Positions 1-64,000 of a stretch of 64,000 nucleotides of DNA are shown here, one piece after another. Made by a program: the position numbers and the translations under genes. The notes beneath the pieces were generated by a model. It was given only the letters and a program-made list of their open reading frames with translations. It did not search any database and was not told where the DNA came from. The DNA lies in contig JAGQSC010000019.1 in the NCBI GenBank assembly GCA_020439745.1, positions 62,001-126,000 on the forward strand, in the 5' to 3' direction. Within the stretch, counting starts at the first letter, position 1; each line of letters begins with the position of its first letter. The stretch comes from Acidobacteriota bacterium (GTDB lineage: Bacteria; Acidobacteriota; Holophagae; Acanthopleuribacterales; Acanthopleuribacteraceae).

Positions 1-317
1 TTGATGGGCCTGTGACGCTTCAGCAGAAAGCAACATTGGACGATTTCTTTATGCATGAAGTTGATAGCGTTTACATCCTGAGGGGCCAGCGCATCCCTGA
101 ACTTATCGAGATCCTTTCTCAGATGGAGGGCATGTTTGTTTTCCCTTTTAACTACCGGGCGGGACACTCCCCGAAATCGGCGTTTGTGAATCCGGCCGAC
201 GACGCCCTTTTTCTCATGGTTGCCGAACCTACTGAGGCCACCTTTCTCGACCGTCCACAACGCTTTGAAATCGAAGATATGGACGACGAAGATGAACTTG
301 ACTTCAGCATGATGTGA
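1..317 (+). CDS. Unknown protein, probably partial at the window edge
   Basis: An open frame runs from the left edge to a TGA at 315-317. A GTG at 12 would give 101 residues, but the frame stays open upstream of it (DGP- precedes the GTG), so the gene may begin outside the window. The C-terminus is very acidic (a run of D and E near residues 88-97). No family is recognised. The next gene follows 6 bp after the stop, and its Shine-Dalgarno GAGGA (316-320) overlaps this stop codon, so the two are probably co-transcribed with the ligase-like gene behind them. The function is unknown; context suggests a role with the ligase-like protein. Confidence 0.6.
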   Translation, partial: DGPVTLQQKATLDDFFMHEVDSVYILRGQRIPELIEILSQMEGMFVFPFNYRAGHSPKSAFVNPADDALFLMVAEPTEATFLDRPQRFEIEDMDDEDELDFSMM

Positions 318-323
318 GGACGA

Positions 324-1037
324 ATGCGGGCCATCAATCTAACAGACCACCACCAGCGCGATACGCATGTCGCGTTTTCATCGGTTACCAAAGGCCGCGA
401 TGTATTTTTCCGGAAACAAGGTGGGGACAAGGTCTTCTCGGTCAGAGTCATCAAGAATACTTTTCAATCCAATCTAAAGCGGATCGCCAATCGTGCCATT
501 TCCGAAGAAAAGGAAATCGAGACCCTACTCATTGAAGGTGATCCGGAGATCGACTTTGACTATTCGGGAAAAACCACATCATCCACCAAGACTGTGTACG
601 TCGATGACGAGGACCGGATCGCCTACCACCTTCGATTTGTGGATGTAACCTTTGACCCGGACGGTACACTCCGCCAAGAATCTGAACATGTGACCCAACC
701 CTCAAACATAACCGTGGAAATACCGTTGGTCTGGACCAACAAATACGTACCACTCAACAAACTTGCCCGTATGCTGGCTTTCTCTAAGGTCTATCAATTG
801 CATCATGTCAATGGGTTGACTTATGACTTTCTGTTTCAGGCAGCCAGACACCTTCAAGACAAACGCTCAGCGGTGATGATTGGTGCGGGTGAAAGAGGGA
901 GGGATCCCCTTCGATTCCAGCGCGACGGACTCAATTACCGCGCGTTCCTCATGGGTACCACAGATGGCGATCGTTATCGCTTGACCTTGCATTTGAGCAA
1001 TCTGGAACTGAAGGAGTTCCAACAGCATGGACATTGA
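324..1037 (+). CDS. Unknown 237-residue protein upstream of a ligase-like gene
   Basis: The ATG at 324 is preceded by GAGGA at good spacing. The product is a soluble, mixed alpha/beta-looking protein with no signal peptide or membrane segment and no motif I recognise. Its last 11 bp overlap the start of the ligase-like gene, which is strong evidence of translational coupling and a shared role. It could be a partner subunit or a substrate-binding protein for the ligase, but nothing in the residues proves this. Confidence 0.65.
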   Translation: MRAINLTDHHQRDTHVAFSSVTKGRDVFFRKQGGDKVFSVRVIKNTFQSNLKRIANRAISEEKEIETLLIEGDPEIDFDYSGKTTSSTKTVYVDDEDRIAYHLRFVDVTFDPDGTLRQESEHVTQPSNITVEIPLVWTNKYVPLNKLARMLAFSKVYQLHHVNGLTYDFLFQAARHLQDKRSAVMIGAGERGRDPLRFQRDGLNYRAFLMGTTDGDRYRLTLHLSNLELKEFQQHGH

Positions 1038-2475
1038 TCTCAACCGAGCCGAAGTGATCCTTGGGCGTTTTGTTGAAATCCCCATCGAGGCCATTGCTTT
1101 CGATTTGTACCAAAAGGTCAAGGAATACAAACTGCGCATCGCATCAAAGTTCAAATCCATTGACCGAGCCGGGCTGGACCGAATCCAAGGCAACGAATTC
1201 TATGCGTCGGTCAAACTGGACGGAGAACATGCGCATCTCTATTTCAATGGCGATCAGGCATTGTTGATCAGGCACCGCGGTTATGCCTATGCCGGATTAC
1301 CCTGTCTGGACGAAGCTGCCGATCTGTTCAAGGCCCAGGGCATCCGATCAGCGCTGATCCCCGGCGAGCTATTTGTGAGAAAGCCTGATCTGGCGCGAAC
1401 TCGGGTCTTTGACGTGATGTCACTTACCAAGAGCCCAAAGTCCACTCATGAACTCAAAGCGCTCAGTTTTTCACCATTCGACATCCTGGAATTGGACCAC
1501 GAGACGTTCAGCGACTATCGTGAAATCCGAAAACGACTGGAGGACCTGTTCGCGTCGTCTTCCATGAAACCTCCCCCCCTCATACAAACCACTGATATTG
1601 GGGACATCGCGGCTTTCTACGAGCAATGGGTCAATCAGAACAATGCGGAAGGATTGATGATTCGATCTGACCTGACCTTTCGCTACAAACTGAAGGCACA
1701 ACACACAACTGACGCCGTGGTGATTGGTTATTCAGCGGATGACGACCTACGCATGATCACCAGCGTACTGACCGCATTAGTGAACGACGATAACACGCTC
1801 CAAGTGCTCGCGGCTGTGGACAAGGGATTTTCCGATCTCGACCGGTCACAGCTCTACGAACAACTCACCTCGATTCCTGCAGAATCACAGTTCATGGAAG
1901 TCAGTGCATTTCAAACGCCTTTTCATATGGTGAAACCTCAGATCATAATTGAGTTCAGTGCGACAGATATGGTGGCGGAAAAGAGCAATGGTCTGCCGAT
2001 TCGAAAAGCTGTTTTGGATCTACGCGAGAACACTTATCGGTTGGCGCGTTCTGCACAATTTGCGAGCCTGAGACACTGCAAGTTTGTAAGGTTTCGCCAG
2101 GATAAGACGGTCAATCCGATTGACCTGCGCACCAGTCAAATTACAGATCACATTTTTGTCGATCAATCCGAGTCCGCCCGTCAGCAAATCCAATTCCCGG
2201 AGGTTCAATTACTGAGACGAGAGGTCTATATCAAAGAAACCAAGGACAAGATTGCCGTGCGCAAAATAGTCGTATGGAAAACCGAGAAATCCGCCATGGA
2301 TCGTTCGTTTTCAGAATATGCCATGAATTACACGGACTACAGTGCTGGCCGAAAAGATCCGCTACAGCAGGAAATACGTATCAGCGATTCTCGTGAACAG
2401 ATCCTGAATATCGCGTCTGAGTTCAGAGAAGCAAACATAAAAAAGGGCTGGGTTCGATTCAAAGAACCATCATAA
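1027..2475 (+). CDS. ATP-dependent DNA/RNA ligase-like nucleotidyltransferase
   Basis: The 482-residue protein carries the motifs of the covalent nucleotidyltransferase superfamily in order: motif I KLDGE with the candidate AMP-accepting lysine K63; GELFV (motif III region) near residue 119; FDILEL (IIIa) near 155; EGLMIR (IV) near 206; and a KLK-type motif V near 220, followed by VVIGY. These are seen directly. In the family, such enzymes transfer AMP to the lysine and then seal nucleic-acid nicks or ends. The last 200 residues do not resemble any ligase tail I know, so DNA versus RNA specificity is open. It overlaps the preceding gene by 11 bp. At its 3' end it overlaps the convergent DUF493 gene by 17 bp. 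It is not the LigD or Lhr-associated ligase arrangement. Confidence 0.75.
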   Translation: MDIDLNRAEVILGRFVEIPIEAIAFDLYQKVKEYKLRIASKFKSIDRAGLDRIQGNEFYASVKLDGEHAHLYFNGDQALLIRHRGYAYAGLPCLDEAADLFKAQGIRSALIPGELFVRKPDLARTRVFDVMSLTKSPKSTHELKALSFSPFDILELDHETFSDYREIRKRLEDLFASSSMKPPPLIQTTDIGDIAAFYEQWVNQNNAEGLMIRSDLTFRYKLKAQHTTDAVVIGYSADDDLRMITSVLTALVNDDNTLQVLAAVDKGFSDLDRSQLYEQLTSIPAESQFMEVSAFQTPFHMVKPQIIIEFSATDMVAEKSNGLPIRKAVLDLRENTYRLARSAQFASLRHCKFVRFRQDKTVNPIDLRTSQITDHIFVDQSESARQQIQFPEVQLLRREVYIKETKDKIAVRKIVVWKTEKSAMDRSFSEYAMNYTDYSAGRKDPLQQEIRISDSREQILNIASEFREANIKKGWVRFKEPS

Positions 2476-2719
2476 CCTGGGGCAGGTCCTTGAGCATTTG
2501 ATAGGCTGCGTCTCGCTGGCTCGCGTCTTGCACCCATAGATTCAGATTGTAGCTGCAGTATGTCTTTTTGACGCTGCGGCGAGATAAGGCCAGTTCAAAT
2601 CGGCGACCAGAGAGTGACTGTTGAATCGCAGTACGAAGATCCTCTGGACTTCGCCCAATCACCTTGAATTTCCATGTACAGGGGTAATTAATCAATGGTT
2701 GATGATCGTCAGGATGCAC
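2459..2719 (-). CDS. DUF493 (YbeD/HP0495-like) small protein
   Basis: An 86-residue protein matching the YbeD/UPF0250 pattern: YPCTWKFKVIG near the N-terminus, a central segment ending in YNLNLWV, and the typical ending LKDLPQVMMVL. The fold in the family is a small ACT-like alpha/beta domain; the function is not established. The start is GTG at 2719, chosen because a strong Shine-Dalgarno GGAGGAG lies just upstream (2723-2729 on the minus strand). A TTG at 2695 is the only nearby alternative. The 5' end overlaps the divergent Sel1-repeat gene by 25 bp and the 3' end overlaps the ligase-like gene. Confidence 0.8.
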   Translation of the reverse strand: MHPDDHQPLINYPCTWKFKVIGRSPEDLRTAIQQSLSGRRFELALSRRSVKKTYCSYNLNLWVQDASQRDAAYQMLKDLPQVMMVL

Positions 2720-3723
2720 CGGCTCCTCCAGAAACGCATTCTAACAGTTTCCATTGGCGTATGCTGATCGGACCAGCCATCGTGATTGCCGGTGCTCTAA
2801 CACTGATGGTCTTTTTGGCATACCGAGGAAGCGAATCGACACGTCAAGAAACTTCCCACATCGTTCCTGCACAACCCGTTTCGGCTCCGATCGAGTATGT
2901 GCCTATTGTCGAGTCCCTCACACCTGAGGAGCTCTTGACGCAGGCTTACGGGCACATGCGTGGATCGGACGGATACGAAGCAAATATCGAAAAGGCGCTT
3001 CAATTATTCCAGCGAGCTGCACAGATTGGTGTTGTCGAGGCTCAGACCATGACAGGTCGCATGTACCGCTCCGGAATGGGGACGCCTATCAATCTTGATG
3101 AAGCCGTGAAATGGTTGCAGTCCGCTTCGCAACAAAACGACGCGGACGCTCAGTTCACTTTGGCAGACATGTACCTAAACGGTGAAGGTGTGGCCAAAGA
3201 CCCTGCAAAAGCGTCTTCGCTGTTTCTACAATCCGCGCAGCTAGGACACCCCAAAGCTCAAACTGTCCTGGGCCAGCTGTACGCGAAGGGAGTTGGCATT
3301 TCGCGCGATTATCAAGAGGCTATTCGTTGGACACAATCAGCGGCCCAACAAGGTGTGGCACTCGCTCAATACAATTTGGGTTGGATGCTCTACAACGGAC
3401 TCGGCACACCTGTTTCTCACGAAGAGGCTGCTGATTGGTTCGGGCGTGCAGGAGCTCAGGACCACGTAGACGCACAATGGACCTTGGGGATGATGTACTT
3501 GAAAGGTCAGGGCCGCGAACAATCGGATGAACGAGCTTTCTCATGGCTCCACAAAGCGGCACAGGCTGGCCATACACTGGCTCAAAAAGTGGTGGCAGAC
3601 CTTTACCTCAGTGGACGAGGAACCGAAGCTTCCAAAGTATCAGCCCTTAATTGGTATCGAAAGGCCGCAGAATCGGGCAACCAAGAAGCCATTTCCATGG
3701 TGATCAAGTTGGAGTCGGAATAG
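2695..3723 (+). CDS. Membrane-anchored Sel1-repeat (TPR-like) protein
   Basis: The 342-residue protein has one N-terminal membrane segment (about residues 24-43), a short linker, then about seven Sel1-like repeats from residue 80 to the end. Each repeat shows the A-x-x-x-G-x-x-Y/M-x-x-G-x-G pattern followed by A-x-x-W. Sel1 repeats are protein-binding solenoids, often in envelope or signalling assemblies, and the anchor suggests the repeats face the periplasm. The ATG at 2695 has an AGGGG site about 10 bp upstream. An ATG at 2761 would remove only the cytoplasmic tail. A perfect terminator hairpin follows the stop. The partner is unknown. Confidence 0.85.
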   Translation: MVDDRQDAPAPPETHSNSFHWRMLIGPAIVIAGALTLMVFLAYRGSESTRQETSHIVPAQPVSAPIEYVPIVESLTPEELLTQAYGHMRGSDGYEANIEKALQLFQRAAQIGVVEAQTMTGRMYRSGMGTPINLDEAVKWLQSASQQNDADAQFTLADMYLNGEGVAKDPAKASSLFLQSAQLGHPKAQTVLGQLYAKGVGISRDYQEAIRWTQSAAQQGVALAQYNLGWMLYNGLGTPVSHEEAADWFGRAGAQDHVDAQWTLGMMYLKGQGREQSDERAFSWLHKAAQAGHTLAQKVVADLYLSGRGTEASKVSALNWYRKAAESGNQEAISMVIKLESE

Positions 3724-3748
3724 GTCCATATCCGAGCGGCAACCAAAA

Positions 3749-3775
3749 GAAAAGCCCGCACTTGGCGGGCTTTTC
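3749..3775. terminator. Bidirectional intrinsic terminator
   Basis: A perfect 11-bp stem (3749-3759 with 3765-3775) closes a five-base loop. It is followed by T-rich sequence on the plus strand and, because the stem starts with A residues, also on the minus strand. It lies between the convergent Sel1-repeat gene and the IPTL-CTERM gene and can serve both. Confidence 0.9.
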
Positions 3776-3794
3776 TTTCGATACGTCTGAAAAT

Positions 3795-4475
3795 TTAAGC
3801 GCGCAAGCGGCGTTGAACGAACAACGCCAAGCCAGCAAGCAGTGCTACAAATGCGATCAATCCCCACTGACCGAGTGTTGGAATCTGCGCTCCAGCTTGA
3901 CAAGGCAGTCCGACCACTTCGAATGAGAAATCACAAACTGCGGCCGATGCCGTGTTGGTCACAACCAACACCACGTTCTGGCCAGCAGCAACTTCAAATG
4001 AAAATGGCTGTGTCACGCTTGAACCCACATCACCAAGGAAGTTAGCTCCCTGATTATTGGGGTCATAGGAGTTGAGGTAGGCACTCATATGAGCATTGGT
4101 GCCGCAAGGAGCGCCACCACCACTGTTGGGATCAAAATTGATCGTCACACACGCGGCGGCTCCGCTCGTGTTGGTGTATGTATAGGTTTCGTAATTGTAT
4201 GTGGTACCCGGGTTAAAAATGCCGGGATAAGCTTTGTTTGGACAGGCGCTGGGAATGCCGTCGCGGAAAATCCGTCCCAATTGTGTGTTGAGACCCGAAA
4301 ACGAACCCGTTACGAAACCGGCAGGCGGGCACATGCCTCCGCCGTCCGAACCGATCCCATTAAAAAAGGGCCCCGTATTTTGAACGTCCAAGCCTACATC
4401 GTTCGCAGCAACCTGCCCGAAAGATAATCCAGCCACGAAAAAAAGAGTCCCTAGCAAAGTACATAATCTCTTCAT
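3795..4475 (-). CDS. Secreted IPTL-CTERM surface protein
   Basis: From the ATG at 4475 the product is 226 residues: a signal peptide (MKRLCTLLGTLFFVAG...), a Gly/Asn/Thr-rich beta-type domain with six cysteines, and a C-terminal sorting tail (IPTLGQWGLI, then a hydrophobic stretch and RRLRA). This tail matches the IPTL-CTERM signal, which in the family is thought to be recognised by an exosortase-like enzyme; no such enzyme is in the window. The frame is open 40 codons further upstream, but that part does not look like protein, and a GGGGA/AAGGAG region precedes the ATG at 4475. The function of the domain is unknown. Confidence 0.85.
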   Translation of the reverse strand: MKRLCTLLGTLFFVAGLSFGQVAANDVGLDVQNTGPFFNGIGSDGGGMCPPAGFVTGSFSGLNTQLGRIFRDGIPSACPNKAYPGIFNPGTTYNYETYTYTNTSGAAACVTINFDPNSGGGAPCGTNAHMSAYLNSYDPNNQGANFLGDVGSSVTQPFSFEVAAGQNVVLVVTNTASAAVCDFSFEVVGLPCQAGAQIPTLGQWGLIAFVALLAGLALFVQRRLRA

Positions 4476-4597
4476 TGTGTTCCCCATCTCCTTCAAAAAA
4501 ATAGCCAATAATTCTCGAGATTCAACCTCGAGAAATTCGATGACATGGAATAATATCGGCAGTAGGATACCATTGTCGCTATCTATTATTTGCAAAA

Positions 4598-5323
4598 ATG
4601 TTGAGCATGTATCTTTTTTGGTTCGCGATCAATACCATTCAAGCTATCTTTACGGCACTTTGGACCTGCGGTTGGATCACGATCGCGCTGCTGAGTCTGC
4701 TAGTAACGGGCAAATCTCACCTGGCGCACAAATTGGCGAAACATGTTTGGGCGCCTGGCTTATTGTGGGGTGCACGAGCCAAAGTAACGGTACATGGCTT
4801 GAATCACATCCAACCGAGTACCACTTACCTTTTTGCCGCAAACCACCAATCCATTATCGATATTCCCGCCTTGATGGTGGCGTTACCCATGCCGCTCCAT
4901 TTCGTGGTGAAACAGGAGTTAGGCCGTATCCCGTTCTTGGGATGGTACATCCGAGCGATGGGTATGGTGTTGATTACCAGATCCAGGCATAAGGAAGCCG
5001 CTCGAAAACTGGATCGCGCTGACCAAGCGATGCGAGAAGGTCGATCGTTTGTTTGCTTTCCTGAAGGCACCCGAAGCCGAACTGGCTCGTTGGGACCCTT
5101 TAAACATGGTGCCTTTCAACCGGCCATCAACGCCCAGGTCCCCATCGCCCCCATCGCTATCAAGGGGTCATTACAGGTATTGCCTAGCGCTGGTTTCAGA
5201 GTCAGACCCGGCGAGATCCATGTCCACATTACGTCCCCTGTCCAAACGGGCGATGAAGCAATCACGCGAGCGCAGGTCGCAGCATTGTGTCGCGACCAAA
5301 TACAGCAGGTACTTACACTTTAA
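4598..5323 (+). CDS. plsC: 1-acyl-sn-glycerol-3-phosphate acyltransferase
   Basis: The 241-residue membrane-associated enzyme transfers an acyl group to lysophosphatidic acid to make phosphatidic acid. Seen motifs: the catalytic NHxxxxD as NHQSIID near residue 83, the acceptor-site motif FPEGTRSRTG near residue 154, and a V-P-I-A-P block near 184. One or two hydrophobic segments at the N-terminus (residues 4-40) would anchor it. Length fits PlsC. The start ATG at 4598 has no obvious Shine-Dalgarno; an ATG three codons later is possible. It is divergent from the IPTL-CTERM gene, with an AT-rich 120-bp spacer that should hold both promoters. Confidence 0.93.
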   Translation: MLSMYLFWFAINTIQAIFTALWTCGWITIALLSLLVTGKSHLAHKLAKHVWAPGLLWGARAKVTVHGLNHIQPSTTYLFAANHQSIIDIPALMVALPMPLHFVVKQELGRIPFLGWYIRAMGMVLITRSRHKEAARKLDRADQAMREGRSFVCFPEGTRSRTGSLGPFKHGAFQPAINAQVPIAPIAIKGSLQVLPSAGFRVRPGEIHVHITSPVQTGDEAITRAQVAALCRDQIQQVLTL

Positions 5324-5410
5324 TTCATGGTTGACCATTGATCCTCGACAAGTGCATTTGATAGGATGCAACGATTGCGCTTCATGCAAAAAAAAATAAG
5401 GGGAGCAACC

Positions 5411-8400
5411 ATGCGTATTTTGTATGCGGTTTTTGGTGTCTCATTGGTTTTGCCTGTCTTTTCGGGCGTGCCCACCAATACCCGCTCTTTCACCGTGGCT
5501 GATGGTCAGATCGAAGTCCAACTGTGGACCGACTCAGACGACCAGACCAACTATTACCAAATTGTTGAGAACGGGCAAGTTCTTACCACGAAACAGTCAG
5601 ACACTCGCATCAAACTGCGCTATGACTCCTTTGATCCTCTTATCTCCGGGCCGAGAAATATCGATTCCCAGTTTACAAGTCGGCCCGAGAATCAGTTGTT
5701 TGTCGTCCAGTTCCATACTCAGGCGCTGGAATCTTACCGCACGAAACTGGACAGCATGGGTGTGCAGATCTACAAGCACCTGCCCAGTCAAGCCTATGTG
5801 GTACGAATGGGCCCACACCTAGTCAACGCTGTGGCCAACCAGCCATTTGTGCGTTGGGTGGGGCCATACGAACCCGCATACCGCCTGGAAAACTTCATCA
5901 TCGATCATGCGCAACAAGCTGAGGATTACTACCCGCTTCAACGCTACAACATCATGATCTGGTCCCATGAATTGGACGTCAAGGAGCAAGTGGCGGCCAA
6001 GATTTTCAAACTGGGCGGACTGATTGACCGCGATGACGCAGGCAAATATTTAATTGAAGCCACGTTGACTCCGGAACAACTATTCGAAGTCGTTCACTTC
6101 AATGAAATCCAATTCATCGATCGTTGGAGTCCCGGCGAAGCCGACATGGATATCTCGCGCGAGATTACCGGAGTCAATTACCTGGAAACCATGACTGGAT
6201 ACACAGGTCAAGATGTACGCGGTGAGATCATCGATCTCGGATTCAATATGACCCATGTGGATTTCAATCACCACCCACTCATTGAACACACGGCCGTGAA
6301 CTCAGATTCCCATGGCGCATCATGTAGCGGCATCGTTTTCGCCGATGGTACGGGTAACCCCATGGGTCGTGGCATTCTGCCAGACGGCCAAGGCATTGTG
6401 GCGGACTGGGACGTGGTCAGCGTGGGCATGCCGCGTTATACGCACACCGGCGAATTGCCCCAAGCACCTTACAACGCCGTATTCCAAACAGCTAGCGTCG
6501 GTTCAGCCCGTACCTTCTTCTACACAACAATATCCGCAGATACCGATTCGGCGTTGTTTGATTTCGACATTCTGCACTGCCAGTCACAGAGTAATGCAGG
6601 CAACCAAGACTCACGCCCCCAGGCCTGGGCTAAGAACATTCTCTCAGGCGGTGCCGTCAATCACCAAAACACGCTGACTAAGGCAGACGATTGCTGGTGT
6701 AGCGGCGGATCCATTGGTCCTGGTCAAGACGGCCGTATCAAGCCCGACCTGTGTCACTTTTACGATGCCACCTTCACGACAACCACGGGAAGTACTACAG
6801 CCTATACTGCAAATTTTGGAGGCACCAGTGGTGCGACACCTAATATTTGCGGCAATACCGGTCTGTTTTTCCAAATGTGGTCGGAAGGCACATTTGGTAA
6901 TCCGTTCGATCCGGGTGGTTCGGTCTTTTCGAATCGACCTCACATGACCACTGCCAAAGCGGCCATGATCAACACGGCGGACCAATATGTATTCTCGGGC
7001 CAAGCCCACGACTTGACGCGGGTCCACCAAGGATGGGGCATGCCATCCCCCCGCAATCTGTATGACCAGCGCACCAACATGTTCTTCGTCGATGAGGAAG
7101 ATGTGCTGTCTAACATGCAGTCGATCAGCTACACGATCGTCGTATCTCCGGGCGAACCAGAACTCAAGGTCACCATGATCTTCGCCGATCCACCGGGCAA
7201 CCCTGCGGCCGCTGAGGCACGCATCAACAACCTTGACTTGAAAGTCACCGCGCCTGATATGACCGAATATTGGGGTAATGTCGGATTGCTTGATGGCAAT
7301 TACTCCACTGCTGGCGGAACCGCCAACAGCGTTGACACGGTTGAAAACGTATTCATCCAAAACCCCGCTTCCGGCAACTGGACAGTTGAAGTAACGGCTG
7401 CAGAATTGGTTGAAGATGGACACACCGAAACTGAAGGGGTGCTTGACGCGGACTTTGCGCTCGTCGTTTCAGGTGGTGTGTTCTTTGGATTCCGCATGAG
7501 CATGGACAATAGTATCCAGTCCGTATGCTCCCCCAACAACGCCACTTATGACGTAAACATTGATCCCGCTGCTGGATTTACAGAACCTGTGACTCTGTCC
7601 ACTTCAGGGCTGCCTGCTGGCTTAACGCCGGGCTTTTCTGTGAATCCAATCATGTCGGGAACGTCCGTACTTACACTCACGGGCACGGGCTCTGTGGCTC
7701 CGGGCAGCTACCCATTTACGGTCACCGCCATGAGTGCTTCGGTGACAGCGACACGAAATCTCATCCTCAATGTATTCGATGCGATTCCTTCCGTCCCCAC
7801 CCTACAAACACCCAGCAATGGTGCCGTCGATGTAGCTTTGCGGCCCACATTGACATGGGCAGTCGATGCAAACGCGGTGTCCTACCGCGTCCAATTGGCC
7901 AGCGACATGGGATTCACTAACATCATTGAAGACCAGGTAGTTACGACCAATAGTTATGACGTATCCACGACATTGAATTCGCTTACCACTTATTACTGGC
8001 GTGCTTTGTCTTCAAATACCTGTGGTGACTCATCCAACGCGACTGCCTTCAGTTTCACCACACTGGATCAACCCATCTATTTCACCGAGCTCTTCGGAAC
8101 CTTTGATCTTGAAAACCATACAACTGCCTTTGAGCCTGATGGAACAGGCAACTACTACACCATGTGCGGCTGGGCGTCCGCATCTTTCCCCACGGATCCG
8201 GCAGGTGGTACCAACCTTGGGCTGGGCGAAGATGCCTTCGTTGAAGTAGTACTCAACCAACCTTTCAACTTCTACGGATCTGACTACAGCTCCATTTTCG
8301 TTGGATCAAACGGATACATCACCTTCAACAGCGGAGACACCCAATGGACCGAGTCTCTGGACGCCCACTTTGGGTTCCGCCGAATCTCGGCCCATTTTGA

Positions 8401-8836
8401 TGATTACAGCCCACACCTCGCTGGCGGGGCAGTCACCGTGCGTCAACTGGCAGATCGGGTAGCCGTCACTTGGGAAAACGTAACCGGCTACAACGTAAGC
8501 AATTCCAATAACTTCCAGTTGGAACTCTTCCATGACGGCAGGATTCATATCACGCATCTGCAAATGGATGAAACCGATGGTCTGGTTGGCCTCTCCAACG
8601 GAGGCGGCACACCTGGTGACTTTATTCAGGACGATCTGTCCGCTGCGCCTATGACCTGTGAACAGGTCGCACCCTGTCCATGGGACATCACAGGCGACAC
8701 CCTGATCGATATGGACGACGTGATCGCCATGTACCCCGATTGGCACAACACACTCATGAATGACATCAATATGGACGGCGTGATCAATCTGATCGACTAC
8801 CTGTTGATCATGAACAATTTCGGGGCTTGTCCTTAA
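5411..8836 (+). CDS. Secreted subtilisin-like (S8) protease with dockerin-like C-terminus
   Basis: From the ATG at 5411 (AGGGGAGC upstream; the frame is open to 5366) the protein is 1141 residues. It has a signal peptide, then an N-terminal prodomain-like region, then a peptidase S8 core with Asp275 (EIIDLG), His301 (DSHGAS) and Ser473 (GGTSGATP). A beta-sandwich P-domain-like part follows, then a fibronectin-III-like segment (about residues 795-895) and a C-terminal module with two Asp-rich calcium-loop repeats (DITGDTLIDMDDV and DINMDGVINLIDYL) typical of type I dockerins. The triad and fold imply an extracellular endopeptidase. Dockerins bind cohesins, so attachment to a surface partner is an inference. 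Many unrelated gene shadows overlap it but lack family features. Confidence 0.9.
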   Translation: MRILYAVFGVSLVLPVFSGVPTNTRSFTVADGQIEVQLWTDSDDQTNYYQIVENGQVLTTKQSDTRIKLRYDSFDPLISGPRNIDSQFTSRPENQLFVVQFHTQALESYRTKLDSMGVQIYKHLPSQAYVVRMGPHLVNAVANQPFVRWVGPYEPAYRLENFIIDHAQQAEDYYPLQRYNIMIWSHELDVKEQVAAKIFKLGGLIDRDDAGKYLIEATLTPEQLFEVVHFNEIQFIDRWSPGEADMDISREITGVNYLETMTGYTGQDVRGEIIDLGFNMTHVDFNHHPLIEHTAVNSDSHGASCSGIVFADGTGNPMGRGILPDGQGIVADWDVVSVGMPRYTHTGELPQAPYNAVFQTASVGSARTFFYTTISADTDSALFDFDILHCQSQSNAGNQDSRPQAWAKNILSGGAVNHQNTLTKADDCWCSGGSIGPGQDGRIKPDLCHFYDATFTTTTGSTTAYTANFGGTSGATPNICGNTGLFFQMWSEGTFGNPFDPGGSVFSNRPHMTTAKAAMINTADQYVFSGQAHDLTRVHQGWGMPSPRNLYDQRTNMFFVDEEDVLSNMQSISYTIVVSPGEPELKVTMIFADPPGNPAAAEARINNLDLKVTAPDMTEYWGNVGLLDGNYSTAGGTANSVDTVENVFIQNPASGNWTVEVTAAELVEDGHTETEGVLDADFALVVSGGVFFGFRMSMDNSIQSVCSPNNATYDVNIDPAAGFTEPVTLSTSGLPAGLTPGFSVNPIMSGTSVLTLTGTGSVAPGSYPFTVTAMSASVTATRNLILNVFDAIPSVPTLQTPSNGAVDVALRPTLTWAVDANAVSYRVQLASDMGFTNIIEDQVVTTNSYDVSTTLNSLTTYYWRALSSNTCGDSSNATAFSFTTLDQPIYFTELFGTFDLENHTTAFEPDGTGNYYTMCGWASASFPTDPAGGTNLGLGEDAFVEVVLNQPFNFYGSDYSSIFVGSNGYITFNSGDTQWTESLDAHFGFRRISAHFDDYSPHLAGGAVTVRQLADRVAVTWENVTGYNVSNSNNFQLELFHDGRIHITHLQMDETDGLVGLSNGGGTPGDFIQDDLSAAPMTCEQVAPCPWDITGDTLIDMDDVIAMYPDWHNTLMNDINMDGVINLIDYLLIMNNFGACP

Positions 8837-8878
8837 CCAAAAACAGGGTGGGCTGTCCCATCCAACCACAATCAAAGG

Positions 8879-8905
8879 ACCCGGGGTTTCGGCCTCGGGT
8901 TTTCT
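8879..8905. terminator. Intrinsic terminator between convergent genes
   Basis: An 8-bp stem (8879-8886 with 8893-8900, one G-T pair) and six-base loop is followed by a T-rich run (8899-8909) on the plus strand. It ends the protease gene; the minus-strand alaX gene stops at 8910. Confidence 0.75.
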
Positions 8906-8909
8906 TTTC

Positions 8910-10085
8910 TTAGAGGAGGGCGTCAGCCAAATTTTTGAGCCATTCGGGTGTAATGGGTTCGCTGATCATGCCTTCGACATGGGAGCCCCTACCCCCGCCC
9001 CTCAATCCGAACATGCCCCCCCTCTGCTTCAACCACCGGGCAAGGTCGACGGATGCGGAATCAGCAATAAACCGGTCCTGCCCATAGGCAACTAGGACCG
9101 ATGCGCCTGATTGTTCCTGCAACTGCCGCGAAAAACGACGCGCCTCTTCTGGTTCAAATTCCGGGCGAATCAATACATGACTCGTACCCTGAACACGGCT
9201 CAACTCCTCAGCTACTTCCACATCGAGCAGTTTCGCTCGGTAAGCGCCTACTCGCTCTTGAACCTTACGGAGCTCAGCCTGTTGGCGCAAGATCGCTTCA
9301 TGGAGTTCATCAGGCGCGCATTTGAACAGATCAGCCGCAGCATGGATCTGGCTGTCTCGCGTTTCATAGCGATCCAAAGCACGTCGACCAGCCAAAAAAG
9401 TAATTCGCGAACCGCCCTTGTAGCGCTGATTCGCGATAATCATTACGGGACCAACTTGCCCCGTAGCGGCACAATGGGTTCCGCCACAAGGTGTGACATC
9501 AATACCTTCTATTTCGATCAAACGAATATTCGTATCCACTTTGGACGACCGTCTTAGACCGTATTGATCCAGTTGCGCCTTGTCTGGGTAATGTGCACGC
9601 ACGGCCTTGTCGTTCATGACTTGCTCATTCACGAGCGCCTGCAGGTCCTGCAACGCGTTTGGTTCAAGGGGTTCACAGTCGAGATCAATGGTCGATGCCG
9701 TCGAACCCAGCCTAGCAGACACCGTTTCTGCGCCAAATAGTGAAAATACGTCTGCCGAAAGCATGTGCTGACCCGTGTGCTGGCTCATCTGATCACGACG
9801 AAAACCCCAATCAATCACAGCTTCACATACATCTCCTGCACCGACCCCCGTGCAGTCCTTTACCAAATGCAGCACCCTGCCATCATCAATTTGCGTATCC
9901 ACCACTTCCAGTTCGGCTTCGTGCACTCGAAGGGTGCCTCGGTCACCCAACTGACCTCCCGATTCGGGATAAAACACCGATTGATTCAAGACCAAGGCCC
10001 ACCTGTCACCACAGTTACGTACTTCCACAATCTCCGCACGACAGCTTTGGACGAAGGCGTCTTTCTGTTCCAAACGTTGCGTCAT
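8910..10085 (-). CDS. alaX: Alanyl-tRNA editing protein (AlaX, long form)
   Basis: The 391-residue protein is a free-standing editing domain related to AlaRS. It hydrolyses mischarged Ser-tRNA(Ala) or Gly-tRNA(Ala) in the family. The zinc-binding motifs are visible: HTGQH (H103, H107) and CGGTH (C200, H204). A GG-rich N-terminal SGGQLGDRG motif and a C-terminal DHHA1-like region ending in a GGRGSH-type motif make it an AlaX-L type. The ATG at 10085 overlaps the stop of the glutathione peroxidase gene (ATGA), which decides the start; the frame is open further upstream. It is the last gene of the upp operon. Confidence 0.9.
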   Translation of the reverse strand: MTQRLEQKDAFVQSCRAEIVEVRNCGDRWALVLNQSVFYPESGGQLGDRGTLRVHEAELEVVDTQIDDGRVLHLVKDCTGVGAGDVCEAVIDWGFRRDQMSQHTGQHMLSADVFSLFGAETVSARLGSTASTIDLDCEPLEPNALQDLQALVNEQVMNDKAVRAHYPDKAQLDQYGLRRSSKVDTNIRLIEIEGIDVTPCGGTHCAATGQVGPVMIIANQRYKGGSRITFLAGRRALDRYETRDSQIHAAADLFKCAPDELHEAILRQQAELRKVQERVGAYRAKLLDVEVAEELSRVQGTSHVLIRPEFEPEEARRFSRQLQEQSGASVLVAYGQDRFIADSASVDLARWLKQRGGMFGLRGGGRGSHVEGMISEPITPEWLKNLADALL

Positions 10086-10564
10086 GATTGGCTGATCAAC
10101 CCCTTGATGTCGCGGCCAACCCGTTCCGGACTGTCCGTGGGTGCATAACGCTTGATCGGATTGCCCTGGCGATCCAGCAAGAACTTGGTGAAATTCCACT
10201 TGATGGCCTCGCTGCCTAACAGACCCGGCATGGCCTCCTTCAAGTAGACAAACAGTGGCGAAGCCGTTTTTCCGTTCACGTCGACCTTTGCCATGACTGG
10301 AAAGGTGACCCCGTAGTTCACTTGGCAGAATGATTGAATATCGCTGTTCTGGCCCGGTTCCTGAGCGCCAAATTGGTTACACGGGAAGGCCAACACGGCC
10401 AAGTCCTCGCCAAAGTGATTAGCCAATTCTTGAAGGCCCTGATATTGGGGTGTAAAGCCACATTTGGAGGCCGTATTGACGATCAACAGCACCCGCCCAC
10501 GGTAGTCAGAGAGACGGACATCGTCCCCAGCGGCGTTCTTCACAACATAATCATAGACACTCAT
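10082..10564 (-). CDS. Glutathione peroxidase family thiol peroxidase
   Basis: The 160-residue enzyme reduces peroxides with thiols. Seen motifs: NTASKCGFT with the peroxidatic cysteine C35, FPCNQFGAQEPG near residue 60-71, and WNFTKFLLD near 123. Cysteine replaces selenocysteine, as in most bacterial members, which in practice often use thioredoxin. The start overlaps the stop of upp (TAATG) and its stop overlaps the start of alaX (ATGA), so translation of the three is coupled. Confidence 0.93.
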   Translation of the reverse strand: MSVYDYVVKNAAGDDVRLSDYRGRVLLIVNTASKCGFTPQYQGLQELANHFGEDLAVLAFPCNQFGAQEPGQNSDIQSFCQVNYGVTFPVMAKVDVNGKTASPLFVYLKEAMPGLLGSEAIKWNFTKFLLDRQGNPIKRYAPTDSPERVGRDIKGLISQS

Positions 10565-11190
10565 TATTTCGTCCCAAAAATCTTGTCGCCGGCATCGCCC
10601 AGCCCTGGAAGAATATAACCCTTTTCATTTAATCCTCGATCCACCGCTGCTACGTAAATGTCGACATCAGGGTGAAGGTCCTGCACCTTTTCAATCCCTT
10701 CGGGCGCAGCAACCATGTGCAGGCATCGTATCGACGTACAGCCGGTGTCTTTGAGAAACTCAATGGCGGCACACAAGCTTCCCCCTGTGGCTAACATGGG
10801 ATCCAATACCAGCGCTGTTCGCTCTTCCAGTTCATTGGCCATCTTCTTGTAGTAGAAGAAGGGTTCCAGGGTGACTTCGTCGCGATACAAACCCACCACA
10901 CTAACTCGAGCGCCAGGCAGCAAGTCCAACACTCCGGGCATCATACCCAACCCGGCTCTCAAAATCGGAACCACCGTGATCTTTTTGCCTTTGATCTGTT
11001 GCACGGTTACGGGCCCTGCCCAACCTTCAATATCAATCGGCTCCACGTCCAGGTCTTTTGTCGCCTCATAAGTCAGGAGACGGGCCATTTCCGAACAAAG
11101 ATCTCTGAAATCCTTGGTGGAAATATGCGCTTGACGCATCAATCCCAATTTGTGTTGGACTAGCGGGTGGTCGATAACGTGCACGGACAT
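10564..11190 (-). CDS. upp: Uracil phosphoribosyltransferase
   Basis: The 208-residue enzyme makes UMP from uracil and PRPP (pyrimidine salvage). It shows the PRPP-binding loop as [12 protein letters not shown] near residue 128-139, the [11 protein letters not shown] block near 72, and the C-terminal [16 protein letters not shown] uracil-binding region. Length is standard. It is the first gene of the upp - peroxidase - alaX operon, with AAGGAA upstream of its ATG. Confidence 0.96.
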
Positions 11191-11321
11191 GAGCGAGTTC
11201 CTTTCGAAAGCTTCGTGCTATTCTAGCGCCCTTTTTGGTGGGAGATCGGTGAAAGCGTCCCCGGATAACCGACAGAATAGGGAACCGGGGCTAGAATAGA
11301 GAAAACGTCAAAGGATTTGCC

Positions 11322-11678
11322 ATGAAACCCAAACCCATTTCCATCAAAACAAAACGCATCGTTTCAAGCCAAGCACAGGCCCCGGCTCAAGCTCACAAAT
11401 TTACTTACGCTCGAGTGGGCCCCGACATCGTCCTTGAGGTAGGTCACTTTGATTTGGTTGAGTTGAGTGCCGCCATCCAATTGGCCCAAAAAGGACAAGA
11501 TGCGCAGACGAGCCTACACGTCACGCATCAATTTGCCCTTTCCCCGCAAGGTGCCATGAGTCTTTTGGAGACGGCCCAACAAATGGTGCAGGACTTGAAA
11601 AACTCAGGCATGATCAAGTTTCAATCCGGTGTTCCTGAAGGATTAATTCCGTTCTCGTCGGAGCCGGGCAGCGACTAA
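11322..11678 (+). CDS. Small unknown protein, DUF3467-like layout
   Basis: A 118-residue protein with a basic N-terminus, a short beta-rich middle (FTYARVGPDIVLEVGHFDLVE), and an amphipathic tail (ALSPQGAMSLLETAQQMVQDL). The layout, a beta strand pair followed by a S/P-x-x-A-x-x-L-L-E-T helix, recalls DUF3467 proteins, but the match is loose. The ATG at 11322 follows AAAGGA. It stands alone, convergent with the DUF3775 gene one base away. Confidence 0.55.
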   Translation: MKPKPISIKTKRIVSSQAQAPAQAHKFTYARVGPDIVLEVGHFDLVELSAAIQLAQKGQDAQTSLHVTHQFALSPQGAMSLLETAQQMVQDLKNSGMIKFQSGVPEGLIPFSSEPGSD

Positions 11679-11679
11679 C

Positions 11680-12297
11680 TTAATCCTTCTTGCTGGAGGC
11701 GGCTGCCAGGACACTTTCAAAACCATCTTTCTCGCGAGGTGGTAATCCGAAAAGGCGGCGGTCCTCAGGTGTTACCAGGAAGTTCTTATGCTCCATCATA
11801 TCGATCAAACGTTTCATACCAGAGACCGAGCCATAGCGTTCCTTGAATGAAGCTATTGCAAACTGACCTACCAGTTGCTCACTTCGCTTCACTTCTTCCT
11901 CTGTGAGAGGCATGGGTGCTTCGGCTATTTTCTGATACCGCTTGTGCCTTGCCAGGCGTTCCATGGCGTAACGCAGAATTTGGGGCATCTTGCGCTTGGA
12001 TGCGCGATACAGATCGTTACTTGAAACCTTTAGCGCGTTGTCCACCAAATCATCCCAATCGTCGGGAATCACCTGGTTGTCGCGACCAAGCCAAAAAAGT
12101 GCCGTCAATTCGGCTCGCTCTTCGACGGACAGTTCATCCAAAAACTGGTCATATGCTTTGATATTTGGGTCGTGAGCAAGCTGGGCCAACTGCTCCTCGC
12201 CAGGCATGGTCGCGTCTTGATCGCCAAAATCAAGGTGTTCACAGGCGCGAGCAAGTAGAATCAATGCCTGGACCGTCTGCTTTCGCAATGCTCTCAT
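11680..12297 (-). CDS. DUF3775-domain protein
   Basis: From the ATG at 12297 the protein is 205 residues (the frame is open to 12336). The middle carries the DUF3775 pattern: IKAYDQFLDELSVEERAEL followed by TALFWLGR and a later DDW. The C-terminal half is helical and charged (SEQLVGQFAIASFKERYG). It is soluble and intracellular; the function is unknown in the family. Confidence 0.7.
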   Translation of the reverse strand: MRALRKQTVQALILLARACEHLDFGDQDATMPGEEQLAQLAHDPNIKAYDQFLDELSVEERAELTALFWLGRDNQVIPDDWDDLVDNALKVSSNDLYRASKRKMPQILRYAMERLARHKRYQKIAEAPMPLTEEEVKRSEQLVGQFAIASFKERYGSVSGMKRLIDMMEHKNFLVTPEDRRLFGLPPREKDGFESVLAAASSKKD

Positions 12298-12378
12298 AGG
12301 GACCACGTGTTCAAGATTGTGACTGAATATTATCAAGAATCTTGTTCAAAGGACAATCACCCCATCACAAATCGCATC

Positions 12379-12570
12379 TCAAGGATGTGTTGATTCGACG
12401 TTGATTGGGAACCGTTCGCCCCTTAAGATAGTCTGCAACTCCTGCTTAAGGAGAGCGTCAATAGCTGGCACTTGCGCCAGCACCTCAAGAGGAGTCCCAT
12501 CCAAACATGTTTTTTCCCGGCGAAGCGTCATTCGAAACCAGCATTGTCTTATGTTTTGATGACTCATCAA
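12379..12570 (-). CDS. Possible small protein, unrecognised
   Basis: A 60-odd-residue frame fills the gap between the DUF3775 gene and the redox operon. TTG at 12570 or ATG at 12567 could start it, with AAGG about 10 bp upstream. Residue make-up looks protein-like (CLDGTPLEVLAQVPAIDALL), but no family is recognised and no neighbour supports it. It may be a chance frame. Confidence 0.35.
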   Translation of the reverse strand: MMSHQNIRQCWFRMTLRREKTCLDGTPLEVLAQVPAIDALLKQELQTILRGERFPINVESTHP

Positions 12571-12616
12571 GGAAAGACCTTCGTTTCGTGCCTGTGTTCA
12601 AGGACCAGGTGATTGA

Positions 12617-13900
12617 GTGATCATGGACTGGATCACATCGCCCATGTGGCCCCGCATTGCTGTGGGCTTCGCCTTTGCCGCGCTGGCAGCCTTCTTGATG
12701 GCAGCGATTCGTCAACGATCTCTGAGACTTGCAGCACAACGCCAACGCGATCATGATGAACGCCAAGTATGGCGGCTCCGACTGGATGCCGCAGCTGCAC
12801 TCCTGAAACGCAACGAGAGCAACACATATTCGTGGTCCGGATTTCGCAAGTTCACAGTTAGTGAACGCCACGAGGAATGTGCCGGCGTGGTCTCATTCAC
12901 CCTCCTGCCCCACGATCGCAGACCTCTGCCTTCATACTTGCCGGGTCAGTTTCTAACCTTCAAGATTAAGCACCAGCATCAAGTGATTCGCAGATGTTAT
13001 TCACTGTCCGATGCACCCGATTACCCGATAGGAAATCCCCGCACGAGTAGTATTCTCCAACAACCCTCTTATCGCGTGACCATCAAACGCATTGAAGGAC
13101 CGGAAGGTCCTGGAATCTGTTCAAACTACTTTCATGATCAGGTACAAGTTGGGACGATCCTGGATGTAGCAGCGCCTTCAGGATATTTCGTTTTGGACCC
13201 AGAGGACCCTCGCCCGGTGGTGTTTTTGGCTGCTGGCATCGGTGTAACTCCATTGTTTAGCATGGTCCGTAGCATCTGCAATTCTGGCAGGAGTCATCAA
13301 CGCGAAGTGTGGTTTTTTCTGGGTATTAGGGATCGTGAACACGGTGTTTTTAGAGAATCACTCGAACAGCTGGCCCATACCCACGATAATCTGAACCTCC
13401 ATATTTGTTACAGCCAGTTACCCATGGGTACCCCCATAGACCGACGGTTTGAACATCGAGGTCGCATTTCCATAGATTTGCTCAAACAACTCTTGCCGGC
13501 AAACAACTATTCGTACCTGATGTGCGGGCCCGAATCGATGATGACTGGCATGCGATCGGCACTGCGTGATTGGGGCGTTCCAGATGACGATATTCAGCAA
13601 GAAGTCTTTTCAGCCATTCGCCAACCCTTGCGAACGACCACCCCAACGGCAAAAGTCACATTCGCCAAATCGGATATGACATGTGTTTGGAATGCCGAGG
13701 AAGGTTCAATCCTTGACTTTGCGACCGCCCATGGAATTGTCATCGATTCAGGTTGCAGGGCAGGAAGCTGTGGCTCTTGCATGACCGCCATCCGGTCGGG
13801 CGAGGTTGACTACGTAAGCCACCCAGGGACATCGATTGAAGACGGAAGTTGTTTAACATGTATTGCTGTCCCAAAAACTGATTTGATCATTGATGCCTAG
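12617..13900 (+). CDS. Membrane-anchored flavin reductase with C-terminal 2Fe-2S ferredoxin
   Basis: The 427-residue protein has one N-terminal membrane segment (about residues 10-30), a flavodoxin-reductase-like FAD domain with RCYSLSDAP (flavin binding) near residue 126, an NAD(P) domain with LAAGIGVTPLFSMV near 202 and MCGPESMM near 302, and a plant-type 2Fe-2S ferredoxin domain with CRAGSCGSC near 386-394 and a last Cys about 28 residues later. The family moves electrons from NAD(P)H through flavin to the 2Fe-2S cluster and a partner. Start is GTG 12617 or ATG 12623. It is the first gene of the redox operon; the next starts 8 bp after its stop. Confidence 0.9.
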   Translation: MIMDWITSPMWPRIAVGFAFAALAAFLMAAIRQRSLRLAAQRQRDHDERQVWRLRLDAAAALLKRNESNTYSWSGFRKFTVSERHEECAGVVSFTLLPHDRRPLPSYLPGQFLTFKIKHQHQVIRRCYSLSDAPDYPIGNPRTSSILQQPSYRVTIKRIEGPEGPGICSNYFHDQVQVGTILDVAAPSGYFVLDPEDPRPVVFLAAGIGVTPLFSMVRSICNSGRSHQREVWFFLGIRDREHGVFRESLEQLAHTHDNLNLHICYSQLPMGTPIDRRFEHRGRISIDLLKQLLPANNYSYLMCGPESMMTGMRSALRDWGVPDDDIQQEVFSAIRQPLRTTTPTAKVTFAKSDMTCVWNAEEGSILDFATAHGIVIDSGCRAGSCGSCMTAIRSGEVDYVSHPGTSIEDGSCLTCIAVPKTDLIIDA

Positions 13901-13908
13901 GAGGAAGC

Positions 13909-14892
13909 ATGATTCGCATTCTATTGATATGTGTCATCGCAACATGGGTCCAAGCCCAGCATATGGATCCTGAGCTCACCGTCGGACCAGACCAGTGCGG
14001 TGAATGCCACAAAAATGAATTGGCTGTTTGGAAAGAAACCAAGCATCATAAGAGCTTCTTTGACATCACTCGGTCAGAAGAGGGGCGCCAAATTGCCCAG
14101 AAAATGGGTATCAAGCGAATCAAACGCGAAAGTGACTGTCTTAACTGCCATTTCACCTCCATCCCTGAAAACGATGCCATTGTTCCCGTAGCTGGGATAT
14201 CCTGCGAATCGTGCCACGGACCTGCCAAGAACTGGATCGACGTTCACAATGATTATGGCGGCAAGGACATGAAAAAGGAGGACGAGTCGCCTGATCACAG
14301 GGTGAAACGACTGGCGGATGCAATTGCAGGTGGTATGTTGCGACCCGACAACTTGTATCTGGTAGCCGAAAACTGCTTTCAGTGCCACACAGTCCCCAAT
14401 GAACGGTTAGTCAACGAAGGGGGTCACACGGCAGGAAGTGCGTTCGAATTGGTCTCTTGGTCACAAGGCGAAATTCGCCATAACTTCCTTCGCAGCGATA
14501 CAGGCGATCAGAACATGGAGGCCAGTGCCAATCGCAAACGCATGATGTTCATCCTGGGCCAAGTTTTAGATCTCGAGTACAGCTTGCGGGGCACCGCATT
14601 GGCCACGGCCAAAGCTGAATACGCCGTATCCATGGCCAAACGCTCAAAATTGGCAGGTTTGAGGTTAAAGAAAATTCAGGAAACGCAGCCTGTGGCCCAA
14701 GTGCAAAAGATCATTGAACTTGCAGATAGCGTTGAACTCAAGCTGAACAACGCTGATGCACTAAATAGGGTGGCTGATCAGATAAGCGAACTCGGCCAGG
14801 AATTGGCACGCAGCTACGACGGCAGCGCATTTTCCGCCCTGGACGCTCTGTTACCTGACCCATCTACTTACAAGGGATCACCGGCCCTTTAA
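13909..14892 (+). CDS. Secreted tetraheme cytochrome c (c554-like)
   Basis: The 327-residue protein has a signal peptide (about 18 residues) and four CXXCH haem sites: CGECH, CLNCH, CESCH and CFQCH in the first 165 residues. The spacing and the segment ISCESCHGPAKNW match the cytochrome c554 family. The last 130 residues are a long helical region without haems. It should be a periplasmic electron carrier. A strong AGGAGG lies just before the ATG, right after the stop of the flavin reductase gene. Confidence 0.92.
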   Translation: MIRILLICVIATWVQAQHMDPELTVGPDQCGECHKNELAVWKETKHHKSFFDITRSEEGRQIAQKMGIKRIKRESDCLNCHFTSIPENDAIVPVAGISCESCHGPAKNWIDVHNDYGGKDMKKEDESPDHRVKRLADAIAGGMLRPDNLYLVAENCFQCHTVPNERLVNEGGHTAGSAFELVSWSQGEIRHNFLRSDTGDQNMEASANRKRMMFILGQVLDLEYSLRGTALATAKAEYAVSMAKRSKLAGLRLKKIQETQPVAQVQKIIELADSVELKLNNADALNRVADQISELGQELARSYDGSAFSALDALLPDPSTYKGSPAL

Positions 14893-14902
14893 TTGAGGCG
14901 AC

Positions 14903-16636
14903 GTGCTGAATCTAGGCCCTGACAACAATCTTGAATTTTCACTTTATGGCAATGCGCTGGACAGGCGCATGCAAGAAAAGGACGTCAACCGTATTTTGGA
15001 GATGGCTCCTTTCTCCAAGATCGATGCCTCCAAATTTCCGGCGTCTAAATCCCTCCAAGAGCTCCTTGAGCAGGATGCACGACTTGTCACCTTCATGCCA
15101 GGCGATATTATCGTTCGAAGGGGAGACTACGGAACGTCTGCGTTTTTCATTCTACGAGGATGCGTGCGCGTGGTTACCAGCCCCGAGATCGAGGACGCTG
15201 CGTTAGGGCACACGCCCACGCCAAAGCGGACCCATTGGCAGGCATTCAAACAACTATGGACCAACCACCACGAGCCTGAGTATCGGCCTCCTTTCAAAGG
15301 GTCGACCGGTCACTTGCAAACCCAAACACGTTTAGCAAGTGATACCCAAGAGGTTAGAGCCTACTTGTCCGACCCCAAATCTGTGATCGAGCGCTATGCG
15401 ACCATTCCGATCCAAGCAGGTGAATTTTTTGGGGAAATTGCCGCCTTGACTCGCACGCCGAGAACGGCCACGATCTTCGCCGAAAACGTGTGCCAAATGA
15501 TCGAGATACGGTGGCAAGGTTTGCGAGATTTACGTCGGTTCTCCACAGAGTTCCGCCAGGAAATTGACCAGATTTATCGTGAGCGAAGCCTGAAGACGCA
15601 CCTCGCTGAATCCAGTCTGTTCAAGCATCTCGATGTGCACCAACTCGGTCAATTGGTTGACGCAACCGAATTTGAAAGCTACGGAGATTTCGATTGGTAT
15701 CCTGAGTTCCGCCGCACCGATGCAGCGCGCCACGGCCAGCAAATCGCCAAGGAACCGCTCATCGCTCAGGAAGGTGACTACATTAACGACCTGTTGCTGA
15801 TCAGGGCGGGATTCGCGCGTCAGAGCATCCAAATCAACGAAGGTCACCGGACTATCGGCTACTTGGGAAGCGGCGATGCGTTCGGGTTAGAAGAGTTGAT
15901 TCAATCAACGCAAACAGGTCGCGCTATTGCATTGAAGCATTCTCTTCGCGCCGTGGGTTACGTCAACCTGCTTCGGGTTCCTGCCGACTTGATCCAAGAG
16001 TTGGTACTCCCGCGATTGCCAAGCCGATTCCATCCACCCAAAGTGCCTGACCTCCAGACAACCAGTCAAGCCTTTGACTACGTAGAGAGTCCCGACCGAA
16101 TGGATGAGGGATTGTTGAATTTCATAGTAGGTGGTCGACACAACAATGGGACCGCGACCATGCTCATCCACCTCAATCGCTGTACAGGTTGCGACGACTG
16201 CGTGCGAGCCTGTAGCCGGGCACATGACGGAAATCCCAGATTTGTTCGGCAGGGACCAAGGCATCAGCATCTAATGGTGGCTTCAGCCTGCATGCATTGT
16301 GTCGATCCCGTCTGCATGTTAGGTTGCCCAACCGGCGCCATTCACCGCAAGGAAATCACGGGTGACGTAGATATCAACCCAAAAACATGCATCGGTTGTT
16401 CGAACTGTGCCAATAACTGTCCTTACGACAACATACGTATGGTTGAAGTAACCGATGCCCACGGTGAACCGCATTTTGACTTAGACACCGAGCGACCTCG
16501 CCTGCAGGCCACAAAATGCGACCTCTGCTCGGATCAAGTAACCGGCCCTGCCTGTCAATACGCCTGTCCTCACGATGCTTTGAAACGTATCGATATGCGT
16601 CAGACACAGTCTTTCAAGAACTGGCTTCAACCATGA
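14903..16636 (+). CDS. Double cyclic-nucleotide-binding protein with four 4Fe-4S motifs
   Basis: The 577-residue soluble protein has two cNMP-binding-like domains. The first includes MPGDIIVRRGDYGTSAFFIL near residues 66-85 and FFGEIAALTRTPRTAT near 175-190; the second includes GDAFGLEELI near 323. A DmsB/NrfC-type iron-sulfur domain follows with four cysteine clusters (CTGCDDCVRAC; CMHCVDPVCMLGC; CIGCSNCANNC; CDLCSDQV...CQYAC) at about residues 428-560. The combination implies electron transfer gated by ligand binding, which is an inference. The start is GTG 14903 with GAGGCG upstream. Its stop overlaps the next start (ATGA). Confidence 0.9.
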   Translation: MLNLGPDNNLEFSLYGNALDRRMQEKDVNRILEMAPFSKIDASKFPASKSLQELLEQDARLVTFMPGDIIVRRGDYGTSAFFILRGCVRVVTSPEIEDAALGHTPTPKRTHWQAFKQLWTNHHEPEYRPPFKGSTGHLQTQTRLASDTQEVRAYLSDPKSVIERYATIPIQAGEFFGEIAALTRTPRTATIFAENVCQMIEIRWQGLRDLRRFSTEFRQEIDQIYRERSLKTHLAESSLFKHLDVHQLGQLVDATEFESYGDFDWYPEFRRTDAARHGQQIAKEPLIAQEGDYINDLLLIRAGFARQSIQINEGHRTIGYLGSGDAFGLEELIQSTQTGRAIALKHSLRAVGYVNLLRVPADLIQELVLPRLPSRFHPPKVPDLQTTSQAFDYVESPDRMDEGLLNFIVGGRHNNGTATMLIHLNRCTGCDDCVRACSRAHDGNPRFVRQGPRHQHLMVASACMHCVDPVCMLGCPTGAIHRKEITGDVDINPKTCIGCSNCANNCPYDNIRMVEVTDAHGEPHFDLDTERPRLQATKCDLCSDQVTGPACQYACPHDALKRIDMRQTQSFKNWLQP

Positions 16637-17430
16637 ACAAGGCCCTTTTCGCGCTTTTTTGTTTGTTGTTGTCCTGGTGGTGGTGGCTTTCACTTGAGAG
16701 AATCGGGCCTGTTGCCAGCTTAACAGGTTGGACATTAACGGGCTGTACCTTATTTCTGGCGGCGTATCAGCTTCGCAAATGGCTCTCGATTTTACCTTTA
16801 GGTTCTGCACAACAGTGGATGCAACTTCATGTGTGGATCAGCTTCATGGCTGCATTTATATTTTTTTGGCATACGGGGTTGCGCCTCCCGGACGGCTTGT
16901 TTGAATGGGCGCTATACAGCTGTTTCGCAGCAACTTGGATGTCGGGATGTCTGGGCTGGATTGTCACAACAACCATGCCCCGTCGATTAGCGCGACACGG
17001 TGACGTCATCATTGCCGATGAAATTCCAGTGATCAGGCGTCAACTTCAATTGGCCGCGGACCAACTGGCCTTGGATTCCGTGTCGGATACGGGTTCCACA
17101 ACTTTGGCGGAGTTCTACCAACGCCGACTTGCTTCGTTCTTTGGGAAGCAAACCCATCGATGGGTACACCTGACAGGAAGCAGACGGGTACATGCGTGGC
17201 TCGATCAAGAATTTGCCCAGATTCAGCGGTTCATGGCTGAACCTGAGTGGAAGAACTTGAATCAACTCCGTGAATTGGCGTTTGCCAAGATCAATACAGA
17301 TGTTCAGGGTGCAGGCACCTGGCTTCTCCGACGATGGCTATTTGTTCACATTCCATTGACCCACGCCCTAATTGTCTTGATTGGGTTTCATATCTTTTGG
17401 GTGTACCTCTTCAACGCGGGGTCAATCTAA
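16633..17430 (+). CDS. Diheme b-type cytochrome-like membrane protein
   Basis: From ATG 16633 (overlapping the upstream stop, which decides the start) the protein is 265 residues. It has about four membrane segments in the first 115 residues and one at the C-terminus. Histidines H66 and H80 in one helix, and H239 and H253 in the last, are each 14 residues apart, the spacing that in b-type cytochromes places two haems across the membrane. The middle (residues 120-230) is a cytoplasmic helical part. The role inferred is to pass electrons across the membrane between the 4Fe-4S protein and the cytochromes c. It ends in TAATG with the next gene. Confidence 0.8.
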   Translation: MNKALFALFCLLLSWWWWLSLERIGPVASLTGWTLTGCTLFLAAYQLRKWLSILPLGSAQQWMQLHVWISFMAAFIFFWHTGLRLPDGLFEWALYSCFAATWMSGCLGWIVTTTMPRRLARHGDVIIADEIPVIRRQLQLAADQLALDSVSDTGSTTLAEFYQRRLASFFGKQTHRWVHLTGSRRVHAWLDQEFAQIQRFMAEPEWKNLNQLRELAFAKINTDVQGAGTWLLRRWLFVHIPLTHALIVLIGFHIFWVYLFNAGSI

Positions 17431-19376
17431 TGAATCCGTCATTCCGCCACCAGGACAGCCCCTACGACAGACCGGACCGAAATTGGGTGTGTGGCCGCCT
17501 CGCCCAGGGAGAGCCGTGTTCCAGGGGACCAACCCATCAGGGTCAATGCAAGGCTGGTCCGATGTGCAAGCCATCCATGAAGGGGTATCGTTTTATCTGT
17601 ACAAGAACCGTCGCATTCGGAGGGGCATGCGATAGTGGTCCATTCCCGGACGGGAGATGTTCGGTTCATGAGTCGTCTTGTCAACCCGTACGTTCTGAGC
17701 GATCTGTGCGCCGTCAGATCACCGGGTATTTTGTGATCACTGTATTCGGGTTGGTATTAGCCGGGTTTGTATTTGGATTTGGCCGTCAATGGGTGTCCCC
17801 GGGACGCTTGAGCTCCGCCCATGGGTTCATCGACAATCAATGTGCCAGTTGTCATCCCGCGCTGGTTGAGGGTTTTGCGGGTGTCCTGCGCCACGCAGGA
17901 TCGGGTCACATGAATGATCAATGCCTCGCATGCCATGACCGAGGGGTGGCTCCTACATTCGCCCATGGTTTAGCCGATGCTAAGGGTCGTAAACTCGATT
18001 GCGTACAGTGCCACAGAGAACATCGCGGATCAGAATTGCCTGAGGTCGCAAGAACCGCTTGCCAGGCTTGTCATAACCGTCACGTTGCCAATTTGCGGCA
18101 GCATCCTGAGTTCGCCGACTACCCAGCTTCCCCTCGTGTGCTGGCATTTGACCATTCAAGCCATGCCAACAAGCATTTCCCCGAGCAAAAGCAGACATTC
18201 ACCTGTGGAGGGTGTCACCAGGTGACCCCGCAGGGCAGTGTAACCATCGCCACATTTGAGGAAAGCTGCCGCAATTGCCACCTAGCAGATGTGCGTTTAA
18301 ACACTACAGCAGGTGAGGCGGGTGTTCTGGTGTGGGCCATACCCGGAATTGACCTGGAGACTTTGGAAGCCCATGGCTATTTTGTGGGTGACTGGCCCAC
18401 TTTTTCAGACCATCCACTCACGCCATTCGTTCGGGCTTATCTGCCTCAGGAGCGAGCTGAAGATTTGGCCGTGTGGGACCAACTAGATGTGCTGGATCTG
18501 GAGTCGGCCGACAAGCAGCAATTGGCGGCGGTACAGCGTGTCGCCATCGCCGTCAAGGTTTTCTTTGCCGAAACGGCAAGGTCCGGCCAAAGTACCTTGG
18601 GCGACGAACATGAAAATGGACGTCTCTTCGCTGGAATGGATCAAGCCACTTGGACATCAGCCTTGACCACATGGTTTCCACAGATGGATGATGAATGGGC
18701 ATTGATTCAATCCAACCAACCGTTGCCCACACACAGAGAACCAGCACCAAAGCCCATGAGCAAAGAAAAAAAAGCAGATAGTGGAGGGGATGATTTACTC
18801 ACAGATGACCTGCTGGGTGACGACCTTCTCTCTGGTGATTTGTTGGTGGGAGAGGTTCAGGACGATGACTTGTTTGGCAAGAAAACAACCCCGAACGAAA
18901 ACATAACCGTGGAGGGCTCTGCATGGGTCAGTTTTGGAGGTTGGTACCAGAATGGTGAAGGCCTTTACTATCGACCAGGTGATCATCCCGACGGATTCCT
19001 ATCCGCCTGGTCCACAAGGCTCGAACTGGATGTTTTTGACAAGATCCTGTCAGCAGGTTGCGACAAGTGTCACCTCCCTCAAGAAAAAGGACCCCGCTTT
19101 AGAGCCCCTTATTCAGGGGGTAGCCATGGTGTATTCACTGTGTTCGATCATGCTGCCCACGTCGCCATCATGAAGTGCGATGCTTGTCACGAAGCTGTCA
19201 CCGACCGTGCTCCCGGCAAGTCATCCTTTGCAGCCATGAAACTCGATTCATGTCGTATTTGTCACGGTGCCCAAGATGTCACCGACGACTGCATGAGTTG
19301 TCACAATTACCACGTCACGACTGAGACCGGATCCACTGGTAGTACAACAGCGATAGCATCACCAAAAAGACCATGA
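17430..19376 (+). CDS. Decaheme cytochrome c with N-terminal Cys-rich domain
   Basis: From ATG 17430 the protein is 648 residues. It has a cysteine-rich N-terminal domain (eight Cys in about 70 residues), a membrane segment near residues 98-118, and a periplasmic part with ten CXXCH sites: six between residues 135 and 300 (CASCH, CLACH, CVQCH, CQACH, CGGCH, CRNCH) and four near the end (CDKCH, CDACH, CRICH, CMSCH). An acidic repeat of DDLL units lies between them. It is the likely terminal or storage member of the redox operon. The start is set by overlap with the previous stop. The 3' end overlaps the convergent small membrane protein gene. Confidence 0.88.
   Translation: MNPSFRHQDSPYDRPDRNWVCGRLAQGEPCSRGPTHQGQCKAGPMCKPSMKGYRFICTRTVAFGGACDSGPFPDGRCSVHESSCQPVRSERSVRRQITGYFVITVFGLVLAGFVFGFGRQWVSPGRLSSAHGFIDNQCASCHPALVEGFAGVLRHAGSGHMNDQCLACHDRGVAPTFAHGLADAKGRKLDCVQCHREHRGSELPEVARTACQACHNRHVANLRQHPEFADYPASPRVLAFDHSSHANKHFPEQKQTFTCGGCHQVTPQGSVTIATFEESCRNCHLADVRLNTTAGEAGVLVWAIPGIDLETLEAHGYFVGDWPTFSDHPLTPFVRAYLPQERAEDLAVWDQLDVLDLESADKQQLAAVQRVAIAVKVFFAETARSGQSTLGDEHENGRLFAGMDQATWTSALTTWFPQMDDEWALIQSNQPLPTHREPAPKPMSKEKKADSGGDDLLTDDLLGDDLLSGDLLVGEVQDDDLFGKKTTPNENITVEGSAWVSFGGWYQNGEGLYYRPGDHPDGFLSAWSTRLELDVFDKILSAGCDKCHLPQEKGPRFRAPYSGGSHGVFTVFDHAAHVAIMKCDACHEAVTDRAPGKSSFAAMKLDSCRICHGAQDVTDDCMSCHNYHVTTETGSTGSTTAIASPKRP
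18789..18878 (+). repeat. DDLL-type low-complexity repeat inside the decaheme cytochrome
   Basis: About 30 codons encode repeated D-D/G-L-L units with T, G or S spacers and end in DDDLFG. The stretch separates the two haem clusters. The codons differ between units, so it is a protein repeat and not a recent DNA duplication. Confidence 0.8.
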
Positions 19377-19671
19377 ATGCCAATCCAAGAGCCGTGAATA
19401 CCAATGAAGGGTGACGCCAAAAACCGATACTGTATTGAGATTCCACCCAGTCACAATGCCGTGCCATCAAACGAGTGATTTCTTCCGTGTTCGTGGACTC
19501 GAGGCACGCCAGTTCGGTCTCAAAAACAGTTGCCCTTTCAACGTCTATTTCAGTCAGATGCTCCAAAAAAAGATGCACCCATGGCCCAGATTCACCACTT
19601 GCCCGACCCGATTGCATCCGAACAACGATTTCCCTAAGCGCCCTAATTGGCATTCTTTTGCGCGATTCCAT
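19315..19671 (-). CDS. Small membrane protein downstream of a LytTR regulator
   Basis: From ATG 19671 (TGATG overlap with the response regulator stop) it is 118 residues: a charged helical N-terminal part and one membrane segment near the C-terminus (VFTALGLAFMVFLVMLSLLYY) followed by a short basic tail. It looks like a tail-anchored accessory of the two-component pair. No family is recognised. It overlaps the end of the cytochrome gene by 62 bp in convergent orientation. Confidence 0.6.
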   Translation of the reverse strand: MESRKRMPIRALREIVVRMQSGRASGESGPWVHLFLEHLTEIDVERATVFETELACLESTNTEEITRLMARHCDWVESQYSIGFWRHPSLVFTALGLAFMVFLVMLSLLYYQWIRSQS

Positions 19672-20414
19672 CAGGCACCCATCCACTGTTTGAATTCCGA
19701 CGCGCGTTCTTGTGACACCAGGATCTGTTCATCAGAATCGGGTTTCAGTTCCACCCACAGACGACCTCTATCAAAAGGCCCAAAGCGATAGATGGATTGA
19801 ACATGGGCCAGATAAGCGCGATTCAATCGAAAAAAGGATCTGCTTGGGAGCTGATGCTCCAGTTCCTTCAAGTTCCGATCGCACAGGTACTTTCGACCGT
19901 CTAAGTCTGTGAGGAACGTCAATTTGTGGTCGGACTGCAAATAGGCAACTTGATCCATGGGAATCGACAGAAATGCAGCGCCCTTGCGCACGAGGATCCG
20001 CTGTTTTTCGCCAATTCGACGGTCGGACACAAACGAAGCCAACCGTTGGTTGAAATGCCCTTTGAATCGACGTACTTTCTCGATCGCAAGAGCCACATCC
20101 TGTTCCTTGATGGGTTTCAGCAAGTATTCGATCCCGTTGTTGTGAAATGCCTCTAGCATATAGGTATCGTAGGCTGTGGTGAAGATGACGGGACAATGTA
20201 ATGTCACCAATTCAAAAAGACCGAACACTTCGCCGTCACTCAGTTGAATATCCATAAAGACCAAGTCAGGCTCGGGGTGCGTGCCGAACCAATCGACGGC
20301 TTCCTGGACCGATGTCAACTGCGCTAATACATCCACAACGGGAAGGTTCCGCCTGAGCAGGTTCACCAATCTACGAGCCGCCGGCAATTCGTCTTCCAAT
20401 AGAACCACGTTCAC
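19671..20414 (-). CDS. LytTR-family response regulator
   Basis: The 247-residue regulator has a receiver domain with the acidic pair E7/D8, phosphoacceptor D55 (VFMDIQLSDG), conserved T (FTTAYD) and K (LLKPIKE), then a LytTR DNA-binding domain (residues 140-245; LVRKGAAFLSIPMDQVAYL, FFRLNRAYLAHVQSI). The start GTG overlaps the kinase stop (GTGA), so the two are a coupled pair. Its targets are unknown; the adjacent redox operon is convergent, so control of it is not implied by position. Confidence 0.93.
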   Translation of the reverse strand: MNVVLLEDELPAARRLVNLLRRNLPVVDVLAQLTSVQEAVDWFGTHPEPDLVFMDIQLSDGEVFGLFELVTLHCPVIFTTAYDTYMLEAFHNNGIEYLLKPIKEQDVALAIEKVRRFKGHFNQRLASFVSDRRIGEKQRILVRKGAAFLSIPMDQVAYLQSDHKLTFLTDLDGRKYLCDRNLKELEHQLPSRSFFRLNRAYLAHVQSIYRFGPFDRGRLWVELKPDSDEQILVSQERASEFKQWMGA

Positions 20415-21496
20415 GAGGCTAGCCTCATCAGTGGTATCTCCACGGAAAAGCGCTCGTCGTCCACGACAGTGATGCCTCGCCCAGTTAGGATAAGAGCTCG
20501 TTCATTGAGATTCTTCAAGCCGATCCCGGTACCGACCCCCTCGTCACGTTTTGGGAACTTGGCGTGATCGACCACAAGGTGTTCAGATTCAATCCGGCAT
20601 TCGAGTAGCAATGGTGATCGTTCATTGAACTGGTTATGTTTCACAGCGTTTTCCACCAGCACCTGCAGAGAAATGGGCATAATTAACAGTTGATCGGTTT
20701 CTATATCCGGCAATTTCATCACAAGTCCATCACCAAATCGAATGCGCAACAGCGCCAAATACGATCGAACAAAGCGCAACTCATCATTGAGCGGTACCCA
20801 CGATCGATTGTGGCTGGCCAGAATGTAGCGGTAGACATCCGCTAGGTGCTCTGTAAATGCTTGCGCCTGATGGGTTTGTTCATCGATCAATTGTGAAAGC
20901 GTGTTAAGGCTGTTGAACACGAAATGGGGATCTAACTGGTTTTTGAGAGCCATTAATTCGGCCTCGACCTGCATCCGGTGCAATCTTTCCAATCGCAGTA
21001 AATCGTTTTCTCGCTGCTTGATGAGATAAACGGTTTCATACACATGAGTCACAAACATGACGCAGATGACGTTGATCAGACATACCACTTCAATAGTTGT
21101 CCAATTGACCTCCACGTTCACAAATCGGTACCACGCCCACAAAACGATGACCGTGATGGGAGCCGTGAAAAAGACATTGGCAAAAACCAGCAGAACCAGT
21201 TTGCGAGTAGCGTGACGAAACCAGTCATAAAAAATGCGCTGTTTGATTAGAAACCATCTGTTCCCGTGCCAGATAAGAAAGGACAACGACAGGAACAGCA
21301 GATATCCCATCCAGTATTGCCCTGAAAATAAGAGTACACCGTGGAAGAGGTCCGTTGCATTTGGGATCAAAATTCCAAACGCAGGGATCACCAGAAGACG
21401 AATCAATCCGTCATTCAGTTCCGTTTCACGGAGCGAATTCAGGTCGGCCATATTCGCGTTCGGACCGTTCATATTCGTCTTCGTCGTTTCGTTCAT
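20411..21496 (-). CDS. LytS/YehU-type sensor histidine kinase
   Basis: The 361-residue kinase has four hydrophobic segments in the first 165 residues and a short coiled coil. A His_kinase domain of the LytS type follows (LDPHFVFNSLNTLSQLID with the phosphorylated His near residue 195) with an ATPase domain (VENAVKHNQF N-box and GTGIGLKNL G-box). It lacks an obvious extracellular sensor domain, so it may sense something in the membrane. It is divergent from the DUF1761 gene. Confidence 0.92.
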   Translation of the reverse strand: MNETTKTNMNGPNANMADLNSLRETELNDGLIRLLVIPAFGILIPNATDLFHGVLLFSGQYWMGYLLFLSLSFLIWHGNRWFLIKQRIFYDWFRHATRKLVLLVFANVFFTAPITVIVLWAWYRFVNVEVNWTTIEVVCLINVICVMFVTHVYETVYLIKQRENDLLRLERLHRMQVEAELMALKNQLDPHFVFNSLNTLSQLIDEQTHQAQAFTEHLADVYRYILASHNRSWVPLNDELRFVRSYLALLRIRFGDGLVMKLPDIETDQLLIMPISLQVLVENAVKHNQFNERSPLLLECRIESEHLVVDHAKFPKRDEGVGTGIGLKNLNERALILTGRGITVVDDERFSVEIPLMRLAS

Positions 21497-21558
21497 TGTT
21501 CATGCCAATAGATATCCTAGTCTAACCAACACAGACACCGCATTCCAAGGAGGACTTG

Positions 21559-21963
21559 ATGGACCTTTCACAACTCAACTACTGGGCCATTGGCGTGGCT
21601 GCATTATCCACCTTTTTGATCGGGGGCATATGGTACTCACCGATCATGTTTGCCCAGGGATGGATGAAAGAAAACAGTTTGACCGAAGACGACTTGAAAG
21701 GCGGCAATCCAGCTGTCATCTACGGGGGTGCATTTGTCGCTGCTCTGATCATGGCCTTCAACCTTGCTGCATTTCTGGGCCCCGAATCTGACCTTGCTTG
21801 GGGCGCTACGGCTGGCGCTCTAGCGGGATTGGGGTGGGTGGCAATGGCCCTCGGCACCATATACCTTTTTGAACGGCGTTCGTTCAAACTCTTTCTCATC
21901 AATGGGGGTTATCAGGTAGTGGCATTTGTGGTGATGGGTGCCATTATCGGAGCATGGCATTAA
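21559..21963 (+). CDS. DUF1761 membrane protein
   Basis: A 134-residue protein with four membrane segments and the family pattern GGIWYSPIMFAQGWMKENSL near residues 22-41. The ATG at 21559 is five bases after a perfect AAGGAGG (21547-21553); a TTG one codon upstream is less likely. The function of the family is unknown. The next gene begins 55 bp on and has its own AGGAGG site. Confidence 0.85.
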   Translation: MDLSQLNYWAIGVAALSTFLIGGIWYSPIMFAQGWMKENSLTEDDLKGGNPAVIYGGAFVAALIMAFNLAAFLGPESDLAWGATAGALAGLGWVAMALGTIYLFERRSFKLFLINGGYQVVAFVVMGAIIGAWH

Positions 21964-22018
21964 CGTCAGGACTCAAGTTACAATAGGCACCCACACGGAA
22001 CATCGTTAGGAGGATTGT

Positions 22019-22576
22019 ATGAAATTTCTGATAGGCCTGATGTGCGCATTTAGTATGGCGTTGTGGGCACAAGAACCCGACGCAGCCGCAGAACAAGAAG
22101 CTTGGATGGCGTTCCTGACGCCAGGTCAACCACACACCGATATGGCGCAATGGGCGGGCACTTTTGATGTCAAATCCAAACATTGGATGGATCCCAATGC
22201 CGAGCCCACGGAAGCCGAGGGAAAGATGGTCAACACCTTGGCCATGGGTGGGCGTTACCTGGTTTCCAGTCACACCAGTAGCTTCATGGGCATGCCCTTT
22301 GAAGGTATGAATGTCCAAGGCTACGACAATGCCAAGAAAATGTACGTTTCATTCTGGATTGACAACATGGGTACCGGATTCATGTACACAGAGGGTAACT
22401 ACAATGATCAGGGCGAGCTCGTCATGACAGGCACCATGTCGAGTCCCATGGGTGACCTTAAGGTCCGGGAAGTGATGACCACCGAAGGTACAGACAAGCA
22501 AACTCTTGTGATGTATTTCGAGATGATGGGTCAGGAAATGAAGGCAATGGAAGTTGTGATGACTCGCACGAAGTGA
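22019..22576 (+). CDS. Secreted DUF1579 protein
   Basis: The 185-residue protein has a signal peptide ending near ALWA-QE, then the DUF1579 layout: WAGTFDVKSKHWMDP near residue 44-58, a central RYLVSSHTSSFMGMPFEG, and repeated beta strands to the end (DLKVREVMTTEGTDKQTL). The family has a lipocalin-like beta barrel look and no known function. An intrinsic terminator follows the stop by 24 bp. Confidence 0.85.
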   Translation: MKFLIGLMCAFSMALWAQEPDAAAEQEAWMAFLTPGQPHTDMAQWAGTFDVKSKHWMDPNAEPTEAEGKMVNTLAMGGRYLVSSHTSSFMGMPFEGMNVQGYDNAKKMYVSFWIDNMGTGFMYTEGNYNDQGELVMTGTMSSPMGDLKVREVMTTEGTDKQTLVMYFEMMGQEMKAMEVVMTRTK

Positions 22577-22600
22577 GCTAACCTACTTCAAAAGACATAG

Positions 22601-22629
22601 AAGGCGCCATCAGGCGCCTTTTTCTTTTT
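22601..22629 (+). terminator. Intrinsic terminator after the DUF1579 gene
   Basis: A perfect 8-bp stem (22601-22608 with 22613-22620), tetraloop ATCA and a T-rich run of ten bases. Confidence 0.92.
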
Positions 22630-22676
22630 AATTGCTTGGTGGTCTGAGGACAAGGGCATATATTGATAAGTACATC

Positions 22677-23627
22677 ATGAGCAATTCCATGCCCACATTT
22701 AGGAACTATCAGGTCACCCGTGTTTTAGGTGAGGGTGCCATGGGGATTGTCTATCTTGCCAAAGATCAGACAGGCCGAAACGTCGCGATCAAGTCACTCA
22801 AGAACTTCGATACGTCTGATTCGTTTCGCGACCATTTCATGCGCGAAATGCACATCTATCAAAATCTGATCCACCCCAATCTCGTGATCCCGTTCGAGGT
22901 GGAAAGCGATCCGCCCTTTATTGTCATGGAGTACGTGGATGGAAAACCATTGGCTAAAGCACTAACGGACGGCATTCGTTTTGAACTGACCGCCATTGCT
23001 CAGATACTCGAACAGATCGGTGATGGCCTCACCTACGTCCACCAATTAGGCGTCATACACGGCGACTTGAATCCCCAGAACATCATGCTCGCCCGCAATC
23101 ACGAGGGATCGTTGTTGGTGAAAATACTCGACTTTGGCATTGCAAAGACAGAGGGCTCCTATGTGCCATTTGGACAAAGGCCCAAGAAGCCCCCTAAAAG
23201 TGCCGCTCGCGAAGGTGCCTATGGTACGCCTGGGTATATTGCGCCCGAGCTTTTTACCACGCATAAGTTAGATTTTCGGTCCGATATCTTTTCGTTTGGC
23301 GTAATTGCGCACGAGCTGATCACCGGGCAATCCCCCTTTTCCGCTCCCGTCCCATGGCGGACCCTGAACCGGCCCAAGATTCAAGAAGTCACACCAACCT
23401 TTGTCGCCATTATGGACAAGGCTCTGAACGAGGACCCCAACGCGCGCTATGACACAGCCATGGAGCTGGCCAGTGCTTTGGAAGACCTATTCAAAGAGTC
23501 TGAATTTCACGAAATGTTGGTTGAGTTGTCATCAAGCCATGGTAACGACTTTGCGTTACGTCCTGAATACACGACTCAAGACATCCTGAAGTGGGAGTTG
23601 GATTCAGAACACCTCCTCAACGGCTAG
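22677..23627 (+). CDS. Ser/Thr protein kinase with atypical catalytic loop
   Basis: From ATG 22677 the protein is 316 residues and soluble. It has the glycine-rich loop ([14 protein letters not shown]), VAIK lysine, αC glutamate and the DFG motif (KILDFGIAK), and GTPGYIAPE. The catalytic loop reads HGDLNPQN instead of HRDLKPxN: Arg is Gly and the ATP-phosphate lysine is Asn. The Asp base is kept, so activity may be low or altered. There is no membrane segment or sensor part, and the 50-residue tail has no known domain. An ATG at 22689 is an alternative start. It overlaps the convergent maeB gene by 11 bp. Confidence 0.88.
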
Positions 23628-25878
23628 ACCAGCGGGTCTTATGTGCCTCAACCGCTGCGATAGCTGCCATATCCACAATGTGACTGACCTCCGTTCCGGG
23701 GTGCAGTACTTGAACGGGCTTAGAGAACCCCACGAGTATGGGACCCATGGCGTCAAGTCCCGCCAATGCTCGGGTAACCTTGTAGCAGATATTGCCTGAA
23801 TTGAGATCTGGGAAGATCAATACATTGGGGTCTTGTTTCAGGCTGGTAAATGGAAATCGCTTCAGGCGGTAAGCCGTATTGAGGGCTGTATCCGCTTGCA
23901 TTTCACCATCAATCACCAGGTCGGGCATGCGCTCGCGGATCAACTCAAGTGCCCGCGCCATCTTGATTGATTCGGGCGTTCGGGCAGAACCGAAGTTTGA
24001 GAATGAAAGCAAAGCCACCCGCGGTTCCACATCAAAACGTTTGGCCACACGCACAGCACCGGCAGTAATCTCGACCAGCTCCTCTGGGGTGGGGTCTACG
24101 TTCATCGTGGTGTCGGCAAATATCAAGACCTTATTGTCTTTGAGCAGCGTATAGAGGCCCACCACACGTGTCACGCCAGGATCGAGATCAATGATTTCCA
24201 GTGCCGGCTTTATGGTGGTGGGGTAATCCGAATCCATTCCAGAAAGCACGGCGTCACAATCACCCAAAGCCAGCATGACCAGACCATAGTAGGTTGGATT
24301 GCTCATCAGGCGATGTGCTTGCTCTCGACTGATTCCACGGCGCGCTCGTCGCTCGTAGTACCAATTGGCATATCGATCGAGGTGCCCACTCAAGCCAGGA
24401 TCTACGAGTTCGATGCCCTCTAGGTTCACTTCGTGTTGCTTGGCCAGCGCGTGAATCGTCTGCTCGTCTCCCAGCACCACCGGTTGACCGATCCCTTCCA
24501 TGTGCACGGTGTGCGCGGCTCGCAGGATATCGACATCCCAACCTTCAGGAAATACCAAACGCTTTGTGGCCGCTTTAGCTCGTGCCTTGATGGAACGCAT
24601 AGCCCGGCGGCCATAACCGATGCGTTGTGCAAGGGACTCCTTGTACTGATCAAGATCCAGTGTTGTGCGCGCCACACCTGTAGACATTGCCGCTTGTGCC
24701 ACAGCGGCTGCTTCCCACACTAAAACTCGATGATCAAACGGTTTGGGGATCAAATATTCTCGGCCAAAACTGAAGTGGTCGACACCGTATGCTTTGGCAA
24801 CGGATTCAGGGACCTCTTCACGTGCCAATGCAGCCAATGCATGCACAGCTGCCAACTTCATTTCCTCGTTAATGGCGCGTGCATGAGTATCCAGAGCACC
24901 GCGAAAGATAAACGGAAATCCCAGAACATTGTTCACCTGGTTGGGGTAATCGCTGCGACCTGTGGCCATGATGACATCTCGTCGCGCTTCCATGGCTTCA
25001 GGATAGGTAATTTCCGGGTCTGGATTCGCCATGGCAAAAATAATGGGATCACGCGCCATGGACTTCACCATGTCCTGCGTGACCAGACCTTTCTTGGATA
25101 AACCGACGAAGACGTCTGCTTCGACCATGGCGTCGGCAAGGGAACGTGCATGCGTTCGATGGGCATAACGTGCCTTGTATGGGGTAAACGACTCATCGCG
25201 GCCCTCATAGATTACCCCTCTTGAATCCACCAACATGATGTTTTCGCGCAGCACACCAAGTCTTTCGAACAGGTTGGCACAGGAAATGCCCGCCGCACCG
25301 GCACCTGAAAACACGCAACGCAGTTCCTTCATGTCTTTACCGGCCAATTCAGCGGCATTGATGAGCGCAGCAGCAGAAATGATGGCTGTTCCGTGTTGGT
25401 CATCGTGGAAGACTGGGATCTCTAGTCGGGCTTTGAGCGTCTCCTCAATGTAAAAACATTCAGGGGCCTTAATGTCTTCCAGATTAATGCCGCCAAACGT
25501 GGGTTCCAACATTTCCACGGCACGGATGACTTCGTCCGGATCGGTGGTATTCAGTTCGATGTCGAACACATCGATGTCCGCGAACTTCTTAAACAGAATA
25601 CCCTTGCCTTCCATGACGGGTTTCCCAGCCAACGCACCAATGGCCCCCAAACCGAGCACAGCCGTTCCATTGGACACCACGGCCACTAAGTTACCTTTCG
25701 AGGTGTACTTATAGGCATTTGCGGGATCGCGTTCAATTTCCAGACAGGGCTGCGCGACCCCCGGGGTATAAGCCAATGACAGGTCGCGCTGGGTATGACA
25801 TGCCTTGGTGGCTCTGACCTCAATCTTACCGGGTCGACCCGATTCGTGATAAGACAGCGCTTCCAGTTTACTGACCAT
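23617..25878 (-). CDS. maeB: NADP-dependent malic enzyme with phosphotransacetylase-like C-terminus
   Basis: The 753-residue enzyme oxidatively decarboxylates malate to pyruvate. The N-terminal malic domain shows [12 protein letters not shown] near residue 34, [22 protein letters not shown] near 75-96 (in two parts), DDQHGTA, and an NAD(P) Rossmann part ([13 protein letters not shown]). The C-terminal 320 residues are the phosphate acetyltransferase-like domain ([19 protein letters not shown]) that in MaeB acts in regulation. The start ATG 25878 follows GGAGGAGG; the frame is open upstream to 26022 without protein character. Confidence 0.95.
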
Positions 25879-26155
25879 GGTATCCTCCTCCAAAGTCTCA
25901 ATCCAAGGTGTAAGACAAGCCGGTTTATCAACCATCATCTGTGGTTCACGGCATGATATGGGGCGGTTCGTCCGCCTACCTAAAATGTAGGTCCAATGCG
26001 TTCTCAAATCAAGTTTTTGCACTTACATATCAGTTTTATTTCCAGATACTTGAACAATCGCAACAGAATGCTCGAAAAAAGTAGATGAAACCTTATCGCA
26101 GGCAGCTCCGTAGTTTCATAATCGGCTTGACATGACGTCTTCGCCGACAATAAAA

Positions 26156-26171
26156 TAGACCAGTCGGTTTA
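26156..26171. promoter_or_regulatory. Predicted TetR operator before its own gene
   Basis: The 16-bp near-palindrome TAGACCAGTCGGTTTA ends three bases before the regulator ATG at 26174. Eleven bases (TAGACCAGTCG) recur, inverted, at 26799-26809 before the PagL-like gene. The spacing fits an autorepressor site; which bases are bound is inferred. Confidence 0.65.
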
Positions 26172-26173
26172 GT

Positions 26174-26752
26174 ATGCAACATGCCACCAAGACCAAACTC
26201 ATTGAGACCGGACTCGAGATTATGCGTGAGAAGGGTTTCAACAATACCGGACTCAGCGAGGTCCTGAGTGAGGCTGGTGTTCCCAAGGGTTCTTTCTATC
26301 ATTTCTTCAAGAGTAAGGAAGATTTTGGTGAACAAATCCTAGAACATTACGCTCGAGCAAACTTGGCCATGACTGAAGCCACTTTGACCCAGGCAGGTGT
26401 CTCACCCCTGCAACGTATGCGAGCGTTTTTCGAGTCCGCCATCGACATGTGTGCCTGCAATGACTATTCGGGCGGCTGTTTGATTGGCAATCTCACGCAG
26501 GAATTGGCGGATCAAAACCCAAAGATGTCAGGCATCTTAGAGCGCAAATGGGCACAACAACGCATGCTGTTCCAAGCTAACTTGGAAGAGGCGCAGCGAG
26601 AAGGCGAACTTTCGCCAGCTCTATCTCCTGGCGATCTTGCTGACTTCCTGATCAACGCGTGGCAGGGAGCGATGATGCGCATGAAACTGACCCACAGCGA
26701 TATTCCGTTAAGGCAGTTCTTAGCGGTCACATTCACGAGCCTATTGCGTTAA
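26174..26752 (+). CDS. TetR/AcrR repressor, NemR/AcuR-like
   Basis: The 192-residue regulator has an N-terminal TetR helix-turn-helix (LSEVLSEAGVPKGSFYHFF KSKEDF, residues 30-55). Its C-terminal domain carries cysteines near residues 95-104 (MCACND YSGGCLIGNL) as in NemR/AcuR-type repressors, where cysteines or a nearby pocket sense electrophiles or small acids. Here the ligand is unknown. A matching near-palindrome before this gene and before the next one makes autoregulation and control of the PagL-like gene likely. Confidence 0.9.
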   Translation: MQHATKTKLIETGLEIMREKGFNNTGLSEVLSEAGVPKGSFYHFFKSKEDFGEQILEHYARANLAMTEATLTQAGVSPLQRMRAFFESAIDMCACNDYSGGCLIGNLTQELADQNPKMSGILERKWAQQRMLFQANLEEAQREGELSPALSPGDLADFLINAWQGAMMRMKLTHSDIPLRQFLAVTFTSLLR

Positions 26753-26793
26753 TTCCTTTGCAGTAGCTTGTGAGGACGACACGACATTGAATA

Positions 26794-26809
26794 CTAGTCG
26801 ACTGGTCTA
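26794..26809. promoter_or_regulatory. Second predicted TetR operator, before the PagL-like gene
   Basis: The minus-strand reading TAGACCAGTCGACTAG shares its first eleven bases with the operator before the TetR gene. It sits 18 bp upstream of the next ATG (26828), where binding would block transcription or initiation. Confidence 0.6.
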
Positions 26810-26827
26810 CTATTTGAGGTTTGATTT

Positions 26828-27364
26828 ATGTGGTTTCTCTTTCTATTACTGATGCAAGACAGTCAGTTTACCTTTGAACAATGGTCGTCTGTCGATGCCA
26901 TCGAGTTCGTCGCTGGATACGGCGAAGATACCCGACATTTTCGAATGGCCCTACACTGGGACATCTACGAACGCCAGTTCAATCACTTCAAAGCCGAGAC
27001 AACGCTGGCACTGAACTACGCTGCATTCGACAATCCCGATCAAGTTGACCGCGCAAGTCAGCTACGTGACTTAGGTGTAACACCCGTAGTGAAACTCATA
27101 CCTAATCGTTGGTGGGGACCCCTGCAACCCTTTGCGGAGTTCGGCATAGGACTGCACTACCTCACCGAACGCGACGTGGGCCCCAAGACATTCTCCACAA
27201 ATTTCCAATTTGGAGACCATATCGGGTTCGGCTTCAACTTCGGCAAACGCGTGCAAACCACCATCGCCTATCAATTTCAGCATTTTTCTAATGGTGGAAT
27301 CGACGCCCCTAATCCGGGTATTAACTTCCACATCCTGAGTATGGGACTCAAATTCCCGCATTGA
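26828..27364 (+). CDS. PagL-like lipid A 3-O-deacylase (acyloxyacyl hydrolase family)
   Basis: The 178-residue protein has a hydrophobic N-terminus that can act as a signal peptide. Its C-terminal part shows the acyloxyacyl hydrolase signature HFSNGGIDAPNPGIN (about residues 152-166) and alternating strands ending in F-P-H, as in an eight-strand outer-membrane barrel. PagL enzymes use the His-x-Ser pair to remove the 3-O acyl chain of lipid A, and both residues are present. GAGG precedes the start. The TetR gene is 75 bp upstream on the same strand, with a shared operator motif, so the deacylase is probably induced by the TetR ligand. Confidence 0.8.
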   Translation: MWFLFLLLMQDSQFTFEQWSSVDAIEFVAGYGEDTRHFRMALHWDIYERQFNHFKAETTLALNYAAFDNPDQVDRASQLRDLGVTPVVKLIPNRWWGPLQPFAEFGIGLHYLTERDVGPKTFSTNFQFGDHIGFGFNFGKRVQTTIAYQFQHFSNGGIDAPNPGINFHILSMGLKFPH

Positions 27365-27440
27365 AGCATAAACTGTAATCTCCGCAGCGATGATCCGGTG
27401 AAGATCCGTAGCCATATGGAAGATACCGAGCCAATTGTAA

Positions 27441-29978
27441 ATGCGACTCGATCATCAATCCCTTCTTCAGCAAGCGGGTCGTTTCGACGATAAAGCACCC
27501 ATGACCTTGATCGGACCTTATCAGCTGATTCGCGAACTCGGCCAGGGAGGAATGGGTGTCGTCTATTTGGCTGAGCAACGTGAACCTGTCCACCGCCAGG
27601 TCGCACTGAAGCTACTTCATGCAGGAAAAATGTCGCAATCACTCCTGTCACGCTTCCAGCTAGAACGAGACACGCTCGCCATGATGAATCACCCGCGCAT
27701 CGCAGTGATTCTGGATGCAGGCGCCACGGATCAGGGCCAACCCTACTTCGCGATGGAATACGTACCTGGTCAACCGATAACCGATTTCGCGGATGGGCAC
27801 AAACTGGATCACGAGACACGCCTGAAACTGCTACTCATGGCCTGCGAGGGGATGCAACATGCCCATCGGAAAACCATCATCCACCGCGACCTAAAGCCGT
27901 CAAACATCCTGGTTTATGAGGACCAAAATCAATTGCATCTCAAGATCATAGACTTTGGCCTGGCCAAGGACCTCAGCGATAAGGGCAAACTGACAGCTGA
28001 CGGACAATTGGTGGGGACGCCGCACTACATGAGTCCCGAACAAGCTGCCGGTCTGGGGGTTGATGTACGCACGGATGTGTATGCGCTGGGTCTGGTTCTC
28101 TACGAACTTATAGTCGGCCAGCTGCCCTTTGAGTCCGAAGAGGGCTCATCGTTCTCGTACGTGATGAACGTGCTGAAAAAGGATCCGCCCAAGCCCAGCG
28201 AACGCTTGAGTGGACTGGAAAACACAAGTCCGTCGATCGCCGCCAATAGAGGCCAACCCTTCCAAACCCTCGTTCGCCAATGTCGGGGCGAGTTGGACTG
28301 GGTAGCCTTGAGAGCCATTGCGAGAGACCCAGACCAACGCTACGAGACCGTTGCCGACTTCGCTCGAGACATACAAAGCCTGCTCACGCAACAGCCGGTT
28401 ATGGCGGGACCGGTCAGCCGAAGGTATCGCCTCAGGAAGTTTTTTCAACGTCACAAATTGGCGGTCTTGTCGAGTGTCGGATTTGTCGTTGCATTGGCCA
28501 TGGTTTCGGTTTGGGCGACCACCAACATGTTTCGGGCCCAGGCATCGCAAAAGCGATACAAAAGCGAACTCGCACGCAATCAGTTGATCAACCAGTTCTT
28601 GGAGGATCTGCTCACTTCGCCGGACCCACGTGTTGACGGGCGAGACGTGCGTATGTATGAGATTTTGGAAAAACAGGCCGCTTCACTGAAGGACAGTTTT
28701 CAAGGGCAGCCCGACTTGCGAGCACAAATACTGGTCACCATGGCGAAGACATTTATCGCACTTGGCGATATAGATCGAGCCGATGACATGCTGATGGAAG
28801 CCTTAACATTGGTCGTTGCAGACAGTGAACAGTATGTGGATGCCTGTTACCACTTATCTGATGTTCGGCTCCGCCAGGGCCGATTTGATGAAAGCGCCGA
28901 TCTTTCAGGAAGCGTGGCCAAATACTACGCGTCCCGTTTCGGTATGCAAGACCCCAGGAGGTTACGCGCCCAAACAAGACATGCTCATGCCCTTTACAGG
29001 GGCGATAAAGTGGCTGAAGCAGCAGAGCTATTGCGGGCCACCGCAGCGATGCAACTAAAGCAGTTGGGCCCCGATCACGAGGACACACTGTACACACAAC
29101 ATCAACTGGCCAACACCCTGCGTCGAAGTGACCGATTGGATGAAGCGGAGGTCTTGTACCGTGACGTATTAGCGCGTAGGACACGGGTCTTAGGTGCCAC
29201 CCACCCAGACAGCATTGAATCGCTCAATAATCTTGCTAATGCCCTGTTTACCGCCAATCGCATTGAGGAAGCCGAAGCCTTGTACCGCCAGGCCTATGAG
29301 CTTCGCCTTGCAGTTTTGGGTGAAGAACATCAACAGACCCTGCTTTCTGCAAACAATGTAGGGGCAGCGGCGTATGCCCAAGGCAACTATCAGGAAGCCC
29401 AACGATGGTATCAAGCGACTATGGACGTACAGGTAAAGAAATTGGGTCCGGACCATGTGGACGTGGCCATGTCACTGAACAACCTAGCCAATGTTCATAG
29501 ACGATCAGGCAATTTCGATCTATCACAGAAGTACTACTTAGATGCCTTGAGGATCTTAGAACCTTTGGGTCACAGCCATGTTGAAGCAGTTCGCACTCGG
29601 CTCAACTATATCAAGTTGCTGATCGGCTTCGATCAGCTCGATGAAGCCTTAAGACAAAGCCAAGTGGCGATTGACCTGGCCCCAGACATACCTGATCCCT
29701 GGTTCTATGTGGCACACATTCAGCAAACGAGGGGACAAACCCAAGCGTGGCAAGCGACAATAGAGGAAACACTGAATCGATTTCCCGATCAGGATGAGCT
29801 ACGCATGCAATTGCTCAGGTTTCTTGTGGAAACCGACCAGCAGCCAGCAGCCGAGTCGCAACTTAACTTCCTGCTTGAACGAGGTATCGACGCCCAAGAC
29901 ATTTTCGCAGTCCTTCCTGAGTCCATAACGACACCCGCAGCCAATCTCATTCGACAGAGATTGGACATGGCGCATTAA
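27441..29978 (+). CDS. Membrane Ser/Thr protein kinase with TPR C-terminus
   Basis: The 845-residue protein has a PknB-type kinase domain (residues 25-315) with all canonical motifs: GQGGMGVVYLAE, VALK, HRDLKPSN, DFGLAK and SPEQ. A membrane segment follows near residues 340-360 and then a long set of TPR / kinesin-light-chain-like repeats (42-residue units such as LNNLANALFTANRIEEAEALYRQ) reaching the end. In the family, the TPR part lies outside the membrane and may sense or bind partners. The first ATG (27441) lacks a clear Shine-Dalgarno; ATG 27501 is possible. The codon use matches neighbours. Confidence 0.92.
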   Translation: MRLDHQSLLQQAGRFDDKAPMTLIGPYQLIRELGQGGMGVVYLAEQREPVHRQVALKLLHAGKMSQSLLSRFQLERDTLAMMNHPRIAVILDAGATDQGQPYFAMEYVPGQPITDFADGHKLDHETRLKLLLMACEGMQHAHRKTIIHRDLKPSNILVYEDQNQLHLKIIDFGLAKDLSDKGKLTADGQLVGTPHYMSPEQAAGLGVDVRTDVYALGLVLYELIVGQLPFESEEGSSFSYVMNVLKKDPPKPSERLSGLENTSPSIAANRGQPFQTLVRQCRGELDWVALRAIARDPDQRYETVADFARDIQSLLTQQPVMAGPVSRRYRLRKFFQRHKLAVLSSVGFVVALAMVSVWATTNMFRAQASQKRYKSELARNQLINQFLEDLLTSPDPRVDGRDVRMYEILEKQAASLKDSFQGQPDLRAQILVTMAKTFIALGDIDRADDMLMEALTLVVADSEQYVDACYHLSDVRLRQGRFDESADLSGSVAKYYASRFGMQDPRRLRAQTRHAHALYRGDKVAEAAELLRATAAMQLKQLGPDHEDTLYTQHQLANTLRRSDRLDEAEVLYRDVLARRTRVLGATHPDSIESLNNLANALFTANRIEEAEALYRQAYELRLAVLGEEHQQTLLSANNVGAAAYAQGNYQEAQRWYQATMDVQVKKLGPDHVDVAMSLNNLANVHRRSGNFDLSQKYYLDALRILEPLGHSHVEAVRTRLNYIKLLIGFDQLDEALRQSQVAIDLAPDIPDPWFYVAHIQQTRGQTQAWQATIEETLNRFPDQDELRMQLLRFLVETDQQPAAESQLNFLLERGIDAQDIFAVLPESITTPAANLIRQRLDMAH

Positions 29979-30127
29979 CTTTTCTTGGTTGAAATATCCT
30001 TGAGCCAAAGGGTCAAAATGCCTGGGCTGAAGATCGAGAAGCAGATAGAATAAGTGAGCCATCACACCTTGAAAAATAAACTAATTAGTCACCGCATTAT
30101 CACGAACATCCAGTGGGAGGAAACACC

Positions 30128-33001
30128 GTGAAACGATCTCTTTGCATGATCATTTTGGTCAGCGCTGTGGCTTGGGCAGGCCAAACTATTTACTTGAAGA
30201 CAGGCGACCTGACTGTGTCCTCGGGCTTCGCCACCGGAAGCTGTGTTCAGGTACCCATTTTTATCAACGATCCTAACGGTCCAACGGATCTGTTGGACAT
30301 CACGTTTACCTTGGAAATTACCGGCGATACAGGAATCATTGCGGGCGGAATCACAACTGACATGGTCGTGGCCAATGCATTCACCGGAGGTAGTCTGAAC
30401 GGTATTACTAACCCTGCCACCAACTTGACGAACTACAATAGCGGGACGGGTGCGCCCGCTTGTACGACCACCTTTAACCAAGCAACGGAAGGTCAGGGAC
30501 CAGCGGTCAATTTTCTTGGCGGCAACGGCAATGCAAATTGGTTCATCAACAACAATCAGGGCGCCGTAGGACGTAAACAGGGCTTCGTCATTAACCTTAT
30601 AGGCCAAACTATTGGAACAACCGTGCCAAACACAGACCACCTTATCGGTGTGCTGGTGATCCCAATCGTCACCAATCCAGGTACCGCGCAACTCGTCATT
30701 ACGCCTACACCCAACAATGTAGTGACTGACGCCAATGTGTACACCTATGAAGACGGCACCGACGTACAGGTCGTCGCGGACTTTGACCTGTCCCAGGGGC
30801 AGGGTGTGGTGAACATTTCCGGCACATCGATGTCTTTAAGCATTGGAGACCTAACGGTTTCACCGTCGAGCTTTCCCGCAGGGGGCTGTGTTCAAGTACC
30901 CATTCTCATCAATGACCCGAACGGCCCCACCGATTTGCGAGACGTCACCTTCACTGTGGAAATTACTGGAGATACTGGAATCATAGCGGGCGGAATCACC
31001 ACGGAAATGGCTGTGGGGAATGCATTTACTGCCGGTAGTCTGAGCGGCATAACCAATCCAGCCACCAATCTAACGAACAACAACAGCGGCACCGGCACCC
31101 CGACGTGTACCGTCACATATAATCAGGCGACCGAGGGCCAAGGCCCCGCCATCAATTTCTTAGCCGGGAACGGCAACGCCAATTGGTTCATCAACAACAA
31201 CCAGGGTGCTGTTGGACGCAAGCAAGGATTCGTTATTAACCTTGCAGGCTTAAGCATCGGATCGACGGCGGCAAATACCGATCATCTATTGGCCGTGCTT
31301 GTCATCCCGATCATCGCCAACCCCGGCAACGCGCAACTGATCATCACGCCCACGTCCAACAGTGTGGTGACCGATGCCAATGTGTATTCCTACGATGACG
31401 GCACCGAAGTGCTGGTGTCGGCTGATCTCGATTTGTCAACCGGACCAGGCTTCGTCAACATTATTGGTGTCCCCGACTGCAGCGGGGTTACGATCACTGA
31501 TAACGCAGGCGTACCTCCGAAGACACGAGGTCCCCTGGGGATTAATTATCTGGACCCCATGGCTGGGGGTGTCGGGGGTGACCTGCTCTTCACCATGCCC
31601 AATACGAGCTCAGTCGATCAAATCACCGTCATGGGGAGCGATGGATTTTCGACAACCATCCCCTCGGGTGGAGCAACCACGCTTCTATCCATCAACACGC
31701 AGGGAGACGGCTCGCCGTCCGCTGCTCAATCAAGCATTGTTTACACGATCACCTACGAGGTCGAGTTCCCCATCAAGTCAGGTAACTTTGTCGGGGGGGT
31801 CCCCTGTGTAGAAACCGTGGCATGGAACCCCGCCACCTGCAACGTGGTTTTTGATGCGATGCCCGTGGTCGGAGGCAATACCAACGCGGACGTGACCTTG
31901 ACCAATGCCGTCTGGGATGGGACGCGTTTTGGCCTTTTGACGGGTCCCAATGCATTGAGTGTCAACTTAACGGCTCCCAGCGTGAGCGGCCTTGATTTGT
32001 TCTTCGACAATGCAGCTGCGTTGATGAACCTCAGTGCCAGCCATGTTGGGACCTACAACGTTTCAGGCTCTGGGCCAGGGGTTGGCAACAACATCGCTTG
32101 CAGCGCTGTACTCGGCTTACAGTGCCCCACCAACAACGTGACCTGCCCCACCACGCTCGCCACGTTGGGCGGCATGGTGACCGTTAATCTCGTCGGAAGT
32201 GATGTCCTGGACTGGGACATCACCTACAACGGAGTTACAACCAATGTACCGGGCCCCACCCCAACTTTTGACGTGGGGCCCATCGTGGCATCAGCCATGA
32301 CCATCACCATCACCGCCAACGGGGTCGACGCCATGGGTGTACCCTGTTCCGAAACGGTGGTGTGCACCTTAGATTACGTTGCACCTACCTGTGATAGCGT
32401 GACGCAGAATCCCGATTCCACGGTCACACCGGTGGATATCGGTACAGTCATCACGCTGACGCTCGTCTCCAGTGGCGCAAACCAGGCCACGATCAACGGG
32501 GTCCCTATGACGCCTACCGTGGGCATGCCCGGCACGGATAACACCATCACCTGGGACGCGACTCATGTAGCGGTCATGGACACCGTGATCACAGCCCTAA
32601 TCACCGGACCAGATGGCGATACGGCGCAATGTATGTGGGTGATCGATGTGGCTTGTGTGGACCCAACATTCGTGGTTGAGCCACCCATCGGCCAAACGGG
32701 TATCGCCATATCTGGCGACGATGGCTGTACCTACACGGTTCGGGTTAGCCCCCCGGGAAGTCCCAGCTTCCAATTCGACATGACGGTCGTAGCCGGCGGT
32801 ATGGCAACCGACAACACGGTTGTCGTGACCCCCAACACGCTTTACGAAGTGGGACAACAAAGCATCCCCGTGGTTACAGACTCCTTCATGACGGGGGCAA
32901 TCCCTGTACCAACCTTGGGTACTTTGGGCCTAATCCTGTTGACGATTACCTTGGCAATTATGGCGTTAGCCCTCAATCACCGGAGGAAAGTGGCTGAGTA
33001 A
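30128..33001 (+). CDS. Large secreted repeat protein with IPTL-CTERM-like tail
   Basis: From GTG 30128 (GGGAGG seven bases upstream) the protein is 957 residues: a signal peptide ending near AVAWAGQ, two tandem copies of a 214-residue beta-rich domain (positions 30203 and 30845 onward), several further Ig-like beta domains, and a C-terminal tail VPTLGTLGLI plus a membrane stretch and basic end, a variant of the IPTL-CTERM sorting signal. The tandem domain (VQVPI(F/L)INDPNGPTDL near its start) has a cohesin-like look, but I cannot confirm that. It is likely a surface adhesin or scaffold. Confidence 0.8.
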   Translation: MKRSLCMIILVSAVAWAGQTIYLKTGDLTVSSGFATGSCVQVPIFINDPNGPTDLLDITFTLEITGDTGIIAGGITTDMVVANAFTGGSLNGITNPATNLTNYNSGTGAPACTTTFNQATEGQGPAVNFLGGNGNANWFINNNQGAVGRKQGFVINLIGQTIGTTVPNTDHLIGVLVIPIVTNPGTAQLVITPTPNNVVTDANVYTYEDGTDVQVVADFDLSQGQGVVNISGTSMSLSIGDLTVSPSSFPAGGCVQVPILINDPNGPTDLRDVTFTVEITGDTGIIAGGITTEMAVGNAFTAGSLSGITNPATNLTNNNSGTGTPTCTVTYNQATEGQGPAINFLAGNGNANWFINNNQGAVGRKQGFVINLAGLSIGSTAANTDHLLAVLVIPIIANPGNAQLIITPTSNSVVTDANVYSYDDGTEVLVSADLDLSTGPGFVNIIGVPDCSGVTITDNAGVPPKTRGPLGINYLDPMAGGVGGDLLFTMPNTSSVDQITVMGSDGFSTTIPSGGATTLLSINTQGDGSPSAAQSSIVYTITYEVEFPIKSGNFVGGVPCVETVAWNPATCNVVFDAMPVVGGNTNADVTLTNAVWDGTRFGLLTGPNALSVNLTAPSVSGLDLFFDNAAALMNLSASHVGTYNVSGSGPGVGNNIACSAVLGLQCPTNNVTCPTTLATLGGMVTVNLVGSDVLDWDITYNGVTTNVPGPTPTFDVGPIVASAMTITITANGVDAMGVPCSETVVCTLDYVAPTCDSVTQNPDSTVTPVDIGTVITLTLVSSGANQATINGVPMTPTVGMPGTDNTITWDATHVAVMDTVITALITGPDGDTAQCMWVIDVACVDPTFVVEPPIGQTGIAISGDDGCTYTVRVSPPGSPSFQFDMTVVAGGMATDNTVVVTPNTLYEVGQQSIPVVTDSFMTGAIPVPTLGTLGLILLTITLAIMALALNHRRKVAE
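30203..31461 (+). repeat. Tandem 214-residue duplicated domain
   Basis: Copies start at 30203 and 30845 (period 642 bp). At protein level they are nearly identical in blocks such as INDPNGPTDL, ITGDTGIIAGGITT, NGNANWFINNNQGAVGRKQG and NVVTDANVY. Many third codon positions differ, so the duplication is old with protein-level conservation, not a fresh DNA repeat. Confidence 0.9.
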
Positions 33002-33008
33002 ACCAACA

Positions 33009-33031
33009 GGACTGGGGGGCTCCCTCAGTCC
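33009..33031. terminator. Hairpin after the repeat-protein gene
   Basis: A 10-bp stem with one G-T pair (33009-33018 with 33022-33031) and a three-base loop lies 8 bp after the stop. No T-run follows, so it may be a Rho-aided or weak terminator, or protect the 3' end. Confidence 0.45.
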
Positions 33032-33053
33032 GAAACACCTCATTAAAAACCCC

Positions 33054-33533
33054 TCAAAACGACCCTTCCATGGGATCCACGGAGCCGCGATGACAGGTGC
33101 TGCAGTTAATGAAGCGCGCCTGTTCTCGCGGCTCCAAATGTTGCATCTTGCTTAGTTCCTGGTTGATTTGTCGATGGAGAGCCGCCATCTCCCGTGCAGC
33201 CCGCTTGGGCCGTTTTTCGTCGCTGGCGTAATCGTCATCCACATGGCAATGGGTGCAGGCCACCCCTAACGCGCGGCTGTATCCCATATTCATGATGCGC
33301 AAGAACCTTTGCGCCGGTATCTTTTTAAGCGCTTCATTTTCAACGTTTTCGAATACCAAGCCTGCGGCTTCCCGTTCCCGTCCCGCGATGGATGCCATAA
33401 CCTCCTTCATCAGCCGGTCATTTTCTGCCTGGTGCGGGTTTTCAGAACCTGATCGAATAGCAGGTGCCAAATCTGCCGAAACCTGCTTCTGTACACATCC
33501 CGACAACGACACAATGATTATCAGCCAACGCAT
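33054..33533 (-). CDS. Lipoprotein diheme cytochrome c (reaction-centre cytochrome type)
   Basis: From ATG 33533 (GAGG six bases upstream) the protein is 159 residues with a lipoprotein signal (LIIIVSLSGC). It has two CXXCH sites: CTHCH near residue 93 and CSTCH near 145. The stretch IMNMGYSRALGVACTHCHV and the following KRPKRAAREMAALHRQIN match the photosynthetic-reaction-centre cytochrome c fold common in acidobacteria without photosynthesis. It is a periplasmic, membrane-tethered electron carrier with unknown partner; no oxidase is adjacent. Confidence 0.88.
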   Translation of the reverse strand: MRWLIIIVSLSGCVQKQVSADLAPAIRSGSENPHQAENDRLMKEVMASIAGREREAAGLVFENVENEALKKIPAQRFLRIMNMGYSRALGVACTHCHVDDDYASDEKRPKRAAREMAALHRQINQELSKMQHLEPREQARFINCSTCHRGSVDPMEGSF

Positions 33534-33806
33534 GGTGAACCTCGCATGGTTTGATTGCACTGTGGTTTTATACGGTCTGAACCCCCTAACGGGTTTATGG
33601 AGTCATGTTTCTTGGACCGATCGGACCCATGACATACGACCTATGATTCCCATCGGATCGAGGATATCCGTCCCTTCAATTCAACATTCACATGATCCAG
33701 ATCACACAACCTGCGGTTACCTGGCGGGGTTATAGGCGTTTTTTCGGGACTGCCTTATGAGGTCGAGTCCCGCGCGGAAACGCCAACCCAATCAAGGAGT
33801 TACCTA

Positions 33807-35243
33807 ATGAAATCTGTTTTACTTGTGTTCTGTTGCTTGCTGCCGCTTTTGGCACAAGAACATCCACGACCCGTCCTGATGGTCGTGGCCAACCAGGATT
33901 TTTACTATCCCGATTACGCCGAACCGCGCATGAGCATTGAAGCGGCAGGTCTCGAAGTAGTCGTGGCCGCCGCGAGCACGAGCACTGCCATTCCCCATGG
34001 TGGTTCACCTACCGTGCAGCCGGATCTGGCTTTATCAATGGTGAACGCTGACGACTACTCGGCGATTCTATTTGTCGGAGGTTGGGGTGCGGCCTCCTAC
34101 CAATACGCTTTTGAAGGAACCTACCACCAGGCAAGTTACCAAGGTGACCTGACCGCCAAAACGCGCATCAATCAACTGGTCAACGATTTTAGTGCCCAAG
34201 AAAAGCCTATGGCTGCGATTTGCCATGGTGTATCCGTACTTGCCTGGGCACGTGTAGACGGCGTGTCGCCAATTGCGGGCCGCACCGTAACTGCCTATTC
34301 CGGAACCTCGCCCAGTTTCGACCTTCAAGGTGAGACCATGTGGCATCCATTAACCCGATGGCACATCGAATCAAATATGGCAACGATGGTTCCTTCCGGC
34401 TCCGTAGGAGACCCAACGACATCACAAGACGATGTCATCGTCGATGGCAACATCATCACGGCCGAAGATTTTCGCGCAGGCGCAGCGCTGGGTCTTGTGT
34501 TGGCGGACGAGATTCGGTCAAACATCATCACGGAACCCACCCGTCCGCAACCGGTCCTAATGGTAATTGCTAACCAGGACTTTTATTATCAGGAATACGG
34601 TGACACGAGGGAAGGTCTCGAAGCACGAGGGATTCAAGTGGTCGTTGCAGCGGAAACATTGGCAGTCAGTTTTCCCCACGCAGGCACCGGAGAACCCGCC
34701 GGATTCGAAGGGCTTGAACCTGATCTGGAGTTGGCCAATGTAGATGCCACAGATTATTCGGCCATCGTATTCGTGGGCGGTTGGGGATCAAGCCAATACC
34801 AGTACAGTTTTCCGGGAACCTACCTTAACCATACCTATGCCGGCAATTCGGGCACCAAGCAGGTGGTTAATGATTTAATCAATGACTTCGTAGACCAGGA
34901 CAAGTGGGTTTCTGCGATATGTTTTGGGGTTTCAGTGCTGGCGTGGGCGCGGGTAGATGGAACCAGCCCTTTGTACGGCAAACAGGTGTGTACCTACCAA
35001 GCCGGATCACCGGCCCTCATGCTGAACGGAACGACGTACCCCAACAACGGTGTAGCTGCCTCTTGGCACGCGACTGAAAACGGAGCTCAACCATTCGCAC
35101 CTAATAGCCTGGGTGCGTCTTGGACCGCCGTCGATGACGTGTGGGTGGACACGAGTCACGGTATCAACGTGATCACCGCGCAGAACTGGGATTCGGCGAG
35201 GTTTTTCGGAGAGACCATCGCTCAGGCATTATCCGCGCAATGA
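33807..35243 (+). CDS. Secreted protein with two DJ-1/PfpI domains
   Basis: The 478-residue protein has a signal peptide (about 16 residues) and two similar DJ-1/PfpI-like domains (about residues 20-235 and 245-475). Each has the VLMV(V/I)ANQDFYY start, a FVGGWG loop, and a nucleophile-elbow segment: AICHGVSVLAWARVDG in the first, AICFGVSVLAWARVDG in the second. The cysteine is present in both, but the usual His after it is replaced by Phe in the second. The family includes glyoxalase/deglycase, chaperone and peptidase-like members; an exported double copy is unusual. It is translationally coupled to the sigma factor gene (ATGA overlap). Confidence 0.85.
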   Translation: MKSVLLVFCCLLPLLAQEHPRPVLMVVANQDFYYPDYAEPRMSIEAAGLEVVVAAASTSTAIPHGGSPTVQPDLALSMVNADDYSAILFVGGWGAASYQYAFEGTYHQASYQGDLTAKTRINQLVNDFSAQEKPMAAICHGVSVLAWARVDGVSPIAGRTVTAYSGTSPSFDLQGETMWHPLTRWHIESNMATMVPSGSVGDPTTSQDDVIVDGNIITAEDFRAGAALGLVLADEIRSNIITEPTRPQPVLMVIANQDFYYQEYGDTREGLEARGIQVVVAAETLAVSFPHAGTGEPAGFEGLEPDLELANVDATDYSAIVFVGGWGSSQYQYSFPGTYLNHTYAGNSGTKQVVNDLINDFVDQDKWVSAICFGVSVLAWARVDGTSPLYGKQVCTYQAGSPALMLNGTTYPNNGVAASWHATENGAQPFAPNSLGASWTAVDDVWVDTSHGINVITAQNWDSARFFGETIAQALSAQ

Positions 35244-35845
35244 TTTCTACGGACGGCGTGTCGAGTACCGAGGGGGTCCATGCTAGGATCACTGCCAGGG
35301 ACTCAGGGGCTTGTGTGACACATCAAGATTCAGACACGCCGTCCCATCCGTTGGCTGAACTCACGGATGGCATCTACCAGGAATTAAGGCGCAAAGCGCG
35401 CAGGCTCCTGCGCCAATCCTCGTTTAACACCCTCGATGTGACCGGGTTGGTGCACGAAACCTACTTGGATCTGGCCCAAAAGAATGCCACTTCGGCCGAG
35501 GATCGACACGCTCTGTTAGCCATATGCGTGACCACCATGCGGGAGATTCTGGTCGATCATGCCCGGCGGCGGTGCGCCTTAAAACGGGGATCCGGACAGG
35601 GCACGACAACGTTAGAGCCCGACATGTTGGCACAGTCACATCAACCGGAGCATGTATTGGCAATCGACGATGCCATGCATGTTTTGCACAGCTTCAACCC
35701 GCGGCTTGCGCAACTCGTTGCGTGTCGATTCTTCGCCGGTCTGAGCGAAGAAGAAACCGCCGAACATCTCCAACTCTCGTTGCGCACTGTGCAAAGGGAT
35801 TGGCAACGTGCCCGCGCCTGGCTTCGCCGTGAGATGAGAAGATGA
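35240..35845 (+). CDS. ECF-type RNA polymerase sigma factor
   Basis: From ATG 35240 the protein is 201 residues. It shows a sigma-70 region 2 (FNTLDVTGLVHETYLDLAQ) and a region 4 (LSEEETAEHLQLSLRTVQRDWQRARAWL) of the TIGR02999 kind common in acidobacteria and planctomycetes. In these groups such ECF genes are often linked with a Ser/Thr kinase, as here: its TGA overlaps the kinase ATG (ATGA). No anti-sigma factor is seen; control by the kinase is an inference. The frame is open upstream to 35141, inside the PfpI gene. Confidence 0.9.
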   Translation: MISTDGVSSTEGVHARITARDSGACVTHQDSDTPSHPLAELTDGIYQELRRKARRLLRQSSFNTLDVTGLVHETYLDLAQKNATSAEDRHALLAICVTTMREILVDHARRRCALKRGSGQGTTTLEPDMLAQSHQPEHVLAIDDAMHVLHSFNPRLAQLVACRFFAGLSEEETAEHLQLSLRTVQRDWQRARAWLRREMRR

Positions 35846-38124
35846 AGACTGACGCCCTCACCCCCGAGCGAAGATTACAGATTGATTCCCTTTTTGACCA
35901 AGCTCTAGATGTTCCCGTTGAGAATCGCCAAAAGTGGCTGAAATCCCGCTGCGGAAGCGACTGTGAACTGATTCGCGAAGTTGAATCGCTGTTGCAATTC
36001 GCGGCAGAAGATTTCCCGCTAGCCTGTGCAACCGAGCCACTCGAATCATTTGAAGTAACGGATCTGAGTGGCACTAGGATTGGCGCCTATATCCTGCACA
36101 AACCCGTGGGTCGGGGTGGCATGGCTTCGGTCTACGAAGCAGAACGTTCTGATGGTCAGTTCAAGCAACGCGTCGCTATCAAGATCGCCCACACGGCGCT
36201 TGCCTTGAGCAACGATGGTTTGCACAGGTTCCAACGGGAAAAACGCATCCTTGCGGGCCTCATTCACCCTCATATTGCACGTATCCTTGACGGCGGCTCA
36301 CATGTCGACGGTTGTGCATACATTGCGATGGAGTTTATCGAAGGCCACGACATCGTTACTCATTGTGCCAAGCACCAACTAAGTCTTTCAAACCGTTTGG
36401 CGTTGATGATTGACGCATGCAAGGCCGTCCATTTTGCTCATCAGAACCTGATCATCCATCGCGACCTGAAACCTTCTAACATCATGGTGGACATACATGG
36501 GCAGGTGAAGCTGTTGGACTTTGGGATCGCCAAGATGCTCGATCCCGATCACGCCATAGATAGAAGCCTCACTTTGGGCCATGTCTTAACACCCAGATAC
36601 GCAAGCCCGGAACAGGTGCATGGAAAACACGTCACGACAGCCTCTGATGTCTATCAGTTGGGGCTGCTCTTATTTGAATTAATCAACGAGCATCCGGCCC
36701 AAACTTTTCCATCTGGTGATTTCGCAGCGATGGAACGTGTGATTTGTCATCAAGCCCCACCTTCCCTGCGATCAAAAACCGGTGCGCGTATTCACAAAGA
36801 TCTGGAACACATTGTCTTGATGTGTCTGCGAAAGGAGCCGGATCGCCGTTATCAATCACCACAGAGCCTGGCCGATGATCTGCAGCGATTTCTCTCCAAA
36901 CAACCGGTGGCTGCCAGCGGCGATGCTTTTTCTTATCGTGTCTCACGCTTCCTTGAAAGGCATCGTTTTGGTGCCAGCGTAATCAGTCTACTTGTGCTGA
37001 TGCTTGCGGGCTATATGTACACTCTGGCTATCAACCAACGTCGAATTGAGACAGAACGCGATCGGGCCCAGATCCAAGCAAAACGCGCCACTGATATCAA
37101 GGATTACGTCAAACATCTTCTTTGGGACCTCACGAACTCCGCAGAAACGACCCAAGAACGAAAGCAAGTATTGTCCCTTCTGCAACGAAACGAAGCACTC
37201 ATGGATCAAGACCAGAATCTCGATATGGCCATGAAGGCCGAAGTGTATCGGATATTAGGTGATATCTATCGCAACCAGGGTTGGTATGAAGCGTCACTAA
37301 ACTCGTTTCACAAAGCTGCACCACTTTTTGAGCGAGGTCTGGGGCCCTATCACCCAGACACCATCGAGAATCAAAGGCATATTGCACGAACCCTTCATTT
37401 TATTGGAGACTATCACGCGGCGGAACCCGTGCTTGTGGATGTGCTTGAGAAACGAATCGACATGTTCGGTTACAAGAACGTTGCTGTTGCAAATAGCATG
37501 AACAACCTCGGTAGCTTGCTCTATGCCATGGGCCGATACGATGACGCAGCGCCACTTTTGCACAGCGCGTTGAATTTGCGCCGTGAATTACAGGTCTTTG
37601 ATTCCGAACTGGCCAACAACTTACTAAACCTGGGCGATCTCTACATGGGAAAACGTGAATGGGAGAAGGCTATATCCTATTATCGACAAAGCACTAATGT
37701 CGCTGTCACGTTGTACCACCCAGGCCATTGGCAAGCATCATTAAGCGAAGAGGCGCTGGCCTACGTGTACCTCATGCAGCAAAAGCCCGATGACGCTGCG
37801 TCGATTCTCAATGAATGCCTCACAACTCGGCTTGCGGCCTTTGGAGATTGGCATCCACTGATCGCCGAAACGCTGAAGAACATGGCCTTGCTGCAAAGTC
37901 AACGGCACAATTTTGAAGACGCCTTGGAAAGTGTCCAATGTGCACTAACCATGTACGAGTCTCGCCTATCCAATATCCATCCGTTCGTGGCACGAACCTA
38001 CGTGCAAATGAGCGTATTGTTGCTTGAAATGGGCCAACAGGAAAAGGCAGAGAGTGCCCGGCAAGAGGGCCTCAAGCGTTTGCAGGCAAACGGCTTAGCA
38101 AACCATCCATTCGGAAGGCAGTAG
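35842..38124 (+). CDS. Membrane Ser/Thr kinase with TPR tail, coupled to ECF sigma gene
   Basis: The 760-residue protein starts with a short helical region (residues 1-70), followed by a kinase domain (about 75-345) with GRGGMASVYEAE, VAIK, HRDLKPSN and DFGIAK. A membrane segment lies near residues 375-395, and TPR repeats (NNLGSLLYAMGRYDDAAPLL and others) fill residues 460-750. The N-terminal helix plus kinase plus TPR order matches the partner kinases of TIGR02999 sigma factors. Translation is coupled to the sigma gene, so a signal from the TPR part through the kinase to the sigma factor is likely but not shown. Confidence 0.92.
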   Translation: MKTDALTPERRLQIDSLFDQALDVPVENRQKWLKSRCGSDCELIREVESLLQFAAEDFPLACATEPLESFEVTDLSGTRIGAYILHKPVGRGGMASVYEAERSDGQFKQRVAIKIAHTALALSNDGLHRFQREKRILAGLIHPHIARILDGGSHVDGCAYIAMEFIEGHDIVTHCAKHQLSLSNRLALMIDACKAVHFAHQNLIIHRDLKPSNIMVDIHGQVKLLDFGIAKMLDPDHAIDRSLTLGHVLTPRYASPEQVHGKHVTTASDVYQLGLLLFELINEHPAQTFPSGDFAAMERVICHQAPPSLRSKTGARIHKDLEHIVLMCLRKEPDRRYQSPQSLADDLQRFLSKQPVAASGDAFSYRVSRFLERHRFGASVISLLVLMLAGYMYTLAINQRRIETERDRAQIQAKRATDIKDYVKHLLWDLTNSAETTQERKQVLSLLQRNEALMDQDQNLDMAMKAEVYRILGDIYRNQGWYEASLNSFHKAAPLFERGLGPYHPDTIENQRHIARTLHFIGDYHAAEPVLVDVLEKRIDMFGYKNVAVANSMNNLGSLLYAMGRYDDAAPLLHSALNLRRELQVFDSELANNLLNLGDLYMGKREWEKAISYYRQSTNVAVTLYHPGHWQASLSEEALAYVYLMQQKPDDAASILNECLTTRLAAFGDWHPLIAETLKNMALLQSQRHNFEDALESVQCALTMYESRLSNIHPFVARTYVQMSVLLLEMGQQEKAESARQEGLKRLQANGLANHPFGRQ

Positions 38125-38195
38125 TGCTTGTTGTTGTGCCTGAGAATTGATCAATAGGTCATTGGAATACCAGCCAATCTGTCCAGCGCAAAAGA

Positions 38196-39713
38196 CTAGA
38201 TGCGAACCAAGACCTCGTATTCATAGTCGAATTCCACCTTCTCGCCAGGCTCAAGTGACAAACGCCAATTGAGTTCCGTTCTCAAATTTACTTGGTAAGC
38301 GCCTTCTTCCAACAAATCCACCCTTGGATCGCCATCTGCACGGACCAATCGTCCCGTAACCCTTTTGACGATTTCCATATCCAAAACACTCGTTCGCGTG
38401 TTGCGGATGGCGAGGCTGCCTTTTACGTGTTGCTGGAGGTAGCGGTTTCCATAACGTTTCACTTCCTTTTGCTCGCCATCCTCGACCCATTCATGGTCAT
38501 TGGCTTCCACGCTTAAGGCACGTGTCACTTTGATCCTAGTTGCGGCGCCCGGATTGGCCCAAGTCGATAGGCTCTGACCAGCTAGGTTCCCTTGGTGATA
38601 CACAGCTGCTGGCGCGGTGGTCATAGGCACCTCAAATGGATTGTTAAACTGAAGCGTGTCCCACAATTCCAAAACGGTTAATGGGTCTTCATTGTGGGAG
38701 GTCGATAAGTTTCGTCCGTCGGGTGCACGGCGATTCGCAACCTCCCAGCAAACGATGCGTTGATAAGGTGCTGCCTTCTGTAGCGTTTGAATCATGATGG
38801 CTTCCCCGGAGTCTAGGTCAAACGCGCCGATCCTTTGGCGAAAAGAGTCTAGTCCCTCTCCCCCAGGTGTGGGTTCTGACCAAGCATCATAACGGCTGCT
38901 GATACGTACCTGTTGCATGACATTGGCAGTCAGGTCGATTTGCCCTGAATTCGTCGGGCGATTCATGGCATTGAAGAAAGAGTGCCAGTCGCTAGTCAGT
39001 GGTGAGGTCACATGGGCAAACTCATAATTCGGGAAACCGGAAATTAACCACAGCTCAGTTTGGTTCAGGTCACGCCATTCGTTCCGAATGACGGCATTCT
39101 GCGTCAATGTCATGTGCCCATCAGGCTTTAGATTGATGTGATAACTCGGAGCCCACGACATCCCACGGGTCAAATAGTGGAATCTAATGGTTGAAGCGTC
39201 GGTGTCACCAATCTGGAACAACAACACTTGCTTATCCACATTGCGCTCCAGTGTCACCTTTTCGTGGGCTCTGATCGTTTCAATGCGATCCTTTTCAACA
39301 AATAAATGACCGTTCTGCGTCTCGAGGACGAGCATTGGCCCCATGGATGGTCCCACCAATCGCCCAGTCAACTCAGGTTCCTCTCCAAAAAACACGAGGG
39401 AAACCATTTCGCCGTTCAGAACGTCAGTCAGGTCATCCAAATCGGTCGAGGTCAATGGCTTTGAGTGGCTCCTGCTGGAGGTCCGGGCGACAATCTTATC
39501 GCCCGCTTCCACCCACAGCGAACCATGGATGGCTTCCGGCAAGCTTTCCAGCCGATAGGTTCCGGGCCCATTGAGCGGAATTTCTTCCGTAACGATTACA
39601 AGCCCATTCTTGAACAGTCCCGCCTCAACAATCCGACTCGAAACCAGCATCTCGTTCTCGGATTGATCCGCACAGTTCAAAACAGCAAACAAGAAGAACA
39701 GTGTGCCAAACAT
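38196..39713 (-). CDS. Secreted DUF4139 protein
   Basis: The 505-residue protein has a signal peptide (FFLFAVLNCA) and the DUF4139 pattern in its middle: LTRGMSWAPSYHINL near residue 180, then NEWRDLNQTELWLISGFPN near 211-229. The C-terminus ends in a beta domain (LEPGEKVEFDYEYEVLV). The family contains proteins of unknown function often seen in secretion or envelope contexts. It stands alone, convergent with the kinase operon 72 bp away. Confidence 0.8.
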   Translation of the reverse strand: MFGTLFFLFAVLNCADQSENEMLVSSRIVEAGLFKNGLVIVTEEIPLNGPGTYRLESLPEAIHGSLWVEAGDKIVARTSSRSHSKPLTSTDLDDLTDVLNGEMVSLVFFGEEPELTGRLVGPSMGPMLVLETQNGHLFVEKDRIETIRAHEKVTLERNVDKQVLLFQIGDTDASTIRFHYLTRGMSWAPSYHINLKPDGHMTLTQNAVIRNEWRDLNQTELWLISGFPNYEFAHVTSPLTSDWHSFFNAMNRPTNSGQIDLTANVMQQVRISSRYDAWSEPTPGGEGLDSFRQRIGAFDLDSGEAIMIQTLQKAAPYQRIVCWEVANRRAPDGRNLSTSHNEDPLTVLELWDTLQFNNPFEVPMTTAPAAVYHQGNLAGQSLSTWANPGAATRIKVTRALSVEANDHEWVEDGEQKEVKRYGNRYLQQHVKGSLAIRNTRTSVLDMEIVKRVTGRLVRADGDPRVDLLEEGAYQVNLRTELNWRLSLEPGEKVEFDYEYEVLVRI

Positions 39714-40088
39714 AGCTACCTCCCAGGTTACTCAGAAAAGGTTAGACCACTGATCACCAATGATTGTCATCGCGCTGTAAAAAACGCGTCAAAAAATGAA
39801 ACTTTGGATGGGTTCTAAATGTGACGGGAATGTAAGGTCTACATATTGCGGTTTGGGCCAAAAACCCCATTTTCCTCGCCATCTATCCCTGAAACGAATG
39901 AGGCTTGTCCTCCTGCGGTGTTTAGAATCGGGGAACCGCTGCACCCCTCGAAATATTGGTGCCCGGGGTGTTGTCTCTCTAACTTGAACCTATAGAATTC
40001 ATCCTCAGTACCCCTCGTACATAAGATCATCGCGGACACGGATTGTGCGGCCTTCTGCCAGACGAGGACCAGCGAAAGGAATTGAAAA
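39714..40088. other. Intergenic stretch with a possible protease remnant
   Basis: The 375-bp gap between the DUF4139 gene and the radical SAM/SPASM gene holds no full gene. The only protein-like signal is the minus-strand frame described separately. The rest (39714-39838) is AT-rich and may hold the promoter of the DUF4139 gene. Confidence 0.6.
39839..40030 (-). pseudogene. Possible fragment of a trypsin-like protease, or a small peptide gene
   Basis: From ATG 40030 the frame gives 63 residues and includes FEGCSGSPILNTAGG, which resembles the active-site serine segment of trypsin/V8-like proteases (G-x-SGSPI). The Asp and His parts of such a protease are not visible upstream, where the radical SAM gene ends at 40089. 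The codons AGG and AGA are frequent here and rare in neighbours. The frame may extend to 40165. It may be a decayed gene fragment, or a short peptide gene behind the radical SAM enzyme. Confidence 0.35.
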
Positions 40089-41093
40089 TCACACATCGCG
40101 TCGATTTCTCCACGGGGTCCAGAGCCGGCAAACACAGGTTTTACAGATGCTGTCATTGGCCACATCCAGCGCGCTGCGGAACCGGATGGCGCGTTGATGG
40201 TTCAATTGTGCCGACAACCCAACACCGACCGGGTCATCGCCTCCATAATGTTGAAAAAAACAGGGTTGCACACGGCCATTGGTTTCAACTACGCAGGAGT
40301 TCCAAGGCGCATTACACGGGCCACCCGGGAAATCGGCAATGCCAAGCTGGGCCCGGAAATACTGGACCATGGCGAACAGTTTTGGGGCGGGTTCCAAAAC
40401 GAATCCGCCTTCTTCGCGGGCCAACCGGGCCAGCTTTTCCGAGAGTTCCTGGCATTCCGCTTCATTGAGGCTTAAGTCCGGATGGGCTTCCGTGTGGTTA
40501 AAGGCTTGCGAATCTGGATCCACGGTGAGAAAGCTAATGTGGTCTGCCGTCCAGTCCTTGGCGGCTTTTACCGTTTCCAATATGTGGGCGAATGTGTCCT
40601 TCTGCACAACATGGCGTGCGATGATACGGGGCCGAGGATTAAGTGCCAACAATCCGGAACGGGTGAGCGCAAACGCGCCGGGCACGCCGCGAATCAGATC
40701 GTGGCAACGCTCCGGGCCATCCAATGAGACGACCAGTTCATTTACATAATGGCTAATCAGGTCCGCTTTTTTGCGAATCAACAACCCACTGGTCAACAGG
40801 GTGACCTTCATGCCAAGCCCTTTGGCCAGCTTCAATATTTCATCGATTTCGGGATGCAAAAGCGCTTCGCCTCCGGTTAAAACCAGGTGGTTCGTTTTTA
40901 GGTTGGATGCGTCGGTCAAAAGCTGGTTGATTTGGCTTAAAGGCATAATCTGAGTGGCTTTTTTCTGCCAGATATCACACATTCGACACTTGCAATTGCA
41001 CCCTTCCACCGGCATCAGGATCAACATGGGCAGTGCCCGGATTCGCTTGCCTGGCTTATAGATCAAGTCAGAGAGCGCAGATTTCAACTGCAT
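40089..41093 (-). CDS. Radical SAM protein with SPASM-like C-terminus
   Basis: From ATG 41093 (GAGGG upstream, inside the end of the methyltransferase gene) the protein is 334 residues. The radical SAM cysteine motif is CNCKCRMC (C-x3-C-x2-C) near residue 32-39, followed by LTGGEALLHPEI (GGE motif) near 72. The C-terminal part has extra cysteines (CNAPWNSC...PC...CKTCVC) as in SPASM domains that hold further 4Fe-4S clusters. Such enzymes modify peptides or make cofactors and sugars. The substrate is unknown. It is the last gene of a three-gene operon. Confidence 0.88.
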   Translation of the reverse strand: MQLKSALSDLIYKPGKRIRALPMLILMPVEGCNCKCRMCDIWQKKATQIMPLSQINQLLTDASNLKTNHLVLTGGEALLHPEIDEILKLAKGLGMKVTLLTSGLLIRKKADLISHYVNELVVSLDGPERCHDLIRGVPGAFALTRSGLLALNPRPRIIARHVVQKDTFAHILETVKAAKDWTADHISFLTVDPDSQAFNHTEAHPDLSLNEAECQELSEKLARLAREEGGFVLEPAPKLFAMVQYFRAQLGIADFPGGPCNAPWNSCVVETNGRVQPCFFQHYGGDDPVGVGLSAQLNHQRAIRFRSALDVANDSICKTCVCRLWTPWRNRRDV

Positions 41094-41743
41094 GGCACGC
41101 CCTCGCACTGATCCAGAAAAAGCCATTCATTGCCACAAAATTTTTTCTCCGATTGCAGGATGCGCAAGTCAGCCGCCGCAAGATGTTCCAGTACCAAACT
41201 GCGCCCAGACCAGGAGGATGAGACCAGCAAGGCCTGTCCGCCCGGCGCCAGTCTCCGGCGAACGGCATGGTAACAACGCAGCAGTTGTTTTAACTGTTCA
41301 CCGGCTGAAAAAGCGGGATCCTGAGCATCTACCAAATACGGCGGATTGGAAACCACGTAATCAAATTTTTGACCGGGCGGAATGCTTGCGTCCCAATCGG
41401 AAAGGAAGAGGGTCAGTTCGACGCCATTGCGGGTGGCGTTGGCCCGAGCGTTTTCAAGCGCAGCAGTTGACACATCCACAGCGGTCACCTTTAAACCTTT
41501 TTGTGCCAACAAGATGGCAGCAAGGCCACTACCTGTTCCCAAGTCCAAGGCCGTTTTGGCTTGGTCCGGGATCACCTGGATCGCCTGTTTGGCAAAGACG
41601 CGACTAGCCGAAATCAGGCTGGGGTTAACCACATTGGCTTCTATTACCCAATGGCAGCCCAGGTAAAAAAAATCCTGTTTGGCCTGAGCATGGGCCCATT
41701 TGCCGCGCACCAACCCAACGGTTTTCAACCAGGCTTCTTTCAT
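41084..41743 (-). CDS. Class I SAM-dependent methyltransferase (HemK/RsmC-like)
   Basis: The 219-residue enzyme has the SAM-binding LDLGTGSGLAAILLA near residue 66-80, acidic VTAVDVS, and a NPPY catalytic motif (YVVSNPPYLVDA, near residue 130). NPPY enzymes methylate an amide or exocyclic amino nitrogen (glutamine, adenine, guanine). The start overlaps the stop of the upstream radical SAM gene (ATGA) and its end overlaps the start of the downstream one, so all three are coupled. Confidence 0.88.
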   Translation of the reverse strand: MKEAWLKTVGLVRGKWAHAQAKQDFFYLGCHWVIEANVVNPSLISASRVFAKQAIQVIPDQAKTALDLGTGSGLAAILLAQKGLKVTAVDVSTAALENARANATRNGVELTLFLSDWDASIPPGQKFDYVVSNPPYLVDAQDPAFSAGEQLKQLLRCYHAVRRRLAPGGQALLVSSSWSGRSLVLEHLAAADLRILQSEKKFCGNEWLFLDQCEGVPCS

Positions 41744-43242
41744 GAAAAACCTTCCACTTCGGGTTGGCGGGGCTGGAAGAGGCGGCGTAGGAACCGAACG
41801 AGGAGGGGCTTGTTGTAGTTTCTAAAACGGTAGCGAAGGCTGGCCGCGGATTTCAGCGCGAGACGTTGCCAGTCTTTGAGGAAACGGTCGGTCTGGGTTG
41901 GGAATCGCGCTTGGATCACGGCCTCAAAATCGAGGATCAAACGGTGGTTTTGGGCTTTGGACCAGGGCAGGTTGGCGCTTTTGCGCTTTTCGAATTCCAC
42001 CCATCGGTCTTCGGCAAACTCCTCTAAATGTTCTGGATAACTGAACCCGTGGGCCGCTGCAAGATCGTTTAATTTTCCCGGCAAAACCACCGGTGTGTAG
42101 AGATATATGATGATCTCCGAATCTGGATTGATGCTTTTGATTCGGCGAATGAATTCAAAATCCTGCAACAGCTTTTCCAGGGGTTGGTCCGGGCTGCCCA
42201 AAACGAAGCTGAACTCAGGCACAATGCCAATTTTCCGAAACAGACCGGCCAGTTCCAGCGTCATGTCCGGGGTCAGCTTACCGCCCTTTTGAAACAGTTC
42301 CATGGTTACCGGATCACTGGTTTCCGCCCCTAAAAACACCATTTTGAGGCCAGATTTGTGCATCTTTTCAAGTACCGCTACAGGGAAATGGTTAAGCAGC
42401 GTATCAATCCTGCCCTCGCCCCACCAGGCCATCCGGCGCTGACTATGCAGAATCCGATCGGCAAATTCGCCACAGCGTTTATGGCTGACGAAGAAGTTGT
42501 TGTCAAAAAACTGGACGGCATCCAGTCCGTAGCGGTCCTGCAGGGCGAAGAGGGTGTTGGCCATCTTTTCAGCCGATTGAGCCCTCCATTGGCCGTTGGC
42601 CATATCAACGACCGCACAAAAAGAACAAAAATAGGGGCAACCCACGCTGGAATGGTAGACTAGGCAACGTTTGCCCAAAACATTGGTGTTGAGGTAGGGC
42701 CTCATATCTATTTTTTCGTAGGGCAGATCGGGTAGTTCATCGGGGTTGCGGTAGGGCGGTTTGTGCATGATTGGCGCGGGTTCCGAGGCCATTAGGATGC
42801 CAGGAATTGGGCGCAGTTGATTTTCCACCCAGGCCAAAACCAAGTGGCGGAAAGAATCGTCAGCAGGTCCGTAACCCACGGCGTCAACAAAGCCGGAAGT
42901 CAGGCAAAGTTTGGGGTGTTGGGTGGGGAAATAGCCGCCCCAAACCACAAATAGCTCGGGACGTTCCCGCTTGATTTGGCGGCAAACCTGAATCGCCTGT
43001 TGGGCTTGGGGTCCGGGCATGACTGTGACGGCCAAAAACACTTGGCTGCCTTGGGCCTGGGCCAGGATTTGTGTGGCCGGGTCGCCAACCAAGTTGCCGT
43101 CGATGAGCTGCCATTCGCAGGTGTTTGGCACTTGGGCAGCCAATTGCATCAGGCTGATGGGTAACGGTGTATTGCCCCGCTGCGTGCTGATAGGATTGTA
43201 GAAAATGATCTTTTTGGGCTGGTCCTTCCGGTTGGCTGGCAT
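41740..43242 (-). CDS. B12-binding-type radical SAM enzyme
   Basis: From ATG 43242 (AAAAGGA six bases upstream) the protein is 500 residues. The N-terminal 150 residues look like a cobalamin-binding domain (IIFYNPISTQRGNTPLPISL; VVWGGYFPTQHP), and the radical SAM motif CPYFCSFC lies near residue 201-208. FSFVLGSPDQPLEKLL near residue 345 is typical of the family. B12 radical SAM enzymes methylate unactivated carbons or do ring changes. The frame stays open to 43398, but that extension does not look like protein. It is the first gene of the radical SAM operon. Confidence 0.87.
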   Translation of the reverse strand: MPANRKDQPKKIIFYNPISTQRGNTPLPISLMQLAAQVPNTCEWQLIDGNLVGDPATQILAQAQGSQVFLAVTVMPGPQAQQAIQVCRQIKRERPELFVVWGGYFPTQHPKLCLTSGFVDAVGYGPADDSFRHLVLAWVENQLRPIPGILMASEPAPIMHKPPYRNPDELPDLPYEKIDMRPYLNTNVLGKRCLVYHSSVGCPYFCSFCAVVDMANGQWRAQSAEKMANTLFALQDRYGLDAVQFFDNNFFVSHKRCGEFADRILHSQRRMAWWGEGRIDTLLNHFPVAVLEKMHKSGLKMVFLGAETSDPVTMELFQKGGKLTPDMTLELAGLFRKIGIVPEFSFVLGSPDQPLEKLLQDFEFIRRIKSINPDSEIIIYLYTPVVLPGKLNDLAAAHGFSYPEHLEEFAEDRWVEFEKRKSANLPWSKAQNHRLILDFEAVIQARFPTQTDRFLKDWQRLALKSAASLRYRFRNYNKPLLVRFLRRLFQPRQPEVEGFS

Positions 43243-43594
43243 CGGGTTTCCTTTTGAAAATAATCTACAGCCATAACAGGTTTCAATTTTCCGGGATCGA
43301 CGGCTTTGCAGTTCGATTATTTCAACTATTGGCGAAGGAAACAACGGTTGACTGGGAAATTGTGACCAGCCACATTCCGGCCTTGTATGCGGATGCACTC
43401 AGGCAGGTGGGCGTCATTCAATGGACGTCAGAGGATCAAGCGGGTGATGTGGAAACATTGCGCGCTAGGCTAATCCGTCGGGTTAACGGTTGACCAAGGT
43501 TTAGCGGCAACAAACTTCGCGATTGGATTCATCCACCCTTGTCCGATGTGGATCTAGATTGAGCGTCCGGGGCACAAGGCCCCGGACAGGTATT
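43243..43594. other. Intergenic stretch with weak plus-strand frame and hairpin
   Basis: This 352-bp gap lies between the radical SAM operon start and the end of the metalloprotease gene. It holds a TTG-initiated plus-strand frame at 43254-43493 (79 residues, beginning like a glycosyltransferase N-terminus, KIIYSHNRFQFSGIDGFAV), which could be a gene remnant or chance, and a strong hairpin near its right end. The promoter of the radical SAM operon should also be here; I see no clear boxes. Confidence 0.5.
43565..43587. terminator. Strong hairpin after the metalloprotease gene
   Basis: A perfect 9-bp GC-rich stem (43565-43573 with 43579-43587) with a five-base loop lies 8 bp past the minus-strand stop at 43595. 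The T-run behind it is poor, so termination may need help. Confidence 0.65.
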
Positions 43595-45364
43595 TTACTG
43601 GTAGTACGCAGCAGAATCTGCTTGGTAGCCCCAATCGGTGACGCTGCCGTCCGTGGTGAGGCGCACCGTCATGGACGAGCCGGTAACGATACACCAGCCA
43701 TCGCTGCGACCAAATGCGGACCCGGAGCCGCTGTTGATCTTATTGCCCGATTCCTGATAGACCAGATTGCCATTGCCATCATAAACGCGCACGAAGTCGT
43801 AACCGCTTTCGGTGTCCAGCCGATTGAAATGAACTGCCACAGATTGCGCTCCAGCGTGGCTGTAGGTGAAGTCATAGGTGCGGTTATTGCCGTAAGGATG
43901 GGGTGTGGACCGCGATAAGGAATCGCCGTACCACTGCGGATTGGAGATGATCTGCCAGTTTGCAGTGACCGACCCGGCAGAGGTTTCATAGCCGTGTACG
44001 TAGACGTTCCAAGAACCCGAGGCCGGATTTGAAAACGACACAGACTCGCTGGATCCGCCTATGTAGGGAGCCTTAAATTCCGCCTCGTTATGCTCGCCCT
44101 GGTCCGATGGCCAGTTGATGGCAGCGCGCTTCACATAAAGATCGGCATCGTTGGAACCACTCATGGAGACTGAAAATGAGCCTACATTGCTGGGAAGGTT
44201 TACCGTGAAATGTTGGAGATCTCCAAGGGCCACGGAATAGGACTCCGCCACCCCGTTCTGAAGTTCAGTTTGTGTGCTGTGCAGCCAACCAGCCAAGGGT
44301 CCTCGTGCGTAGCACTGCATGCGACGCGCTTGCTGAGCGGTGAAGAGATAGCTGGAACAGCCCGACGCATAACCCATCATATTCTCCGGCTGTGAATTCC
44401 AAGGTGTGCCTTGGCAGTCGCTTCCAGGCGCATTGGAACAAGATGGGTTGGGAAAGTTGACTGGCGTAGAAGGTGTGTCGGCGCACAGGTCACCACGCAC
44501 ATCTCCTTCAAATCCCGAAGCAAACTCGTAGCATTCATGACTGCAGGGATATTCGAGATCGGAGATGGCAACATGGGTGTGCCAAAGGCCCAGACAATGT
44601 CCCACTTCGTGTGCGGCAGTTTTGCTATTAGCGCCCACCACCGTGTCGCGCAGCCACAACCCGCCCTGGGTACCTAACGGATCGTCATATCCATAGGCAA
44701 CTAACTGGGGTATGGTTGCGCTTCCTGCAACATAGCTACCCGCCTGGGCAGGATTGGAACAGGATACATAGATGTTCAGTTGCTCGCCTGGATTCAATGC
44801 ATAACGGGTCTTCATCAGGTTCAACTCACTGTCTAGATTGACCTCATCGACACAACTCAGATCATTGTCAGTGAGGAAACGGGTACCCGCCAAACGGAAC
44901 TGAATGCCAGTGGCAGAAAAGTAGCTGTTCATGGAGGCGATCGTGGCATTCACGGTGGACTGGCTGACGCCATACCCGCCACCTGTGCCGCGAATCACAT
45001 GAAAGAAGACATTAATGGTTATCGGCGAAAGTGACGTGGCGTCGCGCGTAGATGCATTGTCGCAGGCACTGATAATCAATTCGCAAGGGGCCATTTTCAT
45101 GCCGGTTCGTCTTGCCTTTTCGATGATTTCTGCCAAATCGGGTGTGGCACACCAATTGGGGTTCTGCTCCAAGTTCATCAGGTAGTCCGGATCGTCTTCC
45201 GGCCACTGAACTTGCTGTGCTTCATCAATCTCGGGCCCCAAGTCCTGGTCGTTCAGCAAGGCGACCAGCCTATCTCTTTCTTCAAGGCTTATGCCTTCAT
45301 GGGCAAAGCCGACTATGGCCACACTGGCCAACACAAGTAACAACGAGACTCTTTTTAACTCCAT
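43595..45364 (-). CDS. Secreted pappalysin-type (M43) zinc metalloprotease
   Basis: The 589-residue protein has a signal peptide (first 21 residues) and a short prodomain. The catalytic part has the zinc site HEVGHCLGLWH (H252, E253, H256, H262) and a Met-turn NMMGY near residue 329, as in peptidase family M43. Behind it are a PPC-like beta domain (about 365-475: SNDADLYVKRAAINWP; SGSWNVYVHGYE) and a CUB-like domain at the end (ESGYDFVRVYDGNGNLV), both often found on secreted bacterial proteases. It should be an extracellular endopeptidase, released or surface bound. Confidence 0.93.
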   Translation of the reverse strand: MELKRVSLLLVLASVAIVGFAHEGISLEERDRLVALLNDQDLGPEIDEAQQVQWPEDDPDYLMNLEQNPNWCATPDLAEIIEKARRTGMKMAPCELIISACDNASTRDATSLSPITINVFFHVIRGTGGGYGVSQSTVNATIASMNSYFSATGIQFRLAGTRFLTDNDLSCVDEVNLDSELNLMKTRYALNPGEQLNIYVSCSNPAQAGSYVAGSATIPQLVAYGYDDPLGTQGGLWLRDTVVGANSKTAAHEVGHCLGLWHTHVAISDLEYPCSHECYEFASGFEGDVRGDLCADTPSTPVNFPNPSCSNAPGSDCQGTPWNSQPENMMGYASGCSSYLFTAQQARRMQCYARGPLAGWLHSTQTELQNGVAESYSVALGDLQHFTVNLPSNVGSFSVSMSGSNDADLYVKRAAINWPSDQGEHNEAEFKAPYIGGSSESVSFSNPASGSWNVYVHGYETSAGSVTANWQIISNPQWYGDSLSRSTPHPYGNNRTYDFTYSHAGAQSVAVHFNRLDTESGYDFVRVYDGNGNLVYQESGNKINSGSGSAFGRSDGWCIVTGSSMTVRLTTDGSVTDWGYQADSAAYYQ

Positions 45365-45526
45365 TGGACGAAATTCCTCTGCTCAAAATTTCGCAGCGAT
45401 TCACGACGCACCATCAGCGGGGTGCAGAAATCAGGTCGATTAGATTGCTAGGCGATGGCAGGGATCCTACCTGCGGCGAGCAATCATGGGCAATGCGCAA
45501 TGTTGTGAACCTACGGATTCATGGTG

Positions 45527-46264
45527 TCAATGGACGGATGGGCCCGCCAACCACACGCGAAAGGACTGGATGCGTTGTTTGGCCAAAGGAATCCAGCTCC
45601 CGTCGTCCAACAGCACTTCTCCGGATCCCGACGGTTTGAGTCGCATTCTTTGTACCACTTCATGGCGCACAAAACCCGAGCGATTCACTCTGAAAAACTG
45701 TGAGGGTAGTTGGCTTTCCAGTTCGTCCAGAGTGAGGTCGGTCAGATAAACGGAACCTTGATTGGTAACCACTGCCGTGTAGCGTCCTTCTTTGTGCATC
45801 GTCCGGACCTCGCGCAGCCACACTACCTGGTAGCTATCACGGTGGTGGCAAATGAGCTTTTCCAGTTTCTGCTCAAAATGAACGCGATACCCGTGTTGCC
45901 GTTTCACGCGCTCAAGACACTGAGCCAAGCGGTCGTGACTCACGGGTTTCAAAAGATAATCGAGCGCCTGTTCCTCGAATGCCTGGATGGCGTATTGATC
46001 ATGAGCAGAACAAAAAACGATCATCGGCCTTTCCTTCAAGTACGGCAACACATCAAATCCCGTGACTTCCGGCATTTGGATATCCAAGAAAACCAAATCT
46101 GGTTTGAGTTGGTTGATGAGTGCAATAGCGCTGATCCCATCGTCTGACTCACCCACCACGCGCACATCCTCGAAGGCTTCCAGACGGCGGCGCAACATCC
46201 CTCGTGCAGCCTTTTCGTCATCCACGATGAGCGCGGTCAAGGGGTTGGAAACGGAACCCAACAT
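45527..46264 (-). CDS. LytTR-family response regulator
   Basis: The 245-residue regulator has a receiver domain (DD at 15-16, phosphoacceptor D61 in FLDIQMPEV, conserved K in LLKPVS) and a LytTR DNA-binding domain (LREVRTMHKEGRYTAVV; FFRVNRSGFVRHEVV). It overlaps the end of the propeller sensor kinase gene by 47 bp, so it is that kinase's partner. Target promoters are unknown; the neighbouring metalloprotease gene, 163 bp downstream on the same strand, is a candidate. Confidence 0.92.
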   Translation of the reverse strand: MLGSVSNPLTALIVDDEKAARGMLRRRLEAFEDVRVVGESDDGISAIALINQLKPDLVFLDIQMPEVTGFDVLPYLKERPMIVFCSAHDQYAIQAFEEQALDYLLKPVSHDRLAQCLERVKRQHGYRVHFEQKLEKLICHHRDSYQVVWLREVRTMHKEGRYTAVVTNQGSVYLTDLTLDELESQLPSQFFRVNRSGFVRHEVVQRMRLKPSGSGEVLLDDGSWIPLAKQRIQSFRVWLAGPSVH

Positions 46265-49016
46265 GATGCTTGCCCTCCGAATATGAATACTCCAATCGGC
46301 GCCCGCACAGTAATTTCAATCTGGCTTCAATATTGCCCAAGGCATGGTCGTCCTTGATGTAGTGCGAGAAGGGGTGTCCCAAGGGTGGACCGGGGTTAAT
46401 CACTTCGACGCAGATCCATGTGCCTTCGAGCCGGATATCCACACTGATGAGTTGTTTTGCTCGTGAACGACGAAATCCGTGAACGACCGCGTTTTCCACC
46501 AACGGCTGCAGACTTAAGCTAGGTATGGCCTCTTCAGAGAGTTCGGGATCCATATGGCATTCAAAAGACAGGCGCGACTCAAAACGCAGTGCCTGTATTT
46601 CCAGGTAGTTACGACACAAATCCAATTCATCCTCGCAGTTGGCCCACACCTTCGCCATGGTGTTGAATGAATGCCGCAACATCTTGGAAAGCCACGTCAG
46701 GATCTGCTCGCTTTTTTCTGCATCGTTGTGTGCGAAGTAGATCGCGTTGTTAAGCGTGTTTTGAATGAAATGGGGGTTCATCTGCGCATGCATCAAGCGA
46801 AGTTCAGCCTCTTTGCGCATCATCTGCGCTCTCTCAGCGATAATCTCGTGCCGCAGCAGTCTGTTTCGGCGGTTCAAGTCGGAATAGGCCCAAAACGCGA
46901 GCGCTGCGACGAGACTCAAGCCCAGGAGCCTAAACCAAAGCGATTGCCAAAACGGCGGTGCAATGTAGAACCGCAGCATCGCTTGCTGGGCACCGAACAC
47001 GCCTCGGTGATCGGCAACTTCTACCTCAAATTGATAATTACCAGGTTTGAGGCCAGCGTATTGGACGTGGCGATCTGAGGTGAGATTCCATTCGCGATCC
47101 AAGCCGCTGATGCGAGTACGAAACTTCAAGGCACTCGGCTTTCGCGTACAAACAGCCGAGTATTCAAAACGCAGATAATTCTGATGATGGGCAAGCCGAA
47201 GATCTTGGGTGGGTACATTTTGGCCAAACACTTTTACCTGATCCAGACGAATGGGGTGATCAAGTCCTCGATCAGGAATCAAGGGGAGGTCAACCCGAGT
47301 AAGACCACGATAACTACCGAGCCAGAAAAAACCCTGGCGATCAACGAGTGCCGCCCCGACATTCATTTCGCGATAGCTGAGACCATCTAATTCGGTAAAG
47401 TGATTCGTGCCACTGGAAGTCAACTGTGTCAGCCCCTGATTGGTACCCACCCAAACGTCCTCCTCGGATCCAGGTAAGATGAAATAGCAGACCCCATCGA
47501 CCAACCCATTCTCGGTGGTGTAGTGCGTTATCTCGCCAGCCTTGATCTCCGCAAGACCGGAATCCGTGCCTACCCAATAGTGATGCTGGCCCAGGGGCAA
47601 GATGGACAAGACCCTCGCATCGGGGAGTTTTGGCGGCCGTTCCACCTCCATGATGCCGTTGCGCCATATTGCCAGACCATCTTCCGTACCAAGCCAGACA
47701 GATCCATCATCCAGCCCCGCGATCGCATAGATGCGCGGATTGGGTAAGCCCATCACGCGATGCCAACTGGAACCACCATCAGAACTCAGCCATGCACCAG
47801 CAGCATTGGTACCTACCCACAGTTGGCCCTGCTTAGCCATGAGGCAACGCACATAATTTTGCTCCAATGGATCCACAACATGCACGTCTTGTCCCGCGAT
47901 CAAAGCCAGGCCCCGGGTTGTACCTACCCACATGCCTTGCACATCGGATGCAAGTGCACGAACAACTGATGAGGGAAGTCCGTCGGTCGCCCGCCAACGG
48001 GCTATGGACCTCCCCTTCTGTAGAACGCTGATGCCGCGATCGGTACCCACCCACAATCTGTCTAACGGATCCAGACAAACCGACCACACGGCATCTCCAA
48101 TTAGCTCATGATTGCGATCAAATTGAAGAAAGGCCAGCGAAGTCAAACAAGACGCACCGATTTCGGTGGCGAACCAGATACAGCCTTCCCGATCTTGATA
48201 CATTTCGTATACGGAGGAATGACTCAGACCTTCGTCGGTACTAATTTGGCGGGCTGTTCCGGATCCGTTGAATAGGTAAGCACCGTGATCGGTACCCATC
48301 CACAGATTGCCTGATCGGTCCTTGAGAAAACTGGTGATCGACACACCCACCATTCCCATACGCGCACCCATGGACTCCAAGACGTCCCGAAACCGAAAAA
48401 GACCCACGTCTGACCCGATCCATAAATCCGTTCCATAGAATGTAACGGCCCAAACCGCCGAGCCAACTGCGATCTTGTCCCGCACGGTCCGGGAGATTGG
48501 ATCAACCATGATCACATCTTGCCGACCTCCAAACCACAGGGTATCGCGCTCAACGGCCACGGAAAGAACCGACGTTCCCACCAGTTCCGGTAGCAGTTCC
48601 AGATGAGCCCGCTCCACGATTGCCGGACCATCTTCTGTGGCACACCACACCCGGCCCCTTACGTCGATGGCAACGTCCCATACCGAGGTTGGCCGACCAT
48701 CGTCAAAAGTAACAGGTGTCAGCACATCTTCTGAAAAAACGTACAGGCCGCGGTCCGTGGCCAACCAGACGTTGCCATCGCGATCGGCATCCATCGATCG
48801 AACAGCATTGATTATTCGGGCCGTGTCGGGATATCGAAACTGAAAACCATCGTATACGCATACCCCCTGTTGCGTGCCCATCCAAATTCGACCTGACGCG
48901 TCGCCCGCGACTGACTGGACCGTTGACTGAATCAGACCATCTTGAATGGTTAGAGTAGAAATGGGATATCGCTGGGCCAAGCTAATGCTTGCCACCAGTA
49001 AGATTGCAAGGCGCAA
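46218..49016 (-). CDS. Sensor histidine kinase with beta-propeller and Y_Y_Y domain
   Basis: The 932-residue protein has a signal peptide and a periplasmic two-component-regulator propeller region of about 14 blades (repeats like GRIWMGTQQGVCVYDG and GNLWMGTDHGAYLFNG, residues 20-590). A Y_Y_Y domain follows (SGLDREWNLTSDRHVQYAGL near 625-645), then one membrane segment near 700, and a LytS-type kinase domain (MNPHFIQNTLNN, VENAVVHGF). The arrangement resembles glycan sensors of Bacteroidetes, but no sugar genes are nearby. The start is TTG 49016; no ATG fits. The second LytTR regulator overlaps its end. Confidence 0.93.
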   Translation of the reverse strand: MRLAILLVASISLAQRYPISTLTIQDGLIQSTVQSVAGDASGRIWMGTQQGVCVYDGFQFRYPDTARIINAVRSMDADRDGNVWLATDRGLYVFSEDVLTPVTFDDGRPTSVWDVAIDVRGRVWCATEDGPAIVERAHLELLPELVGTSVLSVAVERDTLWFGGRQDVIMVDPISRTVRDKIAVGSAVWAVTFYGTDLWIGSDVGLFRFRDVLESMGARMGMVGVSITSFLKDRSGNLWMGTDHGAYLFNGSGTARQISTDEGLSHSSVYEMYQDREGCIWFATEIGASCLTSLAFLQFDRNHELIGDAVWSVCLDPLDRLWVGTDRGISVLQKGRSIARWRATDGLPSSVVRALASDVQGMWVGTTRGLALIAGQDVHVVDPLEQNYVRCLMAKQGQLWVGTNAAGAWLSSDGGSSWHRVMGLPNPRIYAIAGLDDGSVWLGTEDGLAIWRNGIMEVERPPKLPDARVLSILPLGQHHYWVGTDSGLAEIKAGEITHYTTENGLVDGVCYFILPGSEEDVWVGTNQGLTQLTSSGTNHFTELDGLSYREMNVGAALVDRQGFFWLGSYRGLTRVDLPLIPDRGLDHPIRLDQVKVFGQNVPTQDLRLAHHQNYLRFEYSAVCTRKPSALKFRTRISGLDREWNLTSDRHVQYAGLKPGNYQFEVEVADHRGVFGAQQAMLRFYIAPPFWQSLWFRLLGLSLVAALAFWAYSDLNRRNRLLRHEIIAERAQMMRKEAELRLMHAQMNPHFIQNTLNNAIYFAHNDAEKSEQILTWLSKMLRHSFNTMAKVWANCEDELDLCRNYLEIQALRFESRLSFECHMDPELSEEAIPSLSLQPLVENAVVHGFRRSRAKQLISVDIRLEGTWICVEVINPGPPLGHPFSHYIKDDHALGNIEARLKLLCGRRLEYSYSEGKHHVGFRFQPLDRAHRG

Positions 49017-49126
49017 GTTCTGTCCGTCATGTATTGAGAATGCGCCAGTGTAACATTAATTTGTGCAGGCCCGTCAGCGATCGAACTGAATCCAAGCCGA
49101 CCACAATCATGAAGGGAAGGCCTTTA

Positions 49127-49166
49127 TTGACACAGTGAACTAGTTCAATATATATTTAGTTCAATA
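49127..49166 (+). promoter_or_regulatory. Promoter with operator repeats before the GntR gene
   Basis: A -35 box TTGACA (49127-49132) and a -10 box TATATT (49151-49156) are 18 bp apart. Between them is the perfect palindrome GAACTAGTTC (49137-49146). The sequence TAGTTCAATA occurs twice (49141-49150 and 49157-49166), 16 bp apart. The layout fits an autorepressed promoter of a YtrA-type GntR regulator. Confidence 0.75.
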
Positions 49167-49177
49167 GGAGGCGCGAC

Positions 49178-49564
49178 ATGGATCTTCCGCTCGAACTCGA
49201 TAAATCAAGCGGCATACCCATCTACGTTCAACTGGAAGAACAGATTCGACTCCAAATAAGACGTGGTTTCTTGATTCCCAATCAGCCCTTACCTACTGTT
49301 CGCGCATTAGCAGTGAACTTGAACATCAACTACAACACCGTTGCTCGTGTCTATCGAGATCTCCAGAATTCGGGCATTCTTGAACTCAAAAGAGGGATCG
49401 GAACATTCGTATCAGCTGACCCACCCACATCAAAAGTACCAGAAGACGAAATGAAGCCCATAGAGGAGCTGGCCTCCCTACTCATTAAGCGGGCCAAAAG
49501 GGCGAAGCTGGATCACGCACAACTCACACAGCTCATCGAAATCAAATGGAAGGAGCCTCCATGA
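49178..49564 (+). CDS. GntR-family regulator, YtrA type
   Basis: The 128-residue regulator has the short YtrA layout: a winged helix (IYVQLEEQIRLQIRRG, LPTVRALAVNLNINYNTVARVY RDL, residues 15-70) and a 50-residue C-terminal dimer part, without an effector domain. AGGAGG precedes the ATG at 49178. Its stop overlaps the start of the slipin gene (ATGA). YtrA regulators usually control ABC-transporter genes of the same operon; here the partner is an SPFH protein. Confidence 0.9.
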   Translation: MDLPLELDKSSGIPIYVQLEEQIRLQIRRGFLIPNQPLPTVRALAVNLNINYNTVARVYRDLQNSGILELKRGIGTFVSADPPTSKVPEDEMKPIEELASLLIKRAKRAKLDHAQLTQLIEIKWKEPP

Positions 49565-50430
49565 TCCTAAAAGGAAGTTTTAACGTAATTAGTTTTGCAG
49601 TTGCAGCAGTTACTCTTTTGGCTACGATTGCCATGATGGCCTGGGCACCCGACGTCCGTTGGGCGTGGTTGGTTGTGATTCCGGGCGCCATCCTCTCGTT
49701 CTCACCAAGACTGATCAATGAGTGGGAGCGCGGCATCCAATTAAGACTCGGCCGGTACAAGCGCTGCATCAACCCAGGCATATCCTGGTTGATTCCATGG
49801 ATTGATACATTACCAGCCGTCGTAGACATGCGCATTCGGTCAACCCCGTTCTCAGCAGAAAAAACCCTAACAAAGGACACGGTGCCCGTGAATGTGGATG
49901 CCGTCCTGTTTTGGGTGGTCACAGACGCTCAAAAAGCGATTCTAGAAGTAAAAGGCTATGAAAAGACCATCAGTTGGGTCGCTCAGACCACACTACGCGA
50001 TGTGATAGGCCAGGCCGAACTGGTGCGCATGATTTCCGACCGTAAAGCCATCGACGACGAGCTTCAAACGATTATTGATGCCAAGACATCAGAGTGGGGC
50101 ATCACCGTTCAGTCGGTTGAAATCCGCGATGTGCGGATCCCTGGAGGCCTGGAAGATGCCATGAGCCGCAAAGCACAAGCCGACCGCGAAAAGGAAGCCC
50201 GTATCATTCTCGCCGAGTCGGAACTCAAAGTGGCCGACCAAATGGAACTCGCCTCCAAGGTGTACCATCAAAACCCTACCGCGCTCCAACTGCGCGCCAT
50301 GAACATGACCTATGAGTCCATCAAGGAAAAGGGCGCATTGATGGTGGTACCCAGCCCATTGTCACAGACATTGGATTCCGGCCCCTTGATGGGCATGGCC
50401 GCTGCGGCGTTTGAGATCAAAGACGCATAA
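49561..50430 (+). CDS. Slipin/stomatin-like SPFH protein
   Basis: From ATG 49561 (AAGGAG upstream, ATGA overlap with the GntR stop) the protein is 289 residues. It has two hydrophobic N-terminal segments (residues 8-50), then a Band 7 / SPFH domain (WERGIQLRLGRYKRCINPGISWLIPWIDTLP in parts, near 55-90; PVNVDAVLFWVV near 115) and a helical tail (AMSRKAQADREKEARIILAES) that oligomerises in the family. Bacterial slipins form membrane rings and microdomains. A partner NfeD-type protease is usual but is not beside it here. Confidence 0.92.
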   Translation: MILKGSFNVISFAVAAVTLLATIAMMAWAPDVRWAWLVVIPGAILSFSPRLINEWERGIQLRLGRYKRCINPGISWLIPWIDTLPAVVDMRIRSTPFSAEKTLTKDTVPVNVDAVLFWVVTDAQKAILEVKGYEKTISWVAQTTLRDVIGQAELVRMISDRKAIDDELQTIIDAKTSEWGITVQSVEIRDVRIPGGLEDAMSRKAQADREKEARIILAESELKVADQMELASKVYHQNPTALQLRAMNMTYESIKEKGALMVVPSPLSQTLDSGPLMGMAAAAFEIKDA

Positions 50431-50431
50431 A

Positions 50432-50974
50432 ATGAAATCAGTAAGCGCTTCACGCCTCTATCGCGCTAAACATCATGGAACACTGGTTTCGGTCTTTCCC
50501 TTTTTTGACCATTTCGGATTCGTACACACCAACATGGTGATCGACCACGAGATGGCGCGGGTGTTTTCAATGCCCAGTGAAAGCATCCGCGTCCATGCTT
50601 TCCGGAAACGCATTCAGTTCGATGGTGAGCTGGCCCTGCACCAAACTCTCACAACGGACGACGTGGAAGTCATGTCAGAGCTATTACATTTCGATCCGTG
50701 GTGGGTACTTCGCCAGCCACATTTTTCCGGGCGACAATGGACGGACGCACTTAAAACCACTAACATTGCCGACCCGTTAGACGGCCAAGATGTCGTGTAT
50801 CGTCGCAATCTGTCGATGTTAACCCACGTGATCAAGGACGGCATGCCCGTCCCCTTTGACGACATCGTCTTACCTCAAAAAGATGTCAAAGCACCCGTGA
50901 TACAAGCCAGACAAGGAACCTGGACCTTACGTCCAGGATTCTTTGGTTTCACACAGTCGTTTACACAAAACTGA
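50432..50974 (+). CDS. Unknown protein after the slipin gene
   Basis: A 180-residue soluble protein starting at ATG 50432, one base after the slipin stop; the frame is open to 50411. It has no signal peptide or membrane segment and no recognised motif. Tight spacing suggests it belongs to the GntR-slipin operon. It may support the slipin complex, but nothing in the residues says how. Confidence 0.6.
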   Translation: MKSVSASRLYRAKHHGTLVSVFPFFDHFGFVHTNMVIDHEMARVFSMPSESIRVHAFRKRIQFDGELALHQTLTTDDVEVMSELLHFDPWWVLRQPHFSGRQWTDALKTTNIADPLDGQDVVYRRNLSMLTHVIKDGMPVPFDDIVLPQKDVKAPVIQARQGTWTLRPGFFGFTQSFTQN

Positions 50975-51049
50975 CGTAACCTTTCCTAGCAAGTCACCGT
51001 CCTTGCTCACATACTGAAACCAACACATCACGATAAGCGAGGGCACACC

Positions 51050-52375
51050 ATGATGATTCTATTGACTTGCGTTTTGTGGTGCGGTGAATTCAAAACCTAC
51101 GAGAACGGCTACATCTACGCAGACCAAACCATGTGGCAACTCAGAGAGATTGCTGACCGCAGGCAAAAAAACTTTCAGGTGTGCCAGACCGAAGCATCGT
51201 GCACGGCCCTAAGCCAGGGCGCAGCAGACGTTTATGTATTCACGGGCAACACCAAAACATTGGACAAAGTGATCCAGATAATAAGGGCTGACTCTTCGCG
51301 CACGTCCCTTTCAGATCAGAGACAAGTCAACGAGTTCTTTTCTAACGTGCCAATCGCAAGATGGGGAAATAACTACCAGTTCATCGGCGAATCGGAATTA
51401 CCCTACAACTTTCATCCAGATGAGCAAAACGGCTCATGGTTGTGGGAAAGGATTGGCTCGCGATTGGTCATAGTCCGTCTTACTGAAACCTTGCAGGCGC
51501 CGCAAATTCCAGAAAGATACACCCATCTAATCCGCTATGTGGATTGTATGATCGATCCCACTGGAACCTTGGCTCCCGATGCCGAGCCCATGAACTACGA
51601 CGAACCCCCTTCGCCTCAATATGATGCACTTATTTCGTATCTAGATGCCGCAGTCAAAGCCGGCGACGAGAAGGAGACATTTCTCACTCGGACCGAAAAA
51701 TTAGCCGGTCACTCAGAGTTTATTGTGTTGTTGAAGGCCGCCGCTGAAGAAACCATATCCCAACACCGCCTGCGAAGTCAGCTTGAGCAGGCCGTTGAAT
51801 CTCATTTGGGTCCGAAATGGGCCCTGTCCATGAAGCGCTCTTACATTGTGACCGGCGGCTGCAGCCAGGATCGTGCACCGAGATACCATGCACAAAGCAT
51901 TGCACGACTTTCTGCCGAATCAAACGAATGGGATGTCTTTATGCAAGCCCATCTGAGTCTGCTCAACGACTGGTTTCCTCGGAACTCCGACGCGTCTTAT
52001 GCGCAAGCACGCCGAGGTACCTATCTGGCGGAGCTCGATGCATTGAATATTGACGTCTTGCCGTTGACGCTGGGTATGACATTTGTCGTCGAATCCGATG
52101 ATCATCACTATTTTGGAAACACGGAAAGATTGGGTCGCGCTTTTGCCAATCACCCTGATCGATTTGCCTTTGAAGACCAAGTATTGGCGATCATCGACGA
52201 CGACGAATTGGACGCAATGAATCGCGTTCGCTTCGCAAACCTCTACCTCAACTACGCAGCTCAGGGGACCAATGGATTGGGCATGGCCCTTGATTTGGAA
52301 GTGATGTCCCAATCCTGGCCAGGCTACCTACAGAAATATGTTGCCAGCTGGCGGACAGCGCTGGAAAGGAACTAG
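51050..52375 (+). CDS. Unknown secreted protein
   Basis: A 441-residue protein with a weak signal-peptide-like start (MMILLTCVLWCGEF), GAGGG before the ATG and no known domain. It is mixed alpha/beta with four cysteines at 39-51 and a long helical second half. It may be a lipoprotein-like or periplasmic protein. It overlaps the convergent Mpo1-like gene by 4 bp. Confidence 0.6.
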   Translation: MMILLTCVLWCGEFKTYENGYIYADQTMWQLREIADRRQKNFQVCQTEASCTALSQGAADVYVFTGNTKTLDKVIQIIRADSSRTSLSDQRQVNEFFSNVPIARWGNNYQFIGESELPYNFHPDEQNGSWLWERIGSRLVIVRLTETLQAPQIPERYTHLIRYVDCMIDPTGTLAPDAEPMNYDEPPSPQYDALISYLDAAVKAGDEKETFLTRTEKLAGHSEFIVLLKAAAEETISQHRLRSQLEQAVESHLGPKWALSMKRSYIVTGGCSQDRAPRYHAQSIARLSAESNEWDVFMQAHLSLLNDWFPRNSDASYAQARRGTYLAELDALNIDVLPLTLGMTFVVESDDHHYFGNTERLGRAFANHPDRFAFEDQVLAIIDDDELDAMNRVRFANLYLNYAAQGTNGLGMALDLEVMSQSWPGYLQKYVASWRTALERN

Positions 52376-52671
52376 GTCCAGGATACGCGACCCATAATCA
52401 TGTCTTTGAACATCACCCAGTCGCCCATCAAGCTGTAAAGAGGGTGCTTGAAGGTGGCAGGCCTGTTTTTCTCAAAGACAAAATGACCGATCCAGGCAAA
52501 TCCGTAGCCCACCACCGGTGTAGCCGCAAACCACCAGGGATTCACAACCACACCGGCAAACACAAGCAAAATCACCAAAAACGACCCGACGAAATGGCAG
52601 CGCCGACAGCGCGCATCACGATGCTCTGCCAAGTAATAGGGATAGAATTCAGTGAAACTTTGGAAGCTCAC
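52372..52671 (-). CDS. Mpo1-like (DUF962) membrane protein
   Basis: The 99-residue protein shows the DUF962 pattern: FYPYYLAEHRDARCRRCHFVG near residue 9-29, GYGFAWIGHFVFEKNRPAT near 55-73, and FKHPLYSLMGDWVMF behind it. Two membrane segments lie between. The yeast relative Mpo1 is an iron-dependent dioxygenase acting on 2-hydroxy fatty acids; the shared His residues (H20, H62, H75) are present. The start GTG overlaps the stop of the lipoprotein gene (GTGA). It is the last gene of the Mrp operon. Confidence 0.88.
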   Translation of the reverse strand: MSFQSFTEFYPYYLAEHRDARCRRCHFVGSFLVILLVFAGVVVNPWWFAATPVVGYGFAWIGHFVFEKNRPATFKHPLYSLMGDWVMFKDMIMGRVSWT

Positions 52672-53057
52672 TGAACCACTGTTTCTTCGTTTTCGACGGG
52701 TGCATTACTGGCAATAGCGAGTGTGATACCTGCAGGATCATCAGAAAAGGCTTTTTGACAGGAATCCGAACACAACTGCACTTCGTAACCTTCCACGTGC
52801 ACCGCATAGTGATGGTCGCCATTCATATGTAACTGGCACGAAAGACACTTGCTAACCACCTTGTCCTCGCTCCCATCGACGCCATCCGCATAAGCTAGCG
52901 TGGCTTGCACTTCTTCGATGCGATCCACCAGGACAATCTGAGGTATGGTGGCCGTCTCTTCGATTTCTTGTACTTCCAATTCACCACGCGCATGACCGCT
53001 CTCATGGGTACATGCACCAAAGATCAACAGTACCGACACATATAACAGGCTTTTCAT
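52668..53057 (-). CDS. Lipoprotein with TRASH/YHS-like metal site
   Basis: The 129-residue protein has a lipobox (LLIFGAC), an acidic linker, and a C-terminal domain with KCLSCQLHMNGDHHYAV and LCSDSCQKAFSDDP, a C-x2-C ... C-x3-C set of the TRASH/YHS kind that binds metals such as copper. ATGA overlap with the Mrp-DUF971 gene couples them. A periplasmic metal-binding role linked to iron-sulfur or metal handling is inferred from the domain and neighbours. Confidence 0.78.
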   Translation of the reverse strand: MKSLLYVSVLLIFGACTHESGHARGELEVQEIEETATIPQIVLVDRIEEVQATLAYADGVDGSEDKVVSKCLSCQLHMNGDHHYAVHVEGYEVQLCSDSCQKAFSDDPAGITLAIASNAPVENEETVVQ

Positions 53058-54223
53058 GATTCGCTCCCTGCTTCGCCCACGGCCAGGCGCCGCAAACGAT
53101 GGTAATGGTAGATACCAGTCGCATGACCATCGCTAAACTCAATTGCCAGTGCGTACCGTCCTACCGTATTCAAATGTTTTATTTTCAGTGACATGGGCAC
53201 GGATTCGGGGTCCAATTTGGCGGCACCCGTCCATTCATCCACACATACGGCACAAGGACAGGCGAGCCGAATCGATCGGACACCTAACACATCCGCTTGT
53301 CCATCCTGCCACAACAATCCCAATTCATCATTACTCACTTGCCAGACGGCGCGCAGATCTCCGCTCACTTCCTCAGTTTCGGGAGGATGGTCCACGCGCT
53401 CGTTCCAATCCATATCGCGCCATACGAGTTGAAACGCACCTGCTGCGCCGGTTTGTTCTAATTTCTGAATGAGGGCATCTGCAACGAGTCCGATGGACTT
53501 GGCTGCAGCCGAATCAGGATGCGCCAGTATTGCGGGAACACCGGCATCGCTGTCCAAACAAACCTCAGACTCCAAAGGAATGCGACCCAACATGGGGATT
53601 TCAAACTCCTCAGCCAAAATTTCAACACTAGACTCACCAAAAACCGGTGTCACATGGCCACAGTCGCAGAGAAAACCCGCCATGTTCTCCACAATACCCA
53701 ACAGCGGAACTTGTACTTGTCTGAAGGCATTGAATCCACGAACCGTATCCACAAGGCTGAGTTCTTGGGGGGTCGTCACCACAACCACACCTGCCAAGGG
53801 CACCGCCTGGGCCAGGCTCAACTGAGCATCTCCGGTACCGGGCGGCAAGTCGACCAACATCACATCAATTTCACCCCATAAGACACCGTTGAGCAGTTGA
53901 CCGATCATGTTGTGAACCATTGCGCCACGCCAAATAATGGGCGTCTTTTCGTTGACCAGGTTGGCCATGGAAAGAAAACGAATCCCATGCTTTTCCCGCG
54001 GGAACACGTAATCTTCGTTGGGTCCCCTCTCGGGGCGTGCATCATCACCGAACATCAGGCCCATGCTGGGTCCATGGATATCCGCGTCCAGCACCGCCAC
54101 GCGGTATCCTCTTTGATGCAAAGCTGCCGCAAGATTGGCGGTTACGGTGGATTTGCCCACGCCGCCCTTGGCCGAATGCACGGCTACAAAATGTCGAATG
54201 CTGGTTGGTTCGCCGTGACCCAA
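53054..54223 (-). CDS. Mrp-type ATPase fused to a DUF971 domain
   Basis: The 389-residue protein has a Mrp/NBP35 domain with deviant Walker A SAKGGVGKST near residue 17-26, IHGPSMGLMFG, and DLPPGTGDAQLSLAQAV. Where iron-sulfur carriers have C-x2-C it reads CDCGH. A DUF971 domain follows (residues 295-380; RLACPCAVCVDEWTG, VGRYALAIEFSDGHATGIY). Start: TTG 54223, one base after the upstream stop, with GGAGG six bases before it; an ATG at 54274 lies inside the previous gene and is less likely. Mrp proteins assemble or carry iron-sulfur clusters. Confidence 0.88.
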   Translation of the reverse strand: MGHGEPTSIRHFVAVHSAKGGVGKSTVTANLAAALHQRGYRVAVLDADIHGPSMGLMFGDDARPERGPNEDYVFPREKHGIRFLSMANLVNEKTPIIWRGAMVHNMIGQLLNGVLWGEIDVMLVDLPPGTGDAQLSLAQAVPLAGVVVVTTPQELSLVDTVRGFNAFRQVQVPLLGIVENMAGFLCDCGHVTPVFGESSVEILAEEFEIPMLGRIPLESEVCLDSDAGVPAILAHPDSAAAKSIGLVADALIQKLEQTGAAGAFQLVWRDMDWNERVDHPPETEEVSGDLRAVWQVSNDELGLLWQDGQADVLGVRSIRLACPCAVCVDEWTGAAKLDPESVPMSLKIKHLNTVGRYALAIEFSDGHATGIYHYHRLRRLAVGEAGSES

Positions 54224-54224
54224 G

Positions 54225-55307
54225 CTAAACCTCCATTGGGAAAAAGTGTCCCGACTGTTGGCGTTCAAAGGCAAGGTTCATGAGGGCTTGGGCGACATTC
54301 AACGCGATATCACTTATCGCCTCAGCTATCGGGCCATCAGGGTTGCGCACGACAATTGGTTTGCCCTCGCCCAAATCTGAAGGAATACTGTGATCCAAGG
54401 GAATTCTACCCAAGAAAGTCACGCCCAATTCGTTCGCCATCCTTTGGCCACCGCCCATACCAAAAATCTCATGGACATCATTGCAATTGGGACAAATAAA
54501 CCCGCTCATGTTCTCCACCAATCCTAGGGTTGGAACCCCCACTTCGGAAAACATCTCATATCCCTTTCGAGCATCGGCAGTAGCCACTTTCTGCGGGGTA
54601 GTCACCAATACCGAAGCACTTAACGGAGCTTCCTGTGTCAGGCTCAATTGCACATCGCCGGTCCCAGGTGGTAGGTCAACAATCAGATAATCGAGGTCGT
54701 CCCAGGCGATCTGGTAGAGAAACTGCTGGACCACTTTGTGCGTCATGGGACCCCGCCAGATCAATGGTTGTCCTTGCGGTATCAGCATGCCCATGGACAT
54801 GATTTGAATGCCATGTGCTGTAATTGGCACCATCAACTGACGGTCGTTCACACGTGGTGGATCGGTGGCACCAAACATCACCGCCACATTGGGTCCATAC
54901 ACATCGGCGTCCAACAAGCCAACCCGCGCACCCAGTTGCGCCAAAGCGACAGCCAGATTCGCACTTAGAGTCGATTTCCCTACACCGCCCTTGCCACTGG
55001 CCACAGCGATCAGATTCCGTACGCCTGGAACGGGCTTTCGATCGGCCACCAAGACGCGTTGCGCAGAGAACTCTTGGGTCAAAGCGACCTTTGGGTGTGC
55101 TGATTTAAGCAACTCACGACAGGTGTTCAACACCTGCCCCCTCACCGAAGGATCGAGTACAGGCAAGCGAAGCTTGATTGATTTTTCGTCGCCGACGATT
55201 GCGTCCAGCTGGCGTAATGTACGCTGCGTGGTCGGGACTTCTACGTCCGAAATCAATGAGCTTGGCGATTGCAACAAGACACCTCCCAAAAAATCCGGTG
55301 ACATCAT
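54225..55307 (-). CDS. Mrp/ApbC iron-sulfur carrier with DUF59 N-terminus
   Basis: The 360-residue protein has an N-terminal MIP18/DUF59-like domain (about residues 25-85), then a Mrp domain: AVASGKGGVGKSTLSANLA near 100-118, DADVYGPNVAVMFG near 132, DLPPGTGDVQLSLTQ near 213, and the cluster-binding CPNC near 273. The family binds a bridging 4Fe-4S cluster and hands it to target proteins. It lies directly before the second Mrp gene, so two paralogues are made together. Confidence 0.93.
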   Translation of the reverse strand: MMSPDFLGGVLLQSPSSLISDVEVPTTQRTLRQLDAIVGDEKSIKLRLPVLDPSVRGQVLNTCRELLKSAHPKVALTQEFSAQRVLVADRKPVPGVRNLIAVASGKGGVGKSTLSANLAVALAQLGARVGLLDADVYGPNVAVMFGATDPPRVNDRQLMVPITAHGIQIMSMGMLIPQGQPLIWRGPMTHKVVQQFLYQIAWDDLDYLIVDLPPGTGDVQLSLTQEAPLSASVLVTTPQKVATADARKGYEMFSEVGVPTLGLVENMSGFICPNCNDVHEIFGMGGGQRMANELGVTFLGRIPLDHSIPSDLGEGKPIVVRNPDGPIAEAISDIALNVAQALMNLAFERQQSGHFFPMEV

Positions 55308-55338
55308 ACCTTGTACGTGAATTCAGGAACAGCGTTGC

Positions 55339-56592
55339 CTACTGGGAGTCCTGTCGTTCAGCCACTTCGACTCCCATGGATCCAACGCCAAACTGTTCAG
55401 ACAGATTCTCCACCAGAGCGGTGAAATCGGGCATCCGGTGGGATGGAACCGGCAAGCCCGGTTCGAATTTCTGTCTCAATGGATCCACATACTTTCCACG
55501 TAGCTTCATCCCGAAATGCAGATGGGGCGCCGTGGCGTAGCCCGTTTGCCCCACATAACCAATCACTTGTCCCTGTTTGACCGCACTTCCTCGCTTGACG
55601 CCTTTCGCGATCTTGTTTAAGTGGAAATACTGGGTGACCATCTGACCGCGGTGCTGGAGCTCCACGGCAATACCAGCACCACCATTGCGGCCTGCGGATA
55701 TCACCTTCCCCTTGGCCACGGCCATCACAGGCGTGTTTACAGGCGCACCGTAATCCACACCGCGATGCGGTTTGTTCTTTTTCAGGATCGGATGAAATCG
55801 CCGATTGGTGAACTTGGAAGTGATCCGTTGAAACTTCAATGGTGACCTCAATACATCGCGAATGAGCGACTGACCCTTGGCGTTGAAGTAAGCCGGATCC
55901 CCATCTTCATCTTCAAACAGATACGCATCATAGCTTTCGCGGGCACCCACATAACGTGCGGCAAGGATCTCGCCGAACTCGTAAAAGACCAATCCATCGT
56001 CGGTCTCAATGTAAGAACGTTCCACTAAGATCTCGATCTGGTCGCCTTTCCGGGGATCCTGATAAAAATCGATATCCCAGGCAAAAACGCGTGCCAACTT
56101 CATGGCCAGGGTGGCGCCTTGATCTTCGTGTTGCAATGCGCCAAACAGGGACGAATCAATGGTGCCATGGACCATTTCCGGAATGGTCCTTAATGGCACA
56201 TCGTTTCGTTCCAGCACCGGCCCATCTTCCCCAAACGATATTTGGTAAGCCAAGATTGGCGATACATCTAACGTAAACGCGACAAGCTCTCCATCCTGGC
56301 GGCCCAGCGACCAATAATGGCTGGTTTGAGACTTTCGGAAATCGTAGACGGGACGCAGAACGTCGATAATCTCCTGTGTCGTGTTGGCAGGGACACCCGC
56401 TTCAATCATTTGATCGAAAAACACCACTCCAGACTGAAACTGACCCTGTTGCCACTCAATGACAGGCTCTGGCGGCGCTTCAATGGTGTCAATCAATTCC
56501 AAGTCTGTGTTGGCCTCGAGGTCGGAAGAGACGACGCTAGAGTTACAGCCGAGCCATAAAAACCCACTGAACACGCACAGCCAACGCAACAA
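55339..56592 (-). CDS. M23 (LytM) peptidase, lipoprotein
   Basis: The 417-residue protein has a lipobox (FSGFLWLGC) and an acidic linker. The central part resembles the N-terminal region of MepM-type endopeptidases (DVLRPVYDFRK, FAWDIDFYQDPRKGDQIEI). The C-terminal M23 domain has HRGVDYG near residue 280 and HLHFG near 362, the zinc and catalytic residues. It should cut cross-links or glycine bonds in peptidoglycan. The start is TTG 56592 with GGGAGG five bases upstream. It is the first gene of the minus-strand operon that includes the Mrp pair, 31 bp away. Confidence 0.92.
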   Translation of the reverse strand: MLRWLCVFSGFLWLGCNSSVVSSDLEANTDLELIDTIEAPPEPVIEWQQGQFQSGVVFFDQMIEAGVPANTTQEIIDVLRPVYDFRKSQTSHYWSLGRQDGELVAFTLDVSPILAYQISFGEDGPVLERNDVPLRTIPEMVHGTIDSSLFGALQHEDQGATLAMKLARVFAWDIDFYQDPRKGDQIEILVERSYIETDDGLVFYEFGEILAARYVGARESYDAYLFEDEDGDPAYFNAKGQSLIRDVLRSPLKFQRITSKFTNRRFHPILKKNKPHRGVDYGAPVNTPVMAVAKGKVISAGRNGGAGIAVELQHRGQMVTQYFHLNKIAKGVKRGSAVKQGQVIGYVGQTGYATAPHLHFGMKLRGKYVDPLRQKFEPGLPVPSHRMPDFTALVENLSEQFGVGSMGVEVAERQDSQ

Positions 56593-56708
56593 CCTACCCT
56601 CCCAAAAATGTGCCTACAAGGTAACAGAAAGCAGGCTAGCGAGCAACTTTGAAGACTTTGGCGCGTACCTACAAATGCATCTCAAAACAAACAATTCGTG
56701 GAGGGAAC

Positions 56709-57074
56709 ATGACGCACGGGGTCCAACATTTCGAATTTTGGTCTCAAGATCCAGCAAAACTGTCTGATTTCTATCGAACCGTCTTCCAGTGGGACATACA
56801 ACACTTTCCAGACATGGAATATTGGTTAGTGAATCCGTCCGGTGACAAAAGCATCGGTGGCGGCATCATGAAGCCCAAACAAGGACCGTGGCCCAGTAAT
56901 ATGTCTTTCTACATCAATGTAGACGATCTGGAAGAGACGCGTAGTAAGTTGGAAGCCGCAGGTGCCAAGATTATCTTGCCTTTCCAAGAAGTGCCCAATG
57001 TGGGAGCATTCTGTCTGTTTGCCGACCCAGAAGGACGGGTATTGGGCATTTGGAAACAAACAGGAAAGGTCTAA
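56709..57074 (+). CDS. VOC (glyoxalase-like) family protein
   Basis: A 121-residue VOC domain: VQHFEFWSQDPAKLSDFYRT at the start, the glycine-rich middle GGGIMKPKQGPWPSNMSFYI, and the FADPEGRVLGIWK ending. Such folds bind a metal and act as glyoxalases, dioxygenases or resistance proteins; the substrate is unknown here. GGAGGG lies just before ATG 56709; the frame is open to 56649. It stands between the M23 operon and hutU. Confidence 0.9.
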   Translation: MTHGVQHFEFWSQDPAKLSDFYRTVFQWDIQHFPDMEYWLVNPSGDKSIGGGIMKPKQGPWPSNMSFYINVDDLEETRSKLEAAGAKIILPFQEVPNVGAFCLFADPEGRVLGIWKQTGKV

Positions 57075-57097
57075 GCGCGAACCCATCCATTGACACG

Positions 57098-58747
57098 TCA
57101 AGATCGGGGCATCATAGGGATGTGGACGCCTTTGCGCAAGGCTGCATCCACGGCTTGCCTGTAACCCGCATCCACGTGGCGAACGACGCCCATTCCGGGA
57201 TCCGTCGTGAGCACACGACCCAATCGGATAGCTGCCGATTCAGTCCCATCTGCAACCACAACCATACCCGCATGCAGCGAATAGCCCATACCGACGCCAC
57301 CTCCGTGGTGCACACTCACCCATGAAGCACCAGCAGCCGTATTGATGAGTGCGTTGAGGATAGGCCAATCGGCCACGGCATCAGATCCGTCCTTCATGCC
57401 TTCAGTCTCGCGATTGGGAGAAGCCACCGATCCGGAGTCCAGGTGATCACGGCCAATGACGATTGGCGCTTTGACAGCCCCGCTCGCCACCAATTCGTTA
57501 AACATTAAGCCCGCCTTAGCGCGATCACCGTAAGACAACCAACAAATTCTGCAAGGCAACCCCTGGAACTGAACGCGTTCTGCAGCCTTGTCCAACCATC
57601 GGTGCAGCGATTTATGGTCGGGAAATAGACGTTTCAGTTCACGATCCGTGGTGGCGATGTCTTCGGGATCACCGGAAAGTGCGGCCCAACGGAAGGGCCC
57701 ACTGCCTTCACAGAAGAGAGGCCGGATATACAGAGGCACAAAGCCCTTGAAATCAAAAGCATTCGCGACGCCCGCAGTCACTGCCTGAGCGCGAATATTA
57801 TTGCCGTAATCAAACACGTGGGCTCCGCGTTTTTGAAATTCAAGCATGGCCTGAACATGTTCGCCCATGGCTCTGATCGCTTCTCTTCGATAGCGTTCTT
57901 GGTCACTTTGCCGCAGAGCCAACGCCTCATCAAACGTGAAGCCATTGGGCACGTAACCATTCAATTCATCGTGAGCAGACGTCTGGTCTGTGACCAGATC
58001 GGCCTGAAAATCTCGTCTCAACAGTTCAGGCAACACATCCGCAGCATTCCCAAGTACACCCACCGAGATCGCTTCCTTTTGGGTGCGGGCTCGTTCGATG
58101 CGCGCCAAGGCCGAATCAAGGTTATCGAAGGATTCGTCCAGGTAACGTGTTTGTAATCGTTTTTCGATGCGAGTGGCGTCTACATCAATGGCCAGACAGA
58201 TAGCACCGGCCATCGTAGCTGCCAGTGGCTGAGCACCACCCATGCCTCCCAAGCCGGCCGTCAAGATGACCCGACCAGACAGGTCGCCGCCGAAGTGTTG
58301 GCGGCCCGCTTCGGCAAATGTCTCGTAGGTACCCTGAAGGATGCCCTGAGTCCCGATGTAGATCCAAGAGCCGGCGGTCATCTGGCCGTACATCATCAGA
58401 CCTTTGCGGTCTAAATCGTTGAAAACCTCCCAGGTAGCCCACTTCGGTACCAGGTTCGAGTTGGCCAGCAGCACTCGAGGTGCATCTTCATGGGTTTTGA
58501 ACACAGCCACTGGCTTGCCACTCTGAATCAACAGGGTCTCATCGGATTCCAATGCTTGAAGTTCCCTTATGATGGCTTCATAGCAGTCCCAGTTGCGGGC
58601 GGCTTTTCCGATGCCGCCATACACCACCAAATCATCGGGGCGTTCTGCCACTTCGGGATCCAAGTTGTTCATAAGCATACGCAATGCAGCTTCTTGAACC
58701 CAACCCTTGCACGACTTTTGTGTACCTCGCGGCGACCTTATTGCCAT
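57098..58747 (-). CDS. hutU: Urocanate hydratase
   Basis: The 549-residue enzyme converts urocanate to imidazolone-propanoate in histidine breakdown using NAD+. Family blocks are clear: [16 protein letters not shown] near residue 45-60, [20 protein letters not shown] near 122-142, [23 protein letters not shown], and the active-site Cys in [15 protein letters not shown] near residue 400. The length is as expected. No other hut gene is in the window. GAGGTG precedes the ATG. Confidence 0.97.
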
Positions 58748-58835
58748 TAAACCACCTCGTTCATCTCGATAGACGGGAGTTTAGCAAAAAGCAGGAGAAT
58801 CCGGGGGAATGTGATCTGTAACACGACCCCATCGA

Positions 58836-58988
58836 TGATCGGGCCGTATATTCCCTTCGACGCCCGATAAGCGGGCTGCAAGCGACCACCATGCTTATAG
58901 GTCCCCGATCATAGTTGCTTTAAGACACACGCCCTCCCCCCCTGACTCATCTGAGTGTGATTAGGCGATTGATCGGGGACCTTTTTCT
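58836..58988 (+). ncRNA. Candidate structured RNA or attenuator-like element
   Basis: A perfect 12-bp inverted repeat, GGTCCCCGATCA at 58900-58911 and its complement at 58970-58981, closes a 58-base loop and is followed by TTTTTCTT on the plus strand, like an intrinsic terminator. A second copy of the right arm, TGATCGGG, begins at 58838 and could pair with the same left arm instead. The loop has further pairing options (CACAC with GTGTG; CTCA with TGAG). No plus-strand gene follows, so a small RNA is more likely than a leader. On the minus strand it would lie 150-230 bases before hutU. Confidence 0.45.
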
Positions 58989-60055
58989 TAGTCCTGCTGT
59001 TGGTGTTTGTCTACTGCATCGGCAATGCCCGACAAGGCGTCATCGGATATGACTGGCTGTGCTGGCTCGTCCGCAACAGATGGCTCCGGCTCGGTGGCCA
59101 CCAAAGGCTCATTGAAGTCTTCTACCCCGGGAAGTGTGCTCTCAAACACGCGATCGACGTCTTCCTGAACATCAATCGCTTCCGGCAGCACGGTGGGTGG
59201 CAGGAAGGAACGGTAGAGATCCAACTCGGCACGCCATTGAGCGACGCGGTACAGTGCCCTGAACGCCGTGAACACGACACCCATCAATAGGGCAATGATC
59301 ACACCTTTACCTACTTCCAACGTGAGCGACAATCGGAACTTGGAGTACGCATAAAAGGCGATTGCATAGATCGCCGCAAAACTGGCACCCAGCCCAACGA
59401 CGAGGTGAACCTTGACCCTTGCAAAGCGAAGCGATCTCACGAACGATCGCCACACACTGGCCTTCTTGGTAAGCACCAGATCGATACGGCCGTAGTCCAA
59501 TATCCGCTTGGCGTACCAAAACAGGAGTACCGTGACCGAAATCTTGAATATCCCATACCAAAATGCGATGTTCTCGTAGGGATCCTCGCCCCAAATCGCG
59601 TCCCCCAACATGCCCAACAGTTTGGGTACCAACAAAGAAATTCCAAACAGTACGATCACTAACAAGGTGTGAAGGATGAATGGGAAGAAGTACCTCCCGC
59701 CATTACCACCCAGCCGCGTGGTGGTCACAGGCCGATCGCCTTCCAGCGAACCGAGGATTGCGCCCGTCATGTATATCGACGTGAATAGCCAAAGAGCCAC
59801 TAACACCATGGTCCCTGCCATCGCCGATGCCAACAAACCTTCGCTGTTAAGTAAAAAATCAGTCATGAAATCGAAGCTCATCAAACCCAACGGCTGTTGA
59901 CCCACTAATGAATAGCCAGCCATATGTGCCATTCCAGCGCGGAGCGGGGCAGATACGAGCCATGCAAAAAGAACAATCATCAGGAACCACAAAAGCGCCA
60001 GAGACTTGTGCTGCCAACTCTTGGACCAACCATTCTTGAACGTATTGATAATCAC
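58988..60055 (-). CDS. Polytopic membrane protein, unknown function
   Basis: The 355-residue protein has about six membrane segments (near residues 18-38, 75-100, 125-150, 160-185, 215-235, 245-265) and an acidic cytoplasmic tail of about 70 residues. No family is recognised with confidence. The start GTG 60055 follows GGAGGG. It lies 13 bp after the M1 peptidase gene on the same strand, so the two are probably co-transcribed. Confidence 0.75.
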   Translation of the reverse strand: MIINTFKNGWSKSWQHKSLALLWFLMIVLFAWLVSAPLRAGMAHMAGYSLVGQQPLGLMSFDFMTDFLLNSEGLLASAMAGTMVLVALWLFTSIYMTGAILGSLEGDRPVTTTRLGGNGGRYFFPFILHTLLVIVLFGISLLVPKLLGMLGDAIWGEDPYENIAFWYGIFKISVTVLLFWYAKRILDYGRIDLVLTKKASVWRSFVRSLRFARVKVHLVVGLGASFAAIYAIAFYAYSKFRLSLTLEVGKGVIIALLMGVVFTAFRALYRVAQWRAELDLYRSFLPPTVLPEAIDVQEDVDRVFESTLPGVEDFNEPLVATEPEPSVADEPAQPVISDDALSGIADAVDKHQQQD

Positions 60056-60068
60056 AGCTCACCCTCCT

Positions 60069-62090
60069 TCAAAGTGCCAGCAGATCAAGGACGATCTGGA
60101 AGCGGTCCAGCCACGTGGCATTCATATGGGTCATAGGTTCCCTTTGAAGCTCAAGTGTTTTGCTGTTATTGGTGTAGTTGATATCGAGCGGTATCAAATG
60201 GTCCGGGTCGATTTCGGCGGATGCGATTTTGGATTTGCGCTCGTAGAAGAATTTCTTCCACAAATCCTTGCCATCCCATGTCTCCATCACTTCTTCTCCA
60301 TCCTCAAACACGACTTTCAGAACAACCGGAAACTGAAACTCACCTAATCGTCGGAGTCGTACCTCTGTGCGATAGGTCTTATCCTCATCGTCTGATTCTT
60401 CTTTCTCGTCGTCATCTTTCAATCCAGCCATCAGATCGTCTCGGGTGATGTCAAAATCAAACCCAGCACCCTCATCGATAGCTGTACTCTTGATAAAGCT
60501 AACCGTGTAATCGAGTACCCGATTGGTGTGAATGGCTTGATCAAAGAACCAGGTCAAGTCCTGTCCGGACACCTCGTTGGCAATGGCCACAAAATCTTCC
60601 GTGGTGGGATGGGTGAACGAGTGTCGTTCTACGTAGGTCTTCATGACCTTGGACATCGTCTCTCGGCCCAAGTAATTCTGCAGGGTTGTCAGGACCACAC
60701 CTGGCTTGCTGTATGAATTAATGCCATAGCTGGACCCACTGTAATAGGACCAAGAATCTCTGAGCATGGGATCCAGATCGGGGCCGGACGCGTACCGATT
60801 CCGGTGCATATCAAGTCCGCCAATTTTGAAAAAGGGGAAATCGATGGAGTCACTCTTCTCGCCATACAAATCGGCCATGATCTGAATCTCGGTGTAGGTG
60901 TTGATGCCCTCATCCAACCAGCTCTCTTCAAATTCATTGGACGCGAGTAGGTGGTACCAAAAATTGTGACCAAACTCGTGGATGATGACCAATTCCACTG
61001 CGCGTAACGACTCAGGTAAACCGTAGGTACTTCCCGCAGTGATGAGGGTGGGATATTCCATGCCACCTGACCCTGCAGCACCGCGCCTGGGATCGATCAC
61101 GGTCAAGTTGGGAAAAGGGTAATCACCGTACCAGTCTTGAAAATAGGTAACTGAATGCTGTGCTGCGATCAAATGACGTTCGCCCTGGTACGCGCGATCT
61201 TTCTGCATCAATACGCGAATCTCCACATCCTGCGCTTGACCTTTGAACTCAACAAAATCAGGACTGGTGGTCCAGGCAAAGTCGTGTACGTCTTCGGCGT
61301 GGTAAACGTGAGTCTTCATGCCATTACCTGTTTCCGATACCGAAACCTCAAGTCCTGTAGCACCCAAAATGTTGGCCTCGGGAACCGTCATGGACACATC
61401 GTAGGTTCCATAATCAGCAAAGAACTCGGAATTCAAATGGAATTGGTGGCAGTTCCACACACCCTCGTCCGTGAAAACAGCAATCTTTGGAAACCACTGG
61501 CCAACAAAAAAGTATTCTTCCTTGGCACCGGTTCGCGCAAAGGGTGGTGATGGCAGACAAGCTTCAAAGTCGATGTCTACCAGAACACTTCCCCCGGGGG
61601 GAACGGGTTCTGGCAAGACCACACGAATGACAGTCTTGTCATCTTGATTGTCATCATCAGGCCAGATAAACTCGTGGTCCAACGACCAGGCACTTTCGCC
61701 AAGAGTGGGCCACTGAGAAGCATTCCAGTAAGGACCTGACTCCTCTTCGGCCAAGAGGCGCGCCTTTATTGACGAAACGTTTGTGTATCCCCAGCCATCT
61801 GAAGAAATCTCGTTGCCGCGGTGACGTCCACCCGATTCGCGCATAAACGTAGAACGATTATTGCGGAAGGCATTCAGATACAAATGGAACTGGAGTTCAG
61901 TGGCTTCGTGTTCAGTGGTGTTGGTCCACATCAACTGTTCAGCGGCATCCAAAAGCCGATGTTCAGGATCTAAAGTCACATCAATTTTGTAGTTTGCGAT
62001 CCTGGGACTGAGTGGCGTTTCGAATATCTGTGTCTGTCCCCAGGCCAAGGCCCCAAAACACAGTACGACCCATGTTCGAATCATTAGCAT
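60069..62090 (-). CDS. Secreted M1-family metallopeptidase
   Basis: The 673-residue protein has a signal peptide (ending near ALAWGQ), a beta-rich N-terminal domain, and the M1 catalytic site HEFGHNFWYH (H371, E372, H375) with the third ligand E394 in WLDEG, exactly the HExxH-18-E spacing. The exopeptidase motif reads GGMEYP instead of the usual GAMEN, as in the subgroup of secreted gluzincins. An acidic run lies near residues 570-585. It should cleave amino-terminal residues of peptides outside the cytoplasm. ATG 62090 or 62084 starts it. Confidence 0.93.
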   Translation of the reverse strand: MLMIRTWVVLCFGALAWGQTQIFETPLSPRIANYKIDVTLDPEHRLLDAAEQLMWTNTTEHEATELQFHLYLNAFRNNRSTFMRESGGRHRGNEISSDGWGYTNVSSIKARLLAEEESGPYWNASQWPTLGESAWSLDHEFIWPDDDNQDDKTVIRVVLPEPVPPGGSVLVDIDFEACLPSPPFARTGAKEEYFFVGQWFPKIAVFTDEGVWNCHQFHLNSEFFADYGTYDVSMTVPEANILGATGLEVSVSETGNGMKTHVYHAEDVHDFAWTTSPDFVEFKGQAQDVEIRVLMQKDRAYQGERHLIAAQHSVTYFQDWYGDYPFPNLTVIDPRRGAAGSGGMEYPTLITAGSTYGLPESLRAVELVIIHEFGHNFWYHLLASNEFEESWLDEGINTYTEIQIMADLYGEKSDSIDFPFFKIGGLDMHRNRYASGPDLDPMLRDSWSYYSGSSYGINSYSKPGVVLTTLQNYLGRETMSKVMKTYVERHSFTHPTTEDFVAIANEVSGQDLTWFFDQAIHTNRVLDYTVSFIKSTAIDEGAGFDFDITRDDLMAGLKDDDEKEESDDEDKTYRTEVRLRRLGEFQFPVVLKVVFEDGEEVMETWDGKDLWKKFFYERKSKIASAEIDPDHLIPLDINYTNNSKTLELQREPMTHMNATWLDRFQIVLDLLAL

Positions 62091-62176
62091 TACCCCCTGA
62101 TGGTTCCAGGCGTTATATCACAGTCAACACGGAACCGAGCATCAGTGCTTAAAAACGTCACAAAAGGGATCAGAGT

Positions 62177-62884
62177 TTAGTCCTTTTTGTTGCAGTCTAG
62201 TTTTGCAATGAGCTGGTCTACTTGAACGAGGGCAGCACGTGGTATCTCATGACCACCATCAAAGGGTATCCAAGACCCCTGAAGTCCCGCTGAACGCAGC
62301 AACTGGTTCAACGATTCGGCAGCAGTAAATGACAATATGGGATCCATCCGGCCGTGACTTTGCACATAGGGAACCGAACTTCTTTTCTCAGCTGCCCTGC
62401 GCCAAGACGGTGCATCCATGAGTGTGCCAGAAAAGGCAACCAATCCAGCTGGGGCTTCCTGCCCGGTCAATGCCAATTCAGTGGCGATCATGGCACCTTG
62501 ACTGAATCCACCCAAGACAATCCGGCCCATCGGTATGTTCAGTTCATCCAACATCGCTCGAGCAGCCATGCAGGCTTCGTTCATGCCCGGAGGACGTTCG
62601 CGGGCAAAGTCGCGATGGCCTCCTTGTGCCATTGCCTGGTTCAACGCGTCAATGTCGATAGGGAACCACGCACGACCCATCATATGGAATCCAAGAGGTA
62701 CCTCAAGAACACCCTGCGGAAACAACCAACGTACTCGCCTACCATTCGTCAATTCCTGCGATAAAGGCAACAAATCAAAAGCATCCGCACCATAGCCGTG
62801 AAACATGACTACGGTGATCCACGCGTCCGCTCGGCCCATCGAAAGCACGTCGAGGGGCCCCAATCGCAACATATTGGGATGCAT
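62177..62884 (-). CDS. Alpha/beta hydrolase, phospholipase/carboxylesterase family
   Basis: The 235-residue enzyme has the oxyanion segment MFHGYGADAFDLLPL near residue 27, the nucleophile in GGFSQGAM (S129), the acid in GRMDPIL (near 178-184) and the base in GGHEIP (H211). The layout fits the EstB/YpfH group that cleaves carboxylic esters. It has no signal peptide, so it is cytoplasmic. It starts 9 bp after the stop of the coiled-coil protein gene. Confidence 0.9.
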   Translation of the reverse strand: MHPNMLRLGPLDVLSMGRADAWITVVMFHGYGADAFDLLPLSQELTNGRRVRWLFPQGVLEVPLGFHMMGRAWFPIDIDALNQAMAQGGHRDFARERPPGMNEACMAARAMLDELNIPMGRIVLGGFSQGAMIATELALTGQEAPAGLVAFSGTLMDAPSWRRAAEKRSSVPYVQSHGRMDPILSFTAAESLNQLLRSAGLQGSWIPFDGGHEIPRAALVQVDQLIAKLDCNKKD

Positions 62885-62892
62885 CTTTGACC

Positions 62893-63768
62893 CTAAAAAT
62901 CCAACCTGAACGACCGATCCGCGTCGGTCTCCCCATTCTCGCCTTTTAACTCAGCCCAGTCCACCACTTCAGGTGAACCCGATTGCGGTTTCGCAGGAAT
63001 GGGACGAGAGGCCTCTACAGGAGGCCTTCTATCAACCGCAGGGGGTGTTGGCTCACTCATAGGTGGTGGTTGTACCTTGAGGGGTGGCTCAACCAAAGGT
63101 GGCCCCGAATCCTCCAAAGCATCAAACCGTTGCGACAAGGAAGCCAACTGCTCAGTCAGTTGGGATAGCGAGATGATGTGACCCTTTACAGTCAAACTGC
63201 GTACCGGACCCCCCTGGTCCACGCGATCAGCTTCATAAAAAACTATCTTCTGAAATAGTTGGGTTCGATCCGCATTGCGTGCTTTGCACTCGGCGATCTG
63301 TTTATGGAGACGACGCCGCTCAAAGAATCCGGTGTTGGGAGCTTCCAATGCTCTTTGATAGTCAGATATTCGCAATTCATCGTTCCGGTTGGACAAGGCA
63401 TAGTGCGTAAGGCTTTGAAACAATTTCACGTGCTGCGTATGGTCCTGTCCTTTGGGATCTTTGATCGTGAGCGGCACAGTATCGTCAGAGAACTGTTTGC
63501 TCAGTGCTTCAAACGCATGCCACACCTCAGGATCTTCAAACAAGAGCGTTAATGGTTTGGCCTTGCGGACAATCTGATCCAACGCCAATATCAGTTTCCT
63601 GCCGGGCTCCTCCTCAAAATCAGCATCGCTCAGACCAAACACACGACAAAGGTTGGCTTGAATCCGCTGAACGATGTTCACGCCCGAAATGGAGTCTCTC
63701 AACCAAGAACGTACCCGTTCTCGGATGCCTGAGTCCTTTTCAGGGTTGGAAGATTGATTCCCGACCAT
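62893..63768 (-). CDS. Unknown protein with Pro-rich tail
   Basis: The 291-residue protein is soluble, charged and helical in its first 200 residues, with a coiled-coil-like stretch near 195-215, then a proline-rich linker (residues 220-265) and an acidic end. No family is recognised. It probably shares a transcript with the esterase gene behind it. A scaffold or regulatory role is possible but not supported by a motif. Confidence 0.65.
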   Translation of the reverse strand: MVGNQSSNPEKDSGIRERVRSWLRDSISGVNIVQRIQANLCRVFGLSDADFEEEPGRKLILALDQIVRKAKPLTLLFEDPEVWHAFEALSKQFSDDTVPLTIKDPKGQDHTQHVKLFQSLTHYALSNRNDELRISDYQRALEAPNTGFFERRRLHKQIAECKARNADRTQLFQKIVFYEADRVDQGGPVRSLTVKGHIISLSQLTEQLASLSQRFDALEDSGPPLVEPPLKVQPPPMSEPTPPAVDRRPPVEASRPIPAKPQSGSPEVVDWAELKGENGETDADRSFRLDF

Positions 63769-63813
63769 ATGGCTTAAAGATTATCTTAATTGTCACTGAT
63801 TGACCAGATTAGT

Positions 63814-64000
63814 TCACAGTTTCGGATAGACAGGTCTGATATCCACGGGGATTTTTGTCATTTTTGCAGTGGTAGCAGCCACTTCGGCAGGCAGAGTCGC
63901 ATAGCGTTCAAGAAACGACTTAGCCGCTTGGTAGTCTCCCAGCGCTTGAATCATGCACACGTCGCGGACCAACGCTTCAATGCCCTTCAACATGGCGTCC
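63814..64000 (-). CDS. C-terminal end of a probable M49-like peptidase, partial
   Basis: Reading the minus strand from the window edge gives 62 codons ending in TGA at 63816-63814. The residues include LKGIEALVRDVCMIQALGDY and AAKSFLERYA, then IPVDIRPVYPKL at the end. The pattern of a helical I-x-x-x-GDY-x-A-x-x-x-L-E-x-Y segment followed by a proline-rich end recalls the C-termini of dipeptidyl-peptidase III (M49) relatives. The catalytic part is outside the window, so the call is tentative. Confidence 0.5.
   Translation of the reverse strand, partial: DAMLKGIEALVRDVCMIQALGDYQAAKSFLERYATLPAEVAATTAKMTKIPVDIRPVYPKL

Follow-up and report, generated by a model that had tools for sequence, protein, structure and literature searches.

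Five adjoining genes in the window (the whole stretch of DNA that was analysed, 64 000 nucleotides) combine a flavin reductase, an Fe–S protein with nucleotide-binding (CNB) domains, a membrane protein and two multihaem cytochromes, and they raise the question of which electron-transfer complex they encode and what part a cyclic nucleotide might play in it. The window belongs to a draft genome of 5.1 Mb in 65 contigs, estimated as 97% complete, the nearest named relative of which in the searched collection is the Holophagae MAG OFTM365. All five ORFs (g1–g5; Table 1) are present where an earlier sequence-only reading had placed them, in an operon-like tight run with gaps of 8 bp (g1/g2) and 10 bp (g2/g3) and overlaps of ATGA at g3/g4 and TAATG at g4/g5; the ORFs, Pfam matches and CXXCH counts agree with the domains that it had assigned and with its junctions of at most 10 bp. 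Pfam places g3 in the cNMP_binding and Fer4 dicluster families and g5 in Cytochrome_C7. The NCBIfam labels flavohaemoprotein, DmsB, HybA, NrfC and others were rejected, all being far under the curated cut-offs, and promoter and terminator scans gave sites no commoner than in shuffled sequence. A DUF3775 protein of unknown function (window 11680–12336, − strand) is divergent from g1. A group convergent to the operon (window 19315–21496, − strand) comprises a 123 aa ORF, which overlaps the 3′ end of g5, a LytTR response regulator and a LytS-type histidine kinase.

Table 1. Positions of the five genes and of the first nucleotide-binding cassette in the window.
Feature	Position	Strand	Assignment
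g1	12617..13900	+	Membrane-anchored NAD(P)H:[2Fe-2S] flavin reductase, FNR-like; NAD_binding_1 and Fer2 (Pfam), TM 13–31
g2	13909..14892	+	Periplasmic tetrahaem cytochrome, c554 family; Cytochrome_C554 (Pfam), four CXXCH
g3	14903..16636	+	Cytosolic Fe–S subunit; tandem CNB, then C-terminal Fer4 dicluster-type domain, four Cys groups
CNB1 phosphate-binding cassette FGEIAALTRTPRTAT	15428..15472	+	g3 residues 176–190; intact, conservation counted in 83 homologues
g4	16633..17430	+	Predicted five-helix di-haem b membrane subunit; two WX3HX13H and SGXXG (PCC4 'IMP')
g5	17430..19376	+	TM-anchored decahaem cytochrome c, ten CXXCH; eight-Cys cytosolic N-terminal domain

Two membrane features had been missed by that reading. 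The N-terminal helix of g1 is one of them; the 2Fe–2S cysteines of this protein (C380/C385/C388/C415) are invariant across 65 homologues. The other is in g5, which has a single TM helix with eight conserved cysteines on its cytosolic side. These cysteines (residues 1–97, window 17430–17720) are kept in 37–40 of 42 homologues, and the region, which matches no Pfam family, is a candidate metal or Fe–S site that could take electrons from g3. No match to g4 was found in Pfam, NCBIfam or PDB sequences. The two histidine pairs with a spacing of 14 residues that had been noticed in g4 are indeed present (H66/H80 and H239/H253) and are 99–100% conserved in 79 homologues; as candidate ligands, the four histidines would bind two b haems.

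The gene order was sought in other genomes using g3 as the query against 84 980 species genomes. We took the best 80 loci, in which the presence of CNB domains is partly by construction and the neighbours are unselected. Among these, the cassette spans eight or more groups at the level of phylum or class, with carriers in Planctomycetota, Verrucomicrobiota, Alpha-, Beta- and Gammaproteobacteria, Nitrospinota, SAR324 and Myxococcota. In each of the 65 loci with enough flank, g4 and g5 come immediately after g3, so the operon is conserved far beyond chance and a chance neighbourhood is ruled out. Where enough upstream flank was available, g2 precedes g3 in 43 of 66 loci and g1 lies upstream in 49 of 66; in 13 of the 17 loci without g1 just upstream it sits at another place in the locus or in the opposite orientation. 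The haem counts of four (g2) and ten (g5) are nearly constant among the loci, and g3 and g4 are naturally fused into one polypeptide in L072 (Oceanospirillum sediminis) and L074.

About 20 of the best 80 loci also contain, adjoining the cassette, a secreted five-haem cytochrome (c6) and a protein of about 490 aa (c5). The structure predicted for c5, taken from the family member in locus L012 and not from the window genome's own c5, is a β-barrel of about 20 strands (pLDDT 79), for which Foldseek gives chitoporin, OprD-family porins, MOMP and AlgE as the nearest solved folds. From their position beside the cassette in relatives, both proteins were predicted to occur in the window genome, and both were then found there as single matches (E 2.9e-244 for c6 and 3.2e-115 for c5), adjacent to each other on contig C51, with the cassette on contig C63. 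The genome of a sister species (G001) has one c5 and one c6, which are also adjacent and are split from the cassette in the same way; this recurrence argues against a binning error. In G003 and G004, from the same family as the window genome, the pair is joined to the cassette. Of 247 Acidobacteriota genomes, six have the porin, 12 have g3 and five have both (hypergeometric P 6e-7, kinship ignored); the five genomes with both represent five families, and the porin is below the cut-off used in 7 of the 12 that carry g3. One Acidobacteriota genome (L120, G275:C73:147872-149335) has the c5 porin and no detectable g3.

Several observations concern the surroundings of these outer parts. In the window genome a CRP-family regulator and a ScdA/hemerythrin protein adjoin the porin/pentahaem pair (L102:8590-10138), and these neighbours suggest nitrosative or redox stress control. 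DDLL repeats are present in g5 (window 18780–18900) and in 10 of 21 c6 cytochromes, where they sit at the N-termini (L008, L011, L012, L052, L055, L072 and L074), and in 15 of 605 ORFs of more than 400 aa overall; they may be a linker or docking motif common to these proteins. In the Verrucomicrobial cassettes L024, L040, L045, L059, L063, L067, L068 and L069, c5 and c6 are replaced by other neighbours, which include a large multihaem LVIVD-repeat cytochrome, a possible barrel of about 810 aa and a trihaem c554 protein that is divergent. The inner-membrane module may in these cases be paired with another kind of outer-membrane half.

The tentative name PCC4 was given in 2017, from sequence evidence only, to a porin–cytochrome system with these components (He et al., 2017; PMC5566968). 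Putative PCC4 comprises a porin, three multihaem cytochromes (MHCs; 4, 5 and 10 haems) and an inner-membrane protein (IMP) with five TM helices, SGXXG and two WX3HX13H motifs; in subgroup II a pfam13247 Fe–S gene lies upstream of the IMP gene, and in Oceanospirillum beijerinckii the two are annotated as one gene (PMC5566968). The reported hosts are Zeta-, Gamma- and Alphaproteobacteria and Planctomycetes, a list from which Acidobacteriota are absent (PMC5566968). In the window, g4 fits the IMP definition (WMQLHVWISFMAAFIFFWH, SGCLG and WLFVHIPLTHALIVLIGFH), its five TM helices having been read from the model of a homologous fusion; the full IMP motif is present in 67 of 79 g4 homologues and both His pairs in all 79. 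The g3 protein matches PF13247 at 1.1e-9, above the cut-off, and its gene overlaps the start of g4, which places the Fe–S gene upstream of the IMP gene. Since g3 and g4 agree with the published definitions, the five genes are, on comparison with that description, best filed as the putative inner-membrane half of PCC4 subgroup II, with the outer-membrane half unlinked. The haem set of 4, 5 and 10 is complete, with the tetrahaem and decahaem proteins in the window and the pentahaem protein on contig C51 together with the porin c5, and a redox gene stands upstream of the tetrahaem gene as in PCC4 (g1, 8 bp before g2). In O. sediminis (L072) the PCC4 components occur in order, with a fusion like that reported for O. 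beijerinckii. The likeness to subgroup II thus covers the porin, the three MHCs, the IMP motifs, the pfam13247 gene, the upstream redox gene and the Oceanospirillum fusion. It differs in its Acidobacteriota host and in layout: the single cluster that is typical of PCC4, though not strictly defining, is divided here between C63 (cassette) and C51 (porin and pentahaem protein).

The sequence-only reading had known of no named complex with this set and had itself held that an already named complex would refute it; the match to the tentative PCC4 makes that statement wrong in substance. Our literature search for cNMP, Fe–S and multihaem components in combination turned up no named complex of this kind, and one paper mentioning PCC4 was found in the open-access literature after 2017. 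The words 'cyclic' and 'cNMP' are absent from the main text of He et al., where a cyclase is likewise unmentioned (PMC5566968). The complex is known in outline, and the proposed cyclic-nucleotide switch is its new, testable part.

PCC3, which is found in Gallionellaceae (PMC10734462), also has an IMP with five TM helices and two HX13H motifs, and the PCC3 and PCC4 IMPs are not homologous overall (PMC5566968). The porin and multihaem cytochromes are further shared features, but PCC3 has very large periplasmic (21–27 haem) and extracellular MHCs; the window has no large MHC, and PCC3 membership was ruled out. MtrCAB, MtoAB and PioAB resemble the present system in that an inner-membrane electron module feeds a porin–multihaem conduit. 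They differ in that c5 has about 20 strands in the model and is OprD/AlgE-like, and in that the inner module here is a five-part NAD(P)H/Fe–S/b/c chain and not CymA.

Computation gives the gene set, its conserved order, the cofactor motifs, the conserved b-haem ligands, the outer parts with their family fold, the intact CNB1 motif and the cyclase linkage in relatives; the assembly of the products into a complex, the direction of flow, the substrate, the ligand and the gating are inferred. The products are probably a PCC4-type conduit from NAD(P)H and quinone to the cell surface, with a cyclic-nucleotide switch on the Fe–S subunit, a reading that we hold with fair but not strong confidence from the sequences. 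Electrons would move between NAD(P)H and the periplasm through g1 (FAD and 2Fe–2S), g3 (four 4Fe–4S) and g4 (two b haems), then to the g5 decahaem and the g2 tetrahaem cytochromes, and from g2 through the c6 pentahaem cytochrome, seated in the c5 outer-membrane porin, to an extracellular partner. Quinone exchange by the IMP has been argued from the HX13H motif (PMC5566968), and g4 would probably also exchange electrons with the quinone pool; flow is possibly reversible. A cyclic mononucleotide on CNB1 of g3 would allosterically open or close the step into the membrane. The sequence-only reading had already suggested a chain leading from NAD(P)H to periplasmic haems; by way of 2Fe–2S, 4Fe–4S and b haems, this chain fits the topology, conservation, g3–g4 fusions and gene order. 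Electron entry bears on this chain in a further way. No g1 was found in genomes G003 and G004 at E 1e-20, and in G003 (L105:14534-17811) g5 is followed by FHA proteins, among them a fusion of Pyr_redox_2, FHA and Fer2 that is non-homologous to g1. This unrelated flavoprotein with the same cofactors supports cytosolic entry from NAD(P)H to 2Fe–2S. It also hints at phosphorylation as the alternative means of control in the G003 form, which agrees with the change in the CNB1 cassette of that form.

The nucleotide-binding part rests on CNB1. Examined for a phosphate-binding cassette of Gly-Glu plus Arg, CNB1 passes and CNB2 fails; CNB2 keeps the G and E, has lost the cassette and is degenerate. 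Thus, of the two g3 domains in which cNMP pocket residues had been thought worth seeking, one retains its cassette and the other has lost the standard ligand motif, a further point that the sequence-only reading had missed. In the CNB1 homologues G177 is conserved in 83/83, E178 in 82/83, A181 in 83/83 and R187 in 77/83, and the pattern FGE..A....PR is largely kept across many phyla at about 45% overall identity. The stretch FGEIAALTRTPRTAT, which we take to be co-linear with the PKA phosphate-binding cassette, has FGE and PR equally spaced. Residue 188 is Thr in 62 of 83 homologues; a Thr at this position in PKG and CNG channels favours cGMP, and Thr188 may be read as a hint, and a hint only, of that ligand. 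Because the CNB2 motif is lost and the CNB1 Arg is replaced in the distant form of G003 and G004, nucleotide binding is not universal. The tandem CNB model, taken from a g3–g4 fusion, matches PKA-R and PKG, with low TM-scores that reflect a match to just a part of the fusion and a different orientation of the domains; the Fe–S domain of this model is of low confidence and too uncertain for reading distances. The PKA regulatory subunit and PKG share with g3 the tandem CNB fold and the co-linear cassette, whereas the effector in g3 is an Fe–S electron carrier rather than a kinase, CNB2 lacks the cassette and CNB1 has a large insertion.

A possible source of the ligand is a neighbouring class III nucleotidyl cyclase (family c7; PF00211), present in 16 of the best 80 loci, with one further weak match. 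It is divergent from g1 in 11 of the 13 planctomycete loci that have g1 and upstream sequence, and the gap to g1 measures 112–240 bp in nine of these; in one the two genes apparently overlap, and in another the start of g1 is unclear. Those 13 genomes hold only 1–6 PF00211 cyclases each, so chance linkage is very unlikely (the loci share ancestry). A cyclase also lies within a few kilobases in SAR324, Rhodospirillaceae, Omnitrophota and Akkermansiaceae loci. It is not beside the operon in L007 and L039, and the window genome has four PF00211 cyclases, none beside the operon.

The gating by a nucleotide signal proposed in the sequence-only reading is plausible, and the conserved CNB1 cassette and the adjacent cyclase in 11 of 13 planctomycete loci lend it independent support. 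Its specific form, in which a dedicated class III cyclase would make cAMP or cGMP and binding to CNB1 would switch PCC4 flow between NAD(P)H and the surface post-translationally, is tentative, with a chance that we put a little short of even. The conduit might instead be the same with CNB domains that are structural or that sense redox, haem or another ligand in an FNR/CooA-like manner, the cyclase acting on transcription via CRP. The loss of the cassette in CNB2 and of the CNB1 Arg in G003/G004 favours this, as do the lack of an adjacent cyclase in most non-planctomycete loci and the CRP-family gene next to the porin/pentahaem pair; on the other hand, this alternative sits poorly with the retention of the G, E, A and R of CNB1 in 77–83 of 83 homologues across phyla at about 45% identity and with the retention of the divergent cyclase. 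We consider it doubtful, with an appreciable chance of being right.

The direction of flow allows a further alternative, an inward conduit in which extracellular Fe(II) or Mn(II) would feed quinone and NAD(P)+ in lithotrophy or reverse electron transport. He et al. modelled PCC4 in this direction, to quinone, from its occurrence in Fe(II) oxidisers and their habitats (PMC5566968). Reduction of NAD(P)+ by Fe(II) costs energy, however, and no coupling module was seen. Homologues do occur in Nitrospinota, Nitrosomonadales and SAR324, which are lithotroph-rich groups, but the cassette is also common in Verrucomicrobiota and Planctomycetota, which are mostly heterotrophs, and we regard an inward conduit as unlikely. 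Quite improbable is a periplasmic respiratory or detoxifying reductase, in which g2 or c6 would reduce a soluble substrate, such as an oxyanion of nitrogen or sulfur, that the barrel only admits: g2 and c6 are indeed members of the c554 superfamily, c5 looks like the substrate-specific porins of the OprD family and has no MtrB among its best matches, and the ScdA/hemerythrin protein and CRP regulator adjoin c5/c6, but no catalytic family exceeds its curated cut-off and a conserved association between a barrel and multihaem proteins is what conduits typically show.

The loci found here show PCC4 to be wider than reported; the system would take up electrons from NAD(P)H through a flavin on the cytosolic side and may be switched by a second messenger. 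In bacteria the known role of cyclic mononucleotides is mainly that of signals for transcription, and an electron-export chain under the direct allosteric control of cAMP or cGMP, if true, would for that reason be unusual.
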